Source: an uncultured Atopobiaceae bacterium (lineage in GTDB: Bacteria; Actinomycetota; Coriobacteriia; Coriobacteriales; Atopobiaceae). From it: a stretch of DNA of 64,000 bases. Each line of letters starts with the position of its first letter. The stretch's first letter is position 1. The stretch covers positions 1 to 64,000 of the forward strand of contig CALUHH010000008.1 of assembly GCA_944320385.1 (NCBI GenBank). The letters run 5' to 3'. A program made the translations under genes and the position numbers. This document shows positions 1 through 64,000 of the stretch, piece after piece. A model generated the notes under the pieces. The model was given only the letters and a program-made list of their open reading frames with translations. It ran no database searches and was not told where the DNA came from.

Positions 1-2
1 AC

Positions 3-74
3 AGCGCCTGCGGGGGCCTCCCACCCATGTCGCGCATCGTCGGCGTAAACAACGTCATGGCACACAACACTTAA
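3..74 (+). CDS. C-terminal end of an unidentified plus-strand gene (partial)
   Basis: An open frame enters from the left edge and ends at TAA (72-74), giving a tail that finishes SRIVGVNNVMAHNT. Nearly every codon ends in G or C, as in the real genes here, so I read it as the end of a true gene rather than chance. The product is not recognisable from 23 residues. The stop codon lies inside the TTAAGC of a 41-bp repeat unit, so the array begins at the gene end. It converges on nanE. Confidence 0.45.
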   Translation, partial: SACGGLPPMSRIVGVNNVMAHNT

Positions 75-117
75 GCGTCGGCCAGCCGAACATCCGGATG
101 GGCGGCGTTTTCTAAGC
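36..117 (-). repeat. Edge of a family-1 41-bp repeat array (two inverted-orientation units)
   Basis: Two units end in TAAGC at positions 76 and 117, exactly 41 bp apart, the same period and end motif as the arrays near 26 kb and 36.4 kb. The unit 77-117 matches the family well (CATCCGGATG, then a T-run and CTAAGC). The unit 36-76 is weak and overlaps the end of the preceding gene. Any direct-orientation half would lie outside the window. Confidence 0.6.
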
Positions 118-215
118 CATCGGGTACCGCGGTGACCCGGCGTCAACGTGCGCCAGAAGAAAGCCGCGGGCCCCAGTGCGAGACCCGCGGCTGCGTGACA
201 GGCGAGAAGACTCCC

Positions 216-905
216 CTACCCCTCGATCGCGGCCTTGAACCACTTGGTGAGGGAGGTGGGGTGCGTGATGCCCGTGCCCACGACCACGGCCCAGGCGCCG
301 GCATCGATGGCGGTCTTGCCGTCGGCGGGCGTGTGGACGTGGCCCTCGCAGATGATCGGGTAGTCGGGGAACTCCGCGGTGGCCTGCTTGAGCAGCGGCA
401 CGTCGGGGCCGTCGTCCATCGTGGTGTCGATGGCGGCCTTGTTGTGGGAGAGCGTGGTGGACACGAGGTCGCAGCCGCACGCCACGGCGTTGCGGATGTC
501 GTCGATGGTCATGCAGTCGGCCATGATGAGGACGTCGGACTGCTCGCGGATGGCCTTGACGGTCTCCGCGAAGGTGCGGCCGTCCGGGCGCGGGCGGTCG
601 GTGGCGTCGAGCGCCACCACGTCGGCGCCGGCGTGGACGCAGGCCATCGCGTGGCGCAGGGTCGGGGTGATGTAGACGCCCTCGTGACCCTCCTTCCACA
701 GGCCGATGACGGGGATGTCCACGCGGCCCTTGATGGCGGCGATGTCAGAGAGGCCCTGGCAGCGGATGGCGGCGGCGCCGCCGAGCTCGCAGGCGCGGGC
801 CATCTGGGCCATGGTCTCGGGGTGGCGCAGCGGCTCGCCGGGATAGGCCTGGACGGAGACGATGAGCTTGCCCTTGAGGGACTGGACGAGCGGTGAGATG
901 GGCAT
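216..905 (-). CDS. nanE: N-acetylmannosamine-6-phosphate 2-epimerase NanE
   Basis: A 229-residue cytoplasmic TIM-barrel protein that interconverts ManNAc-6-phosphate and GlcNAc-6-phosphate, the third step of sialic-acid breakdown. It has the NanE N-terminus LIVSVQAYPGEPL, the segments IGLWKEGHEG, DVVALDATDRPRP and LIMADCMT, and a C-terminal phosphate-binding VVVGTGITHP. The length is usual for the family. The ATG follows an AAAGGGGGAG ribosome site. It is the last gene of the nanA-nanK-nanE run, about 70 bp behind nanK with a strong hairpin between them. Identification is by motif and context and is firm. Confidence 0.95.
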   Translation of the reverse strand: MPISPLVQSLKGKLIVSVQAYPGEPLRHPETMAQMARACELGGAAAIRCQGLSDIAAIKGRVDIPVIGLWKEGHEGVYITPTLRHAMACVHAGADVVALDATDRPRPDGRTFAETVKAIREQSDVLIMADCMTIDDIRNAVACGCDLVSTTLSHNKAAIDTTMDDGPDVPLLKQATAEFPDYPIICEGHVHTPADGKTAIDAGAWAVVVGTGITHPTSLTKWFKAAIEG

Positions 906-927
906 GACTCCCCCTTTCTCATGAGGA

Positions 928-952
928 GCCGGCGGGGACGCGCCCCGCCGGC
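928..952. other. Hairpin between nanK and nanE
   Basis: GCCGGCGGGG pairs with CCCCGCCGGC around a 5-nt loop. It lies between the nanK stop and the nanE start and lacks a following T-run on the minus strand. An RNA-processing or stability hairpin is more likely than a terminator. Confidence 0.5.
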
Positions 953-974
953 CAGGAGTGACGAGAAGAACGGT

Positions 975-1940
975 CTAGTCGGAGACCTCCGCGTAGCCGG
1001 ACTTCACGAAGTTCTCGGCGGCGCCGATGAGCGGCGCGTCGCCGCCGAGCTCGCCGCCCACGATGGGCGTGGTGGCCACGGGCGGCATGGCCTGGCCCTT
1101 GAAGGCCTCGGCCATGGCGTCGGACCAGTCCGGTCCGCACTGGGCAACGGACCCGGAGAGGATCACGACGTCCGGGTCGAGCATGTTGCACATGCTGCCC
1201 AGGACCTCGCCCAGGGCGCGGCCCGCGCGGGCCTCGGCCGCCTTGGCGGCCGCGTCGCCGGCGGCGGCGCGGCGGTCGATCTCGGCGCCGTCCATCGGCG
1301 TGCCGTCGGCCTGCGTCTCCTCGCCGCCCAGACGCACGTACTCGCGGATGATGCCGGGGCCGGCGGCGATGGGCTCGAGGTGGCCGGTCGCCCCGCAGGA
1401 GCAGGGCACGTCGGCGGCGGCGGGGCAGCAGACGTGGCCGATGTGGCCGGCCTCGTCGTGCGCGCCGAGCATGATCTTGCCGTACTCCACGAAGGCGCCG
1501 CCGATGCCGGTGCCCACGGCCGCCACCAGGCAGCTCTTCTTGTCACGGCCGCCGCCCCAACGGGCCTCGCCGAGGGCGTGGGCGTGAACGTCGTTGAGGA
1601 CGCGGCAGGGCAGGCCCGTGGCCGCGGTGACCTCGGCGCCCAGGTGGGTGCCGCCCCAGCCGGGCATGAGCTCGTTGGCGAAGGTGATGTCGCCGTTTCG
1701 GGGGTTGACCACGCCGGCCGAGGAGATGCCCACGCCGACGGGCTTCTCGTCCGCGCGCTCGATGGCGGCCTTTACCTGCTCCAGCACGGTGGCGAGCACG
1801 TGCTGGCCGCCCTTCATGGCCTCGGTGGGGACCTTCTGGACCTTCTCGATGACGGGGGCGTCACCGCCGAGGGTCACCAGCCCGCACGCGATCTTGGTGC
1901 CGCCGATGTCGACGGCGACGATGGTCTGGGTCTCAGCCAT
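975..1940 (-). CDS. nanK: N-acetylmannosamine kinase (ROK family) NanK
   Basis: A 321-residue ROK-family sugar kinase that phosphorylates ManNAc produced by NanA. It shows the ATP-binding VDIGGTKIACG at the N-terminus, the AVGTGIGGAFV loop, and a zinc-site region AGHIGHVCC followed by CSCGATGHLE. ROK proteins usually carry CxCGxxGCxE, so the third cysteine is histidine here while the other ligands remain. The start ATG has GGGAGGTTCCC just upstream and lies 10 bp after the nanA stop, so the two genes should be co-transcribed. Assignment to ManNAc rather than glucose rests on the flanking nanA and nanE. Confidence 0.9.
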   Translation of the reverse strand: MAETQTIVAVDIGGTKIACGLVTLGGDAPVIEKVQKVPTEAMKGGQHVLATVLEQVKAAIERADEKPVGVGISSAGVVNPRNGDITFANELMPGWGGTHLGAEVTAATGLPCRVLNDVHAHALGEARWGGGRDKKSCLVAAVGTGIGGAFVEYGKIMLGAHDEAGHIGHVCCPAAADVPCSCGATGHLEPIAAGPGIIREYVRLGGEETQADGTPMDGAEIDRRAAAGDAAAKAAEARAGRALGEVLGSMCNMLDPDVVILSGSVAQCGPDWSDAMAEAFKGQAMPPVATTPIVGGELGGDAPLIGAAENFVKSGYAEVSD

Positions 1941-1950
1941 GGGAACCTCC

Positions 1951-2871
1951 CTAGAGAAGGCCGTTGTCGACGAGGACCTTCTTGATGGCCTCGACGTTGG
2001 CGCCCTCGAGGGCCTTGACCGGGCGCGGCATGGTGTTGGAGTCGAAGATGCCGAGCAGCATGAGGGCGGTCTTGAAGGCGCCCACGCCGCCCGCGTAGCC
2101 CTGCACGCCGGACGTGACGTCGAAGATGTGGCTGATCTCGTTGACGCGGTCCTGCTCCTTCTTGACGGTGGCCCAGTCGCCAGCCTCGGCGGCCTTCCAC
2201 ATGCGGACGTAGCCGCCGGGCTCCACGTTGGCGAGGCCCGGGACCGAGCCGTCCGCGCCGGAGAGGTACGCGCCGTCGACCACGATCTCGTGACCGGTGA
2301 GCAGGCTCAGCGGATGTCCCGCCTTCTCGTTCTCCTGGCAGAGGTAGCGGAAGGAGATGTCGTCGCCGGAGGAGTCCTTGACGCCGGCGAGCACGCCTTC
2401 CTTGCCCAGCTTCACGAGCAGCGGCCACGGGAGCTTGGTGTGGACGCAGACCGGGATGTCGTAGGCAAAGATCGGGAGGTCGAGCTCCTCGTGCAGGATG
2501 CGGAAGTGCTCCTCGACCTCGGTCATGCCGCCGAGGGCGTAGAAGGGCGCGGTGGCCACGAGGGCGTCGGCGCCGAGCTCCTGGGCGACCTTGCCGTGCT
2601 CGAGCACGCGCTCGGTCTCGGTGTCGATGATGCCCACCAGGACGGGGACGCGGTGGTCGACGATGCGGATGGCCTCGGTGATGATCTGGCGGCGGCGCTC
2701 GTCGGTGGAGAAGACGACCTCGCCGGAGGAGCCGAGGAAGAACAGGCCGTCGACGCCGGCGTCGATCATGTAGTTGATGAGGCGCTCGAAGGACGGGACG
2801 TCGAGCTCGTGGTCGGGCGTGTCGGGGACGACGACGGGCGGGACGACGCCTCTGATCTTGAAGTCTGCCAT
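1951..2871 (-). CDS. nanA: N-acetylneuraminate lyase (DapA/NanA family)
   Basis: A 306-residue class I aldolase of the DHDPS/NAL superfamily, predicted to split Neu5Ac into pyruvate and ManNAc. Visible family features are the GVDGLFFLGSSGEVVFS substrate loop, the tyrosine in FAYDIP, and the Schiff-base lysine in VLAGVKDSSGD. The ATG is preceded by GAAAGGATCAGC, a good ribosome site, and a longer upstream frame has no support. The sequence alone could also fit another 2-keto-acid aldolase. The neighbouring nanK, nanE and peptide-type importer make the sialic-acid role likely. Confidence 0.88.
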   Translation of the reverse strand: MADFKIRGVVPPVVVPDTPDHELDVPSFERLINYMIDAGVDGLFFLGSSGEVVFSTDERRRQIITEAIRIVDHRVPVLVGIIDTETERVLEHGKVAQELGADALVATAPFYALGGMTEVEEHFRILHEELDLPIFAYDIPVCVHTKLPWPLLVKLGKEGVLAGVKDSSGDDISFRYLCQENEKAGHPLSLLTGHEIVVDGAYLSGADGSVPGLANVEPGGYVRMWKAAEAGDWATVKKEQDRVNEISHIFDVTSGVQGYAGGVGAFKTALMLLGIFDSNTMPRPVKALEGANVEAIKKVLVDNGLL

Positions 2872-2982
2872 GCTGATCCTTTCTCGTGTGCGACGGGGGG
2901 TTCGTCGCAGACCTTGGATGGAGCACTCAGATGCTACGGCACGGGCGGCGAGAAGGACATGCCGCCGGCCGATGTGCAAAGC

Positions 2983-3004
2983 GGGCGCGCCCGGAGGCGC
3001 GCCC
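2983..3004. terminator. Hairpin downstream of the transporter genes
   Basis: GGGCGCGCC and GGCGCGCCC form a 9-bp stem with a CGGA loop, 20 bp after the stop of the last ATPase gene and before nanA. There is no clear T-run. It may partly terminate transcription or protect the upstream mRNA, separating transporter and enzyme expression. Confidence 0.45.
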
Positions 3005-3023
3005 GAGGTGAAGTGGTTGGAGC

Positions 3024-3848
3024 CTACTTGCCCAGGTTGGGGTGGAGCAGCGACGGGGCCGCTCCGAGGAGCGTCTTGGTGTAGGCGTCCTGCGGGTCCT
3101 CGAAGATCTGCTTCGCGGGGCCCTGCTCCATGATCTGACCGTGGTTCATGACGACGATGCGGTCGGAGATGTAGCGCTCCGTCTGGATGTCGTGGCTGAT
3201 GAAGACCATGGCGAGGCCGAGCTCCTTCTTGAGGTCCGTGAGCAGGTTCAGGATCTGCGCGCGGACGGAGACGTCGAGGGCCGACGTGGGCTCGTCGGCG
3301 ATGATGACGTCGGGCTGCAGCGACAGGGCGCGCGCGATGGCGACGCGCTGGCGCTGGCCGCCGGAGAGCTGGCCGGGCAGGGCGTACATCGCGGAGGACG
3401 GCAGGCCGACGATGCCCAGAAGCTCGTTGACGCGGGCCTCGCGCTCGTCCTCGGTGCCGACCTTGTGGACGATCAGCGGGTCGAGCAGCTGGTCGTGCAC
3501 GGACATGCGCGGGTTCAGGGCCGTGGCCGGGTTCTGGAACACGACGGAGACCACGCGGCCGATCTTCTTGCGGAGCTCGGCGGTGCGCTTGGTGACGTCG
3601 TCGCCCTTGAAGTAGACGTGACCGTCGGTCGGCGACTGCAGGCCGCACATGACGTTGGCCGTGGTGGACTTGCCGCAGCCGGACTCGCCGACGATGCCGA
3701 TCGTCTCGCCAGGCATGAGCTTGAGCGTCAGGCCGTTGACGGCGTGCACGAGGTTGGGGTGGAACAGCGAGCCCGTGCGGGACTTGAACGTGACCGAGAT
3801 GTTGTCCAGGAAGATGATGGGCGTCTGCTCGGTGTTCTTCTCAGCCAT
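3024..3848 (-). CDS. Dpp/Opp-type ABC transporter ATP-binding protein (DppF-like)
   Basis: A 274-residue cytoplasmic ATPase that powers import together with the upstream permeases. Walker A is GESGCGKST, the signature is LSGGQRQRVAIARAL and Walker B is VIIADEPTSALD. The C-terminal tail PQDAYTKTLLGAAPS is typical of the oligopeptide-family DppF/OppF subunit. Its ATG follows the stop codon of the fused permease-ATPase with no gap. Because nanA, nanK and nanE follow directly, the substrate is probably sialic acid, as in SatABCD of Haemophilus ducreyi. That assignment is by context only. Confidence 0.9.
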   Translation of the reverse strand: MAEKNTEQTPIIFLDNISVTFKSRTGSLFHPNLVHAVNGLTLKLMPGETIGIVGESGCGKSTTANVMCGLQSPTDGHVYFKGDDVTKRTAELRKKIGRVVSVVFQNPATALNPRMSVHDQLLDPLIVHKVGTEDEREARVNELLGIVGLPSSAMYALPGQLSGGQRQRVAIARALSLQPDVIIADEPTSALDVSVRAQILNLLTDLKKELGLAMVFISHDIQTERYISDRIVVMNHGQIMEQGPAKQIFEDPQDAYTKTLLGAAPSLLHPNLGK

Positions 3849-5870
3849 CTACCTCACCTCCAGACGGGAAACGAGACCGTTCTTGGCGAGCTCCTCGTCG
3901 GGGATCTCCGAGACGAGATGGTGCACGGCGCCGGGAACGGGCTTGAGGATGGGATGGACGTCGAGTCCCACCGTCGGGTGGCTCGAGCGAGGGGCGAAGC
4001 GGTCGCCCTTGGGGAAGTCCGCGGGGCTCGGGACGGAGCCGGGGACCTGGTGCAGGCGGCTGCCGTCGTGCGCCTCGATGGAGAGGACGGCGCCGAGCAG
4101 GCCCTGCGTGTACTCGTGGACCGGGTTGGTGAGCAGCTCCTTGGTGGGGGCGGACTCGATGACCTGGCCGGCGTACATGACGGTGATCTCGGAGGCGACC
4201 TCGGCGACGAGCGCCAGGTCGTGGGACACGAAGATCATGGCAAAGCCGAGCTGCTTCTGGAGGTCGTTCAGGAGCTTGATGACCTGCTTCTGGACCGTCA
4301 CGTCAAGGGCCGTGGTGGGCTCGTCGCAGATCACCAGCGACGGGTTGCGCGTGAGCGCCATGGCGATGATGACGCGCTGGCACTGGCCGCCGGAGAGCTC
4401 GTGCGGGTAGGACTCGAGCGTGCGCTTGGGGTCGAGGCCGACGAGCTCGAGGAGCTCCTCGGCGCTGCGGGTGCCGCCGCGGCTCGTGAGCTGCTTCATC
4501 TGGGCCGAGATGAGCATGGACGGGTTCAGCGAGGACAGGGAGTCCTGGTAGACCATCGCGAGCTCGTGGCCCAGCAGCTTGCGGTGCTCCTCCTTGGAGA
4601 GCTTGAGGAGGTCCTGGCCCTTGTAGAGGATCTGGCCCTCGATGCGGGCGCTGTCGGGCAGCAGGTTCATGATGGTCTTGGTGGTGATGGACTTGCCGCA
4701 GCCGGACTCGCCGACGAGCGCCATGCACTGGCCGGGACGGACGTCGAAGGAGACGTTGTCGACCACGTGGACGTCGCCGTGGCGCGGGAAGCCGATCGAG
4801 AGGTTCTTGACCTGGAGGATCGGCTCGACGGAGTAGTCGGGCACGCGACGGTCGGTGCGGGCGAGCTCGACCTCGCGCAGGGCGCCGAGACGGCGGGACA
4901 GGGAGGCAGCCTGCTCCTTGTAGGCGCGGACGGGGTCGGCGACGAGGAGGTCGGCCTCGCGGCGGCTGTCGGCGTTCTCGTTGGAGACGGGAGCGGACGG
5001 GGCGGCGGCCATGGCGTCGGTCAGGCCCTCGGACAGGATGTTGAGGGCGAGGCAGGTGACCATGATCGCGATGCCCGGGAACAGCGCCTGCCACCAGCGG
5101 CCGAGAAGGACGCCGTCGCGCGCGGAGGACAGGATGTTGCCCCACGTGGGCGTGGGCTCGGCGATGCCGGCGCCGATGAAGGTCAGGGACGCCTCGAAGA
5201 TGATGGCGTCGGCGACGAGGGTGACCGTGAAGACCATGATCGGCGCGATGCAGTTGCGCAGGACGTGCTTCATGAGGATCCACGGGGCGCGGGCGCCGGA
5301 GACGATGACCGCGCGGACGTAGTCCTCGCCGTACTCGGACACCACGTTGGCGCGGACGATGCGCGCGATCTGCGGCGTGTACATGAAGCCGATCGAGAAG
5401 ATGATGGCCGGGACGGAGTTGCCCAGAATCAGGACCAGGATGGCCGCGAGGGCGATGCCCGGGATGGACATGATGACGTCGAGGACACGCATGATGACCT
5501 CGGAGACGGCCTTGCGCGTGACGGCCGCGACGGCGCCGATGACGGAGCCGAGGACGAGCGCGAACGCGGTGGCGCCGAAGCCGATCACGAGCGAGTACTG
5601 GCCGCCGTAGAGCATGCGGGAGAGGATGTCGCGGCCGGCGTTGTCCGTACCGAAGAGGTAGGTCCCGTCGGGCGGCTGGTAGGCCTTGGTGATCTCGAGC
5701 GGGTCGTGCGGGGCGATGACCGGGGCCAGGATGGCGGAGAGCGCCACCAGGACGAGAAGGACGAGCGAGATCTTGCTCGGGACGCTCATGTTCTTGAGGC
5801 CGTGGAACTTGGCGCCCTTGGACGCGGCCTTCTCGAGCTGGGCGGTCTTGTTCTCTCTGATCTTAGTCAT
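3849..5870 (-). CDS. Fused DppC-type permease and DppD-type ATPase
   Basis: A 673-residue protein joining two subunits that are normally separate. Residues 1 to about 290 form a DppC-like permease with several membrane segments and the LFGTDNAGRDILSR motif. A hydrophilic linker of about 70 residues follows. The rest is a DppD-like ATPase with GESGCGKS near residue 385, LSGGQCQRVIIAMAL and LVICDEPTTALD. No stop or frameshift separates them. With the DppB-type gene upstream and the DppF-type gene downstream, the complex is complete. The likely substrate is sialic acid, by operon context. Confidence 0.9.
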   Translation of the reverse strand: MTKIRENKTAQLEKAASKGAKFHGLKNMSVPSKISLVLLVLVALSAILAPVIAPHDPLEITKAYQPPDGTYLFGTDNAGRDILSRMLYGGQYSLVIGFGATAFALVLGSVIGAVAAVTRKAVSEVIMRVLDVIMSIPGIALAAILVLILGNSVPAIIFSIGFMYTPQIARIVRANVVSEYGEDYVRAVIVSGARAPWILMKHVLRNCIAPIMVFTVTLVADAIIFEASLTFIGAGIAEPTPTWGNILSSARDGVLLGRWWQALFPGIAIMVTCLALNILSEGLTDAMAAAPSAPVSNENADSRREADLLVADPVRAYKEQAASLSRRLGALREVELARTDRRVPDYSVEPILQVKNLSIGFPRHGDVHVVDNVSFDVRPGQCMALVGESGCGKSITTKTIMNLLPDSARIEGQILYKGQDLLKLSKEEHRKLLGHELAMVYQDSLSSLNPSMLISAQMKQLTSRGGTRSAEELLELVGLDPKRTLESYPHELSGGQCQRVIIAMALTRNPSLVICDEPTTALDVTVQKQVIKLLNDLQKQLGFAMIFVSHDLALVAEVASEITVMYAGQVIESAPTKELLTNPVHEYTQGLLGAVLSIEAHDGSRLHQVPGSVPSPADFPKGDRFAPRSSHPTVGLDVHPILKPVPGAVHHLVSEIPDEELAKNGLVSRLEVR

Positions 5871-5875
5871 GGGGC

Positions 5876-6841
5876 CTACACCGTCCTAATGCGCGGGTTG
5901 ATCAGCAGGTAGAGCATGTCAACCACGATGTTGATGATGACGAAGGCCAGAGCCACGACCACGACGACGCCCTGGACGAGCATGATCTCGCCGCCGGTGA
6001 TGCCCTGCTGGATGAGGGTACCCATGCCCGGGAGGGCAAAGATGACCTCGATGACGACCGCGCCGCCCATGAGGTAGCCGATCTTGAGGCCGAGGGTGGT
6101 GACGGGCGTGATGAGGGCGTTGCGCAGGACGTTCTTGGCGATGACGACGTTCTCGGGGATGCCCGAGCCGCGGGCCGTCTGCACGTAGTCCTTGTCGAGC
6201 TCCTCGACCATGGCGGTGCGCACGATGCGCGTCATCTGGCCGATGACCGGGAAGGCCAGGGCGATGGCGGGCATGATCATGCGGCCGAAGTAGCCGCCGG
6301 GGTTGGCGAAGATGTCCGGGAGCGCGCCGGAGGACGGGAAGACGCGCGTGAGCCCGGCCATGGTCACCAGAAGGATGAGCAGGACCGCGAGCCAGAACGA
6401 CGGCGTCGCGATTCCTGCGATGGATATCACTCGTATGATCTGGTCGGGCCACTTGTCACGGTAGAGCGCCGATATGACGCCGAGCGTGAACGAGAAGACC
6501 GCGGCGATGAGCAGGCCGAAGAACGTGAGCTGCATCGTGATCGGCAGGGCCGACGCGATGGCGGTGGCGACGGGGGTCTGGCGGCTGCCGTAGGTGCCCA
6601 GGTCGCCCTGGACGAGGCCGCCGATGTAGTCGACGTAGCGGACCGGCCACGGGTCGTTCATGCCGTGCTCGTCCATGTACTCAGCGACGGCCTCCGGCGA
6701 CGCGCCCTCGCCCAGGACGGTGCGCGCGGGGATGGAGGGGTCGGTGAAGGACATGAGGAAGAACACGAGCAGGGTGACGCCCAGGGCCATGATCGGCAGC
6801 GCGATGATGCGCCGGCCGACGAGGCGCAGAAGGTTGTTCAT
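5876..6841 (-). CDS. Dpp/Opp-type ABC transporter permease (DppB-like)
   Basis: A 321-residue inner-membrane permease with about six hydrophobic segments. It has the typical N-terminal RRIIALPIMALGVTLLVFFL helix, the dipeptide-permease loop DKDYVQTARGSG, and a C-terminal helix ending LLINPRIRT. It pairs with the DppC half of the next gene, whose start lies 5 bp after this stop. A hairpin separates it from the lipoprotein gene upstream, which usually lets the binding protein be made in excess. Confidence 0.92.
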   Translation of the reverse strand: MNNLLRLVGRRIIALPIMALGVTLLVFFLMSFTDPSIPARTVLGEGASPEAVAEYMDEHGMNDPWPVRYVDYIGGLVQGDLGTYGSRQTPVATAIASALPITMQLTFFGLLIAAVFSFTLGVISALYRDKWPDQIIRVISIAGIATPSFWLAVLLILLVTMAGLTRVFPSSGALPDIFANPGGYFGRMIMPAIALAFPVIGQMTRIVRTAMVEELDKDYVQTARGSGIPENVVIAKNVLRNALITPVTTLGLKIGYLMGGAVVIEVIFALPGMGTLIQQGITGGEIMLVQGVVVVVALAFVIINIVVDMLYLLINPRIRTV

Positions 6842-6874
6842 ACCCTCTCCTCTCTCAATGCCTGCAGTACAGAA

Positions 6875-6906
6875 AGGGGCCCGAGCGAACCTGTGCCCGG
6901 GCCCCT
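6875..6906. other. Intercistronic hairpin after the binding-protein gene
   Basis: AGGGGCCCG pairs with CGGGCCCCT across a 14-nt loop, between the lipoprotein stop and the permease start. Such hairpins behind binding-protein genes stabilise the upstream message or limit read-through. Confidence 0.55.
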
Positions 6907-6962
6907 CGAACGTCCTTGCTGATCCCCAGCCTTTCAGTGGGGAACGGAAACGTTGCTAGAGG

Positions 6963-8573
6963 CTACGCGGAGACCGTCTTGCAGCCGATGAAGTTCATGC
7001 CCGTGGTGCCGATGCCCGCGAAGCCCTCGATGGCGGTCTTGGTCGGGGAGGCGGCGGCGTCCGCCCAGGAGGCGGTCACGGTCTGGACGTGGATCAGCGG
7101 GTAGAGGACCGCGTTGTCGGCGATGAGGTCGTAGACCTGCTTCCAGGTGGCCTGCTGCTCGTCGCCGGACTGGCCGAGGGCGGCGGTCATGAGCTCGCGG
7201 ATCTGCTTGAACTCGTCGGAGCTGCCCCAGCCGGTACGAGTCTGCTGCCAGACGTTGTCGCCGTACCACCAGTTGAGGAGCAGGTCGGGGTCGGCGCCCC
7301 AGCAGGACGGGTCGCCCGGGGCGATCAGGATGTCGAAGTCATCCGTGCCGCCGTCGATGGCCGCGTAGGTGGCAGGGGAGGTCTCCTCCGCGATCTCGCA
7401 GGTGAAGCCGAGGGCGTCGAGGTCCTGCTTGGCCTGGGTGGCCATGCCGGAGGCCTGGGTGTTGTCCGTGCAGCGGATCTTGAGGGCGCCCGGGGTCACG
7501 CCGGCCTCGTCGAGCAGGCTCTTGGCCTTCTCCTGGTCGTAGGTGTAGACCGTCGCGGCCTCCTGGAAGTTGGGGAAGTCCTTGGGGATGTAGGAGGACG
7601 CGGTGGCGGCGAGGCCGTTGAAGATGTTGTCGATCATCTGGTCGGTGTTGATCGCGTACATCACGGCCTGGCGGGCGACCTTGTTGTCCCACGGCGCCTT
7701 GGCGGTGTTGAACATGATGAAGCGGGTGCCGAAGCCCTGGACCTGGTCGACCTTGCAGCCGGCGGACTCGATGAGCTCGATGGCGTCAGCGGTGACGGAC
7801 TCCATGACGAGCGTGGTGCCCTGCTGCTGGGCGGTCATGCGGGCGGTGGCGTCGACGAGGATGTCGTAGTGCAGGCCGGCGTCCTCGGCCGGGAAGGAGC
7901 CGTTGTAGTTGGGGTTGGGGACGAGGTCGACGGTGTTGTCCGTGATGGCGTCGTACATCCAGGGGCCGGAGCCGACGGGCTGCTGGGAGAGCTCGTCATC
8001 AGAGGTGCCCGCGGGGAAGACGCGGACGAGCGCCAGGCGCTCCTTGAGGAGCGAGAAGTTGGCGATGGCGGTCTTCACGGTGACGGTGGCGTCATCGGTG
8101 GCCTCGAGGGAGTCGATCGGGGCGAGGAACGCGCCGTAGGTGGCGTCGGCCTTGGTGCGGTCGAAGGCCTCGACGACGTCGGCGGCGGTCACGGCGTTGC
8201 CGTTGGAGAACGCGGCGCCCTCGCGGATGGTGACGGTGAAGGTGGTCTCGTCGACCTGCTCCGGGTCACCGGTGGCGAGCTCGGGGAAGGTGGAGTAGTC
8301 GTGCGGGTCGGTGCCGTAGAGACCCTCGAGGACGTGCCAGTTGGAGCCCAGGCAGAAGGCCGAGGAGGTCTTCGTCGGGTTGTACTCGGACGGAGCGTAG
8401 GCGGAGCCAGCGGTGATGGTGCCGCCGCCAGAGGTGGTCTCGCCGCCCTCGTCGCCGGTGCTGTCGGCGGGCGCGTCGCCGTTGTTGCACGCAGCGAGCG
8501 CGAGCGCGGACGCCGCAGCGGTCCCACCAAGGAACGCACGACGAGACACGGCGCTGTTCATGAGCTTCTTCAT
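6963..8573 (-). CDS. Solute-binding lipoprotein, DppA/SatA type (family 5)
   Basis: A 536-residue extracytoplasmic binding protein of the dipeptide/nickel/sialic-acid family. The N-terminus carries a twin-arginine motif SRRAFLGG, a hydrophobic stretch and the lipobox LAAC, so it should be exported by Tat and lipid-anchored. A low-complexity Gly/Ser/Asp/Glu linker follows. Later segments such as GSGPWMYDAI and AVMYAINTDQMIDNIF fit the family. I start at the ATG ending at 8573, which has GGAAGAGACT before it and gives a proper signal peptide. The longer frame adds non-signal residues. Probable role: sialic-acid capture. Confidence 0.88.
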   Translation of the reverse strand: MKKLMNSAVSRRAFLGGTAAASALALAACNNGDAPADSTGDEGGETTSGGGTITAGSAYAPSEYNPTKTSSAFCLGSNWHVLEGLYGTDPHDYSTFPELATGDPEQVDETTFTVTIREGAAFSNGNAVTAADVVEAFDRTKADATYGAFLAPIDSLEATDDATVTVKTAIANFSLLKERLALVRVFPAGTSDDELSQQPVGSGPWMYDAITDNTVDLVPNPNYNGSFPAEDAGLHYDILVDATARMTAQQQGTTLVMESVTADAIELIESAGCKVDQVQGFGTRFIMFNTAKAPWDNKVARQAVMYAINTDQMIDNIFNGLAATASSYIPKDFPNFQEAATVYTYDQEKAKSLLDEAGVTPGALKIRCTDNTQASGMATQAKQDLDALGFTCEIAEETSPATYAAIDGGTDDFDILIAPGDPSCWGADPDLLLNWWYGDNVWQQTRTGWGSSDEFKQIRELMTAALGQSGDEQQATWKQVYDLIADNAVLYPLIHVQTVTASWADAAASPTKTAIEGFAGIGTTGMNFIGCKTVSA

Positions 8574-8857
8574 AGTCTCTTCCTTTTCTCCTCCTGCGGC
8601 CGCACCTGTGACGGCGACCGTCCCTAATGCATTTACTTTACGAAAGGCCCCGGGAACATCACTCATAGAACCGCCTAACGGACGGAATAATGCCCCCAAA
8701 CGGTTGGGCATATGTAATCAGCCTGTTAATCTGGTATGGTGGTTACATTCTCTTTTTCCCCAGCGATAACCTGCCTCTTTCCATATACGGCCAGTTATTT
8801 GGCCGTATATGGAATCGTTCTCAGTCGTTCTTCTCGCTGGATTTTCAGGAAGTGGTA
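8574..8857 (-). promoter_or_regulatory. Control region of the nan/transporter operon, with a perfect palindrome
   Basis: This AT-rich stretch lies between the uvrC stop and the first transporter gene. CCATATACGGCCA (8781-8793) and its exact complement (8800-8812) flank a 6-nt loop. This could be an operator or an mRNA hairpin; no T-run follows on the minus strand. Nearer the gene, ATGTAATCAG and GGTTACAT (about 8710-8757) form a looser inverted pair, and TGGTATGGTGGT there resembles the GGTATA repeats bound by NanR. These are weak suggestions of a GntR-type operator. Confidence 0.45.
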
Positions 8858-10774
8858 TTAGCTCTGTTCCTGAAGGGCCTGATAGACGGCGTGCGCCACC
8901 TCGGCTGGTATGCCCTTGGTCGCGGCGATCTCCTCCTCGCTCGCGGCGCGCATCTTCTTGAGCGAGCCAAAGCGCCGCATGAGGGCGCGCTTGCGCTTGG
9001 GGCCCACCCCGGGCACGTCGTCGAGGACCGACGTCGTCATCGCCTTGTCCCGCAGCTCCCGGTGGAAGGTGATCGCGAAGCGGTGGGACTCGTCGCGCAC
9101 CTGCTTGATCAGGTAGAGCGAGGGCGAGCCGCTCGGCAGCACGACCGGCGTCTCGTCCCAGGGCACGAAGATCTCCTCGTCGGACTTGGCCAGGCCGCAG
9201 ACAGGAATGTCGAGGCCGAGCTCGGAGAGCTGCTCGATGGCGGCAGTGAGCTGGGGCTTGCCGCCGTCGACCACGAGAAGATCGGGGCGAGAGCCAAAGC
9301 GCTCGTCGGCCATGCGCTCGGGAGAGTAGCGCCGGCCCAGCACCTCGGACATCGAGACGAAGTCGTTGGCCTCGGTCAGTGGGGTCTGGATCTTGAACCT
9401 GCGGTACTGGGACTTGTCGGGCCTGCCGTTGGTGAAGACGACCATCGAGGCGACGGTGAAGTGCCCGTGGAGCGTCGAGATGTCGAAGCACTCGATCCTC
9501 ATCGGGGGCGCGTCGAGCGCGAGGGCGCTCTCGAGCTGCAGCAGCGCCTTGTTGGTGCGCTCGTCGGCGTAGCCCGTGCGCACCATGTAGCGCATCAGGG
9601 CGTGCCGCGCGTTCTCGCAGGCCATGTCGAGCAGGCGGCGCTTCTCGCCGCGCTGCGGGAGGTGGAGGTGCACCGCGCGGGCGCCCTTCTCGGCAAGCCA
9701 CCCGGCGACGACCTCGGCGTCGGCCAGCTCGCAGGGCAGGTCGACCTCGGAGGGGACGTCGGCCGTCTCGTCGTAGTAGCGCTTGACGAAGCCCGCCACG
9801 AGCTCCTCCTCGCCCACGTCGAGGCCCTTGTCGAGGATGAACTCCGCCGAGCGGACCGTGCGACCCTCGCGCACCACGAAGACGCAGGCGCAGCTGATGG
9901 TCTCCTCGCGGTAGAAGCCCATCAGGTCGAGGCTCACGCTCGACGAGAACACCACCTGCTGGCGGTCGTCGAGCGCGTCGAGGTTGTCGAGGCGCGCCTT
10001 GAGGCGGCCGGCGCGCTCGAAGTCGAGGTCGGCCGCCGCGGCGCGCATCTGGTCGGTGAGCTCCCCCACTATCTCGGAGCGGTTGCCGCGCAGGAAGCGC
10101 TCGACCTGGCTCACGTGGCGCGCGTACTCCACGGTGTCGATCATGCCGGCGCAGACTCCGGGCCCGCGCCCCACGTGGTAGTCGAAGCACGGTCGGCACT
10201 TCTCGGCGAGCATCAGGTTGGCGACGGACGCCTGGTCCGGGTCCTTCTCGAGCAGCCTCTTGGCGCGCTTCCACTCCGCGCAGGTGGCCAGGCATATGGG
10301 GACGACCTTGCGCAGGGTGTCGATGGTCTCGCGGGCGGCGCGGGCATCGGTGTAGGGGCCGAAGTAGCGCGTGCCCTTGCGGTGCTTCTCGCGCGTGTAC
10401 TTGATCGCGGGGAAGACGTCGGACTCGGTGATGGCGATGAACGGGTAGGACTTGTCGTCCTTGTAGTCCACGTTGAAGTAGGGGTGGTACTGCGCGATGA
10501 GGTTGCGCTCCAGGACGAGCGCCTCGTGCTCGGAGCCCACCACCACGTAGTCGAAGGACTTGACCACCTGCATCATGAGCGGGATCTTCTCGCGCTCGTC
10601 CTGCAGCGTCACGTACTGGCGCATGCGGGCGCGCAGGTTCTTGGCCTTGCCGACGTAGACGACCTCGCCGCGGCCGTCCTTCCACAGGTAGCAGCCCGGG
10701 TCGGTGGGGACCCGCGCGACCTGCTCGGCGAGGGAGGGCTCGACGGGGCCCGTGCTCTGGGGCCCGGGCGTCAC
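8858..10774 (-). CDS. uvrC: Excinuclease ABC subunit C (UvrC)
   Basis: A protein of about 638 residues that makes both incisions in nucleotide excision repair. It has an N-terminal GIY-YIG nuclease region (GCYLWKDG and VVYVGKAKNLRAR), a UVR motif (MRAAAADLDFERAGRLKARL), an RNase-H-like second nuclease domain (IECFDIS and LLVVDGGKPQL) and a C-terminal helix-hairpin-helix (LDDVPGVGPKRKRALM). No ATG suits the family N-terminus. A GTG at 10774 overlaps the preceding TGA, suggesting translational coupling, though no clear ribosome site is visible. uvrA and uvrB are elsewhere in this window. Confidence 0.93.
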   Translation of the reverse strand: MTPGPQSTGPVEPSLAEQVARVPTDPGCYLWKDGRGEVVYVGKAKNLRARMRQYVTLQDEREKIPLMMQVVKSFDYVVVGSEHEALVLERNLIAQYHPYFNVDYKDDKSYPFIAITESDVFPAIKYTREKHRKGTRYFGPYTDARAARETIDTLRKVVPICLATCAEWKRAKRLLEKDPDQASVANLMLAEKCRPCFDYHVGRGPGVCAGMIDTVEYARHVSQVERFLRGNRSEIVGELTDQMRAAAADLDFERAGRLKARLDNLDALDDRQQVVFSSSVSLDLMGFYREETISCACVFVVREGRTVRSAEFILDKGLDVGEEELVAGFVKRYYDETADVPSEVDLPCELADAEVVAGWLAEKGARAVHLHLPQRGEKRRLLDMACENARHALMRYMVRTGYADERTNKALLQLESALALDAPPMRIECFDISTLHGHFTVASMVVFTNGRPDKSQYRRFKIQTPLTEANDFVSMSEVLGRRYSPERMADERFGSRPDLLVVDGGKPQLTAAIEQLSELGLDIPVCGLAKSDEEIFVPWDETPVVLPSGSPSLYLIKQVRDESHRFAITFHRELRDKAMTTSVLDDVPGVGPKRKRALMRRFGSLKKMRAASEEEIAATKGIPAEVAHAVYQALQEQS

Positions 10775-11742
10775 TTGAACAGCTTGCGGTAGAGCTTGAG
10801 CGCGGCGTCCCAGACGTGATAGAGCGGGCTGAGCGGCCGGTCGAAGGTGCCGACCCACAGCGTGGGCTCGCTCACGAAGAGCAGCTTGAACTTGCTGATG
10901 CCGTCGTTGAGCAGGCCGTTGAGGTCGTAGAGCGCGGTGCCGGACTCCTTGGCGGCGCAGATGGCGTGCCACTTGAGCAGGTAGTTGGCGCGCAGGCGCT
11001 TGCCCTCGTCGGTGACGCCGCCCCACAGCTCGAAGGCGGTGCCGCGCGTGGTGACGTTCCAGAGGAAGGCGAGGATGCGGCCCTCGAACTCTGCGACGAA
11101 GACCTGGTTGACGTCGTCGCAGCACGCGAGCGCGGCCTCGTAGTACTCGGCCGGGTGGATGAAGAAGTCGTCGGCCTCGGCCGTGGCGCGGTAGATGGCG
11201 AGAACCGCATCGAGGTCGTCCGCCGTCATGGGGCGCACGGTCACGCCGGAGCGGTCGGCCTTGCGGATGTACTGGCGGGCCTTCTTGGACGGGAGGGCCG
11301 CCATGATCTGGTCCTCGGAGGGCGTGAGGTCGATGGTCGCCGTGTTGGGGATGAAGATCTGCTCGGAGGGCTTCCAGGCGGAGGAGAGCGCGAGCTCGTC
11401 GGCCGTCACGGCCGGGTCGATCTTGAGGGAGACGGCCGAGGCCTCCTGGGCGCACCACGCGGCGACGTCGTCGGCGACGGCGGCGAGGTCGGCGCCCGGA
11501 GCGGCGATGGGGCCGCGCGGGGCGTAGGCGATGTGGCCGAAGGGCCACGGGAGCTTGCGGACGAGGACCTGACAGGCGCCGAAGAGTTCGCCGTCGCGCT
11601 CGACGACGATGCGACGGGCCGTCCAGGGGCCGGTCTTCTCCTTGAGCGTGCCCCAGCCCCAGGCCTGCATGGGGTGTCCCCCGTTGTCGTTCACGATCTG
11701 GTCCCACGCGGCTGCGTCGGTTATCTCGCGGTAGCTGGCCAT
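10771..11742 (-). CDS. FemAB-family peptidoglycan bridge aminoacyltransferase
   Basis: A 323-residue GNAT-like protein of the FemX/FemAB family, which adds amino acids from charged tRNA to lipid II side chains. Family features are HPMQAWGWGTLKEKTG near the start, LPSKKARQYIRKADRSGV, and the C-terminal ALYDLNGLLNDGISKFKLLF. The ATG ending at 11742 has GGGACGACC before it; an in-frame ATG 12 bp upstream lacks a ribosome site. A second FemAB gene and an ATP-grasp ligase follow upstream on the same strand, so these may build one cross-bridge. Substrate amino acid unknown. Confidence 0.85.
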   Translation of the reverse strand: MASYREITDAAAWDQIVNDNGGHPMQAWGWGTLKEKTGPWTARRIVVERDGELFGACQVLVRKLPWPFGHIAYAPRGPIAAPGADLAAVADDVAAWCAQEASAVSLKIDPAVTADELALSSAWKPSEQIFIPNTATIDLTPSEDQIMAALPSKKARQYIRKADRSGVTVRPMTADDLDAVLAIYRATAEADDFFIHPAEYYEAALACCDDVNQVFVAEFEGRILAFLWNVTTRGTAFELWGGVTDEGKRLRANYLLKWHAICAAKESGTALYDLNGLLNDGISKFKLLFVSEPTLWVGTFDRPLSPLYHVWDAALKLYRKLFK

Positions 11743-11799
11743 TGGTCGTCCCATCTGTGTCGCCGTTCTTCTCTGAAACTGTAGCACACGGCCCCGCAC

Positions 11800-11828
11800 T
11801 TGCCCCCAGCCGCCGATGCTGCTACACT
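11800..11828 (+). promoter_or_regulatory. Sigma-70-type promoter of the tRNA gene
   Basis: TTGCCC (11800-11805) and TACACT (11823-11828) are separated by exactly 17 bp. They lie 14 bp before the tRNA start, so transcription would begin just upstream of it. Confidence 0.65.
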
Positions 11829-11842
11829 CTGTGGCTGCTCAC

Positions 11843-11917
11843 GCCGATGTAGCTCAACGTCAGAGCACCGGTCTTGTTTTCCGGGAATGCAGCGTTCAAC
11901 TCCTGCCATCGGCTCCA
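11843..11917 (+). tRNA. tRNA-Thr (anticodon TGT) with unusual loop sequences
   Basis: GCCGATG and CATCGGC form a perfect 7-bp acceptor stem, followed by discriminator T and an encoded CCA. The D stem is GCTC/GAGC. The anticodon stem CCGG/CCGG holds the loop CTTGTTT, which gives TGT by position. Deviations from normal tRNA: the D loop AACGTCA has no GG pair, the position after the anticodon is T instead of a purine, bases 31 and 39 are T and T, and the T arm has one extra C (GCAG-C-G before TTCAACT). It has its own promoter and terminator. It is either a divergent tRNA or a decaying copy. Confidence 0.7.
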
Positions 11918-11927
11918 TGCGCCCGAC

Positions 11928-11951
11928 GCCGCCCCACGGGGCGGCTTTTTT
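11928..11951 (+). terminator. Rho-independent terminator of the tRNA gene
   Basis: GCCGCCCC and GGGGCGGC form a strong GC stem directly followed by TTTTTT, 10 bp after the encoded CCA. Confidence 0.85.
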
Positions 11952-11978
11952 CATGCCGCGGGGAGCGGACGCCGGCCG

Positions 11979-13280
11979 CTAGTGGCCGAGGATCTTGTGG
12001 GCGAGGCGCTTGGCTGCGTAGGCCGCCGGGCGGACGGGCAGGGTGAACGAGCCCATCATCTCCTGGACGTAGCCGCCAAAGCCCTGCTTGAACTCGAGCA
12101 GGCCGCGACCGGGGTCGTTGGGGTCGTCGAAGATGCCGTCGATGCCGTAGAAGTTGTAGCTCTCGACGCCGCGCTCGAGGCACTCGCACATGACGTGGTG
12201 CTGGATCGCCGTCGCGGCGTAGAACTTGGCGAACTTGGGGTCGCTGCCCGAGAAGAGGTAGGCGCACTCGCGCTCGTGCCACGCGAACATCGCGGCGGCG
12301 GCGGGAATGAGCTCGCCGTCCTCCTCGAGGTAGCGGCGGGCGCCCTCGACGCGCTTGAGCGACGCCTCGTGCTTGGAGCGCACGTCGCGGAGCTTGCGCT
12401 CGACCTTCTCGGGCGAGGGCGAGGTCTCGAGCAGGCGCTCGAAGCGCTCGATGTCGGCGGCGAAGCCGTCGCGCTTCTCCTCCCAGGAGGCGAGGTAGGC
12501 GCGGGCGTCGATGGAGGCGATGTTGAACTCGGCGCGGTCGCCGAGACCGTCGTAGAGCGACTCGAAGTAGGCGAGCGGTCGGTTCTCGAAGCCGTTCTTC
12601 TCGCAGCTCATCTCGCAGATGGCATGGTACTCGGGCAGGCGGTCGCGGCCGATGCGCTCCACGCGGACCGCGCTCTCGCGGGCGATGTTGACGTTGCGGC
12701 GCGTGTTCTTGGCATAGGAGGCGAGCAGGGCCTTCTCGTCGGCGATCTGAGAGAGGTCCTTGACGTAGCGCCAGCGCGGCACGGCGTTGTAGGTGCGGTC
12801 GAAGCCGCCGTGCTCGAAGCCACAGCTCATGATTGCGTCGAAGGCGGCCGTGTCGGGGCCCGCGGGGGCGCCGGCGGGAACGCCCGCGGGCAGGGGCGCG
12901 TCGGCGGGCAGGGAGTTGCCGTCGGAGTCGCGGATCTCGTAGGGGGCCTCGGGGGTCACCTCGAGCTGAGCCGCGCCCTCCGCGCGGGCGACCCGCTTGA
13001 GCTCGGCAAAGAGGAAGGCGGTGAGCTCGGCGTCGTGGAAGTCGCAGAGCGGGCCGTTGTGGATCTGGGCGAAGGTGGAGAGGCGGCCGCGGTGAAGCTC
13101 GAGCGCGGTGGCGGCCACGAGCTCGTCGCCCTCGAAGACGCCGTAGTACGCGACGTCGACGCCGTTGCTGCGGCGAACCTCCGCCATCTGCGAGGACTGC
13201 TGGAAGTTCCCCTGCGGGTGACGGGCGTTGAAGCCGTCGAGCGTGCCCGCGTCGATCTTCTCGAGCCTGAAAGAACGCAT
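11979..13280 (-). CDS. FemAB-family aminoacyltransferase with coiled-coil arm
   Basis: A 433-residue second member of the FemA/FemB family. It starts with a GNAT-like half containing HPQGNFQQSSQMAEVRR. The centre has a charged helical stretch of about 80 residues, from SWEEKRDGFAADIERFERLL to KRVEGARRYLEEDGE. This matches the antiparallel coiled coil of FemA that binds tRNA. The end has YNFYGIDGIFDD and GLLEFKQGFGGYVQEMMG, a motif typical of these enzymes. It is predicted to extend the interpeptide bridge after the first residue is added. It converges on the tRNA-Thr gene, and the stop lies 28 bp from the tRNA terminator. Confidence 0.88.
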   Translation of the reverse strand: MRSFRLEKIDAGTLDGFNARHPQGNFQQSSQMAEVRRSNGVDVAYYGVFEGDELVAATALELHRGRLSTFAQIHNGPLCDFHDAELTAFLFAELKRVARAEGAAQLEVTPEAPYEIRDSDGNSLPADAPLPAGVPAGAPAGPDTAAFDAIMSCGFEHGGFDRTYNAVPRWRYVKDLSQIADEKALLASYAKNTRRNVNIARESAVRVERIGRDRLPEYHAICEMSCEKNGFENRPLAYFESLYDGLGDRAEFNIASIDARAYLASWEEKRDGFAADIERFERLLETSPSPEKVERKLRDVRSKHEASLKRVEGARRYLEEDGELIPAAAAMFAWHERECAYLFSGSDPKFAKFYAATAIQHHVMCECLERGVESYNFYGIDGIFDDPNDPGRGLLEFKQGFGGYVQEMMGSFTLPVRPAAYAAKRLAHKILGH

Positions 13281-13414
13281 CGTGCGCGTCTCCCTTCAAA
13301 ACGACCTGCTTGTCTCAAGAAGACGATTGTAGCTTTGGGCTCGCGCGGGCCGCGCGGCGCGCGGGAGCACACGCAATCTCCCGTCGCGGGCGAGAAGGAC
13401 CTAGGGTCGCGGCG

Positions 13415-14662
13415 CTAGAACGACGTGTCGGTGGGTTCGGGATAATACTGGCGGAACTTGCGGACGTAGTTGAGCTCCATGACGCGCCCCATGAGCTGGG
13501 AGCGCAGGGAGTCGCCCCGCATGCGCAGGGGGCTCACGACGCGTCCTGCGCGCACGAGCTCGTCAAAGCGGGCGAGCAGCTGCGGGTCGCGGACGTAGCG
13601 GCGCGCGAGCGAGACGGGGGCGCGCGAGTAGATGGCCTCGCGCTCGGCCCGGGCGGGCTCGTCCTTCTCACCATCCACGAGGTCGCGGACCAGGGCGTAC
13701 ATGGGATTGGCGCCCGCCGCGCACACGTAGTAGGAGTTGCTGCCCACGCGCGGGTTGAAGTCCATGAAGGCGGCCCTGCCGGTGACGGGGTCGCGCTTGA
13801 GGTCGATGCTCGCGAAGCCGCGCCAGCCGATGTCGGAGAGCATGCGCGCGAGCCGGTCCCACAGCTCGGGCATGGGGCGGGTGAGCATGGTCACGGCGTT
13901 GCCGAAGTACATCGGGGCGTGGTCCTCGAGAATCGTGGTCGCCGAGGCAAACAGGCGCGGGGACCCGTCCGACCCGCAGTAGACGATGATGTTGTCCTTA
14001 CAGGTGTCGTCGCCGGAGATGAGCTCCTGGACGAGGAAGTCCCCCTCGAAGCCCGCGGCGCGCAGCTCCGCCCAGAGGCGGTCGAGCTCGGCCTGCTCGC
14101 GGGCGAAGTACACCTTCTTGAAGCCCTTGAGGTACATCTCGACGTACTCGCTGGAGACGGAGGGCTTGGCCACCACCGGGAACGGCACGGAGCTCGGCGG
14201 CACGGGGCCGGGGCCCGCCAGGCGCACGACCTCCGTTGCCGGCACGTCCAGGCCGTAGCTCGCGCAGAGCTCCTGGAAGCGCACCTTGTCGGAGACGCGC
14301 GAGACGAGCTCGTGGGGGGCGTCGCCAAAGACGACGGCGTCGGGCAGGCTCGGGAGGAGCCGCTCGACCTGCTCGACGCGGTCGTCGGAGTTGGCCACGA
14401 CGACGAGCCGCTTGCCGGGATGTCTCTTCGCCACGCGCTCGATGCCGCGCGCGACCTCCGCGTCGCTCATGTTGGCGGTGAGCTCCATGTTGATGATGCG
14501 CGAGTGCCTCACGATGTCGACCGGGTACGCGAGCACGCAGGCGCTCGGGATGCCAAAGGCCTCGTGGAACTCGCGCGCGAGGGGGTAGGTCGACCAGTCG
14601 CCGCCGATGATGAGCGGGACGAAGTCCTCACGCGGCATGATGGGCTGGGCGGTGGGCTGCAC
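13415..14662 (-). CDS. ATP-grasp carboxylate-amine ligase (D-aspartate ligase-like)
   Basis: A 415-residue ATP-grasp enzyme. The N-terminal FVPLIIGGDWSTYPLAREFHEAFGI resembles D-aspartate ligase (Aslfm), which joins D-Asp to the stem-peptide lysine in Enterococcus. The ATP-grasp core shows FPVVAKPSVSSEY, FLVQELISGDDT and the metal-binding AFMDFNPRVGSNSYY. GTG at 14662 is chosen because AGGAGGGACC precedes it; a later ATG lacks a ribosome site. The start is 8 bp behind the hisE stop, so it may be read with hisI-hisE, yet its partners by function are the two FemAB genes downstream. Substrate is inferred. Confidence 0.72.
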   Translation of the reverse strand: MQPTAQPIMPREDFVPLIIGGDWSTYPLAREFHEAFGIPSACVLAYPVDIVRHSRIINMELTANMSDAEVARGIERVAKRHPGKRLVVVANSDDRVEQVERLLPSLPDAVVFGDAPHELVSRVSDKVRFQELCASYGLDVPATEVVRLAGPGPVPPSSVPFPVVAKPSVSSEYVEMYLKGFKKVYFAREQAELDRLWAELRAAGFEGDFLVQELISGDDTCKDNIIVYCGSDGSPRLFASATTILEDHAPMYFGNAVTMLTRPMPELWDRLARMLSDIGWRGFASIDLKRDPVTGRAAFMDFNPRVGSNSYYVCAAGANPMYALVRDLVDGEKDEPARAEREAIYSRAPVSLARRYVRDPQLLARFDELVRAGRVVSPLRMRGDSLRSQLMGRVMELNYVRKFRQYYPEPTDTSF

Positions 14663-14670
14663 GGTCCCTC

Positions 14671-14988
14671 CTAGCGGTGACGCGCGTCGAGCTCGCCGGC
14701 GAGCTCGTCGACGGTCACGCCGTAGCGCTCGAGCGTGACGAGCAGGTGGTAGACGAGGTCGGCGGCCTCGTAGCGGATGTGGTCGTGGTCGTTGTCCTTG
14801 CAGGCAAGGGCGACCTCGGTGGCCTCCTCGGTGACCTTCTTGAGCAGGCGGTCCTCCGGCCCCTGGAGCAGGCGCGCGGTGTAGGACGCCTCGGGCGACG
14901 CGGCGCGGCGTCCGTGGATGACGGCAGCGAGGCCAACGAGCGTCTCGCCGATGTTGCCGTCCTGCACGTTTGCGGTTCTCTCCCCCAT
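14671..14988 (-). CDS. hisE: Phosphoribosyl-ATP diphosphatase (HisE)
   Basis: A 105-residue all-alpha MazG-like hydrolase that removes pyrophosphate from phosphoribosyl-ATP, step 2 of histidine synthesis. Key motif: KKVTEEATEVALACKD, then RYEAADLVYHLLVTLER, carrying the acidic metal ligands. It lies 9 bp after hisI. The two functions are often fused; here they are separate genes. Confidence 0.94.
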   Translation of the reverse strand: MGERTANVQDGNIGETLVGLAAVIHGRRAASPEASYTARLLQGPEDRLLKKVTEEATEVALACKDNDHDHIRYEAADLVYHLLVTLERYGVTVDELAGELDARHR

Positions 14989-14997
14989 GGGACCTCC

Positions 14998-15399
14998 CTA
15001 GCGGTCGTTGCCCTCCGCCGGCGTGGCAGCCAGCTCGCGATAGAAGCAGCTGCGGTGCCCGGTGTGGCACGCCGGGCCCGGCGAGTCCACCTCCACGAGC
15101 AGCGTGTCGGCGTCGCAGTCCACGAGCACGCGGCACACCCGCTGCACGTTGCCGCTCGTGGCGCCCTTGTTCCAGAGCTCCCGGCGGCTGCGGCTCCAGA
15201 ACCACGTGGTCCCGGTCTCGAGGGTGAGGCGCAGCGACTCCGCGCTCATCCACGCGACCATGAGCACCTCGCCGGTGCCGGCCTGCTGCACGACGGCGGG
15301 CACGAGGCCCCGCTCGTCGAAGCGCACGCCGGCGGCGGCGGGCGTCACGGGCTCGAGCTCCTCGCCGGCGTAGGTATACTGGACTTCCTGCTGGGGCAT
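14998..15399 (-). CDS. hisI: Phosphoribosyl-AMP cyclohydrolase (HisI)
   Basis: A 133-residue zinc enzyme that opens the adenine ring of phosphoribosyl-AMP, step 3 of histidine synthesis. Typical segments are [40 protein letters not shown], the metal-site DCDADTLLV and the cysteines in [12 protein letters not shown]. The ATG ending at 15399 follows GAGGAAGC. The gene is divergent from the flavoprotein gene at 15473, and both promoters must share about 70 bp. Confidence 0.95.
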
Positions 15400-15472
15400 G
15401 CTTCCTCCTCGATTTTGCCCCCCTACTTTACTACAGCGGCTCGACGCCCCGGCGCCGCGAAGGGAGACTTCC

Positions 15473-17061
15473 ATGACGCGCGCGACTCAGGCCGACCGCT
15501 TCGACGTCCTCGTGGTCGGGGCGGGCATCGCAGGCTGCGAGGCAGCGCTGGCGGCAGCGGGTGCGGGGGCGCGCGTGGCGCTCGCGAGCGCCGGCGAGAC
15601 GTTCTCCGGTTCGAGCTTCTTCCCGGGCACGTGGGGGCTCGGCCTGGTGGGCCCGGCGGGCGAGAAGGACGAGGGGGACTTTGCGACGACGATCCTCGAG
15701 GTGGGGCGCGGCGTCGCGCTGCCCGGGCTCGTGCACGCGCTCGTGGCGGGCATCGCGCCGGCCGTGGCGCGGATCGAGGCGCGCGGCGTGAGGCTCCGGG
15801 GTGCGCAGCGGCCGGACGAGCGCGACTTCATTCCCTGCTTCGACCGACGGTGCCGCAGCTGGCACGGGCTCGAGCGGGACTCGTACCGCGCCGCGACCGC
15901 CGCGGCGCTCGAGCGGGCGGGCGTGGCGACGCTTCCCCGCCACGAGCTGCTCGACCTCGTCGAGAAGGACGGTCGCGTGTGCGGCGCCCTGTTGGGACAG
16001 TCACCCCGGAGGTTTCTGTCCCAGGCCTGGGACAGAAACCTCCGGGGTGACTGTCCCACTTACGTGGGTGCCGGGGCCGTGGTCCTGGCGACGGGTGGCT
16101 TTGGCGGGCTCTTCTCGCGCACGCTCACGACGCCCGACGTCATGGGCACCGCCGCCGCGGTGGCGCTGCGCCACGGGGCGCGCCTCGTCAACGTGGAGTT
16201 CATCCAGATCATGCCGGGCCTCGTGGAGCCGGTGAGAGACGTCGTCTTCAACGAGCGGACCTTCCGCTACGCGCACGTGGAGGGGTTCGACGCGCCCGAC
16301 GCCGCCGAGCTGCTCGACGAGCGCGGCGGGCACGGGCCCTTCACCGCGAGCCTGCCCGACCGCGCCGTGGACCTCGCGTTTGCGGCGGCCGGGGCGCGCG
16401 GGGCAGCCGTGACCTACGACCTTCCGGGCGAGCTGCCCGAGTTCATGCAGACCTACTTCAGCTGGTTCGAGGGGGCCTTCGGGCGGCGCCCGGACGCGGG
16501 CGTGCGAATCGCGCCGTATGCGCACGCCTCCAACGGCGGCATCCTCGTTGACGAGCGCGGCTTCACCGGCGTGCCCGGGCTCTACGCCTGCGGCGAGGCC
16601 ACGGGAGGCATGCACGGCGCCGACCGCATCGGCGGCCTCTCGAGCGCAAACGGGCTGGTCTTTGGCTGGGCCGCCGGAGGCGCCGCGGTCGAGGAGGCTT
16701 CAGGGCGGGATTCGGCGAATGATACGAAGGGACTGTCCCTTCGTATCACTCCGGAACACACGGTCCTTCTCGACCTGCGGCGCGCCATGGACGAGCGCTG
16801 CCTGCTGGGGCGCACCGCGGAGGGCCTGGAGGCGATGGGCCGGCTGCTCGACGAGCTGGACGAGAAGAACGCGCGCATCGGGTCCGCGCGCCTTGCCAAC
16901 GCCGTCCTCTCGGCGCGGGCGCTCGCGGCCGCGATGCTCGCACGCACGGAGAGCCGCGGCGCGCACCACCGCGCGGACTTCCCCCACGAGGACCCGGCCC
17001 AGGCCCGCCCGCTCGTGGTGCGCCTGGACGGCGACGGTCGCCCCGTCGCGGAGCCGCTCGG

Positions 17062-17065
<4 letters not shown>
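15473..17065 (+). CDS. FAD-dependent oxidoreductase, succinate dehydrogenase/L-aspartate oxidase superfamily, with two in-frame palindromic inserts
   Basis: A 530-residue soluble flavoprotein. It has FAD-binding [16 protein letters not shown], a central [15 protein letters not shown], an [21 protein letters not shown] segment (FAD region) and a C-terminal [12 protein letters not shown] typical of NadB/SdhA relatives. The superfamily HPT motif is replaced by VEFIQIMPG, and no nadA or nadC is nearby, so an L-aspartate oxidase call is not safe. Residues about 174-195 (GQSPRR...) are coded by a perfect 66-bp palindrome, and residues about 416-426 by a second palindrome. Both keep frame. ATG has AGGGAG 6 bp upstream. 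Its TAG overlaps the hisF TAG on the other strand. Confidence 0.82.
15993..16058. repeat. Perfect 66-bp palindromic element inside a coding sequence
   Basis: Bases 15993-16025 and 16026-16058 are exact reverse complements with no loop. Each 33-bp arm begins TGGGACAGTCACCCCGG and is itself a small hairpin (TGGGACAG against CTGTCCCA). The element is exactly 22 codons long and preserves the reading frame. A related copy lies between genes at 50003-50100. Confidence 0.9.
16720..16748. repeat. GGGAC-T-GTCCC palindrome inside the same gene
   Basis: TGATACGAAGGGAC and its exact complement flank a single T. The same sequence, slightly longer, occurs at the uvrB stop (40024-40056). Here it encodes part of the segment [13 protein letters not shown] in the flavoprotein. 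Confidence 0.85.
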
Positions 17066-17829
<764 letters not shown>

Positions 17830-17947
17830 GGGTGGTCCTTTCGTCCGGTCGTTCGTGGGCCCATCATAGCGTGGCCCGGGCGGAGGCCAGCCGCCGCGTC
17901 CCGAGCTTGTTACATGGCGGCGGCGGACAGCCCTCGTTGGCGGTGCC

Positions 17948-18040
17948 GTTGCTACATGAAAAACCATGTAGCAACTGACACGGCGCAGGCAAAATCGCGG
18001 GGAAGGGTCCCGTTACCACATGAAAAACCATGTAGCAACG
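17948..18040. repeat. Two copies of a GTTGCTACATG hairpin
   Basis: GTTGCTACATG-AAAAAC-CATGTAGCAAC (17948-17975, perfect 11-bp arms) is followed by a second version with two mismatches (18011-18040). Both have the same AAAAAC loop. They fill the gap between hisF and the reductase gene. Confidence 0.75.
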
Positions 18041-18081
18041 GAGGGCAAGGCCGCGGGCGGGGCGTCCATGACCCGCACGGG

Positions 18082-19269
18082 CTAACGGCCGCGGCGCGAC
18101 CACGCGCGCAGCGCCCAGCCCACCGGCCCGGGCTGGAAGCGGCGGCCCACCTCGGCCAGGCGCGCGGGGATGTCGATGTGCTGGGGGCAGTGGCGCGCGC
18201 ACGCGCCGCAGCGGACGCAGTTGCTCACGAGCTTGGGCGCGGACGTACGGACGGCGCTCGCGGTGAAGTACTGGGAGAGGCCCGTGAACCAGCCGTGCGC
18301 GTAGCTCGCGTTGTAGGCCGAGAAGCACCCGGGGATGTTGATGCCCCGCGGGCACGGCATGCAGTAGTTGCATCCCGTGCACGGAACGCGGTTCGTGCGC
18401 GCGAACTCCTCGACGACGCGGGCGATGACCTCGTGCTGCCCCTCCGTGAGCGAGCCCGGCAGGGCGCGGCAGGCCACGGCGGCGTTCTCGTCGACCTGCT
18501 CGGGCGCCGCCATGCCGGAGAGCAGCATCGTCACCTCGGGGTGGTCCCACACCCAGGAGAGGCCCCAGGCGGCGGGCGTCGCCAGCCCGGGCGCGGCCGC
18601 GGCGTCGAGGATGCGGCGGGCGCGGTCGGGCAGCTTGTCGGCGAGGCGGCCTCCCAGCAGCGGCTCCATGACAAAGACGGCGAGACCTCGCGCGGCCGCG
18701 GCGCGCAGGCCCGCGGTGCCCGCCTGGTACGTCTCGCCCGCGTAGTTGTACTGGATCTGGCAGAAGTCCCAGTCGTAGGCGTCCAGCAGCACGGGGAAGT
18801 CGCCGGCGCTTCCGTGATAGGAGAAGCCGACCTGGCGGATGCGGCCGGCGGCGCGCTGGCGGGCGACCCAGCCCTCGACGCCCAGGTCGCGCAGGCGCTC
18901 CCACTGGGCGGGGCTCGTGACGTTGTGGATCAGGTAGTAGTCCACGTGGTCCGTGCGCAGGCGGGCGAGCTGCTCGTCGAAGAAGCGGTCGAGGTCCGTC
19001 GCGGCGCGGACGGAGCCGTGCGGCAGCTTGGTGGCGAGAAGAACGCGGTCGCGCAGGCCGAGCTCTTCGAGCGCGGCGCCCACGCAGGCCTCGTTGCCCG
19101 GGTAGAGGTAGGCCGTGTCCAGGTAGTTGATGCCGCGCTCCACGGCGCGGGCGATGATGGCGCGGGCGCGCTCGGGGTCGGGGCGGCCGGGCGGGCCGGG
19201 AAAGCGCATGCACCCGAGGCCGAGCGCGGAGATGCGGTCCCCGTTGCGTGGGTTGGTGCGGTACTGCAC
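18082..19269 (-). CDS. Aldo/keto reductase with C-terminal 4Fe-4S ferredoxin domain
   Basis: A 395-residue protein. Residues 1 to about 270 form the aldo/keto reductase barrel (LGLGCMRFPG, NYLDTAYLYPGNE, VDYYLIHNV), with catalytic Asp, Tyr and Lys (LLATKLP) visible. The tail has two cysteine clusters, CTGCNYCMPCPRGINIPGCF and CVRCGACARHCPQHIDIP, enough for two 4Fe-4S centres. Such proteins are common in anaerobes; their physiological substrate is unknown. I choose GTG at 19269 because GGGAGGGG lies 7 nt upstream; a GTG further up has no site. It interrupts the his cluster without obvious link. Confidence 0.9.
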   Translation of the reverse strand: MQYRTNPRNGDRISALGLGCMRFPGPPGRPDPERARAIIARAVERGINYLDTAYLYPGNEACVGAALEELGLRDRVLLATKLPHGSVRAATDLDRFFDEQLARLRTDHVDYYLIHNVTSPAQWERLRDLGVEGWVARQRAAGRIRQVGFSYHGSAGDFPVLLDAYDWDFCQIQYNYAGETYQAGTAGLRAAAARGLAVFVMEPLLGGRLADKLPDRARRILDAAAAPGLATPAAWGLSWVWDHPEVTMLLSGMAAPEQVDENAAVACRALPGSLTEGQHEVIARVVEEFARTNRVPCTGCNYCMPCPRGINIPGCFSAYNASYAHGWFTGLSQYFTASAVRTSAPKLVSNCVRCGACARHCPQHIDIPARLAEVGRRFQPGPVGWALRAWSRRGR

Positions 19270-19345
19270 GTTCTTCTCCCCTCCCGTGGCGTTCACGCAG
19301 TATGGTAGCGCGCGTGGTGCCGCGGTGCCCGGTGCGCGGCGGGGC

Positions 19346-19464
19346 GGTGCGGGAATCCGGGCATATGCGTGTTTTGGTGCGGGAATCCGGGCATATGCGT
19401 GTTGTGCGCACGCATTTCTCGGTAATCCCGCACCGATACACGCATTTCTCGGAAATCCGGCACG
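19346..19464. repeat. Family-2 array: two direct and two inverted 30-bp units
   Basis: Direct units start with GGTGCGGGAATCCGGGC at 19346 and 19376. Inverted units end at 19434 and 19464. Both spacings are exactly 30 bp. From the last direct start to the first inverted end is 59 bp, the same at all four family-2 loci. A short pseudo-palindrome GTGCGCAC is at the centre. Confidence 0.85.
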
Positions 19465-19492
19465 CGCTCACGCGGACGGACCCGGATACGCG

Positions 19493-20227
19493 TTACGCGC
19501 AGGTCGCAAGCGCGTCCTCGAGCGAGAAGGACCTCTCGTAGAGGGCGCGCCCGGTGATGGCGCCCTCGATCACGCCCGGGCCGAGCGCCGCCAGGGCCCG
19601 CAGGTCGTCCAGGCTCGCGATGCCGCCCGAGGCCACCACCGGAAAGCCCGCGACCTCGGCCACGTGGCGGTACGCATCGGCGTCCACGCCGCAGCGCATG
19701 CCGTCGCGCGCCACGTCGGTGAAGACGAGGTGGCGATAGCCCAGCTCGGCGAGGCGCGCCACGAGCTCGTCGGCGGAGAGCGACGCGCCCTCGCGCCAGC
19801 CGTTCACGCGAACCTCTCCCCCGCGGGCGGCAACGTCGGCCACCACGAGCTCGCCGAACTGCCGCGCCGCCTCCGCGGCGAAGGCCGGGTCGCGCACCAG
19901 CGCGGTGCCGATGGCGATGCGGCGCACGCCGAGCCCCGCAAGGCGCTCCACGGCGGCGAGGTCGCGCACACCGCCGCCGGCGTCGACGGAGATGCCGGGC
20001 ACGGCGCAGATCGCGCGGATGGCGGCGTCGTTGGCCGCGCGGGCCTCCGCGTCCTCCTCGAGCGTGGCGGAGAGGTCGACCACGTGCACCCATGCGGCGC
20101 CGGCTTCGCGGAACTTCTCGGCCACCGCTGCCGGGTCGTCGGAGTAGACGTCCATGTGGGCGCGCTCGCCGCGCGCGAGGCGCACGACCTTGCCGCCCAC
20201 CAAGTCGATCGCGGGGAAGAGGATCAT
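19493..20227 (-). CDS. hisA: Phosphoribosylformimino-AICAR-P isomerase (HisA)
   Basis: A 244-residue TIM barrel performing the Amadori rearrangement of ProFAR to PRFAR. Catalytic aspartates are in LFPAIDLVGGKVVRL and VFTDVARDGM, with phosphate-binding SVDAGGGVRD and VVASGGIASLDDL. The ATG lies in an ATGA overlap with the hisH stop, showing translational coupling. It is the last gene of the hisZG-D-C-B-H-A run. The C-terminal codons overlap one CGAGAAGGAC motif. Confidence 0.96.
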   Translation of the reverse strand: MILFPAIDLVGGKVVRLARGERAHMDVYSDDPAAVAEKFREAGAAWVHVVDLSATLEEDAEARAANDAAIRAICAVPGISVDAGGGVRDLAAVERLAGLGVRRIAIGTALVRDPAFAAEAARQFGELVVADVAARGGEVRVNGWREGASLSADELVARLAELGYRHLVFTDVARDGMRCGVDADAYRHVAEVAGFPVVASGGIASLDDLRALAALGPGVIEGAITGRALYERSFSLEDALATCA

Positions 20228-20895
20228 GCGGCACCCCCGACCACGCCGACGAAGCCCTCGAGGATCGCGCGGCCCACCGCCGAGCTCTTCTCGGGGTGGA
20301 ACTGCACGCCGTAGACGTTGTCCTTCCAGACGGCGCTCGCGAAGCTGCGCACGTAGTGCGTGCGCGCCGCCGCCACGTCGTCGGGCACGTCGTCGGCGAG
20401 CGCGAAGGAGTGCGTGAAGTAGACGTTGGCACCCTCGGGCACGGCCGAGAAGAGCGGGCACGCGCGGCCGTGCTCCGTCAGGTGGACCTGGTCCCAGCCC
20501 ACGTGCGGGACCTTGAGGCGCGCGGATTCCAGGCGCGTGGCCGAGCCGGCGATCACGCCCAGGCCGCCCATCCACGAGCCGTCGTCCGTCTCGTTGCCGC
20601 GCTCGAAGAGCAGCTGCAGGCCCAGACAGATGCCCAGGAACGGGACCCCGCGCCCGAGCGCGTCGAGGACCGCGTCGGCCTCGCCGCTCTCGCGAAGGTA
20701 TGCCATCGCGTCGCCGAAGCTGCCCACGCCGGGCAGCACCACGGCCGACGCCGCGCGGATGGCCGCCGGGTCGTCGGAGACCACGGCGTCGCCGCCAGCC
20801 TCCGCCAGGCCGCGCGCCACCGAGGACAGGTTGCCCTTGTGGTAGTCCACGACGACGATGCGGCGCGCGCCGGCGCCGACCGTCGCGCCCGGCAT
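20224..20895 (-). CDS. hisH: Imidazole glycerol phosphate synthase glutaminase subunit (HisH)
   Basis: A 223-residue class I glutamine amidotransferase that feeds ammonia to HisF. The nucleophile cysteine is in GICLGLQLLFE, and the His-Glu pair in YGVQFHPEKSS. PGVGSFGDAM forms the oxyanion region. The ATG at 20895 overlaps the hisB TGA; a GTG one codon earlier is also possible. GGGGAG 8 nt upstream supports the ATG. Confidence 0.95.
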   Translation of the reverse strand: MPGATVGAGARRIVVVDYHKGNLSSVARGLAEAGGDAVVSDDPAAIRAASAVVLPGVGSFGDAMAYLRESGEADAVLDALGRGVPFLGICLGLQLLFERGNETDDGSWMGGLGVIAGSATRLESARLKVPHVGWDQVHLTEHGRACPLFSAVPEGANVYFTHSFALADDVPDDVAAARTHYVRSFASAVWKDNVYGVQFHPEKSSAVGRAILEGFVGVVGGAA

Positions 20896-21482
20896 CACAG
20901 GCTCCCCTTGGTGGAGGGCACGCCGTCGACCCGCGGGTCGGGCTCCACGGCCTCGCGCAGGGCCCGCGCCGCGGCCTTGAACGCGGCCTCGAGGATGTGG
21001 TGGGCATTGGAGCCGCAGACCAGGCGCAGGTGAAGCGTGATGCCCGCCTCGCGCGCGAGGCCCGCGAAGAACTCGTGGCCGAGCTCGGTGTCGAAGGTCC
21101 CCACCTTGGCGGGGCCGATGGGCACGTCCCAGTAGAGCTCGCCGCGGCCGGAGATGTCCACGGCGGCCATGACCAGCGCCTCGTCGAGCGGGACCATGAC
21201 CGAGCCAAAGCGGCGGATGCCGCGCTTGTCGCCGAGCGCCTCGCGCAGCGCCTGGCCGAGCACGATGCCCGTGTCCTCGACGGTGTGGTGGTCGTCCACC
21301 TCGAGGTCGCCCTTCGCACGGACGGTGAGGTCCACGAGCGCGTGGCGCGCCAGCGCGGCGAGCATGTGGTCGAAGAAGCCGATCCCGGTCTCGACGTCGG
21401 CGACGCCGGTCCCGTCGAGGTCGACGGACAGGCCGATGTCGGTCTCGTTGGTGGCGCGGACGGCCTTGGCGGTCCTTGTCAT
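20895..21482 (-). CDS. hisB: Imidazoleglycerol-phosphate dehydratase (HisB)
   Basis: A 195-residue manganese enzyme that dehydrates IGP. The duplicated metal-binding motifs are FFDHMLAALARHA, DDHHTVEDTGIVLG, ELGHEFFAGLA and GSNAHHILEAAFKA. There is no histidinol-phosphate phosphatase domain, so that step must be encoded elsewhere. The ATG overlaps the hisC stop as ATGA. Confidence 0.96.
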   Translation of the reverse strand: MTRTAKAVRATNETDIGLSVDLDGTGVADVETGIGFFDHMLAALARHALVDLTVRAKGDLEVDDHHTVEDTGIVLGQALREALGDKRGIRRFGSVMVPLDEALVMAAVDISGRGELYWDVPIGPAKVGTFDTELGHEFFAGLAREAGITLHLRLVCGSNAHHILEAAFKAAARALREAVEPDPRVDGVPSTKGSL

Positions 21483-22570
21483 CGTTCCCCCCTCAGTATC
21501 GTCGCGAGCGCGTCGAGAAGAGCGTCGTTCTCCTCGCGCGTGCCCACGGAGAGCCTCAGGCAGTTCTCGAGCCCCGGAGCGGCGCTGAAGTCGCGCACCA
21601 GGACGGAGTGCTCGTCGCGCAGGCGCCGGCGCACCTCGGCGGCGCGCGGCAGGCGCACGAGCACGAAGTTGGCCTCCGACGGCCATGCGGTCACGCCGGG
21701 CAGCGCGGCGAGGCCGGCGGCCAGGCGCCCGCGCTCGGCCACGATGTCGGCGACCGTCGCGGCGAGCTCGTCGCGGCAGCGCACCGCCGCGAGGCCCGCG
21801 GCCTGCGCGAGCACGTCAACGGAGTATATCTGACGCACGGCCGCCAGGACGTCCACGACGGCCGGGTCCGCCACGAGGTAGCCCACGCGCGCCCCGGCCA
21901 GGCCAAAGGCCTTGGAGAGGGTGCGCAGCACCATGAGGCGGGGCTCGGAGGCCACCCAACTCGCCACGCTCGAGCCCTCGGGGGCAAACTCGACGTAGGC
22001 CTCGTCCACCAGGACCAGGGCGTCCGTCTCGTCGAGCACGCGACGCAGCGTCTCGTGGGGCAGGAGGTTGCCGGTGGGGTTGTTGGGCGAGGTCAGAAAC
22101 ACGAGCGCGGCGTCGGCGGCCGCGGCCACCAGGGCGTCGGCGTCCACGGAGAAGTCCTCGGCGTCGCGCCAGACGGCACGGACCTCGGTCTCGCACATCG
22201 CGGCGAAGTTGGCGTACTCGGCAAAGTCCGGCGGGCAGGTGACGAGCGCCCGTCCCGGGCCGCCAAAGGCAAAGAGCAGGTTGAAGAGCAGCTCGTCGCC
22301 GCCGTTGCCCACGCAGATGCGGTCGCGGGCGAGGCCGTGACGGCGGGCGAGCTCGTCGCGCAGCTCGTTGGCCATCGGGTCCGGGTAGCGGTTGAGCGGC
22401 GTGGCGAGAAGCGCGGCGTCGATCGCAGCCCGTACGCCGGCGGGCAGCGGATGGGTGTTCTCGTTGGCCGAGAGGTTCACGCGGCAGGGCGCGAACGCCG
22501 GGTCGTACGGCTCGAAGCCGGCGAGGGCCGGCCGCAGGCGGGCGGCGGCGCCGAGGTTCTTCTCGGCCAT
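21479..22570 (-). CDS. hisC: Histidinol-phosphate aminotransferase (HisC)
   Basis: A 363-residue class II PLP aminotransferase. It shows VNLSANENTHPLP near the start, FLTSPNNPTGN, the Asp-x-x-Tyr pair in LVDEAYVEF, and the PLP lysine in VLRTLSKAFGLAGARVGY. The C-terminal CLRLSVGTREEN binds the phosphate. The ATG at 22570 has GGAGG 6 nt upstream; a TTG just before it would run into a palindrome. hisD ends 1 bp before this start. Confidence 0.95.
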   Translation of the reverse strand: MAEKNLGAAARLRPALAGFEPYDPAFAPCRVNLSANENTHPLPAGVRAAIDAALLATPLNRYPDPMANELRDELARRHGLARDRICVGNGGDELLFNLLFAFGGPGRALVTCPPDFAEYANFAAMCETEVRAVWRDAEDFSVDADALVAAAADAALVFLTSPNNPTGNLLPHETLRRVLDETDALVLVDEAYVEFAPEGSSVASWVASEPRLMVLRTLSKAFGLAGARVGYLVADPAVVDVLAAVRQIYSVDVLAQAAGLAAVRCRDELAATVADIVAERGRLAAGLAALPGVTAWPSEANFVLVRLPRAAEVRRRLRDEHSVLVRDFSAAPGLENCLRLSVGTREENDALLDALATILRGER

Positions 22571-22571
22571 G

Positions 22572-23963
22572 TCACGCCTCCGTTCTGTCAATTGGGGACT
22601 GTCCCCAATTGACAGAGGCGGCGAGGTCGGAGGGCCAGGCGACGCGGTGGACGTCGTCGACGTCGAAGGTGCCGCCCTCGGCGAGCCGTCGGCGCAGGCC
22701 CACGGAGAGCGCGTGGGCCCAGAGGCCCTCGGACTGGGCCAGGGTCTGCGCGGCCGGCGCGTCGGCGAGAAGCCCCTCGGGCGTGTAGCAGATCACGCTC
22801 GAGCGCTTCTGGAAGTCGTAGACGCCCAGGGGGTTGGAGAAGCGCGCGGTGCCGCCCGTGGGCAAAGTGTGGTTGGGGCCGGCCACGTAGTCGCCCAGCG
22901 GCTCGGAGCTCCAGGCGCCCACGAAGATGGCGCCCGCGTTGCGGATGCGGCCGAGAAGGGCCATGGCGTTTTCGCAGTGGAGCTCGAGGTGCTCGGGCGC
23001 CACCACGTTGACGGCGTCCACGGCGGCGTCGAGGCTCTCGGCCACCACGATCACGCCGCGGTCGTCGAGCGAGGCGCGGGTGATCTCCTCGCGCGGGCTC
23101 TGCGCGACGAGGCGCTCCGCGGCGGCGACCACGCGGTCGGGCAGCTCGGGGTCGCAGGTCACGAGATAGCAGCTCGCCAGGGGGTCGTGCTCGGCCTGGG
23201 CCATGAGGTCGGCCGCCACCACGACGGGGTCGGCCGAGGCGTCGGCCAGCACGCAGACCTCGGAGGGGCCAGCCACCATGTCGATGCCCACGTCGCCGGA
23301 GACGTAGCGCTTGGCGGCCGCCACGTAGGCGTTGCCTGGCCCCACAATCTTGTCGACCGCCGGGATGGACTCGGTGCCGTAGGCCACGGCTGCCACGGCC
23401 TGGGCGCCGCCCACGGCGTAGACCTCGTCCACGCCCGCGAGCGCCGCGGCGGCGAGCGTGTAGGGGTTGAGGCCGCCGTCCCTCTGCGGCGGGGTCACCA
23501 TGACCACGCGGGGCACGCCCGCGACCTTGGCGGGGATGGTGTCCATCAGGACGGTAGAGGGGTACTGGGCGCGTCCGCCCGGCACGTAGACGGCGGCGGA
23601 GGCGACGGGCGTCACCTGGACCCCGAGCAGGGTGCCGTCGGCGCGCGTGGTGAACCAGGACTGCTCGCGCTCGCGCTCGTGGAAGTCGCGGATCTGGTCG
23701 CGCGCCTGCGTGAGCGCGGCGAGAAACTCCTGCGGCACGGCGTCGAGCGCGCGGGCGAGCGCCTCGTCGGGCACGCGGAAGGCGTCCGGGCAGGCGCCGT
23801 CGAAGCGCAGGCAGCACGCGCGCACCGCAGCGTCGCCGTTTGCGCGGACATCGTCCACGATCTTCTCGGCAGCCTCCACGATCTGGGCCGGCAGGGCCCC
23901 CGCGCTGCGGTTGAGGTCCGCCTGCGTGAGCCGGCGGCCCCCCTCGAGCACGACCTTTCTCAT
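22572..23963 (-). CDS. hisD: Histidinol dehydrogenase (HisD), C-terminus extended by a palindrome
   Basis: A 463-residue zinc- and NAD-dependent enzyme carrying out the last two oxidations of histidine synthesis. Family motifs include ASAAVYVPGGRAQYPS, DKIVGPGNAYVAAAKR, IDMVAGPSEV, AQAEHDP and the catalytic region VAPEHLELH. The ATG at 23963 overlaps the hisZG stop. The last residues SVNWGQSPIDRTEA are encoded by a 31-bp palindrome (22585-22615), so the natural C-terminus was probably slightly shorter. Confidence 0.95.
   Translation of the reverse strand: MRKVVLEGGRRLTQADLNRSAGALPAQIVEAAEKIVDDVRANGDAAVRACCLRFDGACPDAFRVPDEALARALDAVPQEFLAALTQARDQIRDFHEREREQSWFTTRADGTLLGVQVTPVASAAVYVPGGRAQYPSTVLMDTIPAKVAGVPRVVMVTPPQRDGGLNPYTLAAAALAGVDEVYAVGGAQAVAAVAYGTESIPAVDKIVGPGNAYVAAAKRYVSGDVGIDMVAGPSEVCVLADASADPVVVAADLMAQAEHDPLASCYLVTCDPELPDRVVAAAERLVAQSPREEITRASLDDRGVIVVAESLDAAVDAVNVVAPEHLELHCENAMALLGRIRNAGAIFVGAWSSEPLGDYVAGPNHTLPTGGTARFSNPLGVYDFQKRSSVICYTPEGLLADAPAAQTLAQSEGLWAHALSVGLRRRLAEGGTFDVDDVHRVAWPSDLAASVNWGQSPIDRTEA
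22585..22615. repeat. Palindrome CTGTCAATTGGGGAC-T-complement at the hisD/hisC junction
   Basis: Perfect 15-bp arms surround a single T. It lies within the last hisD codons and just upstream of the hisC ribosome site. Nearly the same sequence occurs twice at 51206-51276. Confidence 0.85.
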
Positions 23964-25630
23964 GATGCGCCCCCCTCCCTCGCGACCTCGGCGAGACGCC
24001 GCGCGAGGTCGCGGATCCTTCCGTCACAGCGATAGGCGGCCGGCCCGGCGAAGAAGCGCGCGGTGCACTCCATGACCTCGTCGACGATCACGAGGTCGTT
24101 CTCGGCGAGCGTGGTGCCCGTCGCCGTGATGTCCACGATGCGGTCGGCCATGCCCACGATCGGGCCCAGCTCGATGTTGCCGTGCAGCGTCACGATGTCG
24201 ACCTGCTGCCCTATCCCATCGTAGTACTGCTGCGTGATGCGCGGGTACTTAGTGGCCACGCGCACCGCGCCACGCCAGGCGTAGTTGCGCTCGGCCTCGC
24301 CGGCCCTGGCGCGCGGCTCCGCCACCACGAAGCGGCAGCCGCCGTAGCGCAGGTCCACGAGCTGGAGCAGGTCGAGCCCGGCCTCGATGAGCGAGTCCTT
24401 GCCGCAGACGCCGCAGTCGGCCCCTCCCCGGCCCACGAAGGCCGGCGCGTCCTGGGCGCGCACGATGACGTACTCCACGTCGCCCTCGCGGATGACGAGC
24501 TTGCGCCCGGGGTTCTCGAGCTCGGCGGTGGGCAGGCCCGCGGCGGCGAGGGCGGCCACGGTCTCCTTGAAGAGCGACCCCTTGGGCACCGCGATGCGGA
24601 TGGGCCGCGCCGCCACGTTGACGCCCGGCGTCACCACGCCCGACTCGCCCGGCTCGCCGAGGACCTCCTGCAGGCGCTCGAGCGAGAGGGCAAAGCCGCA
24701 GGCCGCGAGGCCCGGCCGGCCGAGGTTGGCGAGCACCGCGTCGTAGCGGCCGCCCGAGGCGAGGCTCGCGGCGATGCCCTCGGCATAGCCCTTGAAGATG
24801 ATGCCGGTGTAGTAGTCAAAGGAGTTGATGATCGAGAAGTCAAAGGAAAGCCGGCCCGCGTCGAAGAGGTCCGCGAGTCTGGCGGCCAGCGCGGAGAGCT
24901 CGGCAGTGCCGCGGCTCTCGGCGGGCACGCCCGCGTCGGCGAGAAGGACGTCGAGGCGCTCGATCACGTCGGCGCCGCCGCCCAGGCGCGGGACCTCGCG
25001 CAGGGCAAGCGCGGCGGCGGGCGCCAGCTCGGGCGTGGCGCCGATGAGCTCGTCCAGGGTCACGAGGTCGGAGTCGTGCACGAGCGCGAGGACCTCCTCG
25101 CGGAAGGCCGGCGTGGGGGCGCAGGCGTCGAGCAGCGCCGTGAGGGGCACGACCGAGCCAAAGACCACGCGCCAGTCCGGGACCTCGAGCGCGCCGAGCG
25201 CCTCGGCGAGCAGGCGCACGACCTCGAGCTCGGCGGCTGCGCCGTCCTCTTGGACGAGCTCGACGCCGAGCTGCGTGAACTGGCGGGGCTGCCCGCGCAG
25301 GCTCGGCTCCTCGCGCACGACCGGTGCGTTGTAGCGGAAGCGCGCGGGGAGCTGCCCGTCCGCCACGCGCCCCGCGACGAGTCGTGCGACGGGCAGGGTG
25401 AGGTCGGGGCGGAGCATGAGCAGCGTGCCGTCCTCGTCAAAGAGCTGGAAGGCGGAGTCGCGCACGCGGGCGCCGCGCTCGAGGGCCGAGCGGTCCTCGA
25501 GCAGCGGGGTCTCCACGGGCAGGTAGCCGTGCATGGCAAAGGTGTCGCGCACGATGCCGGAGATGCGCTCGCGGGCGAGCGCCTCGCGGGGAAGTATGTC
25601 GCGGAAGCCGCGGGGGGTTCCTGCAATCAC
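23960..25630 (-). CDS. Fused HisZ-HisG: ATP phosphoribosyltransferase with its regulatory subunit
   Basis: A 556-residue protein. Residues 1 to about 335 are a HisRS-like HisZ domain (GTPRGFRDILP, LMLRPDLTLPVARL, FRYNAPVVREEPSLRG). Residues about 345-556 are short-form HisG (IRIAVPKGSLFKETV, VGRGGADCGVCGKDSL, VDITATGTTLAEN). Short HisG needs HisZ for activity and histidine feedback; fusing them fixes the ratio. It catalyses the first committed step. The start is GTG at 25630 with GAGAGGACCACC upstream. It is the first gene of the his run and is preceded by a candidate operator. Confidence 0.93.
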   Translation of the reverse strand: MIAGTPRGFRDILPREALARERISGIVRDTFAMHGYLPVETPLLEDRSALERGARVRDSAFQLFDEDGTLLMLRPDLTLPVARLVAGRVADGQLPARFRYNAPVVREEPSLRGQPRQFTQLGVELVQEDGAAAELEVVRLLAEALGALEVPDWRVVFGSVVPLTALLDACAPTPAFREEVLALVHDSDLVTLDELIGATPELAPAAALALREVPRLGGGADVIERLDVLLADAGVPAESRGTAELSALAARLADLFDAGRLSFDFSIINSFDYYTGIIFKGYAEGIAASLASGGRYDAVLANLGRPGLAACGFALSLERLQEVLGEPGESGVVTPGVNVAARPIRIAVPKGSLFKETVAALAAAGLPTAELENPGRKLVIREGDVEYVIVRAQDAPAFVGRGGADCGVCGKDSLIEAGLDLLQLVDLRYGGCRFVVAEPRARAGEAERNYAWRGAVRVATKYPRITQQYYDGIGQQVDIVTLHGNIELGPIVGMADRIVDITATGTTLAENDLVIVDEVMECTARFFAGPAAYRCDGRIRDLARRLAEVAREGGAS

Positions 25631-25661
25631 GGTGGTCCTCTCTGCTAGATGGTGCGGGGAA

Positions 25662-25679
25662 ACTTTATCACACTAAAGT
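25662..25679 (-). promoter_or_regulatory. Candidate operator of the his operon
   Basis: ACTTTATCACACTAAAGT has perfect 6-bp arms (ACTTTA/TAAAGT) around 6 bp, 32 bp before the hisZG start. It is AT-rich in a very GC-rich region. A TrpR/HisR-type repressor is one possible binder; no regulator gene is adjacent. Confidence 0.5.
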
Positions 25680-25742
25680 GCCCAGCCGAGAGCGGTGTTT
25701 TCCCGCACGAAACACGGGGCCGGCGGGTCCTCTCGACGGGAG

Positions 25743-25793
25743 GTTCTTCTCGTCCGTGCGTTCTTCTCGTCTGCGCGCTCTTCTCGTCCGCGC
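25743..25793 (+). repeat. Three tandem 17-bp units next to the 41-bp array
   Basis: GTTCTTCTCGTCCGTGC starts at 25743, with close copies at 25760 and 25777. Each contains the complement of the CGAGAAGRAC motif. The last copy runs into the first 41-bp unit. Confidence 0.8.
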
Positions 25794-26198
25794 TTAAGAA
25801 TCCCGCCTCGTCCGGAAAAACGGGGTCGCCGTGCTTAACAATCCCGTCTCGTCCGGGAAATCGGCGCGGCCGCGCTTAGCATTTGCGCCCCGTCCGGACT
25901 TCGGGCGCAATCGCGCTTAACAATTCCGCCTCGTTCGACGATGGGGACGACTCGTGCTTAAGAAAAGCGCCTCATTCGGACGGGACGCGCCTCGTAGTCG
26001 GGCGGCTCGCCTGGATAGAACGACTTTTCTAAGCGCGAAAGCACCAATTCTCCGGACAGGACGCGATTGTTAAGCAGCACGGGACCGCATCCCCGGACGA
26101 AGCGCGATTATTAAGCAGCCGCTCGCCGTCTTCCTGGACGAAGGCGATTTCTTAAGCGTGACCTGCCCTTCTCGCCAGATGAAGCGGAATTGTTAAGA
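25792..26198. repeat. Family-1 array: five direct and five inverted 41-bp units
   Basis: Direct units start with GCTTA at 25792, 25833, 25874, 25915 and 25956. Inverted units end at 26034, 26075, 26116, 26157 and 26198. Every step is 41 bp. Each unit has about 25 conserved bases (GCTTAAGAAT, two free bases, then CGYCTCGTCCGG) and about 16 variable bases. The 835 bp between hisZG and the next gene otherwise hold no convincing gene; only a GGCAGCTCCGT direct repeat near 26380 was noted. Confidence 0.92.
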
Positions 26199-26465
26199 CC
26201 CGGCAAGCGGTGCGGAACGGGATGCAATCTATGAGCAAAGCTCCGCATGGTCACGCACGATGACGTGCGCGACGTGCCTTCTCGACGTGCGGTCCGCTCG
26301 CCGCCCCAGCGCCACCGCCCGCCGAGCGATTTCACCGCCGCGGCGCCGGGGCAAGCCCCTCACCTGCGGGCGCAGCTCCGTGGCAGCTCCGTGGCAGACG
26401 AGCCGGCACCGACCCCTGATAGGCTCCCCTCACGCAACGCGGACAGCACGAGGAAGGGAGCGGAC

Positions 26466-26885
26466 ATGGCATTGAACTGGCCGGACGCGCGGGTGGCCGT
26501 AAGGTTCGAGCGAGAGGCGCGGGAGGACGAGAAGGGCTATGCGCCCGACACCATCGTCGTGGTCATGCGGCCCGACCAGGTGGATGACCCGGGCTTCGTG
26601 CGGGAGATGCGCCGCATCGTCGCCGCGCGCTCAATCGAGCGCGAGTACGAGCGCCACTCGGAGAGGGCGCGCCACGACGGCGCGGACGACGAGACATGCG
26701 AGGAGGAGCGCCGCTTCGTGAGCAACTTCCTCGGCGCGGACGGGGGGATCGAGGACGACTCCCTCCCCGAGTTCCTCGACGACCTGCTGGACGAGACCTT
26801 TGGGGTGCCGTGCTGGACCCCCTGGCAGGGCATGGCAACCAGACTCGTCATCGGGCACTGCGACCAGGTCCTGGTGAGCGGCTAG
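26466..26885 (+). CDS. Hypothetical acidic protein
   Basis: A 139-residue soluble, strongly charged protein that I do not recognise. It has a beta-rich start (WPDARVAVRFERE), the segment YAPDTIVVVMRPDQVDDPGFV, a helical charged middle with EREYERHSERAR, and an acidic stretch DDSLPEFLDDLLDETFGVP. There is no signal peptide or membrane helix. AAGGGAGCGGAC precedes the ATG. Codon use (GC at third positions) is like its neighbours, supporting a real gene. It stands alone, convergent with murJ, next to the family-1 array; no functional link can be shown. Confidence 0.7.
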   Translation: MALNWPDARVAVRFEREAREDEKGYAPDTIVVVMRPDQVDDPGFVREMRRIVAARSIEREYERHSERARHDGADDETCEEERRFVSNFLGADGGIEDDSLPEFLDDLLDETFGVPCWTPWQGMATRLVIGHCDQVLVSG

Positions 26886-26920
26886 CTCCCTCCCGGCGGG
26901 CGGCGGCGACTCGCCGCCCG

Positions 26921-28567
26921 CTACCTGTGGAGCAGGCGCCCCGCCAGCCGTCCGATCGTGGCCGCCTCCGGGACCTTGAGCAGCAGCGCGCCGCCGTAGG
27001 TCACGACAAGCGCGGGAATGCCCGCCAGGACGCAGTAGAGGACCGAGCGCAGCGTCTCGCCGGCGCACGGGCCCACCGTCAGCGTAAGCCCCCAGAGGAT
27101 GAGCGCGCCGGCCCCGGCGCCCGCCGCGCCGAGGGCGAGCGTCCTCAAGACCGAGACGAAAAGCGACCTGAGGCCGAGCGGACCGAGGGCGCGCCGCAGG
27201 CTCACGAACATGGCGCCGTCGATGACGACGTAGAACAGCAGCGACGAGAAGGCGACGAAATTGAGGCCAAAGGTCGTGGTATAGGCGAGCTGGACCCAGA
27301 TCTGGACGACCGCGCCCAGAGCGCTCGCCCAGGCGTACAGCCCCATGCGGCGCATGGAGGAGGCGACCTTCTGCAGATACATGCACACCGCGTAGAGCGG
27401 AAGCGAGAGCGAGTAGACGGCGAGGTAGGAGGCGGTCATGTCGAGCGCCTCGGCGGTGAAGCCCCCTGAGGCGAGGACGGAGACGAGCGGCATCGAGAAG
27501 ACGATGAGGTAGAGCGCAAACGGAATCATGAAGAACAGGATCTGCCCCATGCCCGACGAGATCCCCTCCCTGAAGCCGCGGTCGTCGCCGCGGGCCCAGC
27601 TGTCGGAGAGCTCGGTGAACATGGCGGTAGTGATGGGCACCGTGAGGATGGCGTAGGGCAGCGTGTACCACAGGCGCGCGTAGTAGGTGACCGAGGCGCC
27701 GAGCGCGGTGACCGAGAGCGACGCCGTCGACTGGACCGAGGTCGTGGCAAAGCCCATGAGCATGACCGCGACCGAGGGCACGCCGATCTTGAGGGTCTCC
27801 TTGAGCAGCGGGTCACGCAGGTCGATGCGGAAGCGCAGGCGAATGCCGTGCCGCAGCATGGGCGGCAGCTGCAGGAGGGCCTGGAGCGCCACGCCCAGGG
27901 GGTTGCCGATCGCCAGGATGAGCAGGGCGAGCTCGGGGTTCTTGTCGGCCAGGAACGCATAGGCGAGGAAGGACGCGGTGGTGGCAAAGTTGTTGAAGAT
28001 CGGCGCCGCCTGGCCCCAGAAGTAGTCGCGCTCCGCGTTGAGCACGCCCGAGAAGATCGAGGAGAGGGCATAGAGCACGACCTCGATGACGAAGAAGCGG
28101 AAGAAGTACACCGTGAGGTCGAAGTCGAACTCCGAGGTCGCGGTGAACGACTGCGTGTAGACGAGCTCGGCGGCAAAGATGAAGCCGAGCACCGTCACGG
28201 CGCCCATCAGCACGAGCACGATCGAGACGAGGTTAGAGGTGTACTCGCTCGCCCCCTCTATGCCGGCGCGCTTGCGCACCGACATGTACACCGGCAGGAA
28301 CGCCGTGGTGAGCATGCCCGCAGCGACGAGCTCGTAGAGCTGGTTGGGAAGGTTGTTGGCCACGGAGTAGCAGCTCGCCATCACGGTGACGCCGATGGCG
28401 TACGCCTGGCCCCACGTGCGCAGGAATCCCGTGAGGCGGCTCACGATCACAAGCACGCTCATCAGCGCGGCGCTGCGGCCGACCTGCTCCTGCGTGCTCG
28501 CCTCGGTCTTCGTGGGTGCCTCGGCCACCTTCATGTGCCGCGGCCGGTACTCAGGCGTCCCGCTCAC
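26921..28567 (-). CDS. murJ: Lipid II flippase MurJ/MviN family
   Basis: A membrane protein of about 548 residues with roughly 14 hydrophobic segments, predicted to flip lipid II across the membrane. MATE-like family features include SRLTGFLRTWGQAYAIG with the conserved arginines near the start, AAGMLTTAFLPVYMS, and FATTSVQSTASLSVTALG in the middle. The cytoplasmic N-terminal tail is charged. I place the start at GTG 28567 because GAGGGGGAAGAC precedes it; a TTG 27 bp upstream and an ATG further in are alternatives. With the FemAB and ATP-grasp genes it adds to the cell-wall content of the window. Confidence 0.88.
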   Translation of the reverse strand: MSGTPEYRPRHMKVAEAPTKTEASTQEQVGRSAALMSVLVIVSRLTGFLRTWGQAYAIGVTVMASCYSVANNLPNQLYELVAAGMLTTAFLPVYMSVRKRAGIEGASEYTSNLVSIVLVLMGAVTVLGFIFAAELVYTQSFTATSEFDFDLTVYFFRFFVIEVVLYALSSIFSGVLNAERDYFWGQAAPIFNNFATTASFLAYAFLADKNPELALLILAIGNPLGVALQALLQLPPMLRHGIRLRFRIDLRDPLLKETLKIGVPSVAVMLMGFATTSVQSTASLSVTALGASVTYYARLWYTLPYAILTVPITTAMFTELSDSWARGDDRGFREGISSGMGQILFFMIPFALYLIVFSMPLVSVLASGGFTAEALDMTASYLAVYSLSLPLYAVCMYLQKVASSMRRMGLYAWASALGAVVQIWVQLAYTTTFGLNFVAFSSLLFYVVIDGAMFVSLRRALGPLGLRSLFVSVLRTLALGAAGAGAGALILWGLTLTVGPCAGETLRSVLYCVLAGIPALVVTYGGALLLKVPEAATIGRLAGRLLHR

Positions 28568-28727
28568 GTCTTCCCCCTCGTCTGCATCAGTCAACCTTTT
28601 GATTTTCTCACCGCCGGGCGAGAAGAACGCGCTGCCGCGGGATTTAGCGCCGTATCACCACAGCGGGCACCTAACGACCGAGCGGACCCCCCGGCGCCGG
28701 GTTTCCGCCGTCCGCGCGCAAAACCCT

Positions 28728-28846
28728 GGTGCCTGATTCCCGCCATATGCGTGAAATGGTGCCGGATTTCCGTCATATGCGTGTTCTAGACACGCATTTC
28801 TCGCTAATCCGGCACCATTTCACGCATATGGCGGGAATCAGGCACC
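28728..28846. repeat. Family-2 array: two direct and two inverted 30-bp units
   Basis: Direct units start at 28728 and 28758, inverted units end at 28816 and 28846. Period is 30 bp and the centre 59 bp, as at 19.4 kb. CGTGTTCTAGACACG forms the central hairpin. Outside, AAAACCCTGGTGCC and a repeated GGCACCAGGGGTT (28841 and 28869) extend the symmetry. The array fills the gap between murJ and ybaK. Confidence 0.85.
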
Positions 28847-28912
28847 AGGGGTTCTAGGGCGGGGCACGGCACCAGGGGTTTTAGGGAGCGGGCGGCGGTG
28901 CTTGCCGGCGCG

Positions 28913-29410
28913 TCAGCGGACGATGTCGGCGAGGGTGGCGTCGCAGAAGCGGGCGAGGTCGTCCGGGGCGATGATCAGCGAGAGGCCGCGGCGCCCGCCC
29001 GAGACGTGGATCTTCTCGAAGAGCTGCGCGGTCTCGTCGACCAGCGTGGGAAAGCGCCTCTTCATGCCGACCGGCGAGCAGCCCCCGCGGACGTAGCCCG
29101 TGACCGGCTCGAGGTCGCGGACGTGCATCAGCGAGAGGCTCTTCTCGCCCGCCGCCGCGGCCGCCTTCTTGAGGTCGAGCTCGTCGGCCACGGGGATGCA
29201 GCAGACCACGTGCTCGCCCGCCGGCGTCACGCAGACGAGCGTCTTGAAGCTCGCGGCGGGGTCCTCGCCCAGGCGCTGCGCGATGTGCAGGCCGAGCTCG
29301 CTGGAGGTGTCCGTCTCGTCCACCTCGTAGGTCTCGTACTCAAAGGGCACGCCGGCAGCCTCGAGCTCGCGCATCGCGTTGGTCTTCTGGAACTTCTCGC
29401 GCCGCGCCAT
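28913..29410 (-). CDS. ybaK: Cys-tRNA(Pro)/Pro-deacylase YbaK
   Basis: A 165-residue single-domain YbaK/EbsC protein that hydrolyses mischarged aminoacyl-tRNA, mainly Cys-tRNA(Pro). It has the conserved lysine in ASFKTLVCVTPAGEHVVCCIP, the helix ELDLKKAAAAAGEKSLSLM, and the loop GYVRGGCSPVGMKRRFP followed by SGGRRGLSLIIAPDDL. The stop of uvrA is only a few bases away upstream, so it is likely co-transcribed with uvrA. Confidence 0.93.
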   Translation of the reverse strand: MARREKFQKTNAMRELEAAGVPFEYETYEVDETDTSSELGLHIAQRLGEDPAASFKTLVCVTPAGEHVVCCIPVADELDLKKAAAAAGEKSLSLMHVRDLEPVTGYVRGGCSPVGMKRRFPTLVDETAQLFEKIHVSGGRRGLSLIIAPDDLARFCDATLADIVR

Positions 29411-29414
29411 CGCG

Positions 29415-32288
<2,874 letters not shown>

Positions 32289-32356
32289 GTGCCCTCCTTC
32301 TGGTGGTTTTCTCGGCTTCCCAGTGTAGCCGAGTCGGGGGCACTTCACGCGATTTG

Positions 32357-32368
32357 CAACGCGTGTTC
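32357..32368 (-). promoter_or_regulatory. LexA-like box upstream of uvrA
   Basis: On the minus strand the site reads GAACACGCGTTG, one mismatch from the Gram-positive SOS box GAAC-N4-GTTC. It lies 69 bp before the uvrA start. A similar site precedes uvrB. Confidence 0.45.
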
Positions 32369-32421
32369 TGGTTGTGGCGGGCCGGAGGCGCGATCGTTAG
32401 GCGAGAAGAACGGCGCGGCGC

Positions 32422-33513
32422 TTAAGCCACCCGGTAGCGGCTCACGCCGCCGGCGTCGCGCTCGCGGAGCACGGCACCCGTCGCGACGAGGTGGTCCAGG
32501 TGCGCGATGCTCTCGGAGACGAGGAACCACCGCGTCATGGCCGGCGTCTCCGCCCAGTGGTCGAAGGGCGCGCGCCAGCCCATGGCCGGAACGAGCTCAA
32601 AGCCCGTGCTTCCCGGGTGCTCCGCGATCGCCGCCAGCGCCCGGGCGCTGCGGCGCTCGTGATGGCCCGCGTTGGCGAGGCAGCGCTCGGCGACGCTCCC
32701 CTCCTGCAGGCCGTGGCCCATGAAGGCGTGCTCGATGCCGCGGTCGGCGAGCGCTCGCAGGGTCCCCAGCTGCTCGCCGATCGGGTCCTCGTCCGCATCC
32801 CAGAAGCCGATGCAGGTGGAGCACAGGAAGAGCACCGCGTCGCCGAGAAACGCCGTGCGCGTCTCCGGCTCCCAGAGCACGCACTGGCCCACCGTGTGGC
32901 CCGGCGCCGGCATGACCTCGAAGGCCCAGCGCCCGAGCCGCACCCTGTCGCCGGGCGCCACCGTCGAGAACGCGATCTTCTCGGCCTCGAAGTTGACCAC
33001 ATGGTCCCAGATGACGTCCGCGAGCTCGACTGCCTCCGCGTCCGGCGCGCCCTCCGCGCGCATGCGGGCCTCCATCTCGTCACGCCACGCGGGCACGGCG
33101 AAGCGCCGCATGTCCGCGAGGACGCCCTCGGGGACGAGCACGCGCGCCCCGGCCTCGGCCAGCTCGCGGGCAAGGCCCACGTGGTCGATGTGGGCGTGCG
33201 TGCAGAAGAGCGTCGTGGGCGTCGTTGCCGGGTCCACGCCCAGACCCAGCAGCGCGCGCATGAGGCGCGTGTCGTTGAGCGGGTCTGGCGTGCCGGCGTC
33301 CACCACGAGCGCCTCGCCGCCGTCGAGCACCACGAAGGCGTTGACCGAGGGCAGGAAGGTGTCGTGCATGAGGAGCTCGACGCGCCAGACCTCGGGCGCG
33401 TCGAGCACGCGGCTGCAGGTGAAGCCGTCCTCGTCGAGCGTGAAGCAGTTGGCGCCGCAGCCCTGGCCCCATCCCTCGCCGGAGGCGGCCGCGGCGCCGG
33501 GGACGCTAGTCAA
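32422..33513 (-). CDS. Metallo-beta-lactamase-fold hydrolase
   Basis: A 363-residue cytoplasmic MBL-fold protein. The metal motif is FCTHAHIDHVGL, followed by APGHTVGQCV and FLGDAVLF, so two metal sites look intact. A C-terminal winged-helix-like part (ESIAHLDHLVATGAVLRERDAGG) resembles the LACTB2 branch. The start is uncertain: TTG at 33513 overlaps the end of the upstream gene by 8 bp, with a weak AAGGTG site, and the next ATG would cut into the fold. Substrate unknown. Confidence 0.8.
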   Translation of the reverse strand: MTSVPGAAAASGEGWGQGCGANCFTLDEDGFTCSRVLDAPEVWRVELLMHDTFLPSVNAFVVLDGGEALVVDAGTPDPLNDTRLMRALLGLGVDPATTPTTLFCTHAHIDHVGLARELAEAGARVLVPEGVLADMRRFAVPAWRDEMEARMRAEGAPDAEAVELADVIWDHVVNFEAEKIAFSTVAPGDRVRLGRWAFEVMPAPGHTVGQCVLWEPETRTAFLGDAVLFLCSTCIGFWDADEDPIGEQLGTLRALADRGIEHAFMGHGLQEGSVAERCLANAGHHERRSARALAAIAEHPGSTGFELVPAMGWRAPFDHWAETPAMTRWFLVSESIAHLDHLVATGAVLRERDAGGVSRYRVA

Positions 33514-33964
33514 CGAGCACCTTCACGCAGATCTTCTTGAGCGGCGCCGGCTCACCCGGGCAGCAGCCGGGCTTGTGGGCGTCGCACGGCGGCGTGACCA
33601 CGAGGTCACCCGGCTGCAGCGTCGCCCAGGCCTCGCGGTCGCCGGGGGTGTACAGGCCAAAGTCGTCGGCCTCGGAGAACTCCCCGACCGGCGCGCACTC
33701 CGCGACCGGCGCCACGCCGATCAGCTCGGTCCCGCTGATGACGTAGTGGATGTCGGCGTAGCGGCGGTGCGCCTCGTAGTTCTTCTCGCCCGCGGGGACG
33801 GTGGTGAGCTCCTGGACGTTGGCAAAGACCTCGTCGCCCATGATCTCGTGGCGGCCGGGCTCGAGCTCGGCGAGGTCCGGGCGGGCCAGGAACGCGAGCG
33901 CCCTCTGGAAGCGCTCCGCGGACAGGTCGTTGGCGGCGGCATCGGCGAGCGACGTGAAGATCAT
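33506..33964 (-). CDS. YhcH/YjgK/YiaL (DUF386) family protein, probable sialic-acid anomerase
   Basis: A 152-residue cupin-like protein. It has HEIMGDEVFANVQELTTVP, the metal-site region NYEAHRRYADIHYVISGTE and DLVVTPPCDAHKPGCCPGE. In E. coli the relative YhcH (NanQ) sits in the nan operon and speeds sialic-acid anomer conversion; others act on galactosides. The nan genes lie at the start of this window, 25 kb away, so the role here is suggestive only. ATG follows GAGGGGAGTCAGCC. It is divergent from mrp, with 133 bp between them. Confidence 0.82.
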   Translation of the reverse strand: MIFTSLADAAANDLSAERFQRALAFLARPDLAELEPGRHEIMGDEVFANVQELTTVPAGEKNYEAHRRYADIHYVISGTELIGVAPVAECAPVGEFSEADDFGLYTPGDREAWATLQPGDLVVTPPCDAHKPGCCPGEPAPLKKICVKVLVD

Positions 33965-34097
33965 GGCTGACTCCCCTCTCGTTGCGGCGCCCTGCGCGCC
34001 GTTTGCAACAGTATGCGTCATCGCGCGGCTCCCGCTTGGGTAGAATCGAGACGTTGCATACGCGCGCCGGCATACGGCGCAGAGGAGAGGAAGCCAC

Positions 34098-34973
34098 ATG
34101 GAAGCCAGCGACCAGGAGAAGCTCCGCCAGGAGGTCGACGAGGTGCTGCACGGCAGCAAGCAGCCCGCCGGCCCCGAGATGTTCGCCCAGAACGACTACT
34201 CCAACGTGCGCCACGTCATCGGCGTGGTCTCGGGAAAGGGAGGCGTGGGCAAGTCGCTCGTCTGCGGCACGCTGGCCGTAGAGCTGGCGCGACGCGGGGC
34301 CAAGGTCGGCATCCTGGACGCGGACGTCACCGGCCCCTCCATCCCCCGCATGATGGGCCTCGCCGGGGCGCGGGCCCGCGGCGTGGACGAGCTCATCGTC
34401 CCCGTGCTCACCAAGGGCGGCATCAAGGTCATGAGCGCCAACCTCGTCCTGGAGAACGAGACCGACCCCGTCATCTGGCGCGGGCCCGTGGTCGCCGGCG
34501 CCATCAAGCAGTTCTGGGAGGACTGCGCCTGGGGCGAGCTCGACTACCTGCTCGTAGACATGCCCCCGGGAACCGGCGACGTGCCCCTCACCGTCTTCCA
34601 GTCGCTGCCGGTCGACGGCATCGTGATCGTGAGTTCGCCTCAGGACCTCGTGCAGATGGTCGTGGGCAAGGCCGTGAACATGGCCAACATGATGCAGGTG
34701 CCCGTCCTCGGCCTCGTGGAGAACATGGCCTACGTCGAGTGCCCGCAGTGCGGCGAGAAGATCTACCCCTTCGGGCCGAGCCGCCTCGAGGAGACGGCGG
34801 CCGCCTTCGAAATCGAGGCGCTGGGCCAGCTGCCCATCGACCCCAAGATTGCGGAGGCGTGCGACAAGGGCACCTTCGAGGACGAGCTGCCCGCCGGCAC
34901 GCTCTCCGAGGCCGTGGGCACCGTGGTCAGCGTGGCCGAGTTCGTGGACGCGCTGCGCGGCCAGGGCGCGTAG
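34098..34973 (+). CDS. mrp: Mrp/Nbp35-type iron-sulfur carrier ATPase
   Basis: A 291-residue P-loop protein that holds and transfers Fe-S clusters. It has the deviant Walker A VVSGKGGVGKSLVCG, LDADVTGPSIPRMMG, DYLLVDMPPGTGD and the cluster-binding CPQCGEKI. The N-terminal cysteine cluster of the Nbp35 branch is absent, as in bacterial Mrp. The ATG has GAGGAAGCCAC upstream and a TAGAAT -10-like element at 34041-34046. The next flavoprotein gene starts 4 bp after the stop. Confidence 0.94.
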   Translation: MEASDQEKLRQEVDEVLHGSKQPAGPEMFAQNDYSNVRHVIGVVSGKGGVGKSLVCGTLAVELARRGAKVGILDADVTGPSIPRMMGLAGARARGVDELIVPVLTKGGIKVMSANLVLENETDPVIWRGPVVAGAIKQFWEDCAWGELDYLLVDMPPGTGDVPLTVFQSLPVDGIVIVSSPQDLVQMVVGKAVNMANMMQVPVLGLVENMAYVECPQCGEKIYPFGPSRLEETAAAFEIEALGQLPIDPKIAEACDKGTFEDELPAGTLSEAVGTVVSVAEFVDALRGQGA

Positions 34974-34977
34974 GCCC

Positions 34978-36216
34978 ATGGCGCAGCGGCCGAGAAGAAC
35001 CTCGAGGTCGCAGGCGCGCGAGGAGGCGCTCGCCGCAGCGGCGGTCGTGCGCGTCCCCGCGCGCTGCGACGTGGCCGTGGTCGGCGGCGGCGCGGCCGGG
35101 CTCGCGGCGGCGGTGGCCGCGGCGGAGTCCGGCGCGTCCGTCGTGGTCTTGGAGCGCGGGCTCGCGTGCGGGCGCACCATCCTGGCCACGGGCAACGGCC
35201 GCTGCAACTTCATGAACTCCGCGCTGTGCGGGCCCGCGCCCGCATGGGAGCGCTACAACGACCCGGCCTTCGTCGCGGCGACGTGCGGCGCTGGCTTTGG
35301 CGAGGAGGTACTGGGCTTCTTCGAGGACTGCGGCCTGGCCTGGGCCGAAGAGGACGGCGGGCGGCTCTACCCGCTCTCGCGGCAGGCGTCCTCCGTGCGC
35401 GAGGTGCTGCTCGCGCGGGCGGCGCGGTCCGGCGTGGTGCTTGCGCCGGCGCGCGAGGTCACGGATGTCTCGATGTCTCGTCACGAAGTGCGCATACGTC
35501 CCCATTTTGAGGCAGATTTCCCGTCAAAAAGGGGACTTATGTACACTTCGCTCGTCTATGCGGCGGGTGGTGGCGAGGAGACCGCGCGCTCGCTCGGGCT
35601 TTCGTGCGCGGCGTTCGAGCCCGTGCTCTGCTCGCTCGCGTGCGCGGCGCCCGCGGGCGTGGCGCTTGGCGAGCTCGACGGCCGGCGCGCGCACGTGGTC
35701 GCGCGGCTCGTGCGCGATGGGCGCGAGGTGGCGCGCGACGTCGGCGAGGTGCTCTTCCGCGGCTACGGGCTCTCGGGCATCGTGGTGTTTGACCTCTCGC
35801 GTCATGCGCGCCCCGGGGACGTGGTGTCGCTTGACCTCACGTGCGGGCTCGACCGCGAGCGGGCGCGGGAGCTCGCTGGCGCAGCGGGCAGCTGCGCGGG
35901 GGTGCTCGACCCGGTGATCGCGGGAGCGCTTGGGCAGGATGCGCTCGACCAAGCCCTTGACCTGCGCTTTGTTGTGCAGGGGCCAGCTGAGCCCGAACGT
36001 GCCCAGGTTACGCGCGGGGGGCTGCTGACCGGGCAGTTTGACCCCGCGACGCTCGAGGCGCGCGAGCGACCCGGACTCTTTGCCTGCGGCGAGGCGCTGA
36101 ACGTCGACGGCGCGTGCGGGGGCTTCAACCTTGCCTGGGCATGGAAGAGCGGCCTCGTTGCCGGACGTGCCGCCGCAGGGCGCCGAGCCGCGGGCAACGA
36201 AGCTGAGCGCGCCTAG
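34978..36216 (+). CDS. HI0933-type NAD(P)/FAD-dependent oxidoreductase carrying an in-frame palindromic element
   Basis: A 412-residue BaiN/HI0933-family flavoprotein. It has VAVVGGGAAGLAAAVAAAE, the signature ILATGNGRCNFMN and the C-terminal LFACGEALNVDGACGGFNLAWAWKSG. Residues about 169-191 come from a 67-bp imperfect palindrome (35484-35550). It falls just before the expected second FAD strand, which now reads SLVYAAGGG instead of the usual VILATGG, so function could be altered. The ATG lies 4 bp after mrp. Substrate unknown. Confidence 0.87.
   Translation: MAQRPRRTSRSQAREEALAAAAVVRVPARCDVAVVGGGAAGLAAAVAAAESGASVVVLERGLACGRTILATGNGRCNFMNSALCGPAPAWERYNDPAFVAATCGAGFGEEVLGFFEDCGLAWAEEDGGRLYPLSRQASSVREVLLARAARSGVVLAPAREVTDVSMSRHEVRIRPHFEADFPSKRGLMYTSLVYAAGGGEETARSLGLSCAAFEPVLCSLACAAPAGVALGELDGRRAHVVARLVRDGREVARDVGEVLFRGYGLSGIVVFDLSRHARPGDVVSLDLTCGLDRERARELAGAAGSCAGVLDPVIAGALGQDALDQALDLRFVVQGPAEPERAQVTRGGLLTGQFDPATLEARERPGLFACGEALNVDGACGGFNLAWAWKSGLVAGRAAAGRRAAGNEAERA
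35484..35550. repeat. 67-bp imperfect palindrome inside a flavoprotein gene
   Basis: The left arm starts CGAAGTGCGCATACGTCCCC and the right arm ends GGGGACTTATGTACACTTCG; the two pair over 27 bases with a few mismatches around a 13-nt loop. It carries GTCCCC/GGGGAC, like the other palindromes. The reading frame stays open. Confidence 0.8.
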
Positions 36217-36251
36217 CGGGACGGTTGCGCCCGGAGCTTGAGGCTCTTCTT

Positions 36252-36576
36252 GCTTAGACTTTGTGCCTCGTCCGGAGCCTGCCGCCCCGTGCGCTTAAGG
36301 TTTGCCGTCCGTCCACGATTTTGGCGAAATCCCGCTTAAAGATCGCGGCGCGTCCGGGCATGCGGCGCTGGCGTGCTTAAACATTGCGTCGCGTCCGGGC
36401 ACGCAGCGTCACTGCGCTTAAGAATTTGGCCTCATGCGCAAGGGACGTGCCGCGTATGCGGACAACACCTCCAAATGAGACGACTTCTCTAAGCACGATC
36501 AAACCTCATCCCCGGATGAGACGGCTTTCTTAAGCACGTCGGCGCCGATTCTCCGGATGAGACGACATTCTTAAGC
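36252..36576. repeat. Family-1 array: five direct and three inverted 41-bp units
   Basis: Direct units start with GCTTA at 36252, 36293, 36334, 36375 and 36416. Inverted units end at 36494, 36535 and 36576. All steps are 41 bp. The distance from last direct start to first inverted end is the same as at 26 kb. The variable 16-base parts differ from unit to unit. The array fills the 420 bp between the two flavoprotein genes; no gene is seen there. Confidence 0.92.
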
Positions 36577-36638
36577 GCGCCGCAGCGACATCCAGTTGTG
36601 TGACAATAGGCCCGACCACCCCTCCTGAAAGGACTCCC

Positions 36639-38303
36639 ATGCTCGAGGTCTCCGGGATTCGCATCCCCCTCTCCGCACTTGACGGCTCCGACGCGCGCGA
36701 GCTCGCCGCGTGCCGCCGCGCCATCGCGCGCAAGCTGCGCGTGGGCGAGAAGGACCTCGCGGCCGTCGAGCGCAGGCGCCGCTCGATCGACGCCCGCAAG
36801 CGCGGGGACGTGCATCTCACGTTCACGCTGCGCGTCGAGCTCGCGGGCGGGGCGACGGAGGAGCGGGCGCTTCTCGCCCGCCTTGCCAAGAAGCGGGCCG
36901 ACAAGAACGTGCGCGTCGTGGACGAGCGCCCCTTCGGCTTCCCGGAGCGCGTCGAGCGTCGCGACGCACCGCGCCCGGTCGTCATCGGCGCCGGGTGCGC
37001 GGGCCTGTTCTGCGCGCTCTCGCTTGCGCGCGCCGGCCTCGAGCCCCTGCTCGTCGAGCGCGGAGACGACGCGACCCGTCGTGGCAAGATCGTGCGCGTC
37101 CACGACGAGACGGGCGCGCTCGACCCCGAGAGCAACATCCAGTTTGGCGTCGGCGGCGCAGGTACCTTCTCTGACGGCAAGCTTCAGACGGGCACCAAGA
37201 GCCCGGCGCACCGCCTCATCCTCGAGACCTTCGTCGCCGCGGGGGCGCAGCGAGAGATCCTCTGGGACGCCAAGCCCCATGTGGGCAGCGACGTGCTGCC
37301 GCACGTGGTGACCGACATCGTGCGCCAGATCGAGGAGGCGGGCGGCGAGGTGCGCTGCCGATGCCGCATGACCGACCTCGACGTCTCCGGCGGCGCGGTG
37401 CGCGGCGTGACGCTTTCGACCACGCGTGACGACGGGAGCGTCTGCGAGGAGCGCGTGGCCTCGGGGTGCGTGGTGCTGTGCTGCGGCCACTCCGCGCGCG
37501 ACGTCTTCGAGCTGCTGCGCGAGCGCGGCGTGCCCATGGAGCGCAAGACCTTCGCGATGGGCGTGCGCATCGAGCACCTGCAGGCAGACATCGACCGCGC
37601 GCTCTACGGGGAGGCGGCGGGCCACCCCGCGCTCGGAGCCGCGCCCTACAGCCTCTCCTGCCACCTGCCCTCCGGGCGGAGCGCCTTCTCGTTTTGCATG
37701 TGCCCCGGCGGCTACGTGGTCTCCGCCGCGAGCGAACCGGGCGGCGTCTGCACCAACGGCATGAGCCTCTCGGACCGCGCCGGCACAAACGCCAACTCGG
37801 GCCTGCTCGCCAACGTCTTCCCCGAGGACCTTCCTGGCGACGACGTGCTCGCGGGCGTGGAGCTGCAGCGGAGCTGCGAGCGGGCGGCCTTTGCGGCAGG
37901 CGGCGGCGCGTACGTGGCGCCGGCCCAGCTCGTGGGTGACTTCCTCGCCGGTGCGCCCTCGAGCGCCGGCGGACGCGTGACGCCCACCTACCCGCGCAGC
38001 GTGGCGTGGGGCGACGTGGCCCCGTGCCTGCCGGACTACGTGACGGAGACGCTGCGCGCGGCGATACCCGTGCTCGGCCGCAAGCTCCGCGGCTTTGACG
38101 CCGCCGACGCCGTGCTCACGGGCGTGGAGACGCGCTCGAGCTCGCCGGTGCGCGTGACCCGCGGCGACGACGGGCAGAGCGTGGGCGTCCGCGGTCTCTG
38201 GCCCGTGGGCGAGGGCGCGGGCTACGCGGGCGGCATCATGAGCGCCGCCACCGACGGCATCCTCGCCGCCGAGAAGATCGTGGCAGCGTATACGCAGCGA
38301 TAG
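36639..38303 (+). CDS. FAD-dependent dehydrogenase of the COG2509 type
   Basis: A 554-residue flavoprotein. The first 100 residues form a small domain with RAIARKLRVGEKDLAAVE and RRRRSIDARKRGDVHLTFT. The FAD domain follows with PVVIGAGCAGLFCALSLARAG, then NIQFGVGGAGTFSDGKLQTG, VVLCCGHSARD, FAMGVRIEHLQ and the final GLWPVGEGAGYAGGIMSAATDG. The family is widespread in anaerobes and its reaction is unknown. ATG 36639 has GAAAGGAC 4 nt upstream and starts at the conserved N-terminus. Monocistronic, just after the family-1 array. Confidence 0.88.
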   Translation: MLEVSGIRIPLSALDGSDARELAACRRAIARKLRVGEKDLAAVERRRRSIDARKRGDVHLTFTLRVELAGGATEERALLARLAKKRADKNVRVVDERPFGFPERVERRDAPRPVVIGAGCAGLFCALSLARAGLEPLLVERGDDATRRGKIVRVHDETGALDPESNIQFGVGGAGTFSDGKLQTGTKSPAHRLILETFVAAGAQREILWDAKPHVGSDVLPHVVTDIVRQIEEAGGEVRCRCRMTDLDVSGGAVRGVTLSTTRDDGSVCEERVASGCVVLCCGHSARDVFELLRERGVPMERKTFAMGVRIEHLQADIDRALYGEAAGHPALGAAPYSLSCHLPSGRSAFSFCMCPGGYVVSAASEPGGVCTNGMSLSDRAGTNANSGLLANVFPEDLPGDDVLAGVELQRSCERAAFAAGGGAYVAPAQLVGDFLAGAPSSAGGRVTPTYPRSVAWGDVAPCLPDYVTETLRAAIPVLGRKLRGFDAADAVLTGVETRSSSPVRVTRGDDGQSVGVRGLWPVGEGAGYAGGIMSAATDGILAAEKIVAAYTQR

Positions 38304-38339
38304 AGCCGCTGGCTCCGGGTTCTTCTCGCTGATTGCCCT

Positions 38340-38495
38340 GGTGCCGGAATCGGGGCATCTGCGTGTTCTCGGCGCCGGTGCCGAAATCGGGGCATCTGCG
38401 TGTTTTCGACACGCATATGCCGCTATTCTGGCACCCACACGCTCATATGACGGCTTTCTGGCACCAAAACGCGCATATGACGCGATTCCGGCACC
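38340..38495. repeat. Family-2 array: two direct and three inverted 30-bp units
   Basis: Direct units start with GGTGCCG at 38340 and 38377, with 7 extra bases between them. Inverted units end at 38435, 38465 and 38495, at 30-bp steps. The 59-bp centre is conserved. The array sits between two converging genes. Confidence 0.85.
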
Positions 38496-38517
38496 GGGGA
38501 CGGGGCGGGGCGCCGCG

Positions 38518-38802
38518 TCAGCGCTCGCCGAGAAGCGCGAGCAGGCGGTCGAGCTCCTTGTCCTGGTTCATGCCGGTGAGGAAGGCGACGCCGCTCACGG
38601 TGGGGACGTCGTAGTCGCACTCGGGCTTGACCACGGGAACAAAGGCTGCCGCTCCCTCGAGCGCCGCGTCGACGTGTGCCACGTCCACGGCCACGATCTC
38701 GGCCTCGACGTCCTTCTCGGCCAACAGGTGCCTCAGCTTGGCGGCGACCATCTCTGACGTCGCCACGCCCGAGCCGCACGCCACCACGATCTTTGCCGCC
38801 AT
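38518..38802 (-). CDS. Orphan PTS IIB component (galactitol/lactose-like)
   Basis: A 94-residue phosphocarrier. The phospho-cysteine is in KIVVACGSGVATSEMVAAKL, placed as in IIB proteins of the galactitol/ascorbate type. The rest alternates strands and helices (AEIVAVDVAHVDAAL, AFVPVVKPECDYDVP). No IIA, IIC or sugar enzyme is nearby, so it may serve a distant transporter or act in regulation. ATG has GGGAGGGCTGAG upstream and starts 1 bp after the stop of the preceding gene. Confidence 0.8.
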   Translation of the reverse strand: MAAKIVVACGSGVATSEMVAAKLRHLLAEKDVEAEIVAVDVAHVDAALEGAAAFVPVVKPECDYDVPTVSGVAFLTGMNQDKELDRLLALLGER

Positions 38803-38803
38803 C

Positions 38804-40000
38804 TCAGCCCTCCCCTGTCTCGCCCGCTCCATCAACACCCATTTTACCCGGCAGGAGCTCCGCCAGGTCGGGGAACTGGGGGAGCTCGAAGCCCGGGAGC
38901 TGGGGCAGCTCGATGTCGGGCATGAACGCCTGGGCAAGAAGAACGAGCGCCCGCGTGATGTGACCGCGCTGCTCGGGCTCAAGCTCACCGAGGCGCTTGA
39001 GCATCGCCGGCACCGACGCCTGCCAGTTGCCGCTGAGGTCGGCGAAGGTGTCCTCCCCCGCGGCGTTGAGCACCGAGAAGAGCGTCTCGACAAAGCCCTC
39101 GCGCTCCGCGCGCGTCATGCTGGCGATCCACTCGTTGAGGCCCTTGTCGACGAAGCTCGCCCCACGCCCGAGCCCCTCCTGACGCACGAAGTCCTCTCCC
39201 TCCACGACCCAGGAGAAGGGGTCGTGCTGGGTGAGGCCCGCGGTGGAGGAGTCCACGACCGCATAGTCCTCCTGACGCTCGAAGAGCATGCCGATGACCG
39301 AGGAGCGCGGGACGGTCTTGGACACGAGGCCCGAGCGCTCCTTCCAGAGCTCGTCGGCGAGCGCCTCCTCGGTGAAGCCGGGCCCATCGTGCGAGAAGAC
39401 CCGGACCACGCGCGCCGCGATCGCCGCCGGGCAGCGTGCCGCGGCGCAGACGGCGAGGTTGCCGCCCTTGGAGTGCCCGCCCAGATACAGGGGGCCCTCG
39501 ATCGAGGACGCCACGCGCCCGAGGTAGGCCATCGCGGCATACTGGGACGGCACCCCGGTCTCGAAGGCCATGTTGAAGTCTTCCTTCCAGCCCACGAGGG
39601 TGTTGTCCGTCCCGCGAAACGAAAGATACGCCCCGCCGCCCGGCAGGCGCAGCACGCAGGCCGAGAACTGCTTCTCGACGGCCTCGTCGAAGTCGTCGAC
39701 GTAGTCGCTCACGCGCACATCGCGAAAGCGCGGGCTCGCCGCCACGAGCGCGAGCAGCCGAGCGAGGCCCACCGGGTCCCAGAGGCCGTGGGTCATCGCC
39801 TCGAGCCACTCCGCGCGGAAGAGGTCCCGCAGCGGAGCGCCCTCAGGGGAGCGCACCGCGTCGCCCTGGTAGCGAAAGTACGACAGGCACGACAGCACGA
39901 GGCTGTCCACGTCGGAGAGCCCCCGCTCGTCAAAGGTGTCGAAGGCGCGGGAGAGGTACCCGAAGAGGTTCTTCTCGGATGGGTCGAAGAGCTGCGGCAT
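38804..40000 (-). CDS. DUF2974 (Mbeg1-like) alpha/beta-hydrolase
   Basis: A 398-residue lipase-like protein. Start region SDVDSLVLSCLSYFRYQGD, oxyanion segment GGGAYLSFRGTDNTLVGWKEDFNM and nucleophile elbow LGGHSKGGNLAVCAAA with Ser are clear; FSHDGPGF supplies the acid region. The C-terminal 110 residues are helical and end in a Pro/Leu-rich tail. There is no signal peptide, so it is cytoplasmic. Its substrate is unknown. It pairs with the PTS IIB gene downstream (1-bp gap). Confidence 0.83.
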   Translation of the reverse strand: MPQLFDPSEKNLFGYLSRAFDTFDERGLSDVDSLVLSCLSYFRYQGDAVRSPEGAPLRDLFRAEWLEAMTHGLWDPVGLARLLALVAASPRFRDVRVSDYVDDFDEAVEKQFSACVLRLPGGGAYLSFRGTDNTLVGWKEDFNMAFETGVPSQYAAMAYLGRVASSIEGPLYLGGHSKGGNLAVCAAARCPAAIAARVVRVFSHDGPGFTEEALADELWKERSGLVSKTVPRSSVIGMLFERQEDYAVVDSSTAGLTQHDPFSWVVEGEDFVRQEGLGRGASFVDKGLNEWIASMTRAEREGFVETLFSVLNAAGEDTFADLSGNWQASVPAMLKRLGELEPEQRGHITRALVLLAQAFMPDIELPQLPGFELPQFPDLAELLPGKMGVDGAGETGEG

Positions 40001-40023
40001 GGCGAACCCCTGCTTCTCGTGCG

Positions 40024-40056
40024 AATGATACGAAGGGACTGTCCCTTCGTATCATT
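40024..40056. repeat. 33-bp palindrome overlapping the uvrB stop codon
   Basis: AATGATACGAAGGGAC and its exact complement flank one T. The uvrB TGA lies at the right end of the element. A shorter copy is inside the flavoprotein gene at 16720-16748. Confidence 0.88.
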
Positions 40057-42283
40057 TCTTGTGCGGGCGGTAGCGGCGGCGGGTGGCGTGGGCCGAGCCC
40101 TTGCGCGCGCCGGACTTGAGCCGGGCGATGACGGCGTCGGCGGAGCTGCCCTCCGCACGCGTGCGGATGGCGACGATCTGGTCACGGATGCGCGCAGCCG
40201 TCTCGAAGTCCATGGCCTCGGACGCCACGGCCATCTCCTCCTCCAGGGCGTCGAGGACGTCGGCGAGCTCGGACTCCGAGAGCCCCGCGAGCTCCTCGGC
40301 GAGCGCGTCGGACGTGGCCTCGGCGTCCTCTGCGGGCGCCGCCTCCCCCGCGAGCGTCTCGAAGGCGCCGTGGCTTCCCGTGCCGTGACGGTCGCGCGTC
40401 TTGCCCTCGAGCGTGCGCTCGGCCTCGGAGATGAACGACGAGACGTCGGTGATCGACTTCTTGACGGTACGCGGCACGATGCCGTGCTCGGCGTTGAACG
40501 CCTCTTGGATCTGGCGACGCCGCGCCGTCTCGCCGATGGCCTCGCGCATGGAGTCCGTGATGGCGTCCGCGTACATGATGACCTCGCCCTGCGCGTTTCT
40601 CGCCGCGCGGCCCATGGTCTGGATGAGGGAGCGCCGGTTGCGCAGGAACCCCTCCTTGTCCGCGTCCAGGATGGCCACGAGCGAGACCTCCGGGATGTCG
40701 AGGCCCTCGCGCAAAAGGTTGATGCCCACGAGCACGTCGATCTTGCCCACGCGCAGGTCGCGGATGATGTCCACGCGGTCGAGCGTGGCCGTGTCCGAGT
40801 GCATGTAGTTCACGCGCACGCCCTCGTCGAGCAGGTGGTCGGTGAGGTCCTCGGCCATGCGCTTGGTGAGCGTGGTCACGAGCACGCGCTCCTTCTTGGC
40901 GACGCGCTCCTTGATCTCGGAGATGAGGTCGTCGATCTGGCCGCGCACCGGGCGCACGTCGACCTTGGGGTCGAGCAGGCCCGTGGGGCGGATGATTTGC
41001 TCGACCTCCTGCTGGGTGACCGACTCCTCGTAGTCGCCGGGCGTGGCCGAGACGTAGATGAACTGCGGCACGCGCTCCTCGAACTCGTCGAAACGCAGCG
41101 GGCGGTTGTCGAGCGCCGAGGGCAGGCGGAAGCCGTGGTCCACGAGCGTGACCTTGCGCGAGCGGTCCCCCTCGTACATGCCGCGGATCTGCGGCACCGT
41201 GACGTGGGACTCGTCGATGATGCAGAGCATGTCCTTGGGGAAGTAGTCGATGAGCGTGTAGGGCGGCTCGCCGGCCTTGCGGCCATCGAGGTGGCGCGAG
41301 TAGTTCTCGATGCCGTTGCAGTAGCCCATGGTCTCCAGCATCTCGAGGTCGTAGCTCGTGCGCTGCGCGAGCCGCTGGGCCTCCAGCAGCAGGTCGGCGG
41401 CCTTGAGCTCGGCCACGCGAGCCTCGAGCTCCTCGTTGATGGTCTCGAGGGCGTGGGTGACCTTGGGGTGCTCGGTCACGTAGTGCGACGCCGGCCAGAT
41501 GGGAATGGCGTCGAACTCGCGCACGATCTCGCCCGTCAGGTTGTCCACCTCGGCGATGAGCTCCACCTCATCGCCGAAGAACGAGATCCGCAGCGGGTTC
41601 TCCGCATAGGGCGGGAAGACGTCGACGGTGTCCCCGCGGACGCGAAACGTGCCGCGCGCGAGGTCGTAGTCGTTGCGGTCATACTGGATGTCGATGAGGC
41701 TGTGGATGAGCTCGTCGCGCTCGAGCGGCTCGTCCTTGCTCACGTTGGGCGCGAGGCCGGCGTAGTCCTCCGGGCTGCCGATGCCGTAGATGCAGGAGAC
41801 CGACGCCACCACGATGACGTCGCGCCGCGAGAGCAGGCTCGACGTGGCCTGGTGGCGCAGCTTCTCGACCTCCTCGTTGATGGAGGCGTCCTTCTCGATG
41901 TAGGTGTCCGTCTGGGGGACGTAGGCCTCCGGCTGGTAGTAGTCGTAGTAGCTGACGAAGTAGACCACGGCGTTGTTGGGGAAGAGCTCGCGCATCTCGC
42001 TCGCCACCTGGGCGGCGAGCGTCTTGTTGGGCTCCATGATGAGCGTGGGGCGTCCGAGCTTCTCGATGGTCTTTGCCATGGTGAAGGTCTTGCCCGAGCC
42101 GGTGACGCCGAGCAGCGTCTGGTAGCGAAGCCCCCGCTCCACGCCGTCGGCGAGCTTCTCGATGGCCTGGGGCTGGTCGCCCGCGGGCTCGTAGGGCGAG
42201 ACCACCTTGAGCGGCTCCCCGCCCGACTCGCGCCCAAAGCGCACGAGCTCGCCGCCAAAGCGCTCGTTCTTGTCGTCCGCCAT
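40052..42283 (-). CDS. uvrB: Excinuclease ABC subunit B (UvrB)
   Basis: A 743-residue DNA helicase-like subunit that verifies damage and loads UvrC. It has Walker [13 protein letters not shown], the beta-hairpin region [43 protein letters not shown], the helicase C part ([41 protein letters not shown]) and a C-terminal UVR motif ([20 protein letters not shown]). The tail is basic. ATG 42283 follows GAGGGGGCTTGG. The stop is embedded in a palindrome. A SOS-like box lies 51 bp upstream. Confidence 0.97.
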
Positions 42284-42333
42284 CCAAGCCCCCTCTCTCG
42301 CGTGGTGATAGTGTACCCCAACTGCCGGACATA

Positions 42334-42345
42334 GTACAAGTGTTC
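42334..42345 (-). promoter_or_regulatory. LexA-like box upstream of uvrB
   Basis: On the minus strand it reads GAACACTTGTAC, one mismatch from GAAC-N4-GTTC, and shares AGAACAC with the uvrA site. It lies 51 bp before the uvrB start. Confidence 0.45.
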
Positions 42346-42387
42346 TGTTTCTGCGCGACGCTCTTCTCGCCTGACGCGCCGCAACGT

Positions 42388-42459
42388 CGCCGAGTAAGAG
42401 TAACTTGCCAAAAGCGGCCCCTTTCGAGGGGGTTTCTCGCAAGAAACTCTTACTCGGCG
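42388..42459. repeat. Palindromic element between uvrB and the TPR gene
   Basis: CGCCGAGTAAGAGT and ACTCTTACTCGGCG are perfect 14-bp outer arms. Inside, CTTGC and GCAAG pair as well. The inner part CGCAAGAAACTC resembles CGCAAGAACTC in the element at 46823-46981. Confidence 0.8.
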
Positions 42460-42563
42460 GAAAGTCGGCGGAGGCACCGACCGGAACGGCGGGACAAGAA
42501 GAGCAGGCGAGAAGAACGCCCGCGCCGGCGCCGGGTAGAATGGACTGCGACGAGAGGAGGCAC

Positions 42564-44909
42564 ATGCGATTCAACGACACCGGGGACGGCAAGGCCCTCA
42601 CGCGGGCGCTCGCCGTCGTGCTTGTTGCCATCCTCGTCGTGATCACCTGCCTGCTGCTGGCAGACGAGGGCCCCAACGACACCAAGATCGCCGGTCGCCT
42701 GGGCGCGGCGGCCGCCGCCGTGCTCGCGCTCCTGGTCTATCAGGGCATGGAGCGCCGCAGGAGGCGCACCGAGAAGGACTTTGAGGGCAGGCCGTGGATG
42801 CGCGCGGGCGAGCCCGCCCGGGACGCGGCGCCCGCGGAACCCGCCGCGACGCCGGAGGGGCCGCGGGCGCAGGCCCGCCCGGGCGGCGGGGCGGACCTCG
42901 ACGGCATGCTCGCGCACGCCGACGACGCGCTGCTCGCCCTGCACGACCTCGTGCTGCACGGAGATCCCGCAAGCTACGGCATGCTCCCCTCGCTGCTGCG
43001 GCGCGCGGGCCTGCTCGAGTGGGAGAGCCCCGCGCCCGTGAGCGCCACCAAGCTCAGGAGGAACGGTCGCTGGTGGCTCACGCTCCGCACGGACGAGGCC
43101 CTCTCCGAGGACGCCTACGACCGGCTGACCACCCTCGAGGCGATCCTCAACGTCAACGACGACCTCATGAGGAGAAGCTGGCCCCAGAAGGCGACCCCCG
43201 TCTGGAGGCTGGCGCAGGCCCTCGCGGACGTTGTCGACCTGGCCCCCGCCTCCTGCGACCGCCCGCTGGTCACCGACCTTATCGACCGTGCCGAGAAGGA
43301 CGGCGAGTGGTCCTGTCGCCTGCGCTTCGCCGACTCCGTCGAGAACCTCCCCGCGCCGTTTCGCATCGAGTTCGACTTCCAGGTCAACCTGGCGCGAGGG
43401 ATCCTCGGCGTCGACGTCGTGGTCCCTCGGCCGGGATGCCTCGCCTTCGTCGGGGCTCGCAGCCAGGCCGCATGGGCGCGGGCCTACGCCCTCAGGGTTG
43501 CCCTGCTGCTCGCGCGGCGGGGGTTTGCCTCGTCGAAGCGCATCGGGCGCGTCGTTGTCAACTGTCGCGAGCACGGGTCGGACGACGTGGTGATGTCGCT
43601 CGACCTCACGAAGGACGCCCTCAAGCGTCTGCACGCGGTCGCGCGCTCCCCCAAGGTGGTGGACGAGGGGCTCCCCGAGGACCCTGCGCTGCGCCTCTCG
43701 CTCGACGCCGCGGGCTGGCTCAAGACGGTCGAGCCCTTCCTCTCCCTCGAGGACGAGGAGCTGAGCCCCGCCGCGCGCCATCGCCTCCCGGAGCTCGACG
43801 ACACGCCCTGCGACGAGGCGCTCGCGCTCGCCTGCGGTGCGCGGCGCGTCCGCGACCTCGGCATCATGGAGAAGGCCGGGCGCGCGGACGCGTGGAACGG
43901 CCTGGTAGGCGAGCTCGGGGACACCACGCAGGGCGCCGTGGCCCGCCTCATGGCGCTGCGGGACGCCGCGGCCGACCTCACCGTCGCCGAGGCGTGCGAA
44001 CGGGTGAGCAAGGCGCTCGTGGACGGCACGGTCGACGCCGCGGACCAGCGCGCGCTGGCGGGGCTCTTCGTGGACGGGGGCGCGCTCGGCTCGGCGGCGC
44101 GCACCGCTCGCGCGACCCTCGAGGCCAACCCCACGCCCGATCAGCTCGACGTCCTCGTGGGCTCGCTCGAGGCCGTGCTCTCCCCCATCGCCGAGACTGG
44201 CCTCTACCTCGACGACGAGGACAGCGTCTATCGCTACTTCAACTCCGTGCCCGAGCGCGTGGCCTACAACCTCTCCGCAAACGACGACGGGCGGCGCGTG
44301 CGGCTCGTCCCCGACGAGTACTACGCCGCGCACTCCTACGCGTCGCGCGCGCTCACGATGCTCGGGCGCCTCCCCGAGGCCATCGCGCACGCCGACGAGC
44401 TCATGCGCGTGGCGCCGGCGACGCCCGACGCCGCGCTCGCCAAGGTGCGCTGCCTCGAGGAGGCGTCGAGGATCTTCGAGGCCGCCGACCTCCTCAAGCG
44501 CACGATCGGGGCCTGCCCCACCGCGCGCGAGATGGCCATCTGCTTCTATCGCCTCGCCTACATGGAGTGGAAGCTCGGCAGGAGCGACCTCGCCGTCGCC
44601 TGCTACCAGCGCGCCATCGCGCTGCACGAGGACGTCGCGGCGCAGGCGCGCAGCGAGCTCTCCGACCTCCTGGAGGTCGGCGGGGAGGGCCTGCGGGCCC
44701 TGGACGACGACGAGGTCCTCCCGGCGCTCGAGCGGGGCGAGATTCCGACGGGCGACCTCGGCGCGCTGCGCCGCCGGACGGGGGAGGCCGTCGGCGCCTG
44801 CGTCGACGCGGGGCTCTTCACCGTGGGCCGCCCCCTCATGGGCGCCTACCTCGAGCTCGGCCGCGACGACGCCCTGCTCGACGTCTACCGCTCCCTCATG
44901 AGGCCGTAG
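42564..44909 (+). CDS. Large TPR membrane protein of unknown function
   Basis: A 781-residue protein. Two membrane helices are at about 13-34 and 46-60 ([34 protein letters not shown]). An Ala/Pro-rich linker and a large cytoplasmic part follow. Near the end, tandem helical repeats fit TPRs: [40 protein letters not shown] and [20 protein letters not shown]. The middle is acidic and not recognised. GAGAGGAGGCAC precedes the ATG, with TAGAAT (-10-like) at 42536-42541. It stands alone. A scaffold role is possible but unproven. Confidence 0.78.
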
Positions 44910-44962
44910 CGACGCCGCACTTCCGACTGACTGCGTTCTTATCTCCTCTTGACCGAGTCGCG

Positions 44963-45002
44963 TTGCCACGTGCCGTTCCCGGGTATAGAATACATTGTAT
45001 TC
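44963..45002 (+). promoter_or_regulatory. Toxin-antitoxin promoter with overlapping palindromic operator
   Basis: TTGCCA (44963-44968) and TAGAAT (44986-44991) are 17 bp apart. GAATACATTGTATTC (44988-45002) is a perfect 7-bp-arm palindrome overlapping the -10. Ribbon-helix-helix antitoxins bind such sites to repress their own operon. Confidence 0.7.
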
Positions 45003-45020
45003 ACCAGAGAAGGAGGATCC

Positions 45021-45236
45021 GTGGCCACACTGACGATACGCATGAGCGACGGCGAGGCCGAGGTCGCGAAGAGGTTTGCCGCCTTCGAGGGCAAGACGTT
45101 CTCGGAGTTTGCGCGAGAGTCAATCATGGAGCGCATCGAGGACTTCCTTGACGTCCAGGAGCTCGAGAAGGCGATTGCCGAGGACGATGGCGTGCGATAC
45201 ACGCTTGATGAGGTGAAAAGCGAGCTCGGCCTATGA
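45021..45236 (+). CDS. RelB-type antitoxin (ribbon-helix-helix)
   Basis: A 71-residue antitoxin. The N-terminus ATLTIRMSDGEAEVAKRFAA is a ribbon-helix-helix DNA-binding element, and the C-terminal helices with VQELEKAIAEDD and TLDEVKSELGL should wrap the toxin. GTG 45021 is chosen for its AAGGAGGATCC site; an upstream frame would read through the promoter. Its stop overlaps the toxin ATG (ATGA). Expected to neutralise the toxin and repress its promoter. Confidence 0.88.
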   Translation: MATLTIRMSDGEAEVAKRFAAFEGKTFSEFARESIMERIEDFLDVQELEKAIAEDDGVRYTLDEVKSELGL

Positions 45237-45499
45237 GCTGGAGGGTCGAGTTCACCTCCGGCGCGCTCCGACAGCTCAAGAAGCTGGACTCATTCGTGCG
45301 CAGAATGCTGATCGCCTGGGTCGAGAAGAACCTGGAGGGCTGCGCCGACGCAAGGGCGCATGGCAAGTCCCTCGTCGGCGACAAGTCCGGACTCTGGCGT
45401 TATCGAATCGGTGACTACCGGCTCTTGTGCCGTCTCGACGACGGCCGTCTCGTCATCGAGGCGATCAAGGTCGGCCATCGGCGCGAAGTCTACAAGTAG
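45233..45499 (+). CDS. RelE/ParE-type toxin
   Basis: An 88-residue RelE-superfamily toxin. Typical features: VEFTSGALRQLKKLDSFVRR, then SLVGDKSGLWRYRIGDYRLLCRL with the Arg and Tyr residues of RelE mRNA interferases, and IEAIKVGHRREVYK at the end. Terminal KVGHRREVY strongly resembles RelE. Probably cleaves mRNA at the ribosome when freed from the antitoxin. Overlaps the antitoxin gene by 4 bp. Confidence 0.9.
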   Translation: MSWRVEFTSGALRQLKKLDSFVRRMLIAWVEKNLEGCADARAHGKSLVGDKSGLWRYRIGDYRLLCRLDDGRLVIEAIKVGHRREVYK

Positions 45500-45507
45500 C
45501 GACGAGC

Positions 45508-46110
45508 CTACTCCGCGGGCGTCAAGCCCTCCGGATAGCTCCGCTGATAGCCCTCGTATGCCTCGCGGACGCGCTCGAGGTAGGCTCGCGTCTCGGCGTA
45601 CTCGATGCCCTCGGGAAGGGTCGCGCCGTCCGCGATCCAGCCCTGGACGGTGCCGATGCCGGCGTTGTAGGCAGCGACGACCTCGTCGAGGCTCGAGAGG
45701 TGCGTCTGCAGGTAGCCCAGGTAGGCGCAGCCATACTCGATGTTCACCGCAGGATCTGCGAGCGCTGCGGGGTCATAGTCCGCAGCGCTCACCAGCCCCA
45801 GGCCGTTCAGGCTCTCGGCGGTCGCCGGCATGACCTGCATGAGGCCCACGGCACCCGCATGCGAGACGGCGTCCTCGTCCCACCCCGACTCGCACTTGAT
45901 CACCGCGCACACGAGGGCGGGATCCACGCCGTGGCGCGCGGCCGCGTCCTCGATCGTCTGCACGTGGCTCACCGGGTAGGCGAGCGTGCGCACCCACTCC
46001 AGCGGGGCCGCCGCCAGCCCGGCGGAGAACGCCAGCGTCAGGGCGAGAAGAACGAGCGGTATGACGCGGTACCAGCGAGCAAGCCGCTCGGGTCGGCTAT
46101 GCCTGGGCAC
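45508..46110 (-). CDS. Membrane-anchored lytic transglycosylase (SLT fold)
   Basis: A 200-residue murein hydrolase. An N-terminal membrane helix (VIPLVLLALTLAFSAGLA) is followed by an SLT domain: catalytic Glu in VIKCESGWDEDAVS, GAVGLMQVMPATAESL, and VAAYNAGIGTVQGW. It should sit outside the membrane and cut glycan strands. No ATG fits; GTG 46110 with GAGGGGGCGCGCGG upstream overlaps the end of coaE by 14 bp, so expression is coupled to coaE. Confidence 0.85.
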   Translation of the reverse strand: MPRHSRPERLARWYRVIPLVLLALTLAFSAGLAAAPLEWVRTLAYPVSHVQTIEDAAARHGVDPALVCAVIKCESGWDEDAVSHAGAVGLMQVMPATAESLNGLGLVSAADYDPAALADPAVNIEYGCAYLGYLQTHLSSLDEVVAAYNAGIGTVQGWIADGATLPEGIEYAETRAYLERVREAYEGYQRSYPEGLTPAE

Positions 46111-46771
46111 CCGCGCGCCCCCTCTTGGGCACGTTGTCCCAGCCCTGCCGCTCGCGCGCATGCCACCAGTCGCGAATCTCCTGGTCGAAGACGTCGGCGG
46201 TGTGGATGTTGTTGAAGACGAAGCTGCTGTGCGCCTTGATGTAGGCCTCGGTGGGCTGCTGATGGAGCCTGCGGTCGAAGTCGCGGGGGTCCATGCCGCG
46301 CTGGGCAGCTCGGGCGCGACGGGCGGGCGCGGGGCACACGACGCCGATGATCTCGTCGGCCATGTCGAACGAGCCGCGCATGCGGTCGAGCAGCGGGACC
46401 TCGACGACCACGATCTTCTCGGCCGCCTCCGGGTTCTTCTCCCGCTCCGCACGCTCCTGCTCGGCGAGCTCGGCCACGCGGGCGCGCAGCAGCTCGTCGA
46501 TCAGCGGCAGCTCGATCTCCTCGAGCGTGACCGTGCGCTCGGTGGTGGCGAAGGCGCGCTCGGCGAGCAGCTCGCGCTTCACGCCGCCCACGGGGTTGAT
46601 GACGTCGTCGCCGAATGCCTCCTTGATCTGCGGCAGGATAGGCGATCCCGGAGCCAGCGCCTCGCGCGAGAGGTCGTCGAGGTCGATCCTCACGGCGCCG
46701 AGCTCCTCGAAGACGCGCGCGACGGTCGACTTTCCGGACGCGATCCCGCCCGCCAGATAGATAACGTGCAT
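46097..46771 (-). CDS. coaE: Dephospho-CoA kinase (CoaE)
   Basis: A 224-residue P-loop kinase for the last step of coenzyme A synthesis. Walker A is LAGGIASGKSTVARVFEELG, then the substrate-binding IDLDDLSREAL and VVEVPLLDR. The middle contains an unusual glutamate-rich stretch AEQERAEREKNPEAAEKIV, not usual for CoaE, making the protein slightly longer than average. ATG 46771 follows AAGGGAGATTTC. The transglycosylase gene starts inside its 3' end. Confidence 0.9.
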   Translation of the reverse strand: MHVIYLAGGIASGKSTVARVFEELGAVRIDLDDLSREALAPGSPILPQIKEAFGDDVINPVGGVKRELLAERAFATTERTVTLEEIELPLIDELLRARVAELAEQERAEREKNPEAAEKIVVVEVPLLDRMRGSFDMADEIIGVVCPAPARRARAAQRGMDPRDFDRRLHQQPTEAYIKAHSSFVFNNIHTADVFDQEIRDWWHARERQGWDNVPKRGRAGAQA

Positions 46772-46822
46772 GAAATCTCCCTTCGTTTCAGCACCGTCTA
46801 TCATCGCACATGCGCGGGCGGG

Positions 46823-46981
46823 GCGGGTCAACATACCTCATCTGCTCAAACAGTTTGCTTCGCAAGAACTCGCATCTGAGGTATGTTGACCCGCCTCGTC
46901 GCAGAGGCGCGCCCGACATAGCTTCATCCGCGAGTTCTTGCGAAGCAAGCTGTCTGAGCGGGGAAGGTATGTCGGGCGCGC
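46823..46981. repeat. Nested double palindrome between coaE and an ABC ATPase gene
   Basis: Element one: GCGGGTCAACATACCTCA (46823-46840) pairs with its exact complement at 46877-46894. Element two: GCGCGCCCGACATA (46907-46920) pairs with 46968-46981. Their inner parts (TTTGCTTCGCAAGAACTCGC and its near complement) are inverted relative to each other, so a larger fold is also possible. The right end touches the stop of the ATPase gene. Confidence 0.85.
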
Positions 46982-47604
46982 TACGCGGGGAAGATGAGGC
47001 CGTCGCGGACCGTCCAGAGGACGGGGTCGGGCAGGAGGTCCTTCTCGCGCGGGTCGTGGGTGACCCAGAGGACGGTCTTGCCCGCGAGAAGCGGCGTGAC
47101 GTAGTCCATGACTTGCGCCACGGTCTTCTCGTCCATGCCCTTGAGGGGCTCGTCGAAGAGGAGCGCGTCAGCGTCGGCGAGGACGCAGCGCAAGATGGCC
47201 ACGCGCCGGCGCTGGCCGCCGGAGAGGTCGCGGACGGGGCGGGAGTCGACGGGCAGCCCCACTGCGACGAGGGCGGCGCGCTCACGGGCGAGAAACGCCT
47301 CGAGGTCGGCGCCGCGCAGGCGCGCGTGCGGCAGGCGGACGTTGGCCGTGGCGGTGAGATTGTCGAGCAGGCGGTCGTCCTGGAAGGTCATCGCCAGGCG
47401 CGCGTCCGCGGGTCGCACGACCTCGCCCGCGTCCGGCGTCTCGAGCCCGGCCAGGAGGCGCAGCACCGTGGTCTTGCCAGCGCCCGAGGGGCCCATGAGC
47501 ACATGGGCGCGCCCCGCCTCGAAGCGCGCGGACGCGCCCGCGAGGACCGAGAGCTCCCCGTAGTTCTTCTCGACCCTGCGCAGCTCGAAGGCTCCCCCGC
47601 TCAT
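46981..47604 (-). CDS. ABC transporter ATP-binding protein (SsuB/ThiZ-like)
   Basis: A 207-residue ATPase. Walker A MGPSGAGKTTVLRLLAG, Q-loop MTFQDDRLLDNLTA, signature LSGGQRRRVAILRCVL and Walker B ALLFDEPLKGMDEKT are intact. It is shorter than most, without an extra C-terminal domain. ATG overlaps the permease stop (ATGA). With the permease and lipoprotein it forms a three-gene importer for a small organic substrate such as a sulfonate or a thiamine precursor; the exact substrate cannot be read here. Confidence 0.9.
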   Translation of the reverse strand: MSGGAFELRRVEKNYGELSVLAGASARFEAGRAHVLMGPSGAGKTTVLRLLAGLETPDAGEVVRPADARLAMTFQDDRLLDNLTATANVRLPHARLRGADLEAFLARERAALVAVGLPVDSRPVRDLSGGQRRRVAILRCVLADADALLFDEPLKGMDEKTVAQVMDYVTPLLAGKTVLWVTHDPREKDLLPDPVLWTVRDGLIFPA

Positions 47605-48392
47605 GGCCGCGCCTCCCAGCGGCGCAGGGCGGCGCCGAGAGCGCGGTCCACCACGGCGGACAGTGCGGCCGACACCACGACGATCGCGACGGTCCACGCG
47701 AACAGGCTCGGGGTGTCGAGGTAGACCTTGGCGTCGTAGAGGTGCTCGCCGATCGTGAGGTCGGGAAGGCCGATGACCTCGGCCGCGATGCCCGCCTTCC
47801 ACGAGAGGCCGAGCGCGAGCGACACGGCAGCCCGGAAGTACGGCAGCACGCGCGCGAGGTAGACGAGGCGCACGCGGTCGAGTCCGGTGAGCCCGAAGAC
47901 GTCGGCCATCTCGAGCAGGCCCGCGTCGGTCTGGGCGATGCCCTCGCAGACGTTGGTATAGACGATCGGCAGCGCCATTATCCAGGCGATGACCACCGAG
48001 AGGTTGCTCGAGGAGACCCACAGCAGCACGAGGATCACGAAGGACGCCACGGGGACGGCCTTGAGGGCGCCCATCACCGGGGCGAGCAGCGCGCGCACGA
48101 CGGGAAGCCGGCTCGCCGCAGCGGCGAGCGCGACGCCGCTCGCGACGCCGCCGACAAACCCCGCCCCGATGCGGCCGAGCGAGGTCGCGACCGACGCCCA
48201 GAACTCCCCCGTCCCCACGAGCTCCACAAGCCGGGCCAGCACCTCGAGCGGGCCCACGAGGATGATGCGGGCGTCGACGACCCAGGCGACGAGCTGCCAC
48301 GCCACGAGCCAGAACGCCACGGCAAGCAGGCGGGCGCCCCAGGTCCCGAGGCGCCCGCCGGTCTCATGGCTCTTGTCGGCAGACCTGGGCAC
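47601..48392 (-). CDS. ABC transporter permease (SsuC/ThiX-like)
   Basis: A 263-residue inner-membrane permease with about six helices. The coupling segment is VFGLTGLDRVRLVYLARVLPYF, followed by GLSWKAGIAAEVIGLP, typical of the nitrate/sulfonate/taurine group. GTG 48392 overlaps the lipoprotein stop as TAGTG; GGTGCC upstream is a weak site. It is coupled to both neighbours. Confidence 0.88.
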   Translation of the reverse strand: MPRSADKSHETGGRLGTWGARLLAVAFWLVAWQLVAWVVDARIILVGPLEVLARLVELVGTGEFWASVATSLGRIGAGFVGGVASGVALAAAASRLPVVRALLAPVMGALKAVPVASFVILVLLWVSSSNLSVVIAWIMALPIVYTNVCEGIAQTDAGLLEMADVFGLTGLDRVRLVYLARVLPYFRAAVSLALGLSWKAGIAAEVIGLPDLTIGEHLYDAKVYLDTPSLFAWTVAIVVVSAALSAVVDRALGAALRRWEARP

Positions 48393-49441
48393 TAGGCACC
48401 GTAGTAGAAGTCGTCGCCCGGGACGGCGCCGCCCACGGCCTGCGGGTTCTGCTCGGCCAGGACGTCGAGGTAGCCCGCGAGCTTCTCGGCCATCTCGTCG
48501 CCGGTGATGCAGACGATGTTGCACTCCGGGATGGCCTTCTGGGCGACCTGCGCGGCCACGATGTCGTAGTCCCCCACGAGCTGGGCGGCCTCGTCCACGT
48601 TGTCGTTCACAAAGTCGACGGACTCGGCGTAGTGCGCGAGGAACGCGTCGACCGCGGCGGGGTTCTCGTCGGCGAAGGCGGCGCGCACGATGGCGACGCC
48701 GGTGATCATGGAGCTCTGCTCGTCACCGGTCTGGACGGCGTCCCACTCCTCGGTGAGGTCGAGCGCCACGCGGATCTGGTCGTTCTGCGCCTGGGCGGTG
48801 GTCACGAAGGGCTGGGGCAGCATGGCAACGGCCGGCCCGGAGGACGTCGCGAGCGCCTGCACGCACTCGGCGTGCTCGCTCTTCCACTCGATCTGCACGT
48901 CCTCGCCCACCGTGAGGCCGTTCTTCTCGAGCACGTACTGCAGGCCGTACTCGGGCGTGGAGCCCTTGCCGGAGGAGTAGATGGTCTTGCCCTTGAGGTC
49001 GGCCACGCTGTGCACCGTGTCGCCGAGCTCGCAGATGTAGAGCACGCCGAGGGTGTTGATGGCGATGGAGCGCACGCCCTTCTCGGTCTTGTTGTAGAGG
49101 ACCGAGGCGAGGTTGGCGGGCACCGCGGCAATGTCCACGTCGCCCTTGGCGATGAGCGGCGTCACCTCGTCCGGCGAGGCCACGATGTCGAAGGAGTAGT
49201 CGTTGTCCGCGAGGTTGCCGTTGTCGACCTCGCTCATGAAGCGCACCAGACCCATGGCGGTGGGGCCCTTGAGGGCGACGGCACGCACCGCGACGGGCTC
49301 GGCGGGCTGATCGTCGGCGGCGGGCTCGTCGGCGGCGGGCTCGTCCTCGGCGGCGGGCTCGCTTGCGCCGTTGCAGGCGGCAAGTGCGAACGTCGCGGCT
49401 CCGGCGCCGGCGACCGTCAGGAACTTCCTTCTGTCGAGCAT
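48392..49441 (-). CDS. Solute-binding lipoprotein (NMT1/SsuA-like)
   Basis: A 349-residue extracytoplasmic binding protein. The N-terminus LDRRKFLTVAGAGAATFALAAC has a twin-arginine and a lipobox. A repeated acidic Pro/Ala linker (EPAADEPAADDQPAEP) follows. VALKGPTAMGLVRFM, GDVDIAAVPANLASVL and GKTIYSSGKGSTPEYGL belong to the NMT1/SsuA-like class II fold. No thiamine riboswitch was seen in the 87 bp upstream. Substrate unknown. Confidence 0.88.
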   Translation of the reverse strand: MLDRRKFLTVAGAGAATFALAACNGASEPAAEDEPAADEPAADDQPAEPVAVRAVALKGPTAMGLVRFMSEVDNGNLADNDYSFDIVASPDEVTPLIAKGDVDIAAVPANLASVLYNKTEKGVRSIAINTLGVLYICELGDTVHSVADLKGKTIYSSGKGSTPEYGLQYVLEKNGLTVGEDVQIEWKSEHAECVQALATSSGPAVAMLPQPFVTTAQAQNDQIRVALDLTEEWDAVQTGDEQSSMITGVAIVRAAFADENPAAVDAFLAHYAESVDFVNDNVDEAAQLVGDYDIVAAQVAQKAIPECNIVCITGDEMAEKLAGYLDVLAEQNPQAVGGAVPGDDFYYGA

Positions 49442-49528
49442 GAGAAAACCTCCCTGTGCGCGCTGTTCAGATGGAACAACGATAGCACCGGGAGGCTGCT
49501 CTCCGTCCGAGCCTTCTGCGAGCGGCAG

Positions 49529-49939
49529 CTACGACCTGACCTCGAACTTGGTCTTGCAGCGCGGGCAGGTGACGCGGAGCTTGCCCTTGCCGCGCGGCAC
49601 GCGCACCCGCTGCTTGCACGAGGCGCACTTCACGTGCTTGTAGGTGCGTAGCTCGGCCCAGGCGGCGCGGGGGTTTTGGACCCACGGGCGCGCGGGGCCG
49701 AGCGCCTTGAGGAAGGCCTCGTTCTCGCGGGCGCGGGCGCCAAGGTTCTTGGACTGGATGCGGAACATCGAGTAGACGATCAGTGCGAGCGCGACCCACC
49801 CGAGCCAGCTCACGCGTGCGAAGAGGTTCACGATAACGACGACGATCGCGAGGTTCATCGAGAAGACCGCGAGGTCGTCAGGGCCCTGCCTACCTCGAAG
49901 CCACTCCATCAGCCTGCGCTGCCAGTCACCCGATGCCAT
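49529..49939 (-). CDS. Small membrane protein with C-terminal zinc ribbon
   Basis: A 136-residue protein with two membrane helices (about 24-41 and 44-60) and a C-terminal zinc ribbon, CASCKQRVRVPRGKGK then VTCPRCKTKF, facing the cytoplasm by the positive-inside rule. The basic loop between the CxxC pairs suggests nucleic-acid or protein contact. Conserved architecture in actinobacteria, function unknown. Single gene. Confidence 0.8.
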   Translation of the reverse strand: MASGDWQRRLMEWLRGRQGPDDLAVFSMNLAIVVVIVNLFARVSWLGWVALALIVYSMFRIQSKNLGARARENEAFLKALGPARPWVQNPRAAWAELRTYKHVKCASCKQRVRVPRGKGKLRVTCPRCKTKFEVRS

Positions 49940-50002
49940 GCTCTCCCCTTCTCGTTGCGCTTAACTCTGAACTCATACCCGTTTGCCCTGCCTCGTATGC
50001 AC

Positions 50003-50100
50003 GGGACGGCTACCCCGTGGGACGGTTACCCCGGAGGTTTCTGTCCCACCAGCGGGACAGAAACCTCCGGGGTAACCGTCCCACCCGGGGTAGCCGTCCC
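50003..50100. repeat. 98-bp palindromic element related to the 66-bp coding palindrome
   Basis: GGGACGGCTACCCCG starts the left arm and its complement ends the right arm. Inside, GGTTACCCCGGAGGTTTC matches the core of the element at 15993-16058. Arms pair almost fully (2-nt difference) around ACCAGC. It fills the gap between the zinc-ribbon gene and the M42 peptidase. Confidence 0.88.
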
Positions 50101-50131
50101 AGCACGCAGGCGAGAAGGGCGCGCCGACGCG

Positions 50132-51187
50132 CTAGCGCCCGCAGCCCATGACGTAGGCGCGCGCGAGCCGCTCGGTCTCGACGAGCGCGTCCACGTGGCA
50201 GCGCTCGCGGCCGTGCGAGTTCATGCAGGCCATGCCGAAGGCGCCGGCGGCGAGGTCGTTGCCGTGCAGGGCGGCGGCGTTGGCGTCGGTGGAGTAGTGG
50301 AAGCAGACCTGGGTGTTCCAGCGCCCGGGCGTGCAGGCGTCACGCGCGCACGCGATCAACGTGTTGGTGAGGTCCCAGTCGTAGGGGCCCTTCGCGTCGG
50401 AGCAGATCACGCCCACGGAGTGCTCGTTCGAGCCCGCGTAGTCCGGGCCGATGAGCGTGATGTCCACGGCCACGTACTCCGCGACCTCGTCGGGCACCCA
50501 CGAGCCGCCGCGGCCGATCTCCTCGTAGATCGGGAAGGCAAAGAGGGTGTCAAAGGCCGGGCGCTCCCCCGTCTGCGCAAGCCAGCGCAGCACGTCGAGA
50601 AGAACGGCGACGGCCGCCTTGTCGTCGATGTGGCGGCTGATGACGTAGCCGTTGTCGAAGCGCTCGAAGTGAGGGTCGATGCCCACGATGGCGCCCTCGG
50701 TGACGCCGAGCGCGCGAGCGTCACCGGCACTGGCTACGTCCGCCACGAGGCTCACGGCCATGGTGTCCTCGGTGCGCTCGCGCGACCGCGCGTCGTCGAA
50801 GACGTGCGTGGAGTGGTGGTCGCAGATGACCTGGCCGGCAACCGCGCGGCCGTCGCGGCAGTGCACGAGGCAGGTCTCGCCCTCGATGCTGTGGTAGTTG
50901 ATGCCGCCGAGCTGGCGGACGCGCAGGGTGCCGTCGTCGTTGATGCCGCGCACGACGAGCCCGATCGTGTCGAGGTGGGCGCCCAGGCACACGACCTTCT
51001 CGGAACTCTTGCCGCAGACGCGCACGTAGGCCGTGGCGTTGTTGTCCACGGTCATCTCGTAGCCCATCTCGGCGAGCTCCGCGCGCAGCCATTCGTGGAT
51101 CTCGGGATAGTAGCCGACGGGGCTCTCCACCTCAACGCACGCGCGCAGCGTGTCGAGCAGACGGTCCTTGTCGATGTCGTAAGCCAT
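50132..51187 (-). CDS. M42-family metallo-aminopeptidase
   Basis: A 351-residue dinuclear-zinc peptidase of the glutamyl aminopeptidase/endoglucanase M group. Metal ligands are in LGAHLDTIG, ISRHIDDKAAVA, the Glu pair in FPIYEEIGRGG, VAVDITLIGPD, and the late His in CMNSHGRER. Usual length. Cytoplasmic and likely cleaves short peptides. ATG 51187 follows GAGGAGGTCGCC. It lies between two palindromic regions. Confidence 0.9.
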   Translation of the reverse strand: MAYDIDKDRLLDTLRACVEVESPVGYYPEIHEWLRAELAEMGYEMTVDNNATAYVRVCGKSSEKVVCLGAHLDTIGLVVRGINDDGTLRVRQLGGINYHSIEGETCLVHCRDGRAVAGQVICDHHSTHVFDDARSRERTEDTMAVSLVADVASAGDARALGVTEGAIVGIDPHFERFDNGYVISRHIDDKAAVAVLLDVLRWLAQTGERPAFDTLFAFPIYEEIGRGGSWVPDEVAEYVAVDITLIGPDYAGSNEHSVGVICSDAKGPYDWDLTNTLIACARDACTPGRWNTQVCFHYSTDANAAALHGNDLAAGAFGMACMNSHGRERCHVDALVETERLARAYVMGCGR

Positions 51188-51205
51188 GGCGACCTCCTCG
51201 ATGGC

Positions 51206-51276
51206 TCTGTTAATTGGGGACAGTCCCCAATTAACAGAAATCTTTTATGTGAATTGGGGACTGTCCCCAATTAACA
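51206..51276. repeat. Two GGGGAC-W-GTCCCC palindromes in tandem
   Basis: The first (51206-51236) has perfect 15-bp arms around A and reads CTGTTAATTGGGGAC. The second keeps 10-bp arms around T (51251-51271) plus a downstream AACAG. They match the element at the hisD/hisC junction. They lie between the M42 gene and the rpsA stop and may act as a terminator for rpsA. Confidence 0.85.
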
Positions 51277-51327
51277 GAAGGGGCCGCCCCGAAGGACGAC
51301 CCCAGCAGATCGAATGAAGCGGAGGAG

Positions 51328-52533
51328 TTACTCCTCGGTGACCTCAGCCTCGGTCTCGACCTCAGCCTCGACCTCGGGCTCCTCGGCCGGCTTGTCGCTC
51401 TCGGGGAGCGGCTTGACCTCGACCTCGGTGCCGAGGGTCTCGGCGGCGGCCTTCATGGACAGGGAGATGCGACGACGGTCGAGGTCGATCTCCATGACCT
51501 TCACCTGGACGGTGTCGCCCACGGCGCAGACCTGAGACGGCTGGTCGACGTGCTGCTTGGCCATCTCGGAGATGTGCACGAGGCCCTCCACGCCCTCGCC
51601 GAGGTCGACGAACGCGCCAAAGGTGACGAGCTTGGTGACGGTGCCCTCGACGATGGCGTCGACGGGGTACTTCTTGACGAGGGAGCGCCAGGGATCCTCG
51701 GTGGTCTGCTTGAGACCGAGGGAGATGCGCTCGCGGTTGAGGTCGACGTCGAGCACCTGGACCTCGACCTCCTGGCCGACCTTGACGACCTCGGAGGGGT
51801 GGTTGACGTGGTTCCAGGAGAGCTCGGAGATGTGCACGAGGCCGTCGATGCCGCCGAGGTCGACGAAGGCGCCGAAGTCGACGATCGAGGAGACGGTGCC
51901 CTTGAGGCGCATGCCGACCTGGAGCTTGGAGAGGATCTCCTGGCGCTCGGCCTTGCGGGCCTCCTCGAGGACGACGCGACGGGAGAGGACGACGTTGTTG
52001 CGGTTGCGGTCCATCTCGATGACGCGGGCCTCGATGCGGGTGCCGAGGTAGGCGTTGAGGTCCTTGACGCGACGGAGGTCGACGAGGGAGGCGGGCAGGA
52101 AGCCGCGCAGGCCGATGTCGAGGATCAGGCCGCCCTTGACGACCTCGATGACCTCGCCCTCGACGGTCTCGCCGGAGTTGAACTTCTCCTCGACGGCGTT
52201 CCAGGCGCGCTCGTACTCGGCACGCTTCTTGGAGAGGACCAGGCGGCCCTCCTTGTCCTCCTTCTGGAGAACGAGCGCCTCGATCTCGTCACCCATGGCG
52301 ACGACGTCAGCCGGGTTGACGTCCTTGCGGATGGAGAGCTCGCGGGACGGGATGACGCCCTCGGACTTGTAGCCGATGTCAAGCAGGACCTCGTCGCGCT
52401 CGAGCTTCACGACGGTGCCGGTGACGAGATCGCCCTCGTCGAAGTCGGTCACGGTGCCGTCGATGAGGTTGTTCATCTCCTCGTCGGAGATGTCATCCAG
52501 CGCAAAGATGGACGAGTTCTGAATCTCACTCAA
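51328..52533 (-). CDS. rpsA: 30S ribosomal protein S1 (RpsA)
   Basis: A 401-residue protein with four S1 RNA-binding domains at about 36-105, 120-186, 206-275 and 291-361 (DRDEVLLDIGYKSEGVIP; GGLILDIGLRGFLPASLV; DFGAFVDLGGIDGLVHISELSW; TFGAFVDLGEGVEGLVHISEM). An acidic tail rich in Glu ends it. No ATG fits; TTG 52533 with AAGGGG 8 nt upstream is chosen. It helps load mRNA on the ribosome. The 240 bp between it and the divergent HAD gene hold its promoter; I could not pick it with confidence. Confidence 0.94.
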   Translation of the reverse strand: MSEIQNSSIFALDDISDEEMNNLIDGTVTDFDEGDLVTGTVVKLERDEVLLDIGYKSEGVIPSRELSIRKDVNPADVVAMGDEIEALVLQKEDKEGRLVLSKKRAEYERAWNAVEEKFNSGETVEGEVIEVVKGGLILDIGLRGFLPASLVDLRRVKDLNAYLGTRIEARVIEMDRNRNNVVLSRRVVLEEARKAERQEILSKLQVGMRLKGTVSSIVDFGAFVDLGGIDGLVHISELSWNHVNHPSEVVKVGQEVEVQVLDVDLNRERISLGLKQTTEDPWRSLVKKYPVDAIVEGTVTKLVTFGAFVDLGEGVEGLVHISEMAKQHVDQPSQVCAVGDTVQVKVMEIDLDRRRISLSMKAAAETLGTEVEVKPLPESDKPAEEPEVEAEVETEAEVTEE

Positions 52534-52772
52534 AGGTGGACCCCTTTCGAACAACGGGGCCCCGGTCGTCATGGTCGCTGCCTGCAGTGCCTAGAATCGT
52601 GGCGTCTACGTGGAAACTTACATGCTCTCGGGGGCCGACAGATACGTTTGTGCGGGCCCTGTGCCCACACGGAGGATAGAGTAGCGTTTTTCACGTGTGT
52701 ATTTCAAGCGCCGCAGATGGGTATTTATTATTTTCTCGGAAGGAACGTTTTCGACGCGCGAAGGGGGCGGCC

Positions 52773-53510
52773 GTGATCAAGGCGGTTCTGTTCGACCTGG
52801 ACGACACGCTGCTGCGGCTCAACCTCACGGCGTTCATCGCCCGCTACGTCGCGGGGGCCGCGCGCCTGCTCGGCCAGGCGGCGCGCACGAGCCCCGCCGC
52901 GCTCGCCGTGCCCTTCATGCGCGGGTTTCTCGCCATGGACGCGCAGGACCGCCAGGACTCCCTCACCAACGAGCAGCTCTACAACCAGACGTTCTTCTCG
53001 GCCTGCGGCATCCCGCTCGACGACCCGGCGATCCACGACCTCGTTGACTACTACGAGCGCGAGGTCGTGCCCGGCTTTGCCGGCGGCGTCGTGGGGGCCC
53101 GCCCCGTCGAGGGCGCGCGCGAGGCCGTCGACGCCGTGTGGTCGGAGGGGCTCACCTGCGCGCTCGCGACCAACCCGACCTTCTCGCTCGCCTGCGACCG
53201 CGCCCGCATGGGCTGGGCCGGCGTGGACGTGGACGACTTCGCGCTCGTGTCGACCTACTCCAACTCCACGCGCTGCAAGCCGAGCGTGCGCTACTACCAG
53301 GAGTTTGCCAACCAGCTGGGCGTGAGGCTCGAGGAGTGCCTCATGGTGGGCAACGACGCCCACCGCGACATCGTCCGCCCCGACTGCGGGCTGCGCACCG
53401 CCTACGTCGGCCACGGTCGGCCGCGGGGCGCCGTCTGGCGCGGCCCGATGGCGCAGCTCGCCCGCGAGCTGCCCCAGGTCGTGGCGCGCCTCAACGAGGC
53501 CGACGCGTAG
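52773..53510 (+). CDS. HAD-superfamily phosphatase
   Basis: A 245-residue hydrolase. The nucleophile motif is LFDLDDTLLRLN, motif II ALATNP, the lysine of motif III in RCKPSVRYYQEF and motif IV MVGNDAHRDI. A helical cap lies at about 20-100. Substrate unknown; it could supply general phosphatase activity. GTG 52773 is preceded by GAAGGGGGCGGCC. A strong inverted CGAGAAGAAC pair follows the stop. Confidence 0.87.
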   Translation: MIKAVLFDLDDTLLRLNLTAFIARYVAGAARLLGQAARTSPAALAVPFMRGFLAMDAQDRQDSLTNEQLYNQTFFSACGIPLDDPAIHDLVDYYEREVVPGFAGGVVGARPVEGAREAVDAVWSEGLTCALATNPTFSLACDRARMGWAGVDVDDFALVSTYSNSTRCKPSVRYYQEFANQLGVRLEECLMVGNDAHRDIVRPDCGLRTAYVGHGRPRGAVWRGPMAQLARELPQVVARLNEADA

Positions 53511-53546
53511 GGCGAGAAGAACCCGGGCTCGCGGGTTCTTCTCGCC
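53511..53546 (+). terminator. Terminator-like hairpin made of an inverted CGAGAAGAAC pair
   Basis: GGCGAGAAGAACCCG and its exact complement (53532-53546) form a 15-bp stem with a 6-nt loop, starting 1 bp after the HAD stop. No T-run follows. Confidence 0.75.
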
Positions 53547-53567
53547 CCGGCCTGCCCTCACCGCCCA

Positions 53568-53687
53568 GGTGCGAGAATCCCGCCATATGCGTGTCCCGGT
53601 GCCGAAATCCGGCCATATGCGCGTCCACGGAACCAAAAAGGCCGCATCTGCGTACGGGCGACACGCAGATGCGGCGATTTAGGCACC
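53568..53687. repeat. Family-2 array: three direct and one inverted 30-bp unit
   Basis: Direct units start at 53568, 53598 and 53629 (the third shifted by 1 bp and diverged). One inverted unit ends at 53687. The 59-bp central distance is kept. The array sits between two converging genes, HAD and glutamine synthetase. Confidence 0.82.
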
Positions 53688-53717
53688 AGGGCGAACCGGG
53701 AGGACGCTGCCGAGCGG

Positions 53718-55808
53718 CTACACCCAGAACAGCATCTCGTTGTAGGTGGGCACGGGCCAGTACTCGGCGCCGCAGACCTTCTCCATCGCGTCGACGCAGG
53801 CGCGCAGGTGCTCCATCGACGGCAGGACGTTGTCGCGGTACGCGTTGCACTGCTCCTGCGGGTCCTCGACCGCGTGCGCCGCGGCGTTGTTGGCCTCGAG
53901 GTCGATGGCCGCCTCGTGGATGGCGGCGATGCCGTCGGTCAGCGTGCGCACGAGCTCCTTCTCCACCGGGCTCTCGATGCCGATCTCGGCCTTGGTGGCC
54001 ACGGTGGAGGCCAGGTCGCCGGAGAACTCGGAGAGCGCCGGCAGGTAGAGGTTGGTGGCCATGTAGACCATGGTGTTGGCCTCGATGTTGAGGAGCTTGG
54101 CGTACTGCTCGGCCTTGGAGACGTAGCGCGCGTGGATCTCGGCCTCGTTGAGGACGTGGTACTTGCCGTAGAAGGCCACGTTCTCGGGCTTGACCATGCA
54201 CGGCAGCGCGTCCGGCGTGGTCTTGAGGTTGGGAAGGCCGCGGCGCTCCGCCTCCTGCTCCCACTCCTCGGAGTAGCCGTTGCCCTCGAAGAGCACGCGC
54301 TGGTGGTCGCGCAGGGTGTGGCGCACCCAGCGCAGGGCGAGGTTGGTGAACTCGTCGCCGGTCTTGCCCTCGAGCTTGGTGGCAAAGCGATCGCACTGCT
54401 CGGCCACCGCGGTGTTGAGGACCACGTTGGGGTCGGCCAGGTTCTGCTGGCTGCCGCACATGCGGAACTCGAACTTGTTGCCCGTGAAGGCGAAGGGCGA
54501 GGTGCGGTTGCGGTCCGTGGAGTCGCGCAGGAGGTCGGGCAGGGCGGGCACGCCCAGGTCCATGCGCTCGGCCTCGTGAACCTCGGGCTCCTCCTTGTTG
54601 ATGAGGGCCTCGACGATCTCGTGGAGCTGGTCGCCCAGGAAGACCGAGATGATCGCGGGAGGCGCCTCGTTGGCGCCGAGGCGGTGGTCGTTGCCCGCGG
54701 AGGCCACGGAGGCGCGCAGCAGGTCGGCGTGCTCGTCAACGGCAGCGACGAGAGCGGCGAGGAACACCAGGAACTGCAGGTTCTCGCTCGGCACGTCACC
54801 GGGCTCGAGCAGGTTCTTGCCGTCGGCGCAGATGGACCAGTTGTTGTGCTTGCCGGAGCCGTTCACGTACTCGAAGGGCTTCTCGTGCTCGAGGCAGGCC
54901 AGGCCGTGGTGGGTGGCCATGAGCTTGAGCTTCTCCATCGTGAGGAGGTTGTCGTCGATGGCCAGCGAGCCCTGCTCGAAGATCGGCGCAAGCTCGTGCT
55001 GGGCGGGCGCGACCTCGTTGTGCTTGGTCTTGACGGGGATGCCGAGCTTCCAGAGCTCGTCGTCGACCTCCTTCATGAAGTCGTTGACCGTCGGGCGGAT
55101 GGCGCCGAAGTAGTGCTCCTCGAGCTCCTGGCCCTTGACCGGCTCGCAGCCAAAGAGCGTGCGTCCGCAGTAGATGAGGTCGGGGCGCTTCTCGTAGTCC
55201 TCCTCGCGCACGAGGAAGTACTCCTGCTCGGGGCCGATGGTGGTGAAGACGCGCTTGGGCTCGCGGCCAAAGAGCGCCAGGACGCGCTTGGCCTGCGTCT
55301 CAAGCGCCACCTGCGAGCGCAGCAGCGGCGTCTTCTTGTCGAGCGCCTCGCCGGTGTAGGAGACGAAGGCGGTGGGGATGCAGAGCACCTCGTCCTTGAT
55401 GAAGGCGGGGCTCGTGGGGTCCCAGGCGGTGTAGCCGCGCGCCTCGAAGGTGGCGCGCAGGCCGCCGCTCGGGAAGCTCGAGGCGTCCGGCTCGCCCTGG
55501 ACGAGCTCCTTGCCCGAGAAGGACATGAGCACCGTGCCGTCGTCGATCGGCGTGAGGAAGCTGTCGTGCTTCTCGGACGTGATGCCCGTGAGCGGCTGGA
55601 ACCAGTGCGCAAAGTGCGTGGCGCCCTTCTCGAGCGCCCACTCCTTCATCGCGTGCGCGACCTCGTTGGCGATGTCGAGGTCGAGCGGCGCGCCGTCGTC
55701 GATGACCTGACGAAGCTCCTTGTACGTAGGCTTGGGGAGCCGCTCCTGCATCACCGCGTCGGTGAACAGCAGGCTGCCGTACTCCTGCGAGACCTTGTCC
55801 TTGCCCAT
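53718..55808 (-). CDS. glnN: Type III glutamine synthetase (GSIII)
   Basis: A 696-residue hexadecameric-type enzyme making glutamine from glutamate, ammonia and ATP. GSIII features are [62 protein letters not shown] and [11 protein letters not shown]. Its length is usual for type III and unlike the 450-residue type I. There is no adenylylation motif of type I. ATG 55808 follows AAAAGGGGCGCAC. Monocistronic, divergent from polA. Confidence 0.95.
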
Positions 55809-56303
55809 GTGCGCCCCTTTTCGTCGTTGGCGTGTGGCTTACGGCGGAATACTCTAAGTGGCTATTATTTCACGACCGTTGCCCCGACGTGAAGCTCACG
55901 GTGCATCTGCGTTGCGGGCATGGGGCGGTTTCGTGGCGAGAAGGACCTCGCGCCGTGGGCGGCCCCGCGCCGCGCACGTCCTTCTCACCTCACGCATCCG
56001 AGAGCCACTTCCAGGCCGGCGTCGCGAGCTCGCCAGGCTCTCAGATACGAGGAAGAACCGCGTCACGGGATTGTTTCCAACGTGTAAACGTCACAGGTAG
56101 TAGTTCTTTTCACGCCTTTTCTTTATGAGGACAAACCTTAACTTGATACAAGAACCACCACCTGTGAGGTTTTGGGGAGGGCACGGGGCTGAGCCCGCCG
56201 CAGGGCCAAAACTGGCGAGAAGAACGTGGGGCCAGAAGAGCTACGACCGCCGCCCCGTTCTTCTCGCCTACAATGGGGCGAGCACACAGTCGAGAGGAAC
56301 CTC
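55809..56303. promoter_or_regulatory. Divergent control region between glutamine synthetase and polA, with CGAGAAGRAC hairpins
   Basis: No gene is visible in these 495 bp. Two inverted CGAGAAGRAC pairs form hairpins: GGCGAGAAGGACC with its near complement at 55935-55989, and GGCGAGAAGAACG with its complement at 56214-56268. GAGAGCC/GGCTCTC (56000-56042) is another stem. TACAAT at 56269-56274, right after the second hairpin, is a possible polA -10. The AT-rich stretch 56060-56150 may hold further promoters. Confidence 0.6.
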
Positions 56304-58991
56304 ATGGACGAGACCACGCGCACGATCGCCGTCATCGACGGAAACTCCCTCATGCACCGCGCGTTCCACGCGATCCGCCAGCCCATGAACGCGCCGGACG
56401 GGCGCTCCACCAACGCGCTCTTCGGCTTCTTCAACATGTTCATCAAGATGGTGGACACGTTTCGCCCGGACGGCGTGATCTGCGCCTTTGACAAGGGCAA
56501 GCCGCGCGTGCGCATGGAGATGCTGCCCCAGTACAAGGCGCAGCGCCCGCCGATGGACCCGGCGCTGCACGAGCAGTTCCCGATGGTCAAGGACCTGCTG
56601 CGCACGCTCGACGTGCCGGTGGCCGAGCTCGAGGGCTGGGAGGGCGACGACATCCTGGGGACGCTCGCCCGGCGCGGCGAGGCGGCCGGCTACACGATGC
56701 TGCTGTTCACCGGCGACCGCGACATGTACCAGCTCACCACCGACCGCGTGAAGATCGTCTCCACCAAGAAGGGCGTCACGGACGTGGCGATCATGGACCC
56801 CGCCACGGTCGAGGACCTCTACCACGGCATCACGCCCGACCTCGTGCCGGACTTCTACGGCCTCAAGGGCGACACCTCGGACAACATCCCCGGCGTTCCG
56901 GGCATCGGCCCCAAGAAGGCCGCGGCGCTCATCGTGCAGTACGGAAGCCTCGACGAGGTCATCGCCCACGCCGACGAGGTCAAGGGCAAGATGGGCGAGA
57001 ACCTGCGCGCCCACATCGACGACGCGCTCGTCTCCCGGAAGGTGGCCACGATCCGCACGGACGCGCCGATCGAGCTGGACCTCGCGGACGCGCGCTTCCC
57101 CACCTTCGACCCCGCCGAGGTGGCGCGGGCGTTCTCCGCACTCGGATTCACGGGCATGACCTCGCGCCTCGTGCGCCTGGCGGGAGACGACGCCGTGGCC
57201 GCCGCGCGCGCGGCGCTGGGCGAGAAGGGCGACGCGCCCGCCGCTCCCTCCATGGAGCTGCCCGCCCCGATCTCCGGCGACGCCGCCGCTGCCGCCCTCG
57301 ACGAGGCCATCGCGGCCGGCGGCTGGATCGGCGCGGCGCTGGACGACGACCGCGCGGACGGCGCGCTCTTCGGGCTCTCCCACGTGCTCTGGGCGGCAAC
57401 GGGCGAGAAGATCTGCCGACTCGAGGGCGACGCCGCCGATGCCGCGCTCGAGCGCCTCTTCCGCGTCGGGCACCTGGCGGCGGGCGACGTCAAGGCGCTG
57501 CTGCACGCGCTCTCCCCCGCCGACTCCTCGAGGCCCGAGGCCCTCGCGCCCCGCACGGTGGACCCGGCGCGCATCTTCGACGTGGGCGTGGCGGCCTACC
57601 TGCTCGACTCCGAGCGCGGCGGCTTTGGCGTGCCCGAGCTCGCAGAGGCCTACCTCGCGGACGGCCTGCCCGAGCCCACCGATGAGCTCCCCGCCGCGGC
57701 GCTCGAGGCCGCGGGCGCCCAGCGCCTGGTGGCCGTCCTGCGCGAGCGGCTCGAGGCGGACGGCGCGGCGCGACTGTTCGACGAGATGGAGATGCCGCTG
57801 CTGCCGGTGCTCGCAGAGATGGAGCGCCTTGGGCTGGGGGTCGACACCGGCGTGCTCGCCGCGCAGTCGGCCGAGCTCGGCGCCGAGATCGACGCCATGG
57901 TCGAGAAGATCCACGCGGAGGCCGGCGGGGACTTCAACATCGACTCCCCCCAGCAGCTCTCCCACGTCCTCTTCGACGTGCTGGGCCTGCCCACCTACGG
58001 GCTCAAGCGCACCAAGCGCGGCTTCTACTCCACCAACGCCAAGGTCCTCGGCGACCTCGCGGCGCACCACGCGATCGTGGCCGAGGTGCTCGAGTATCGC
58101 GAGCGCGCCAAGATCAAGTCCACCTACCTCGACGCGCTGCCCGCGCTCGTGGCCGGCGACGGCCGCATCCACACCACCCTCAACCAGACGGTGACCGCGA
58201 CCGGGCGCCTCTCGAGCTCCGACCCCAACCTGCAGAACATCCCCACCCGCTCGGAGCTGGGGCACCGCGTGCGCCAGGCCTTCACCGTGCCCGAGGGTTC
58301 GGTCTTTCTCGCCTGCGACTACTCCCAGATCGAGCTGCGCCTGCTCGCCCACCTCTCCGGTGACGAGCACCTGATCGCGGCCTTCTGCGAGGGCGCGGAC
58401 TTCCACGCCGCCACCGCCGCGCGCGTCTTCGGCGTGCCCGTGGAGGAGGTCACGCCGGCGCTGCGCAGCCGCGCCAAGGCCGTCAACTTTGGCATCGTCT
58501 ACGGGCAGCAGGCCTTTGGCCTCGCGAGCTCGCTCAAGATCGGCCGCGCCGAGGCACAGGAGATGATCGACCGCTACTTCGAGGCCTACCCCGGCGTGCG
58601 CGCGTTTCTCGACGACGCCGTACGCCGCGCCCACGAGCTGGGCTACGCCGAGACGCTCTACGGACGGCGCCGCTACATCAAGGAGTTCAAGCAGAAGAAC
58701 CGCCAGCTCGTGGCCTTTGGGGAGCGCACGGCGATGAACCACCCGATGCAGGGCACCGCCGCAGACATCATCAAGATCGCTATGGTGCGCGTGGCCGCGC
58801 GCCTGCACGAGGAGGGGCTCGGCGCCAAGCTCGTGCTGCAGATTCACGACGAGCTGGACCTCGAGGTCCCCGAGGCCGAGGTCGAGGCCGTGAGCGCGCT
58901 CGTGCGCGAGACCATGGAGGGCGTCGCGAGGCTGCGCGTGCCGCTGCTCGCCGAGGTCTCCTACGGCCGCAACTGGGCGGAGGCCAAGTAG
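56304..58991 (+). CDS. polA: DNA polymerase I (PolA)
   Basis: An 895-residue repair polymerase. Residues 1-290 are the 5'-3' exonuclease ([42 protein letters not shown]). Residues about 310-480 correspond to the proofreading domain, but the acidic DxE motif is missing, so it is probably inactive, as in many Gram-positives. The polymerase part has [33 protein letters not shown] and [13 protein letters not shown] has GAGAGGAACCTC upstream. rnhA begins at its stop codon. Confidence 0.96.
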
Positions 58992-59512
58992 TGGCCAGCT
59001 GGAGCGAGTTCTGCGAGACGCGCGGGACGGTCGCCCCGCGCGTGGAGGCGTGGTCGGACGGGTCGTCGCGCGGCAACCCGGGGCCGGGCGGCTTTGGCGC
59101 GGTCCTGCGCTACACGGGACCCGACGGCGTCGCGCACGAGCGCGAGCTCAGCGGCGGCTACCGGCGCACGACCAACAACCGCATGGAGCTCATGGGCGCG
59201 ATCGCCGCGCTCGAGGCGCTGCGCCGACCCTGCGCGGTCACGATGACGACGGACTCGCAGTACGTCTGCAACGCGTTCAACCAGCACTGGATCTCCGGCT
59301 GGGAGCGGCGCGGGTGGAAGACCGCGAGCAAGCAGCCCGTCAAGAACGTGGACCTCTGGCAGCGCCTGATCGCGGCCGCCGCGCCGCACGACGTCACGTG
59401 GGTCTGGGTCAAGGGGCACGCGGGACATCCCGAGAACGAGCGCTGCGACGCGCTGGCCACGGCCGCCGCCGACGGGACGGGCCTTCTGGAGGACGCCGGC
59501 TTCGAGGGCTGA
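58991..59512 (+). CDS. rnhA: Ribonuclease HI
   Basis: A 173-residue nuclease that degrades RNA in RNA-DNA hybrids. Catalytic residues are seen in [15 protein letters not shown] (Asp), [13 protein letters not shown] (Glu), MTTDSQYV (Asp) and [15 protein letters not shown] (His, Asp). GTG 58991 overlaps the polA stop as TAGTG. With polA this makes a repair/primer-removal pair. Confidence 0.95.
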
Positions 59513-59543
59513 GCCGCGGGCGCGCGTCCTTCTCCCAAGCGCC

Positions 59544-59659
59544 GACTTTTGTACGAGCACTCAGGCGCATGCCTTTGTTTCGATTCATATATATGCAGCC
59601 AGATGAACCACCCCGCCCCTCTCGGCTGACGAGAAAGGCGGGGTGGTCGTACAAAAGTC
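59544..59659. repeat. 116-bp palindrome-bounded element after rnhA
   Basis: GACTTTTGTACGA (59544-59556) and its exact complement (59647-59659) are the outer arms. Inside, CCACCCCGCC and GGCGGGGTGG (59608-59646) form a strong hairpin next to the right arm. It lies between two converging genes, so it may also terminate transcription. Confidence 0.8.
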
Positions 59660-59701
59660 CGGATTCGGCGAAGGCGGCCCGGCGGGCAAGAAGGACGTGC
59701 G

Positions 59702-60778
59702 CTAGAGCACGTGCACGTCCTCGGGCGTGAACTGGACGTACGCCTCGTCGCCGACCTCGTAGATCTTGTGGTTCTTGGGGTTGAAGTCGGTGATCTTGAC
59801 GAGCGTGTCGCCAACCATGACCTGGTAGTTCTGGTAGTTGCCCATGAAGCGCGAGAGCGTCACCGTGCACGGGAGCACGCCCTCGTCGGCGAGCTTGGCC
59901 GCCTCGGGCCGCAGCACGAGCACGGCGTCGTCGCCGACCGCGAGGTGCCCCACGCTCGCGACCTCGACCTTGTGCCCCTCGATCGTGGCCACCCCGGACT
60001 CGCCGTCCTTCTCGGCCAGCTTGCCGCGCAGGAAGTTGGACTCGCCGATGAAGTCGGCCACGAACTCGTCGACGGGGTGGTAGTAGACCGTGTGCGGGTC
60101 GCCCACCTGGTCGATGACGCCCTTCTTCATGATGATGATGTTGTCGGAGAGCGCCATGGCCTCGGACTGGTCGTGCGTGACGTAGATGGCCGTGATGCCG
60201 GCCGCCTGCTGGATGCGGCGGATCTCGTTGCGCATGTCCACGCGCAGCTTGGCGTCGAGGTTGGAGAGCGGCTCGTCGAACAGGAGCACGCCCGGCTCGA
60301 TGACCAGCGCGCGGGCGAGCGCGACGCGCTGCTGCTGGCCGCCGGAGAGCTGGTTGGTCATGCGGTCCTCCATGCCCTCCAGACCAACGAGCCCCAGGAT
60401 GGCGTGGACCTTCTCGGCGATCTGCTCCTTGGGCAGCTTGCGCAGCTTGAGGCCGTAGGCCACGTTGTCGAAGATGTTGTAGTGCGGGAGCAGCGCGTAG
60501 CTCTGGAAGACCATCGCGGTGTCGCGCTTGTTGGGCGTGAGCTCGTTGATGGGCTCGCCGCCGAGGTAGATCTCGCCCTCGTCGGGGCTCTCAAAGCCCG
60601 CGATCATGCGCAGGATGGTGGTCTTGCCGCAGCCCGAGGGGCCCAGCAGCGTCACGAACTCGCCCGGAGCGATGTCGATGTTGGCGTCGTGGACCGCGTA
60701 GAAGTCCTTCTTGGTCTTGGGGTCCTGGTAGATCTTGGAGACGTGCTCCAGGCGCACGCCCTTCTTCTCCTTGGCCAT
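59702..60778 (-). CDS. ABC importer ATP-binding protein (FbpC/PotA type)
   Basis: A 358-residue ATPase. Walker A GPSGCGKTTILRMIAG, Q-loop MVFQSYALLPH, signature LSGGQQQRVALARALV, Walker B VLLFDEPLSNLD, and a C-terminal TOBE regulatory domain (VLVLRPEAAKL; FMGNYQNYQV). The group imports iron, polyamines or phosphonates. ATG 60778 lies 3 bp after the permease stop. Confidence 0.9.
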   Translation of the reverse strand: MAKEKKGVRLEHVSKIYQDPKTKKDFYAVHDANIDIAPGEFVTLLGPSGCGKTTILRMIAGFESPDEGEIYLGGEPINELTPNKRDTAMVFQSYALLPHYNIFDNVAYGLKLRKLPKEQIAEKVHAILGLVGLEGMEDRMTNQLSGGQQQRVALARALVIEPGVLLFDEPLSNLDAKLRVDMRNEIRRIQQAAGITAIYVTHDQSEAMALSDNIIIMKKGVIDQVGDPHTVYYHPVDEFVADFIGESNFLRGKLAEKDGESGVATIEGHKVEVASVGHLAVGDDAVLVLRPEAAKLADEGVLPCTVTLSRFMGNYQNYQVMVGDTLVKITDFNPKNHKIYEVGDEAYVQFTPEDVHVL

Positions 60779-60781
60779 GCC

Positions 60782-62491
60782 TTATGCCTCCTCGGTGTAC
60801 TTGCTGGTCCCAAAGTGCTTGATGGCGAGGTTCATGAGCAGAACCGAGCCGTAGGTGATCGCGATCAGGATCGTTGCGAACGCGCAGGCGATGCCGTAGG
60901 AGCCCTTCTCGGCGAACTCGTTGATCTGCACCGTGATGAGGAAGAACTGCGGGGTCACGAGCAGGATGATCGCGGAGATGGCCGTGATGGAGCGCACGAA
61001 GGCCGTCACGAGGCCCGAGAGGAACGAGTCCTTGATCAGCGGCAGCGTCACCGTGCGGAACACCGTGAAGCTGTCGGCGCCCATGTCGTAGGCGCTCTCC
61101 TCGATGGACTTGTCGATCTGGCGCAGGGCCGAGATGCCCGAGCGCGTGCCGGTGGGCAGAGAGCGCACGACGAAGACGATGATCAGGATGGCCGCCGAGC
61201 CGTAGAGGCCCTGGAGAAACCCGGTGCGGAAGACGCCCGCGGAGAAGCCGCGGATGAAGCCGACGCCCAGGACCGTGCCGGGCACGGCCATCGCGAGCAT
61301 GCTGACGAACTCGATGAAGCCCTTGGTGCGGAAGTTCCGCTTGACCACGAGGTAGGAGATGATCATCGAGAGCAGGGCCGTGATCGGGGACGCTATGAGC
61401 GACAGCATGAAGGAGTCGCGGAACGCCTCCAGGCCGTGGTAGCGCTCGAAGACCTGGATGAACCACTTGGGCGTGAGCGTGAAGTCGTAGCCCCACGTCT
61501 TGAACAGGGCGCCAAAGGGCACGCAGACGTACATGATCACGACGAAGAGGGCGATGACGCCGCACAGGATGGTGAGCGGCAGCGTCACGGAGCGGTCGGT
61601 GATGAGCATGCGGGCGCGCGACGCCTTGCCGGTGAGCGTGGCCGTGCTCTTGGCCTCGAGCACGTACTTCTGGACGATGAACATGAGCAGCGTGATGCAC
61701 AGCAGCACCACGGCCATCGCCGCGGCGCCCTCCTTGTCGTAGGCGCCCGTGATCTGCAGGTAGATCGTGGTGGCGAGCGTGTCGTAGGAGCCGCCGATGA
61801 TCATGGGGTTGGCAAAGTCGGCGATCGACTCGATGAAGGTGACGAGAAACGCGTTGCCCAGGCCCGGCAGCACGAGCGGCAGCGTGACGGACGTGAAGAC
61901 CTTCCAGCGGGAGGCGCCCATGTCGCGGGCAGCCTCCTCGAGCGACGGGTCGATGTTCTTGAGCAGGCCGCGCAGCATCATGTAGCACACGGGGAAGAAC
62001 GTGAGCGTCTGGACCACGAAGATGCCCCAGAAGCCGTAGACGGAGTTGTCGTAGATGCCGAGCAGGTGGCGCGTGATGATGCCGGCCTTGCCGAAGAGCA
62101 TGATCAGCGAGAGGGAGAGCACAAACGGCGGCGAGACCACGGGCAGCATCGAGACCACCTTGAACAGGCCCGACAGGAAGCGCGTCCGCAGCTTCACGTA
62201 GACCTCGACGTAGGCGAAGAGCAGTCCCACGAGCGCCGACGCCACGCTCACGAGCAGGCCGACGGCGAGCGTGTTGGTGATGGCCGTCGTGAAGGTGTGC
62301 ATCTCGAAGATGCGCTGGAAGACCTCCAGGCTCGGCCCGCGCTCGGTGATGAAGCTGTCCACCAGCAAGATCGCGAGCGGGTACAGGATGAACAGCGTCA
62401 GAAACGCGATGAGCACCACGATCGTGGTGATCATGATGGGATCGGCCAGGAGCTTCTTGCGGTCAAGCTCAGCGCTCTGGGTTCTAGCCAT
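60782..62491 (-). CDS. ABC importer permease, two domains fused (FbpB type)
   Basis: A 569-residue membrane protein with about twelve helices and two complete permease domains. The two coupling loops are EEAARDMGASRWKVFTSVTL (first half) and EESAYDMGADSFTVFRTVTL (second half). This fused form is typical of iron(III) and 2-aminoethylphosphonate systems. ATG 62491 has AAGGGG 5 nt upstream; GTG two codons earlier is too close to it. Operon with the ATPase. Confidence 0.92.
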   Translation of the reverse strand: MARTQSAELDRKKLLADPIMITTIVVLIAFLTLFILYPLAILLVDSFITERGPSLEVFQRIFEMHTFTTAITNTLAVGLLVSVASALVGLLFAYVEVYVKLRTRFLSGLFKVVSMLPVVSPPFVLSLSLIMLFGKAGIITRHLLGIYDNSVYGFWGIFVVQTLTFFPVCYMMLRGLLKNIDPSLEEAARDMGASRWKVFTSVTLPLVLPGLGNAFLVTFIESIADFANPMIIGGSYDTLATTIYLQITGAYDKEGAAAMAVVLLCITLLMFIVQKYVLEAKSTATLTGKASRARMLITDRSVTLPLTILCGVIALFVVIMYVCVPFGALFKTWGYDFTLTPKWFIQVFERYHGLEAFRDSFMLSLIASPITALLSMIISYLVVKRNFRTKGFIEFVSMLAMAVPGTVLGVGFIRGFSAGVFRTGFLQGLYGSAAILIIVFVVRSLPTGTRSGISALRQIDKSIEESAYDMGADSFTVFRTVTLPLIKDSFLSGLVTAFVRSITAISAIILLVTPQFFLITVQINEFAEKGSYGIACAFATILIAITYGSVLLMNLAIKHFGTSKYTEEA

Positions 62492-62527
62492 AGCCACCCC
62501 TTCTCATAGGTCGTCTTACATGGAGGG

Positions 62528-62557
62528 GCGCCGGGCGGATGCACATCCGCCCGGCGC
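62528..62557. other. Strong hairpin between binding-protein and permease genes
   Basis: GCGCCGGGCGGAT pairs exactly with ATCCGCCCGGCGC around GCAC. It lies in the gap between the lipoprotein stop and the permease start, as for the nan transporter, and probably sets subunit ratios. Confidence 0.6.
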
Positions 62558-62614
62558 GGCGCGGGTCACGCACATCCCGCCGGGTCAGGCGAGAAGATCG
62601 AGCAGCTCCGGGGC

Positions 62615-63751
62615 TTACGCGTCCTCGGTCTCAAAGCGGTCGTCGCCGCCGCCGAGGGCCTCCATGACGTCGGCCACGTACTGGTCGGTGTTCTCCTTGG
62701 CGTCCTCGAAGTCGTAGTCCATCGTGTTGTTCGGGTCGAGGCCGAACTCCGTGGCGATCTCGGGCTGCTCGGCGTTGTCGATGACCAGGAACTGGTAGGA
62801 GCCGTTCTGGGCGGCCAGCTCGACGCACTCGGGCGAGAGGGCGTACTCGATCCAGAGCTTGGCGGCGTTGGGGTGCTTGCAGCCCTTGAAGATGGCCGTG
62901 GCGCCGACCTCGCAGGAGGTACCGGAGGACGGGACGACGAGCTCGATGTTGTCGTAGCCGTTGTCGACGATCTGGAAGATGCCGTCGTGCAGGAACCCGA
63001 GGCCGATCGTGCACTCGCCGGTGCCGATGTTCTTGGACGGGCCGGAGCCGGACTTGGTGTAGACGTGAACGTTCTTGTCGAGGTCGACGAGGAACTGGAT
63101 GCCCTCGTCGTGGCCGTACTTCTGGATCATCGTGTTGACGATGAGCTTGGCGGTGCCGGCCGTGTTGTAGTTGGACGACCAGATGAGGCCCTCGTACTGC
63201 GGGTCGGTGAGGTCGGCGAAGTCCTCGGGCGGCGTGACGCCGAGGCGCTCGACCTCGTCCCTGTTGTACATGATGCCCAGAAGGCCGGTGTAGATGCCGT
63301 ACCAGTTGCCGTCCGCGTCCTGGTACTTGGGGTCGGTGATGTGGGAGGCGTTGGCGGCCTCGTAGGGCTCGAGCAGGCCCTCGGCGGTCACGACGTTATA
63401 GGGGTCGGTGGTGCCGCCAAACCAGACGTCGCCGGAGGGGTTGCCGTTCTCCTCCTCGACCTTGGCCTGGACCTCGCCGGTGGAGAGGCGCTGGTAATCG
63501 ACCTGGATGCCAAAGACCTCCTCGAAGTGGTTGCAGGCGGCGGCGAGGTAGTCCTCCTCGCAGGAGCCGTAGACGACGAGCGTGCCCTCCTCCTGGGCGG
63601 CCTTGATCAGGTCCTCGGAGGCGCCGACGCTGTTCTCGGCGACCTGGCCCTCGGCGGACTGGTTGCCGCCGTCGCCGTTGCAGGCGGCGAGACCCAGGAC
63701 GGTGGCGCCGGCGGCGCCGGCCAGGAAGTTCCTGCGCGAGATGTTGGTCAT
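62615..63751 (-). CDS. Extracellular solute-binding lipoprotein (FbpA-like)
   Basis: A 378-residue binding protein. SRRNFLAGAAGATVLGLAAC has a twin-arginine motif and a lipobox. The fold shows EGTLVVYGSCEEDYLAAACN, GDVWFGGTTDPYNVV and GLLGIMYNRDEVERLG of the iron/phosphonate family. The metal-binding tyrosine pair of FbpA cannot be confirmed by eye, so substrate is open. ATG follows AAAGGACCAGCC. It is the first gene of the three-gene importer. Confidence 0.9.
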   Translation of the reverse strand: MTNISRRNFLAGAAGATVLGLAACNGDGGNQSAEGQVAENSVGASEDLIKAAQEEGTLVVYGSCEEDYLAAACNHFEEVFGIQVDYQRLSTGEVQAKVEEENGNPSGDVWFGGTTDPYNVVTAEGLLEPYEAANASHITDPKYQDADGNWYGIYTGLLGIMYNRDEVERLGVTPPEDFADLTDPQYEGLIWSSNYNTAGTAKLIVNTMIQKYGHDEGIQFLVDLDKNVHVYTKSGSGPSKNIGTGECTIGLGFLHDGIFQIVDNGYDNIELVVPSSGTSCEVGATAIFKGCKHPNAAKLWIEYALSPECVELAAQNGSYQFLVIDNAEQPEIATEFGLDPNNTMDYDFEDAKENTDQYVADVMEALGGGDDRFETEDA

Positions 63752-63792
63752 GGCTGGTCCTTTCCTTTATGCGTACCTTATGTGCCTGAAGA

Positions 63793-63808
63793 GGTAACAC
63801 CCGTTACC
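63793..63808 (-). promoter_or_regulatory. Palindromic operator candidate upstream of the FbpA-like gene
   Basis: GGTAAC-ACCC-GTTACC has perfect 6-bp arms. A TATAAA-like -10 lies directly beside it on the minus strand, so a bound regulator would block transcription. Confidence 0.5.
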
Positions 63809-63953
63809 TTTTATAGCCACCTTACGTTCTCCTTACACAGGCCTTTCCGCCGAGCGGCGCCTTAGCGTACGGCAGCGTTTCGCGCGCAAGGCCGCGGCAC
63901 TTCTTGGCCACCCGATGCGCTAACCTAGATAAGATGCACAGAAAGGAGCGAGC

Positions 63954-64000
63954 ATGCCCGCGATCATCACGCATCACATCTTCGGCGAGGACATCGCGCC
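63954..64000 (+). CDS. Start of a gene, possibly zinc-dependent phospholipase C family (partial)
   Basis: ATG with GAAAGGAGCGAGC upstream opens a frame MPAIITHHIFGEDIA that runs off the window. A start with ITHHxFGE recalls zinc-dependent phospholipase C-like proteins of this class, where the histidines bind zinc. Fifteen residues are too few to be sure. TTGGCC (63904) and TAGATA (63926) could be its promoter. Confidence 0.5.
   Translation, partial: MPAIITHHIFGEDIA

Follow-up and report, generated by a model that had tools for sequence, protein, structure and literature searches.

Mirror-symmetric arrays of 41-bp units with helically phased centres in intergenic regions of a genus of Atopobiaceae

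The stretch of DNA analysed here (the window) comprises 64,000 nucleotides of a contig of an uncultured Atopobiaceae bacterium and contains two complete arrays of 41-bp units, in which a block of direct units is followed by a block of inverted ones (Table 1). The array at 36 kb is placed between two FAD-dependent oxidoreductase genes, and the array at 26 kb, with five direct and four to five inverted units, between hisS/hisG and a gene encoding a 139-aa product without a Pfam match. Both are flanked by housekeeping genes, and no par or rep genes were seen adjoining them. At the 36-kb locus, GCTTA starts at 36252, 36293, 36334, 36375, and 36416 in the five direct units, and the three inverted units end at 36494, 36535, and 36576, all in steps of 41 bp, as described in an earlier note on this DNA. 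The distance of 78 bp from the last direct start to the first inverted end, reported there for both loci, is exact in each of them (36416 to 36494 and 25956 to 26034); counted between the starts of the 28-nt motif described below, it equals 84 bp. This identical geometry goes with centres that are only weakly alike when aligned, the 29-bp gaps of the two loci being 66% identical, where all pairs of gaps average 44%.

Table 1. Coordinates of repeat features in the window (D, centre distance between motif starts)
Feature	Position	Strand	Details
36-kb array, direct arm	36249..36440	+	five units; 28-nt motif starts 36249, 36290, 36331, 36372, 36413
36-kb array, centre gap	36441..36469	.	29 bp between motifs; D = 84
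36-kb array, inverted arm	36470..36579	-	three units; motif starts 36497, 36538, 36579
26-kb array, direct arm	25789..25980	+	five units; starts 25789, 25830, 25871, 25912, 25953
26-kb array, centre gap	25981..26009	.	29 bp; D = 84
26-kb array, inverted arm	26010..26201	-	units 26037, 26078, 26119, 26160; weak fifth at 26201
Broken third array	1..120	-	contig start; IS481-type end, TIR ...GGCACACAACA, bases 1-69
Second family	19345..19465	.	two direct, two inverted; centre distance 60
Second family	28692..28847	.	direct 28692 (weak), 28727, 28757; inverted 28817, 28847; centre distance 60
Second family	38339..38496	.	direct 38339, 38376; inverted 38436, 38466, 38496; centre distance 60
Second family	53567..53688	.	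direct 53567, 53597; inverted 53688; centre distance 91 (60 + 31)

The use of a PWM trained on the units of both arrays allowed us to divide the unit into a 28-nt motif, CGYGCTTAARRATCGCGNCYCRTCCGGG, a less strict GG (positions 33-34), and a variable remainder that extends to position 41; the units of the 36-kb direct arm score 22-35 bits with a period of 41. The variable part, for which 16 bases had been proposed in the earlier note, is shorter (about 6-13 nt), as the conserved motif takes up 28 nt, or about 35 nt with the GG at 33-34. Information within the unit peaks every 9-10 bp or so, at positions 3-8, 14-16, 22-26, and 33-34. A chance match between the two loci is excluded by a search of the whole genome to which the window belongs (G000, an Atopobiaceae MAG of 2.24 Mb in 58 contigs): the pattern GCTTARNNWTN5CNCRTCC, with one mismatch at most, has 204 + 183 = 387 matches in this 2.2-Mb genome vs. 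none for the reversed pattern, and a pattern of the centre has 37 + 35 matches vs. none.

The stretches fetched around the pattern matches in G000 contain about 63 array places with 440 units. All 51 complete arrays consist of two to seven direct units followed by one to nine inverted ones; the opposite order was found in none of them, and neither was a -+ junction. The CGCTTA box forms the outer side of every unit. Of the 326 steps within an arm, 307 measure 41 bp and 11 measure 42 bp, and the two arms of an array are unequal in length. The units are about 65-70% identical, some neighbours within arrays being near-identical, and are separated by spacers of about 13 nt; the motif is retained while the spacers diverge to about 35-40% identity.

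With D defined as the distance from the last direct motif start to the first inverted one, the 51 arrays of G000 are distributed among values of 63 (3 arrays), 73 (12), 74 (3), 83 (3), 84 (26), 104 (1), 105 (1), and 115 (2), and those of the other array-bearing species of the genus among values of 63 (2), 72-74 (16), 83-84 (37), 93-94 (4), 105 (2), and 116 (1). All 113 centres, from 12 species, lie no more than 1.5 bp from the lattice 84 + 10.5k, so that the helical phase is conserved and the length is not. The fit over the 12 species gives a step of 10.46 and a best period of 10.5 (10.45 bp in G000 alone), and the comparison of the six class means of D with uniform placement gives p = 2e-4. 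Common descent does not explain the lattice, because the 51 centres of G000 fall into 38 clusters of unrelated gap sequence, although some arrays are paralogous and the centres are therefore partly non-independent. The earlier note named copies with other centre lengths as a finding that would refute its view, and such copies exist: in 22 of the 51 complete arrays D is neither 83 nor 84, so that the centre has no fixed length. As all the other lengths differ by whole helical turns, the centre is nevertheless under a geometric constraint, which acts on rotational phase.

No ORF overlaps an array in any of the 63 places. Where both neighbouring genes are known, the gaps that contain arrays are convergent in 15 cases, tandem in 18, and divergent in one, that of the 26-kb array. 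The array-free gaps of these stretches comprise 5 convergent, 42 tandem, and 19 divergent ones (Fisher p = 1e-5 when convergent and divergent gaps are compared between the two sets). In many cases the array starts 17-36 bp past a stop codon, the gene boundaries being approximate, as called by a simple codon-usage script. Another motif, GTTCTTCTCGCC, is located about 8-30 bp past many stop codons on the sense strand (in the window, e.g., at 962, 8828, 38320, 53513, and 53536). Its density is eight times higher outside genes; it is present in array spacers as well, and in a 17-bp tandem that adjoins the 26-kb array (25744-25785). Possibly, it is a signal of transcript 3' ends.

Comparisons between arrays and between species concern the question of how the arrays arise and change. 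Five arrays of G000 (C3, C12, C15, C28, and C56) and, more weakly, two others (C20 and C24) share a block around the centre. The closest paralogous copies are 95-100% identical at the centre, fall to background within one to three units, and have unrelated flanks, the homology between array copies stopping inside the arrays. Highly similar pairs of units from different arrays occupy the same arm and rank in 27 of 36 cases, and such pairs inside one array are mostly neighbours. The C2 array has an orthologue in G016 that retains its centre and inner units and has four extra outer direct units; the homology of the flanks restarts just outside the array. As paralogues share the centre only and an orthologue has extra outer units, the centre block is the copied part and units change outside of it, in agreement with the suggestion of the earlier note that the centre is the founding part and that units are gained or lost at the outer ends. 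The outermost units are weaker than the others (27.3 vs. about 31 bits). At the site of the 36-kb array, both flanks and an apparent decayed remnant are found in G018, and no array in G016 and G009. The 113 outer flanks share no end sequence, and neither conserved outer ends nor a TIR or target duplication was found.

Array units also serve as targets of insertion sequences. At the start of the window contig, an array unit abuts, at CTTAAG (70-75), the end of an IS481-type element and is followed by a unit at 93-120. This element, the transposase of which matches rve and LZ_Tnp_IS481, ends with TGTTGTGTGCCA, always adjoining CTTAAG or its close variant in array units, and an intact direct CTTAAG duplication around it is present in G001. 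A copy with a CTTAAG duplication lies at 2130-3280 of L240. In two species, which differ in half-site, its insertions are concentrated in array units. The second insertion sequence, with the end TGATATGTAATTCC, is located at TTA/AGGAT and only inside array units (L074, L126, L054, L002, L007, and L008). Many contigs, including that of the window at its start, end at these two insertion sequences. In the 64-kb window, CTTAAG occurs at nine sites outside genes and at none inside; as it is almost confined to arrays, a simple target preference of the insertion sequences suffices.

Of 140 genomes of the family, 11 have three or more tandem GCTTA units at 41 bp, and these 11 are among the 31 members of the genus of the window. 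The scan of the class for three tandem units gave 8 of 398 genomes, from this genus only, and the scan of named genomes gave one locus, in an uncultured Atopobiaceae MAG. Phage records gave no match, and the only two matches in viral contigs are AT-rich and unrelated; our search of the open literature found no account of comparable arrays, be it from this group or with the same layout. The number of arrays varies among close relatives from about 3 to about 63, being low in G016 and G018, which are close to G000. This patchy distribution (11 of 31 members of the genus) indicates that the arrays are not essential.

All array-bearing species have in common the CGCTTA box on the outer side, the pitch of 41 bp, and a phased centre, whereas the inner half-site is clade-specific. 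It is CRTCCGG (TCCGG) in G000, G016, and G018, CATCGCG (TCGCG) in G009, TTATGGCA (ATGGCA) in G019, and GTTGGAGGG (TTGGAGG) in G001, G010, G027, and G030; it is of TGCGC type in G021 and G029 and of GTTGCG type in G006 and G014. At the hisS locus, an array is present in both G000 and G009, in the latter with its own half-site, and further loci in G009, G029, and G019 keep arrays despite a differing half-site. The array at the rplC site is orthologous in G016, with 97% identity. In the TTGGAG clade, array positions are mostly different, with about 2 of 38 in common. Chance sharing, roughly estimated from the number of flanking genes, would be about 10%. A near-identical TCCGG-type array with a centre of 105 occurs in G000 (C40:8544-8813), G009 (C14, L136), and G010 (C134, L033), the last two of which otherwise have a different half-site. 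Its neighbours in G009 include genes judged by eye to be helicase-like and methyltransferase-like. This suggests horizontal transfer of that array.

Repeats of other families are present as well. The second family, with the unit GGTGCCGGATTCCCGCCATATGCGTG and a pitch of 30 bp, is unrelated in sequence to the 41-bp family, and its units are also direct, then inverted, at the 3' ends of genes. Four arrays of it are in the window and two on other contigs, with the centre distance of 60 in five and 91 in one; the array at 38339 has orthologues in G016 and G018. Repeats of G002 (L163 and L293) comprise one of direct-then-inverted layout with a 51-bp pitch and one that alternates strictly, and the repeat arrays of G020 (L294) have a divergent layout.

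Both a rigid pitch and a helical phase maintained over the centre, as expected of an array of protein-binding sites, are thus found here. We consider it probable that the 41-bp arrays are bound by a putative double-strand DNA-binding protein and carry a dyad-symmetric, phased complex, the role of which would most likely be an organising or boundary one. Each unit would be the site of one sequence-specific protomer, contacting the same face of the helix in about four consecutive major grooves, at CGCTTA, at the AT step with GCG, at RTCCGG, and at the GG of positions 33-34. The protomers would be placed head to tail along each arm at the rigid pitch of 41 bp, and the two arms would run towards each other around the dyad in the same rotational register. 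The need for this register would explain why the centre gap changes by whole helical turns only. In our reading, neighbours within an arm may touch each other, which would fix the pitch, and across the centre the rotational register alone may count. The resulting mirror-symmetric nucleoprotein complex would form in the 3' intergenic region and hold both halves face to face, most likely organising the chromosome or acting as a bidirectional boundary at gene ends. The anatomy of the arrays, the 10.5-bp quantisation, the 3' intergenic bias, the clade-specific half-sites, the dispersal of centre blocks, and the turnover of outer units are seen in the sequences, whereas the existence of the protein, its assembly around a dyad, and its task in the cell are inferred; a role as structural element or boundary would suit the position of the arrays at the ends of genes.

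Two results count against this reading, namely the patchy distribution of the arrays and the search for the binding protein, which gave no candidate; nor does any neighbouring gene recur as one. A MarR gene beside arrays in four species was considered as an autoregulated binder and rejected, being genus-wide and present also in array-free species. RAYT was rejected as the driver of the arrays, as the array-bearing G019 has no Y1_Tnp and the 16 RAYT loci examined have no arrays. The ends of Tn3 carry TTAAG and span 38 bp, for which reason the Tn3 transposase (PF01526) was considered too; it was rejected, as it is encoded by none of the 31 genomes of the genus.

An alternative that we regard as unlikely is that of a selfish, non-autonomous mobile repeat, in which a founder block (the centre with one or two units per side) is copied into intergenic regions by a putative recombinase and then changes in size by recombination between units, these being recombinase sites without a host role. 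The seven arrays at unrelated sites with only the centre block in common, the wide range of array numbers in close relatives (about 3 to about 63), the 3' intergenic position typical of tolerated insertions, and half-sites that are clade-specific, as are transposase sites, all agree with it. The arrays have no conserved outer ends, inverted terminal repeat, or target duplication, however, and some orthologous arrays are stable (rplC in G016, 97%; hisS in G009, with its own motif); moreover, the Tn3 transposase is absent from the genus and RAYT from the array-bearing G019. The chance duplication of a sequence in tandem, i.e., a neutral satellite, would account for the near-identical neighbouring units, but it leaves the mirror symmetry of 51 of 51 arrays, the helical quantisation in 12 species, and the retention of the motif amid diverging spacers unexplained, and we find it hardly credible.

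It is also quite improbable that the arrays function as RNA, their transcripts forming a long hairpin by which transcription is terminated or the 3' end of the mRNA is protected. The position 17-36 bp after many stop codons and the low folding energy of the transcript are consistent with such a role: folded as RNA, the whole window array beats shuffles with z = -4.6. This is, however, expected of any inverted array, since the arms are inverted. Units in mirror positions are hardly more similar than other left-right pairs (0.673 vs. 0.660, p = 0.07), nor are spacers (0.391 vs. 0.386), and this comparison of similarity in the G000 arrays revealed no covariation of symmetric units or spacers. The quantised centre lengths would be meaningless for a hairpin loop, and the arms are of unequal length. 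A step of 10.5 bp is that of B-DNA, and a step of 11 bp that of A-form RNA; the latter predicts distances of 62, 106, and 117, and 63, 104/105, and 115/116 were seen. The Rfam search of the window returned one tRNA only and no match to an array, and the reading as a structured RNA family is not supported. Nor is the single unit a hairpin, as the DNA folding of six units from four species is no better than that of shuffles (z from -0.5 to +1.1) and does not indicate a palindrome. This bears on a REP/BIME element maintained by a RAYT transposase, which we regard as very improbable. The arrays resemble it in being intergenic, 3' of genes, targets of insertion sequences, and clade-specific in sequence, and Y1 transposases are encoded by 28 of 31 genus members; but the unit is not palindromic, its orientation changes in blocks and never alternates, the array-bearing G019 (99% complete) has no Y1 transposase whereas the array-free G011, G008, G017, and G022 have four to six, and no array lies within about 1.4 kb of any of the 16 RAYT loci examined in array-bearing species. 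Three defining features of REP/BIME elements are thus contradicted.

Known systems share single features with the 41-bp arrays. Plasmid centromeres (parC/ParR) and iterons are head-to-tail arrays of cooperative binding sites with helical phasing. The 41-bp arrays have both features, binding being predicted here, but they are mirror-symmetric, are dispersed over about 63 loci in one genome, where the known systems have one or a few, and have half-sites that differ even in sister species. MITEs, and transposon ends to which transposase binds at several sites, carry direct sites on one side and inverted ones on the other and disperse a common block, as do the arrays, which in contrast have no fixed ends, TIR, or target duplication, a free number of units, and unrelated outer flanks; the reading as MITE or Tn3 ends was rejected, as shared ends, target duplication, and a Tn3 transposase are all missing. 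Regular units and variable spacers recall CRISPR arrays, in which near-identical direct repeats are separated by spacers of at least 20 nt; that reading was rejected also, the units being only about 65-70% alike, the spacers about 13 nt long, and half of the array inverted. The REP/BIME sequences with their RAYT (PMC2817692) are, like the 41-bp arrays, extragenic, located 3' of genes and not at divergent promoters, present in hundreds of copies, species-specific in sequence, variable in unit number, and hot spots of IS elements (PMC1525189). The 41-bp arrays differ from them in the non-palindromic unit, the direct block followed by an inverted one instead of alternation, the rigid 41-bp pitch, the helically phased centre, and the independence of RAYT, by which they can be set apart from a type of repeat with which they might be confused.

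There is a fair chance that the 41-bp arrays represent a new class of bacterial intergenic repeat element. They may belong to a previously unrecognised class of chromosomal element, composed of mirror-symmetric, helically phased arrays in dozens per genome and served by a fast-evolving DNA-binding protein, the inner-half specificity of which would have been replaced at least four times in one genus with the box, pitch, and phase fixed and some loci kept, and of which at least two orthogonal families (with 41-bp and 30-bp pitch) would coexist in one genome. Helical quantisation that holds for a spacer over sequences and species without a common origin of the spacer is a rare and purely genomic sign that a protein complex sits on double-stranded DNA. 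If our interpretation is true, a DNA-binding protein that evolves fast is to be expected, with dozens of sites at the ends of genes on which it assembles in mirror symmetry, and the arrays would provide a natural experiment in how a protein and its hundreds of sites evolve in concert, as well as an entry point to chromosome organisation in a host-associated lineage.
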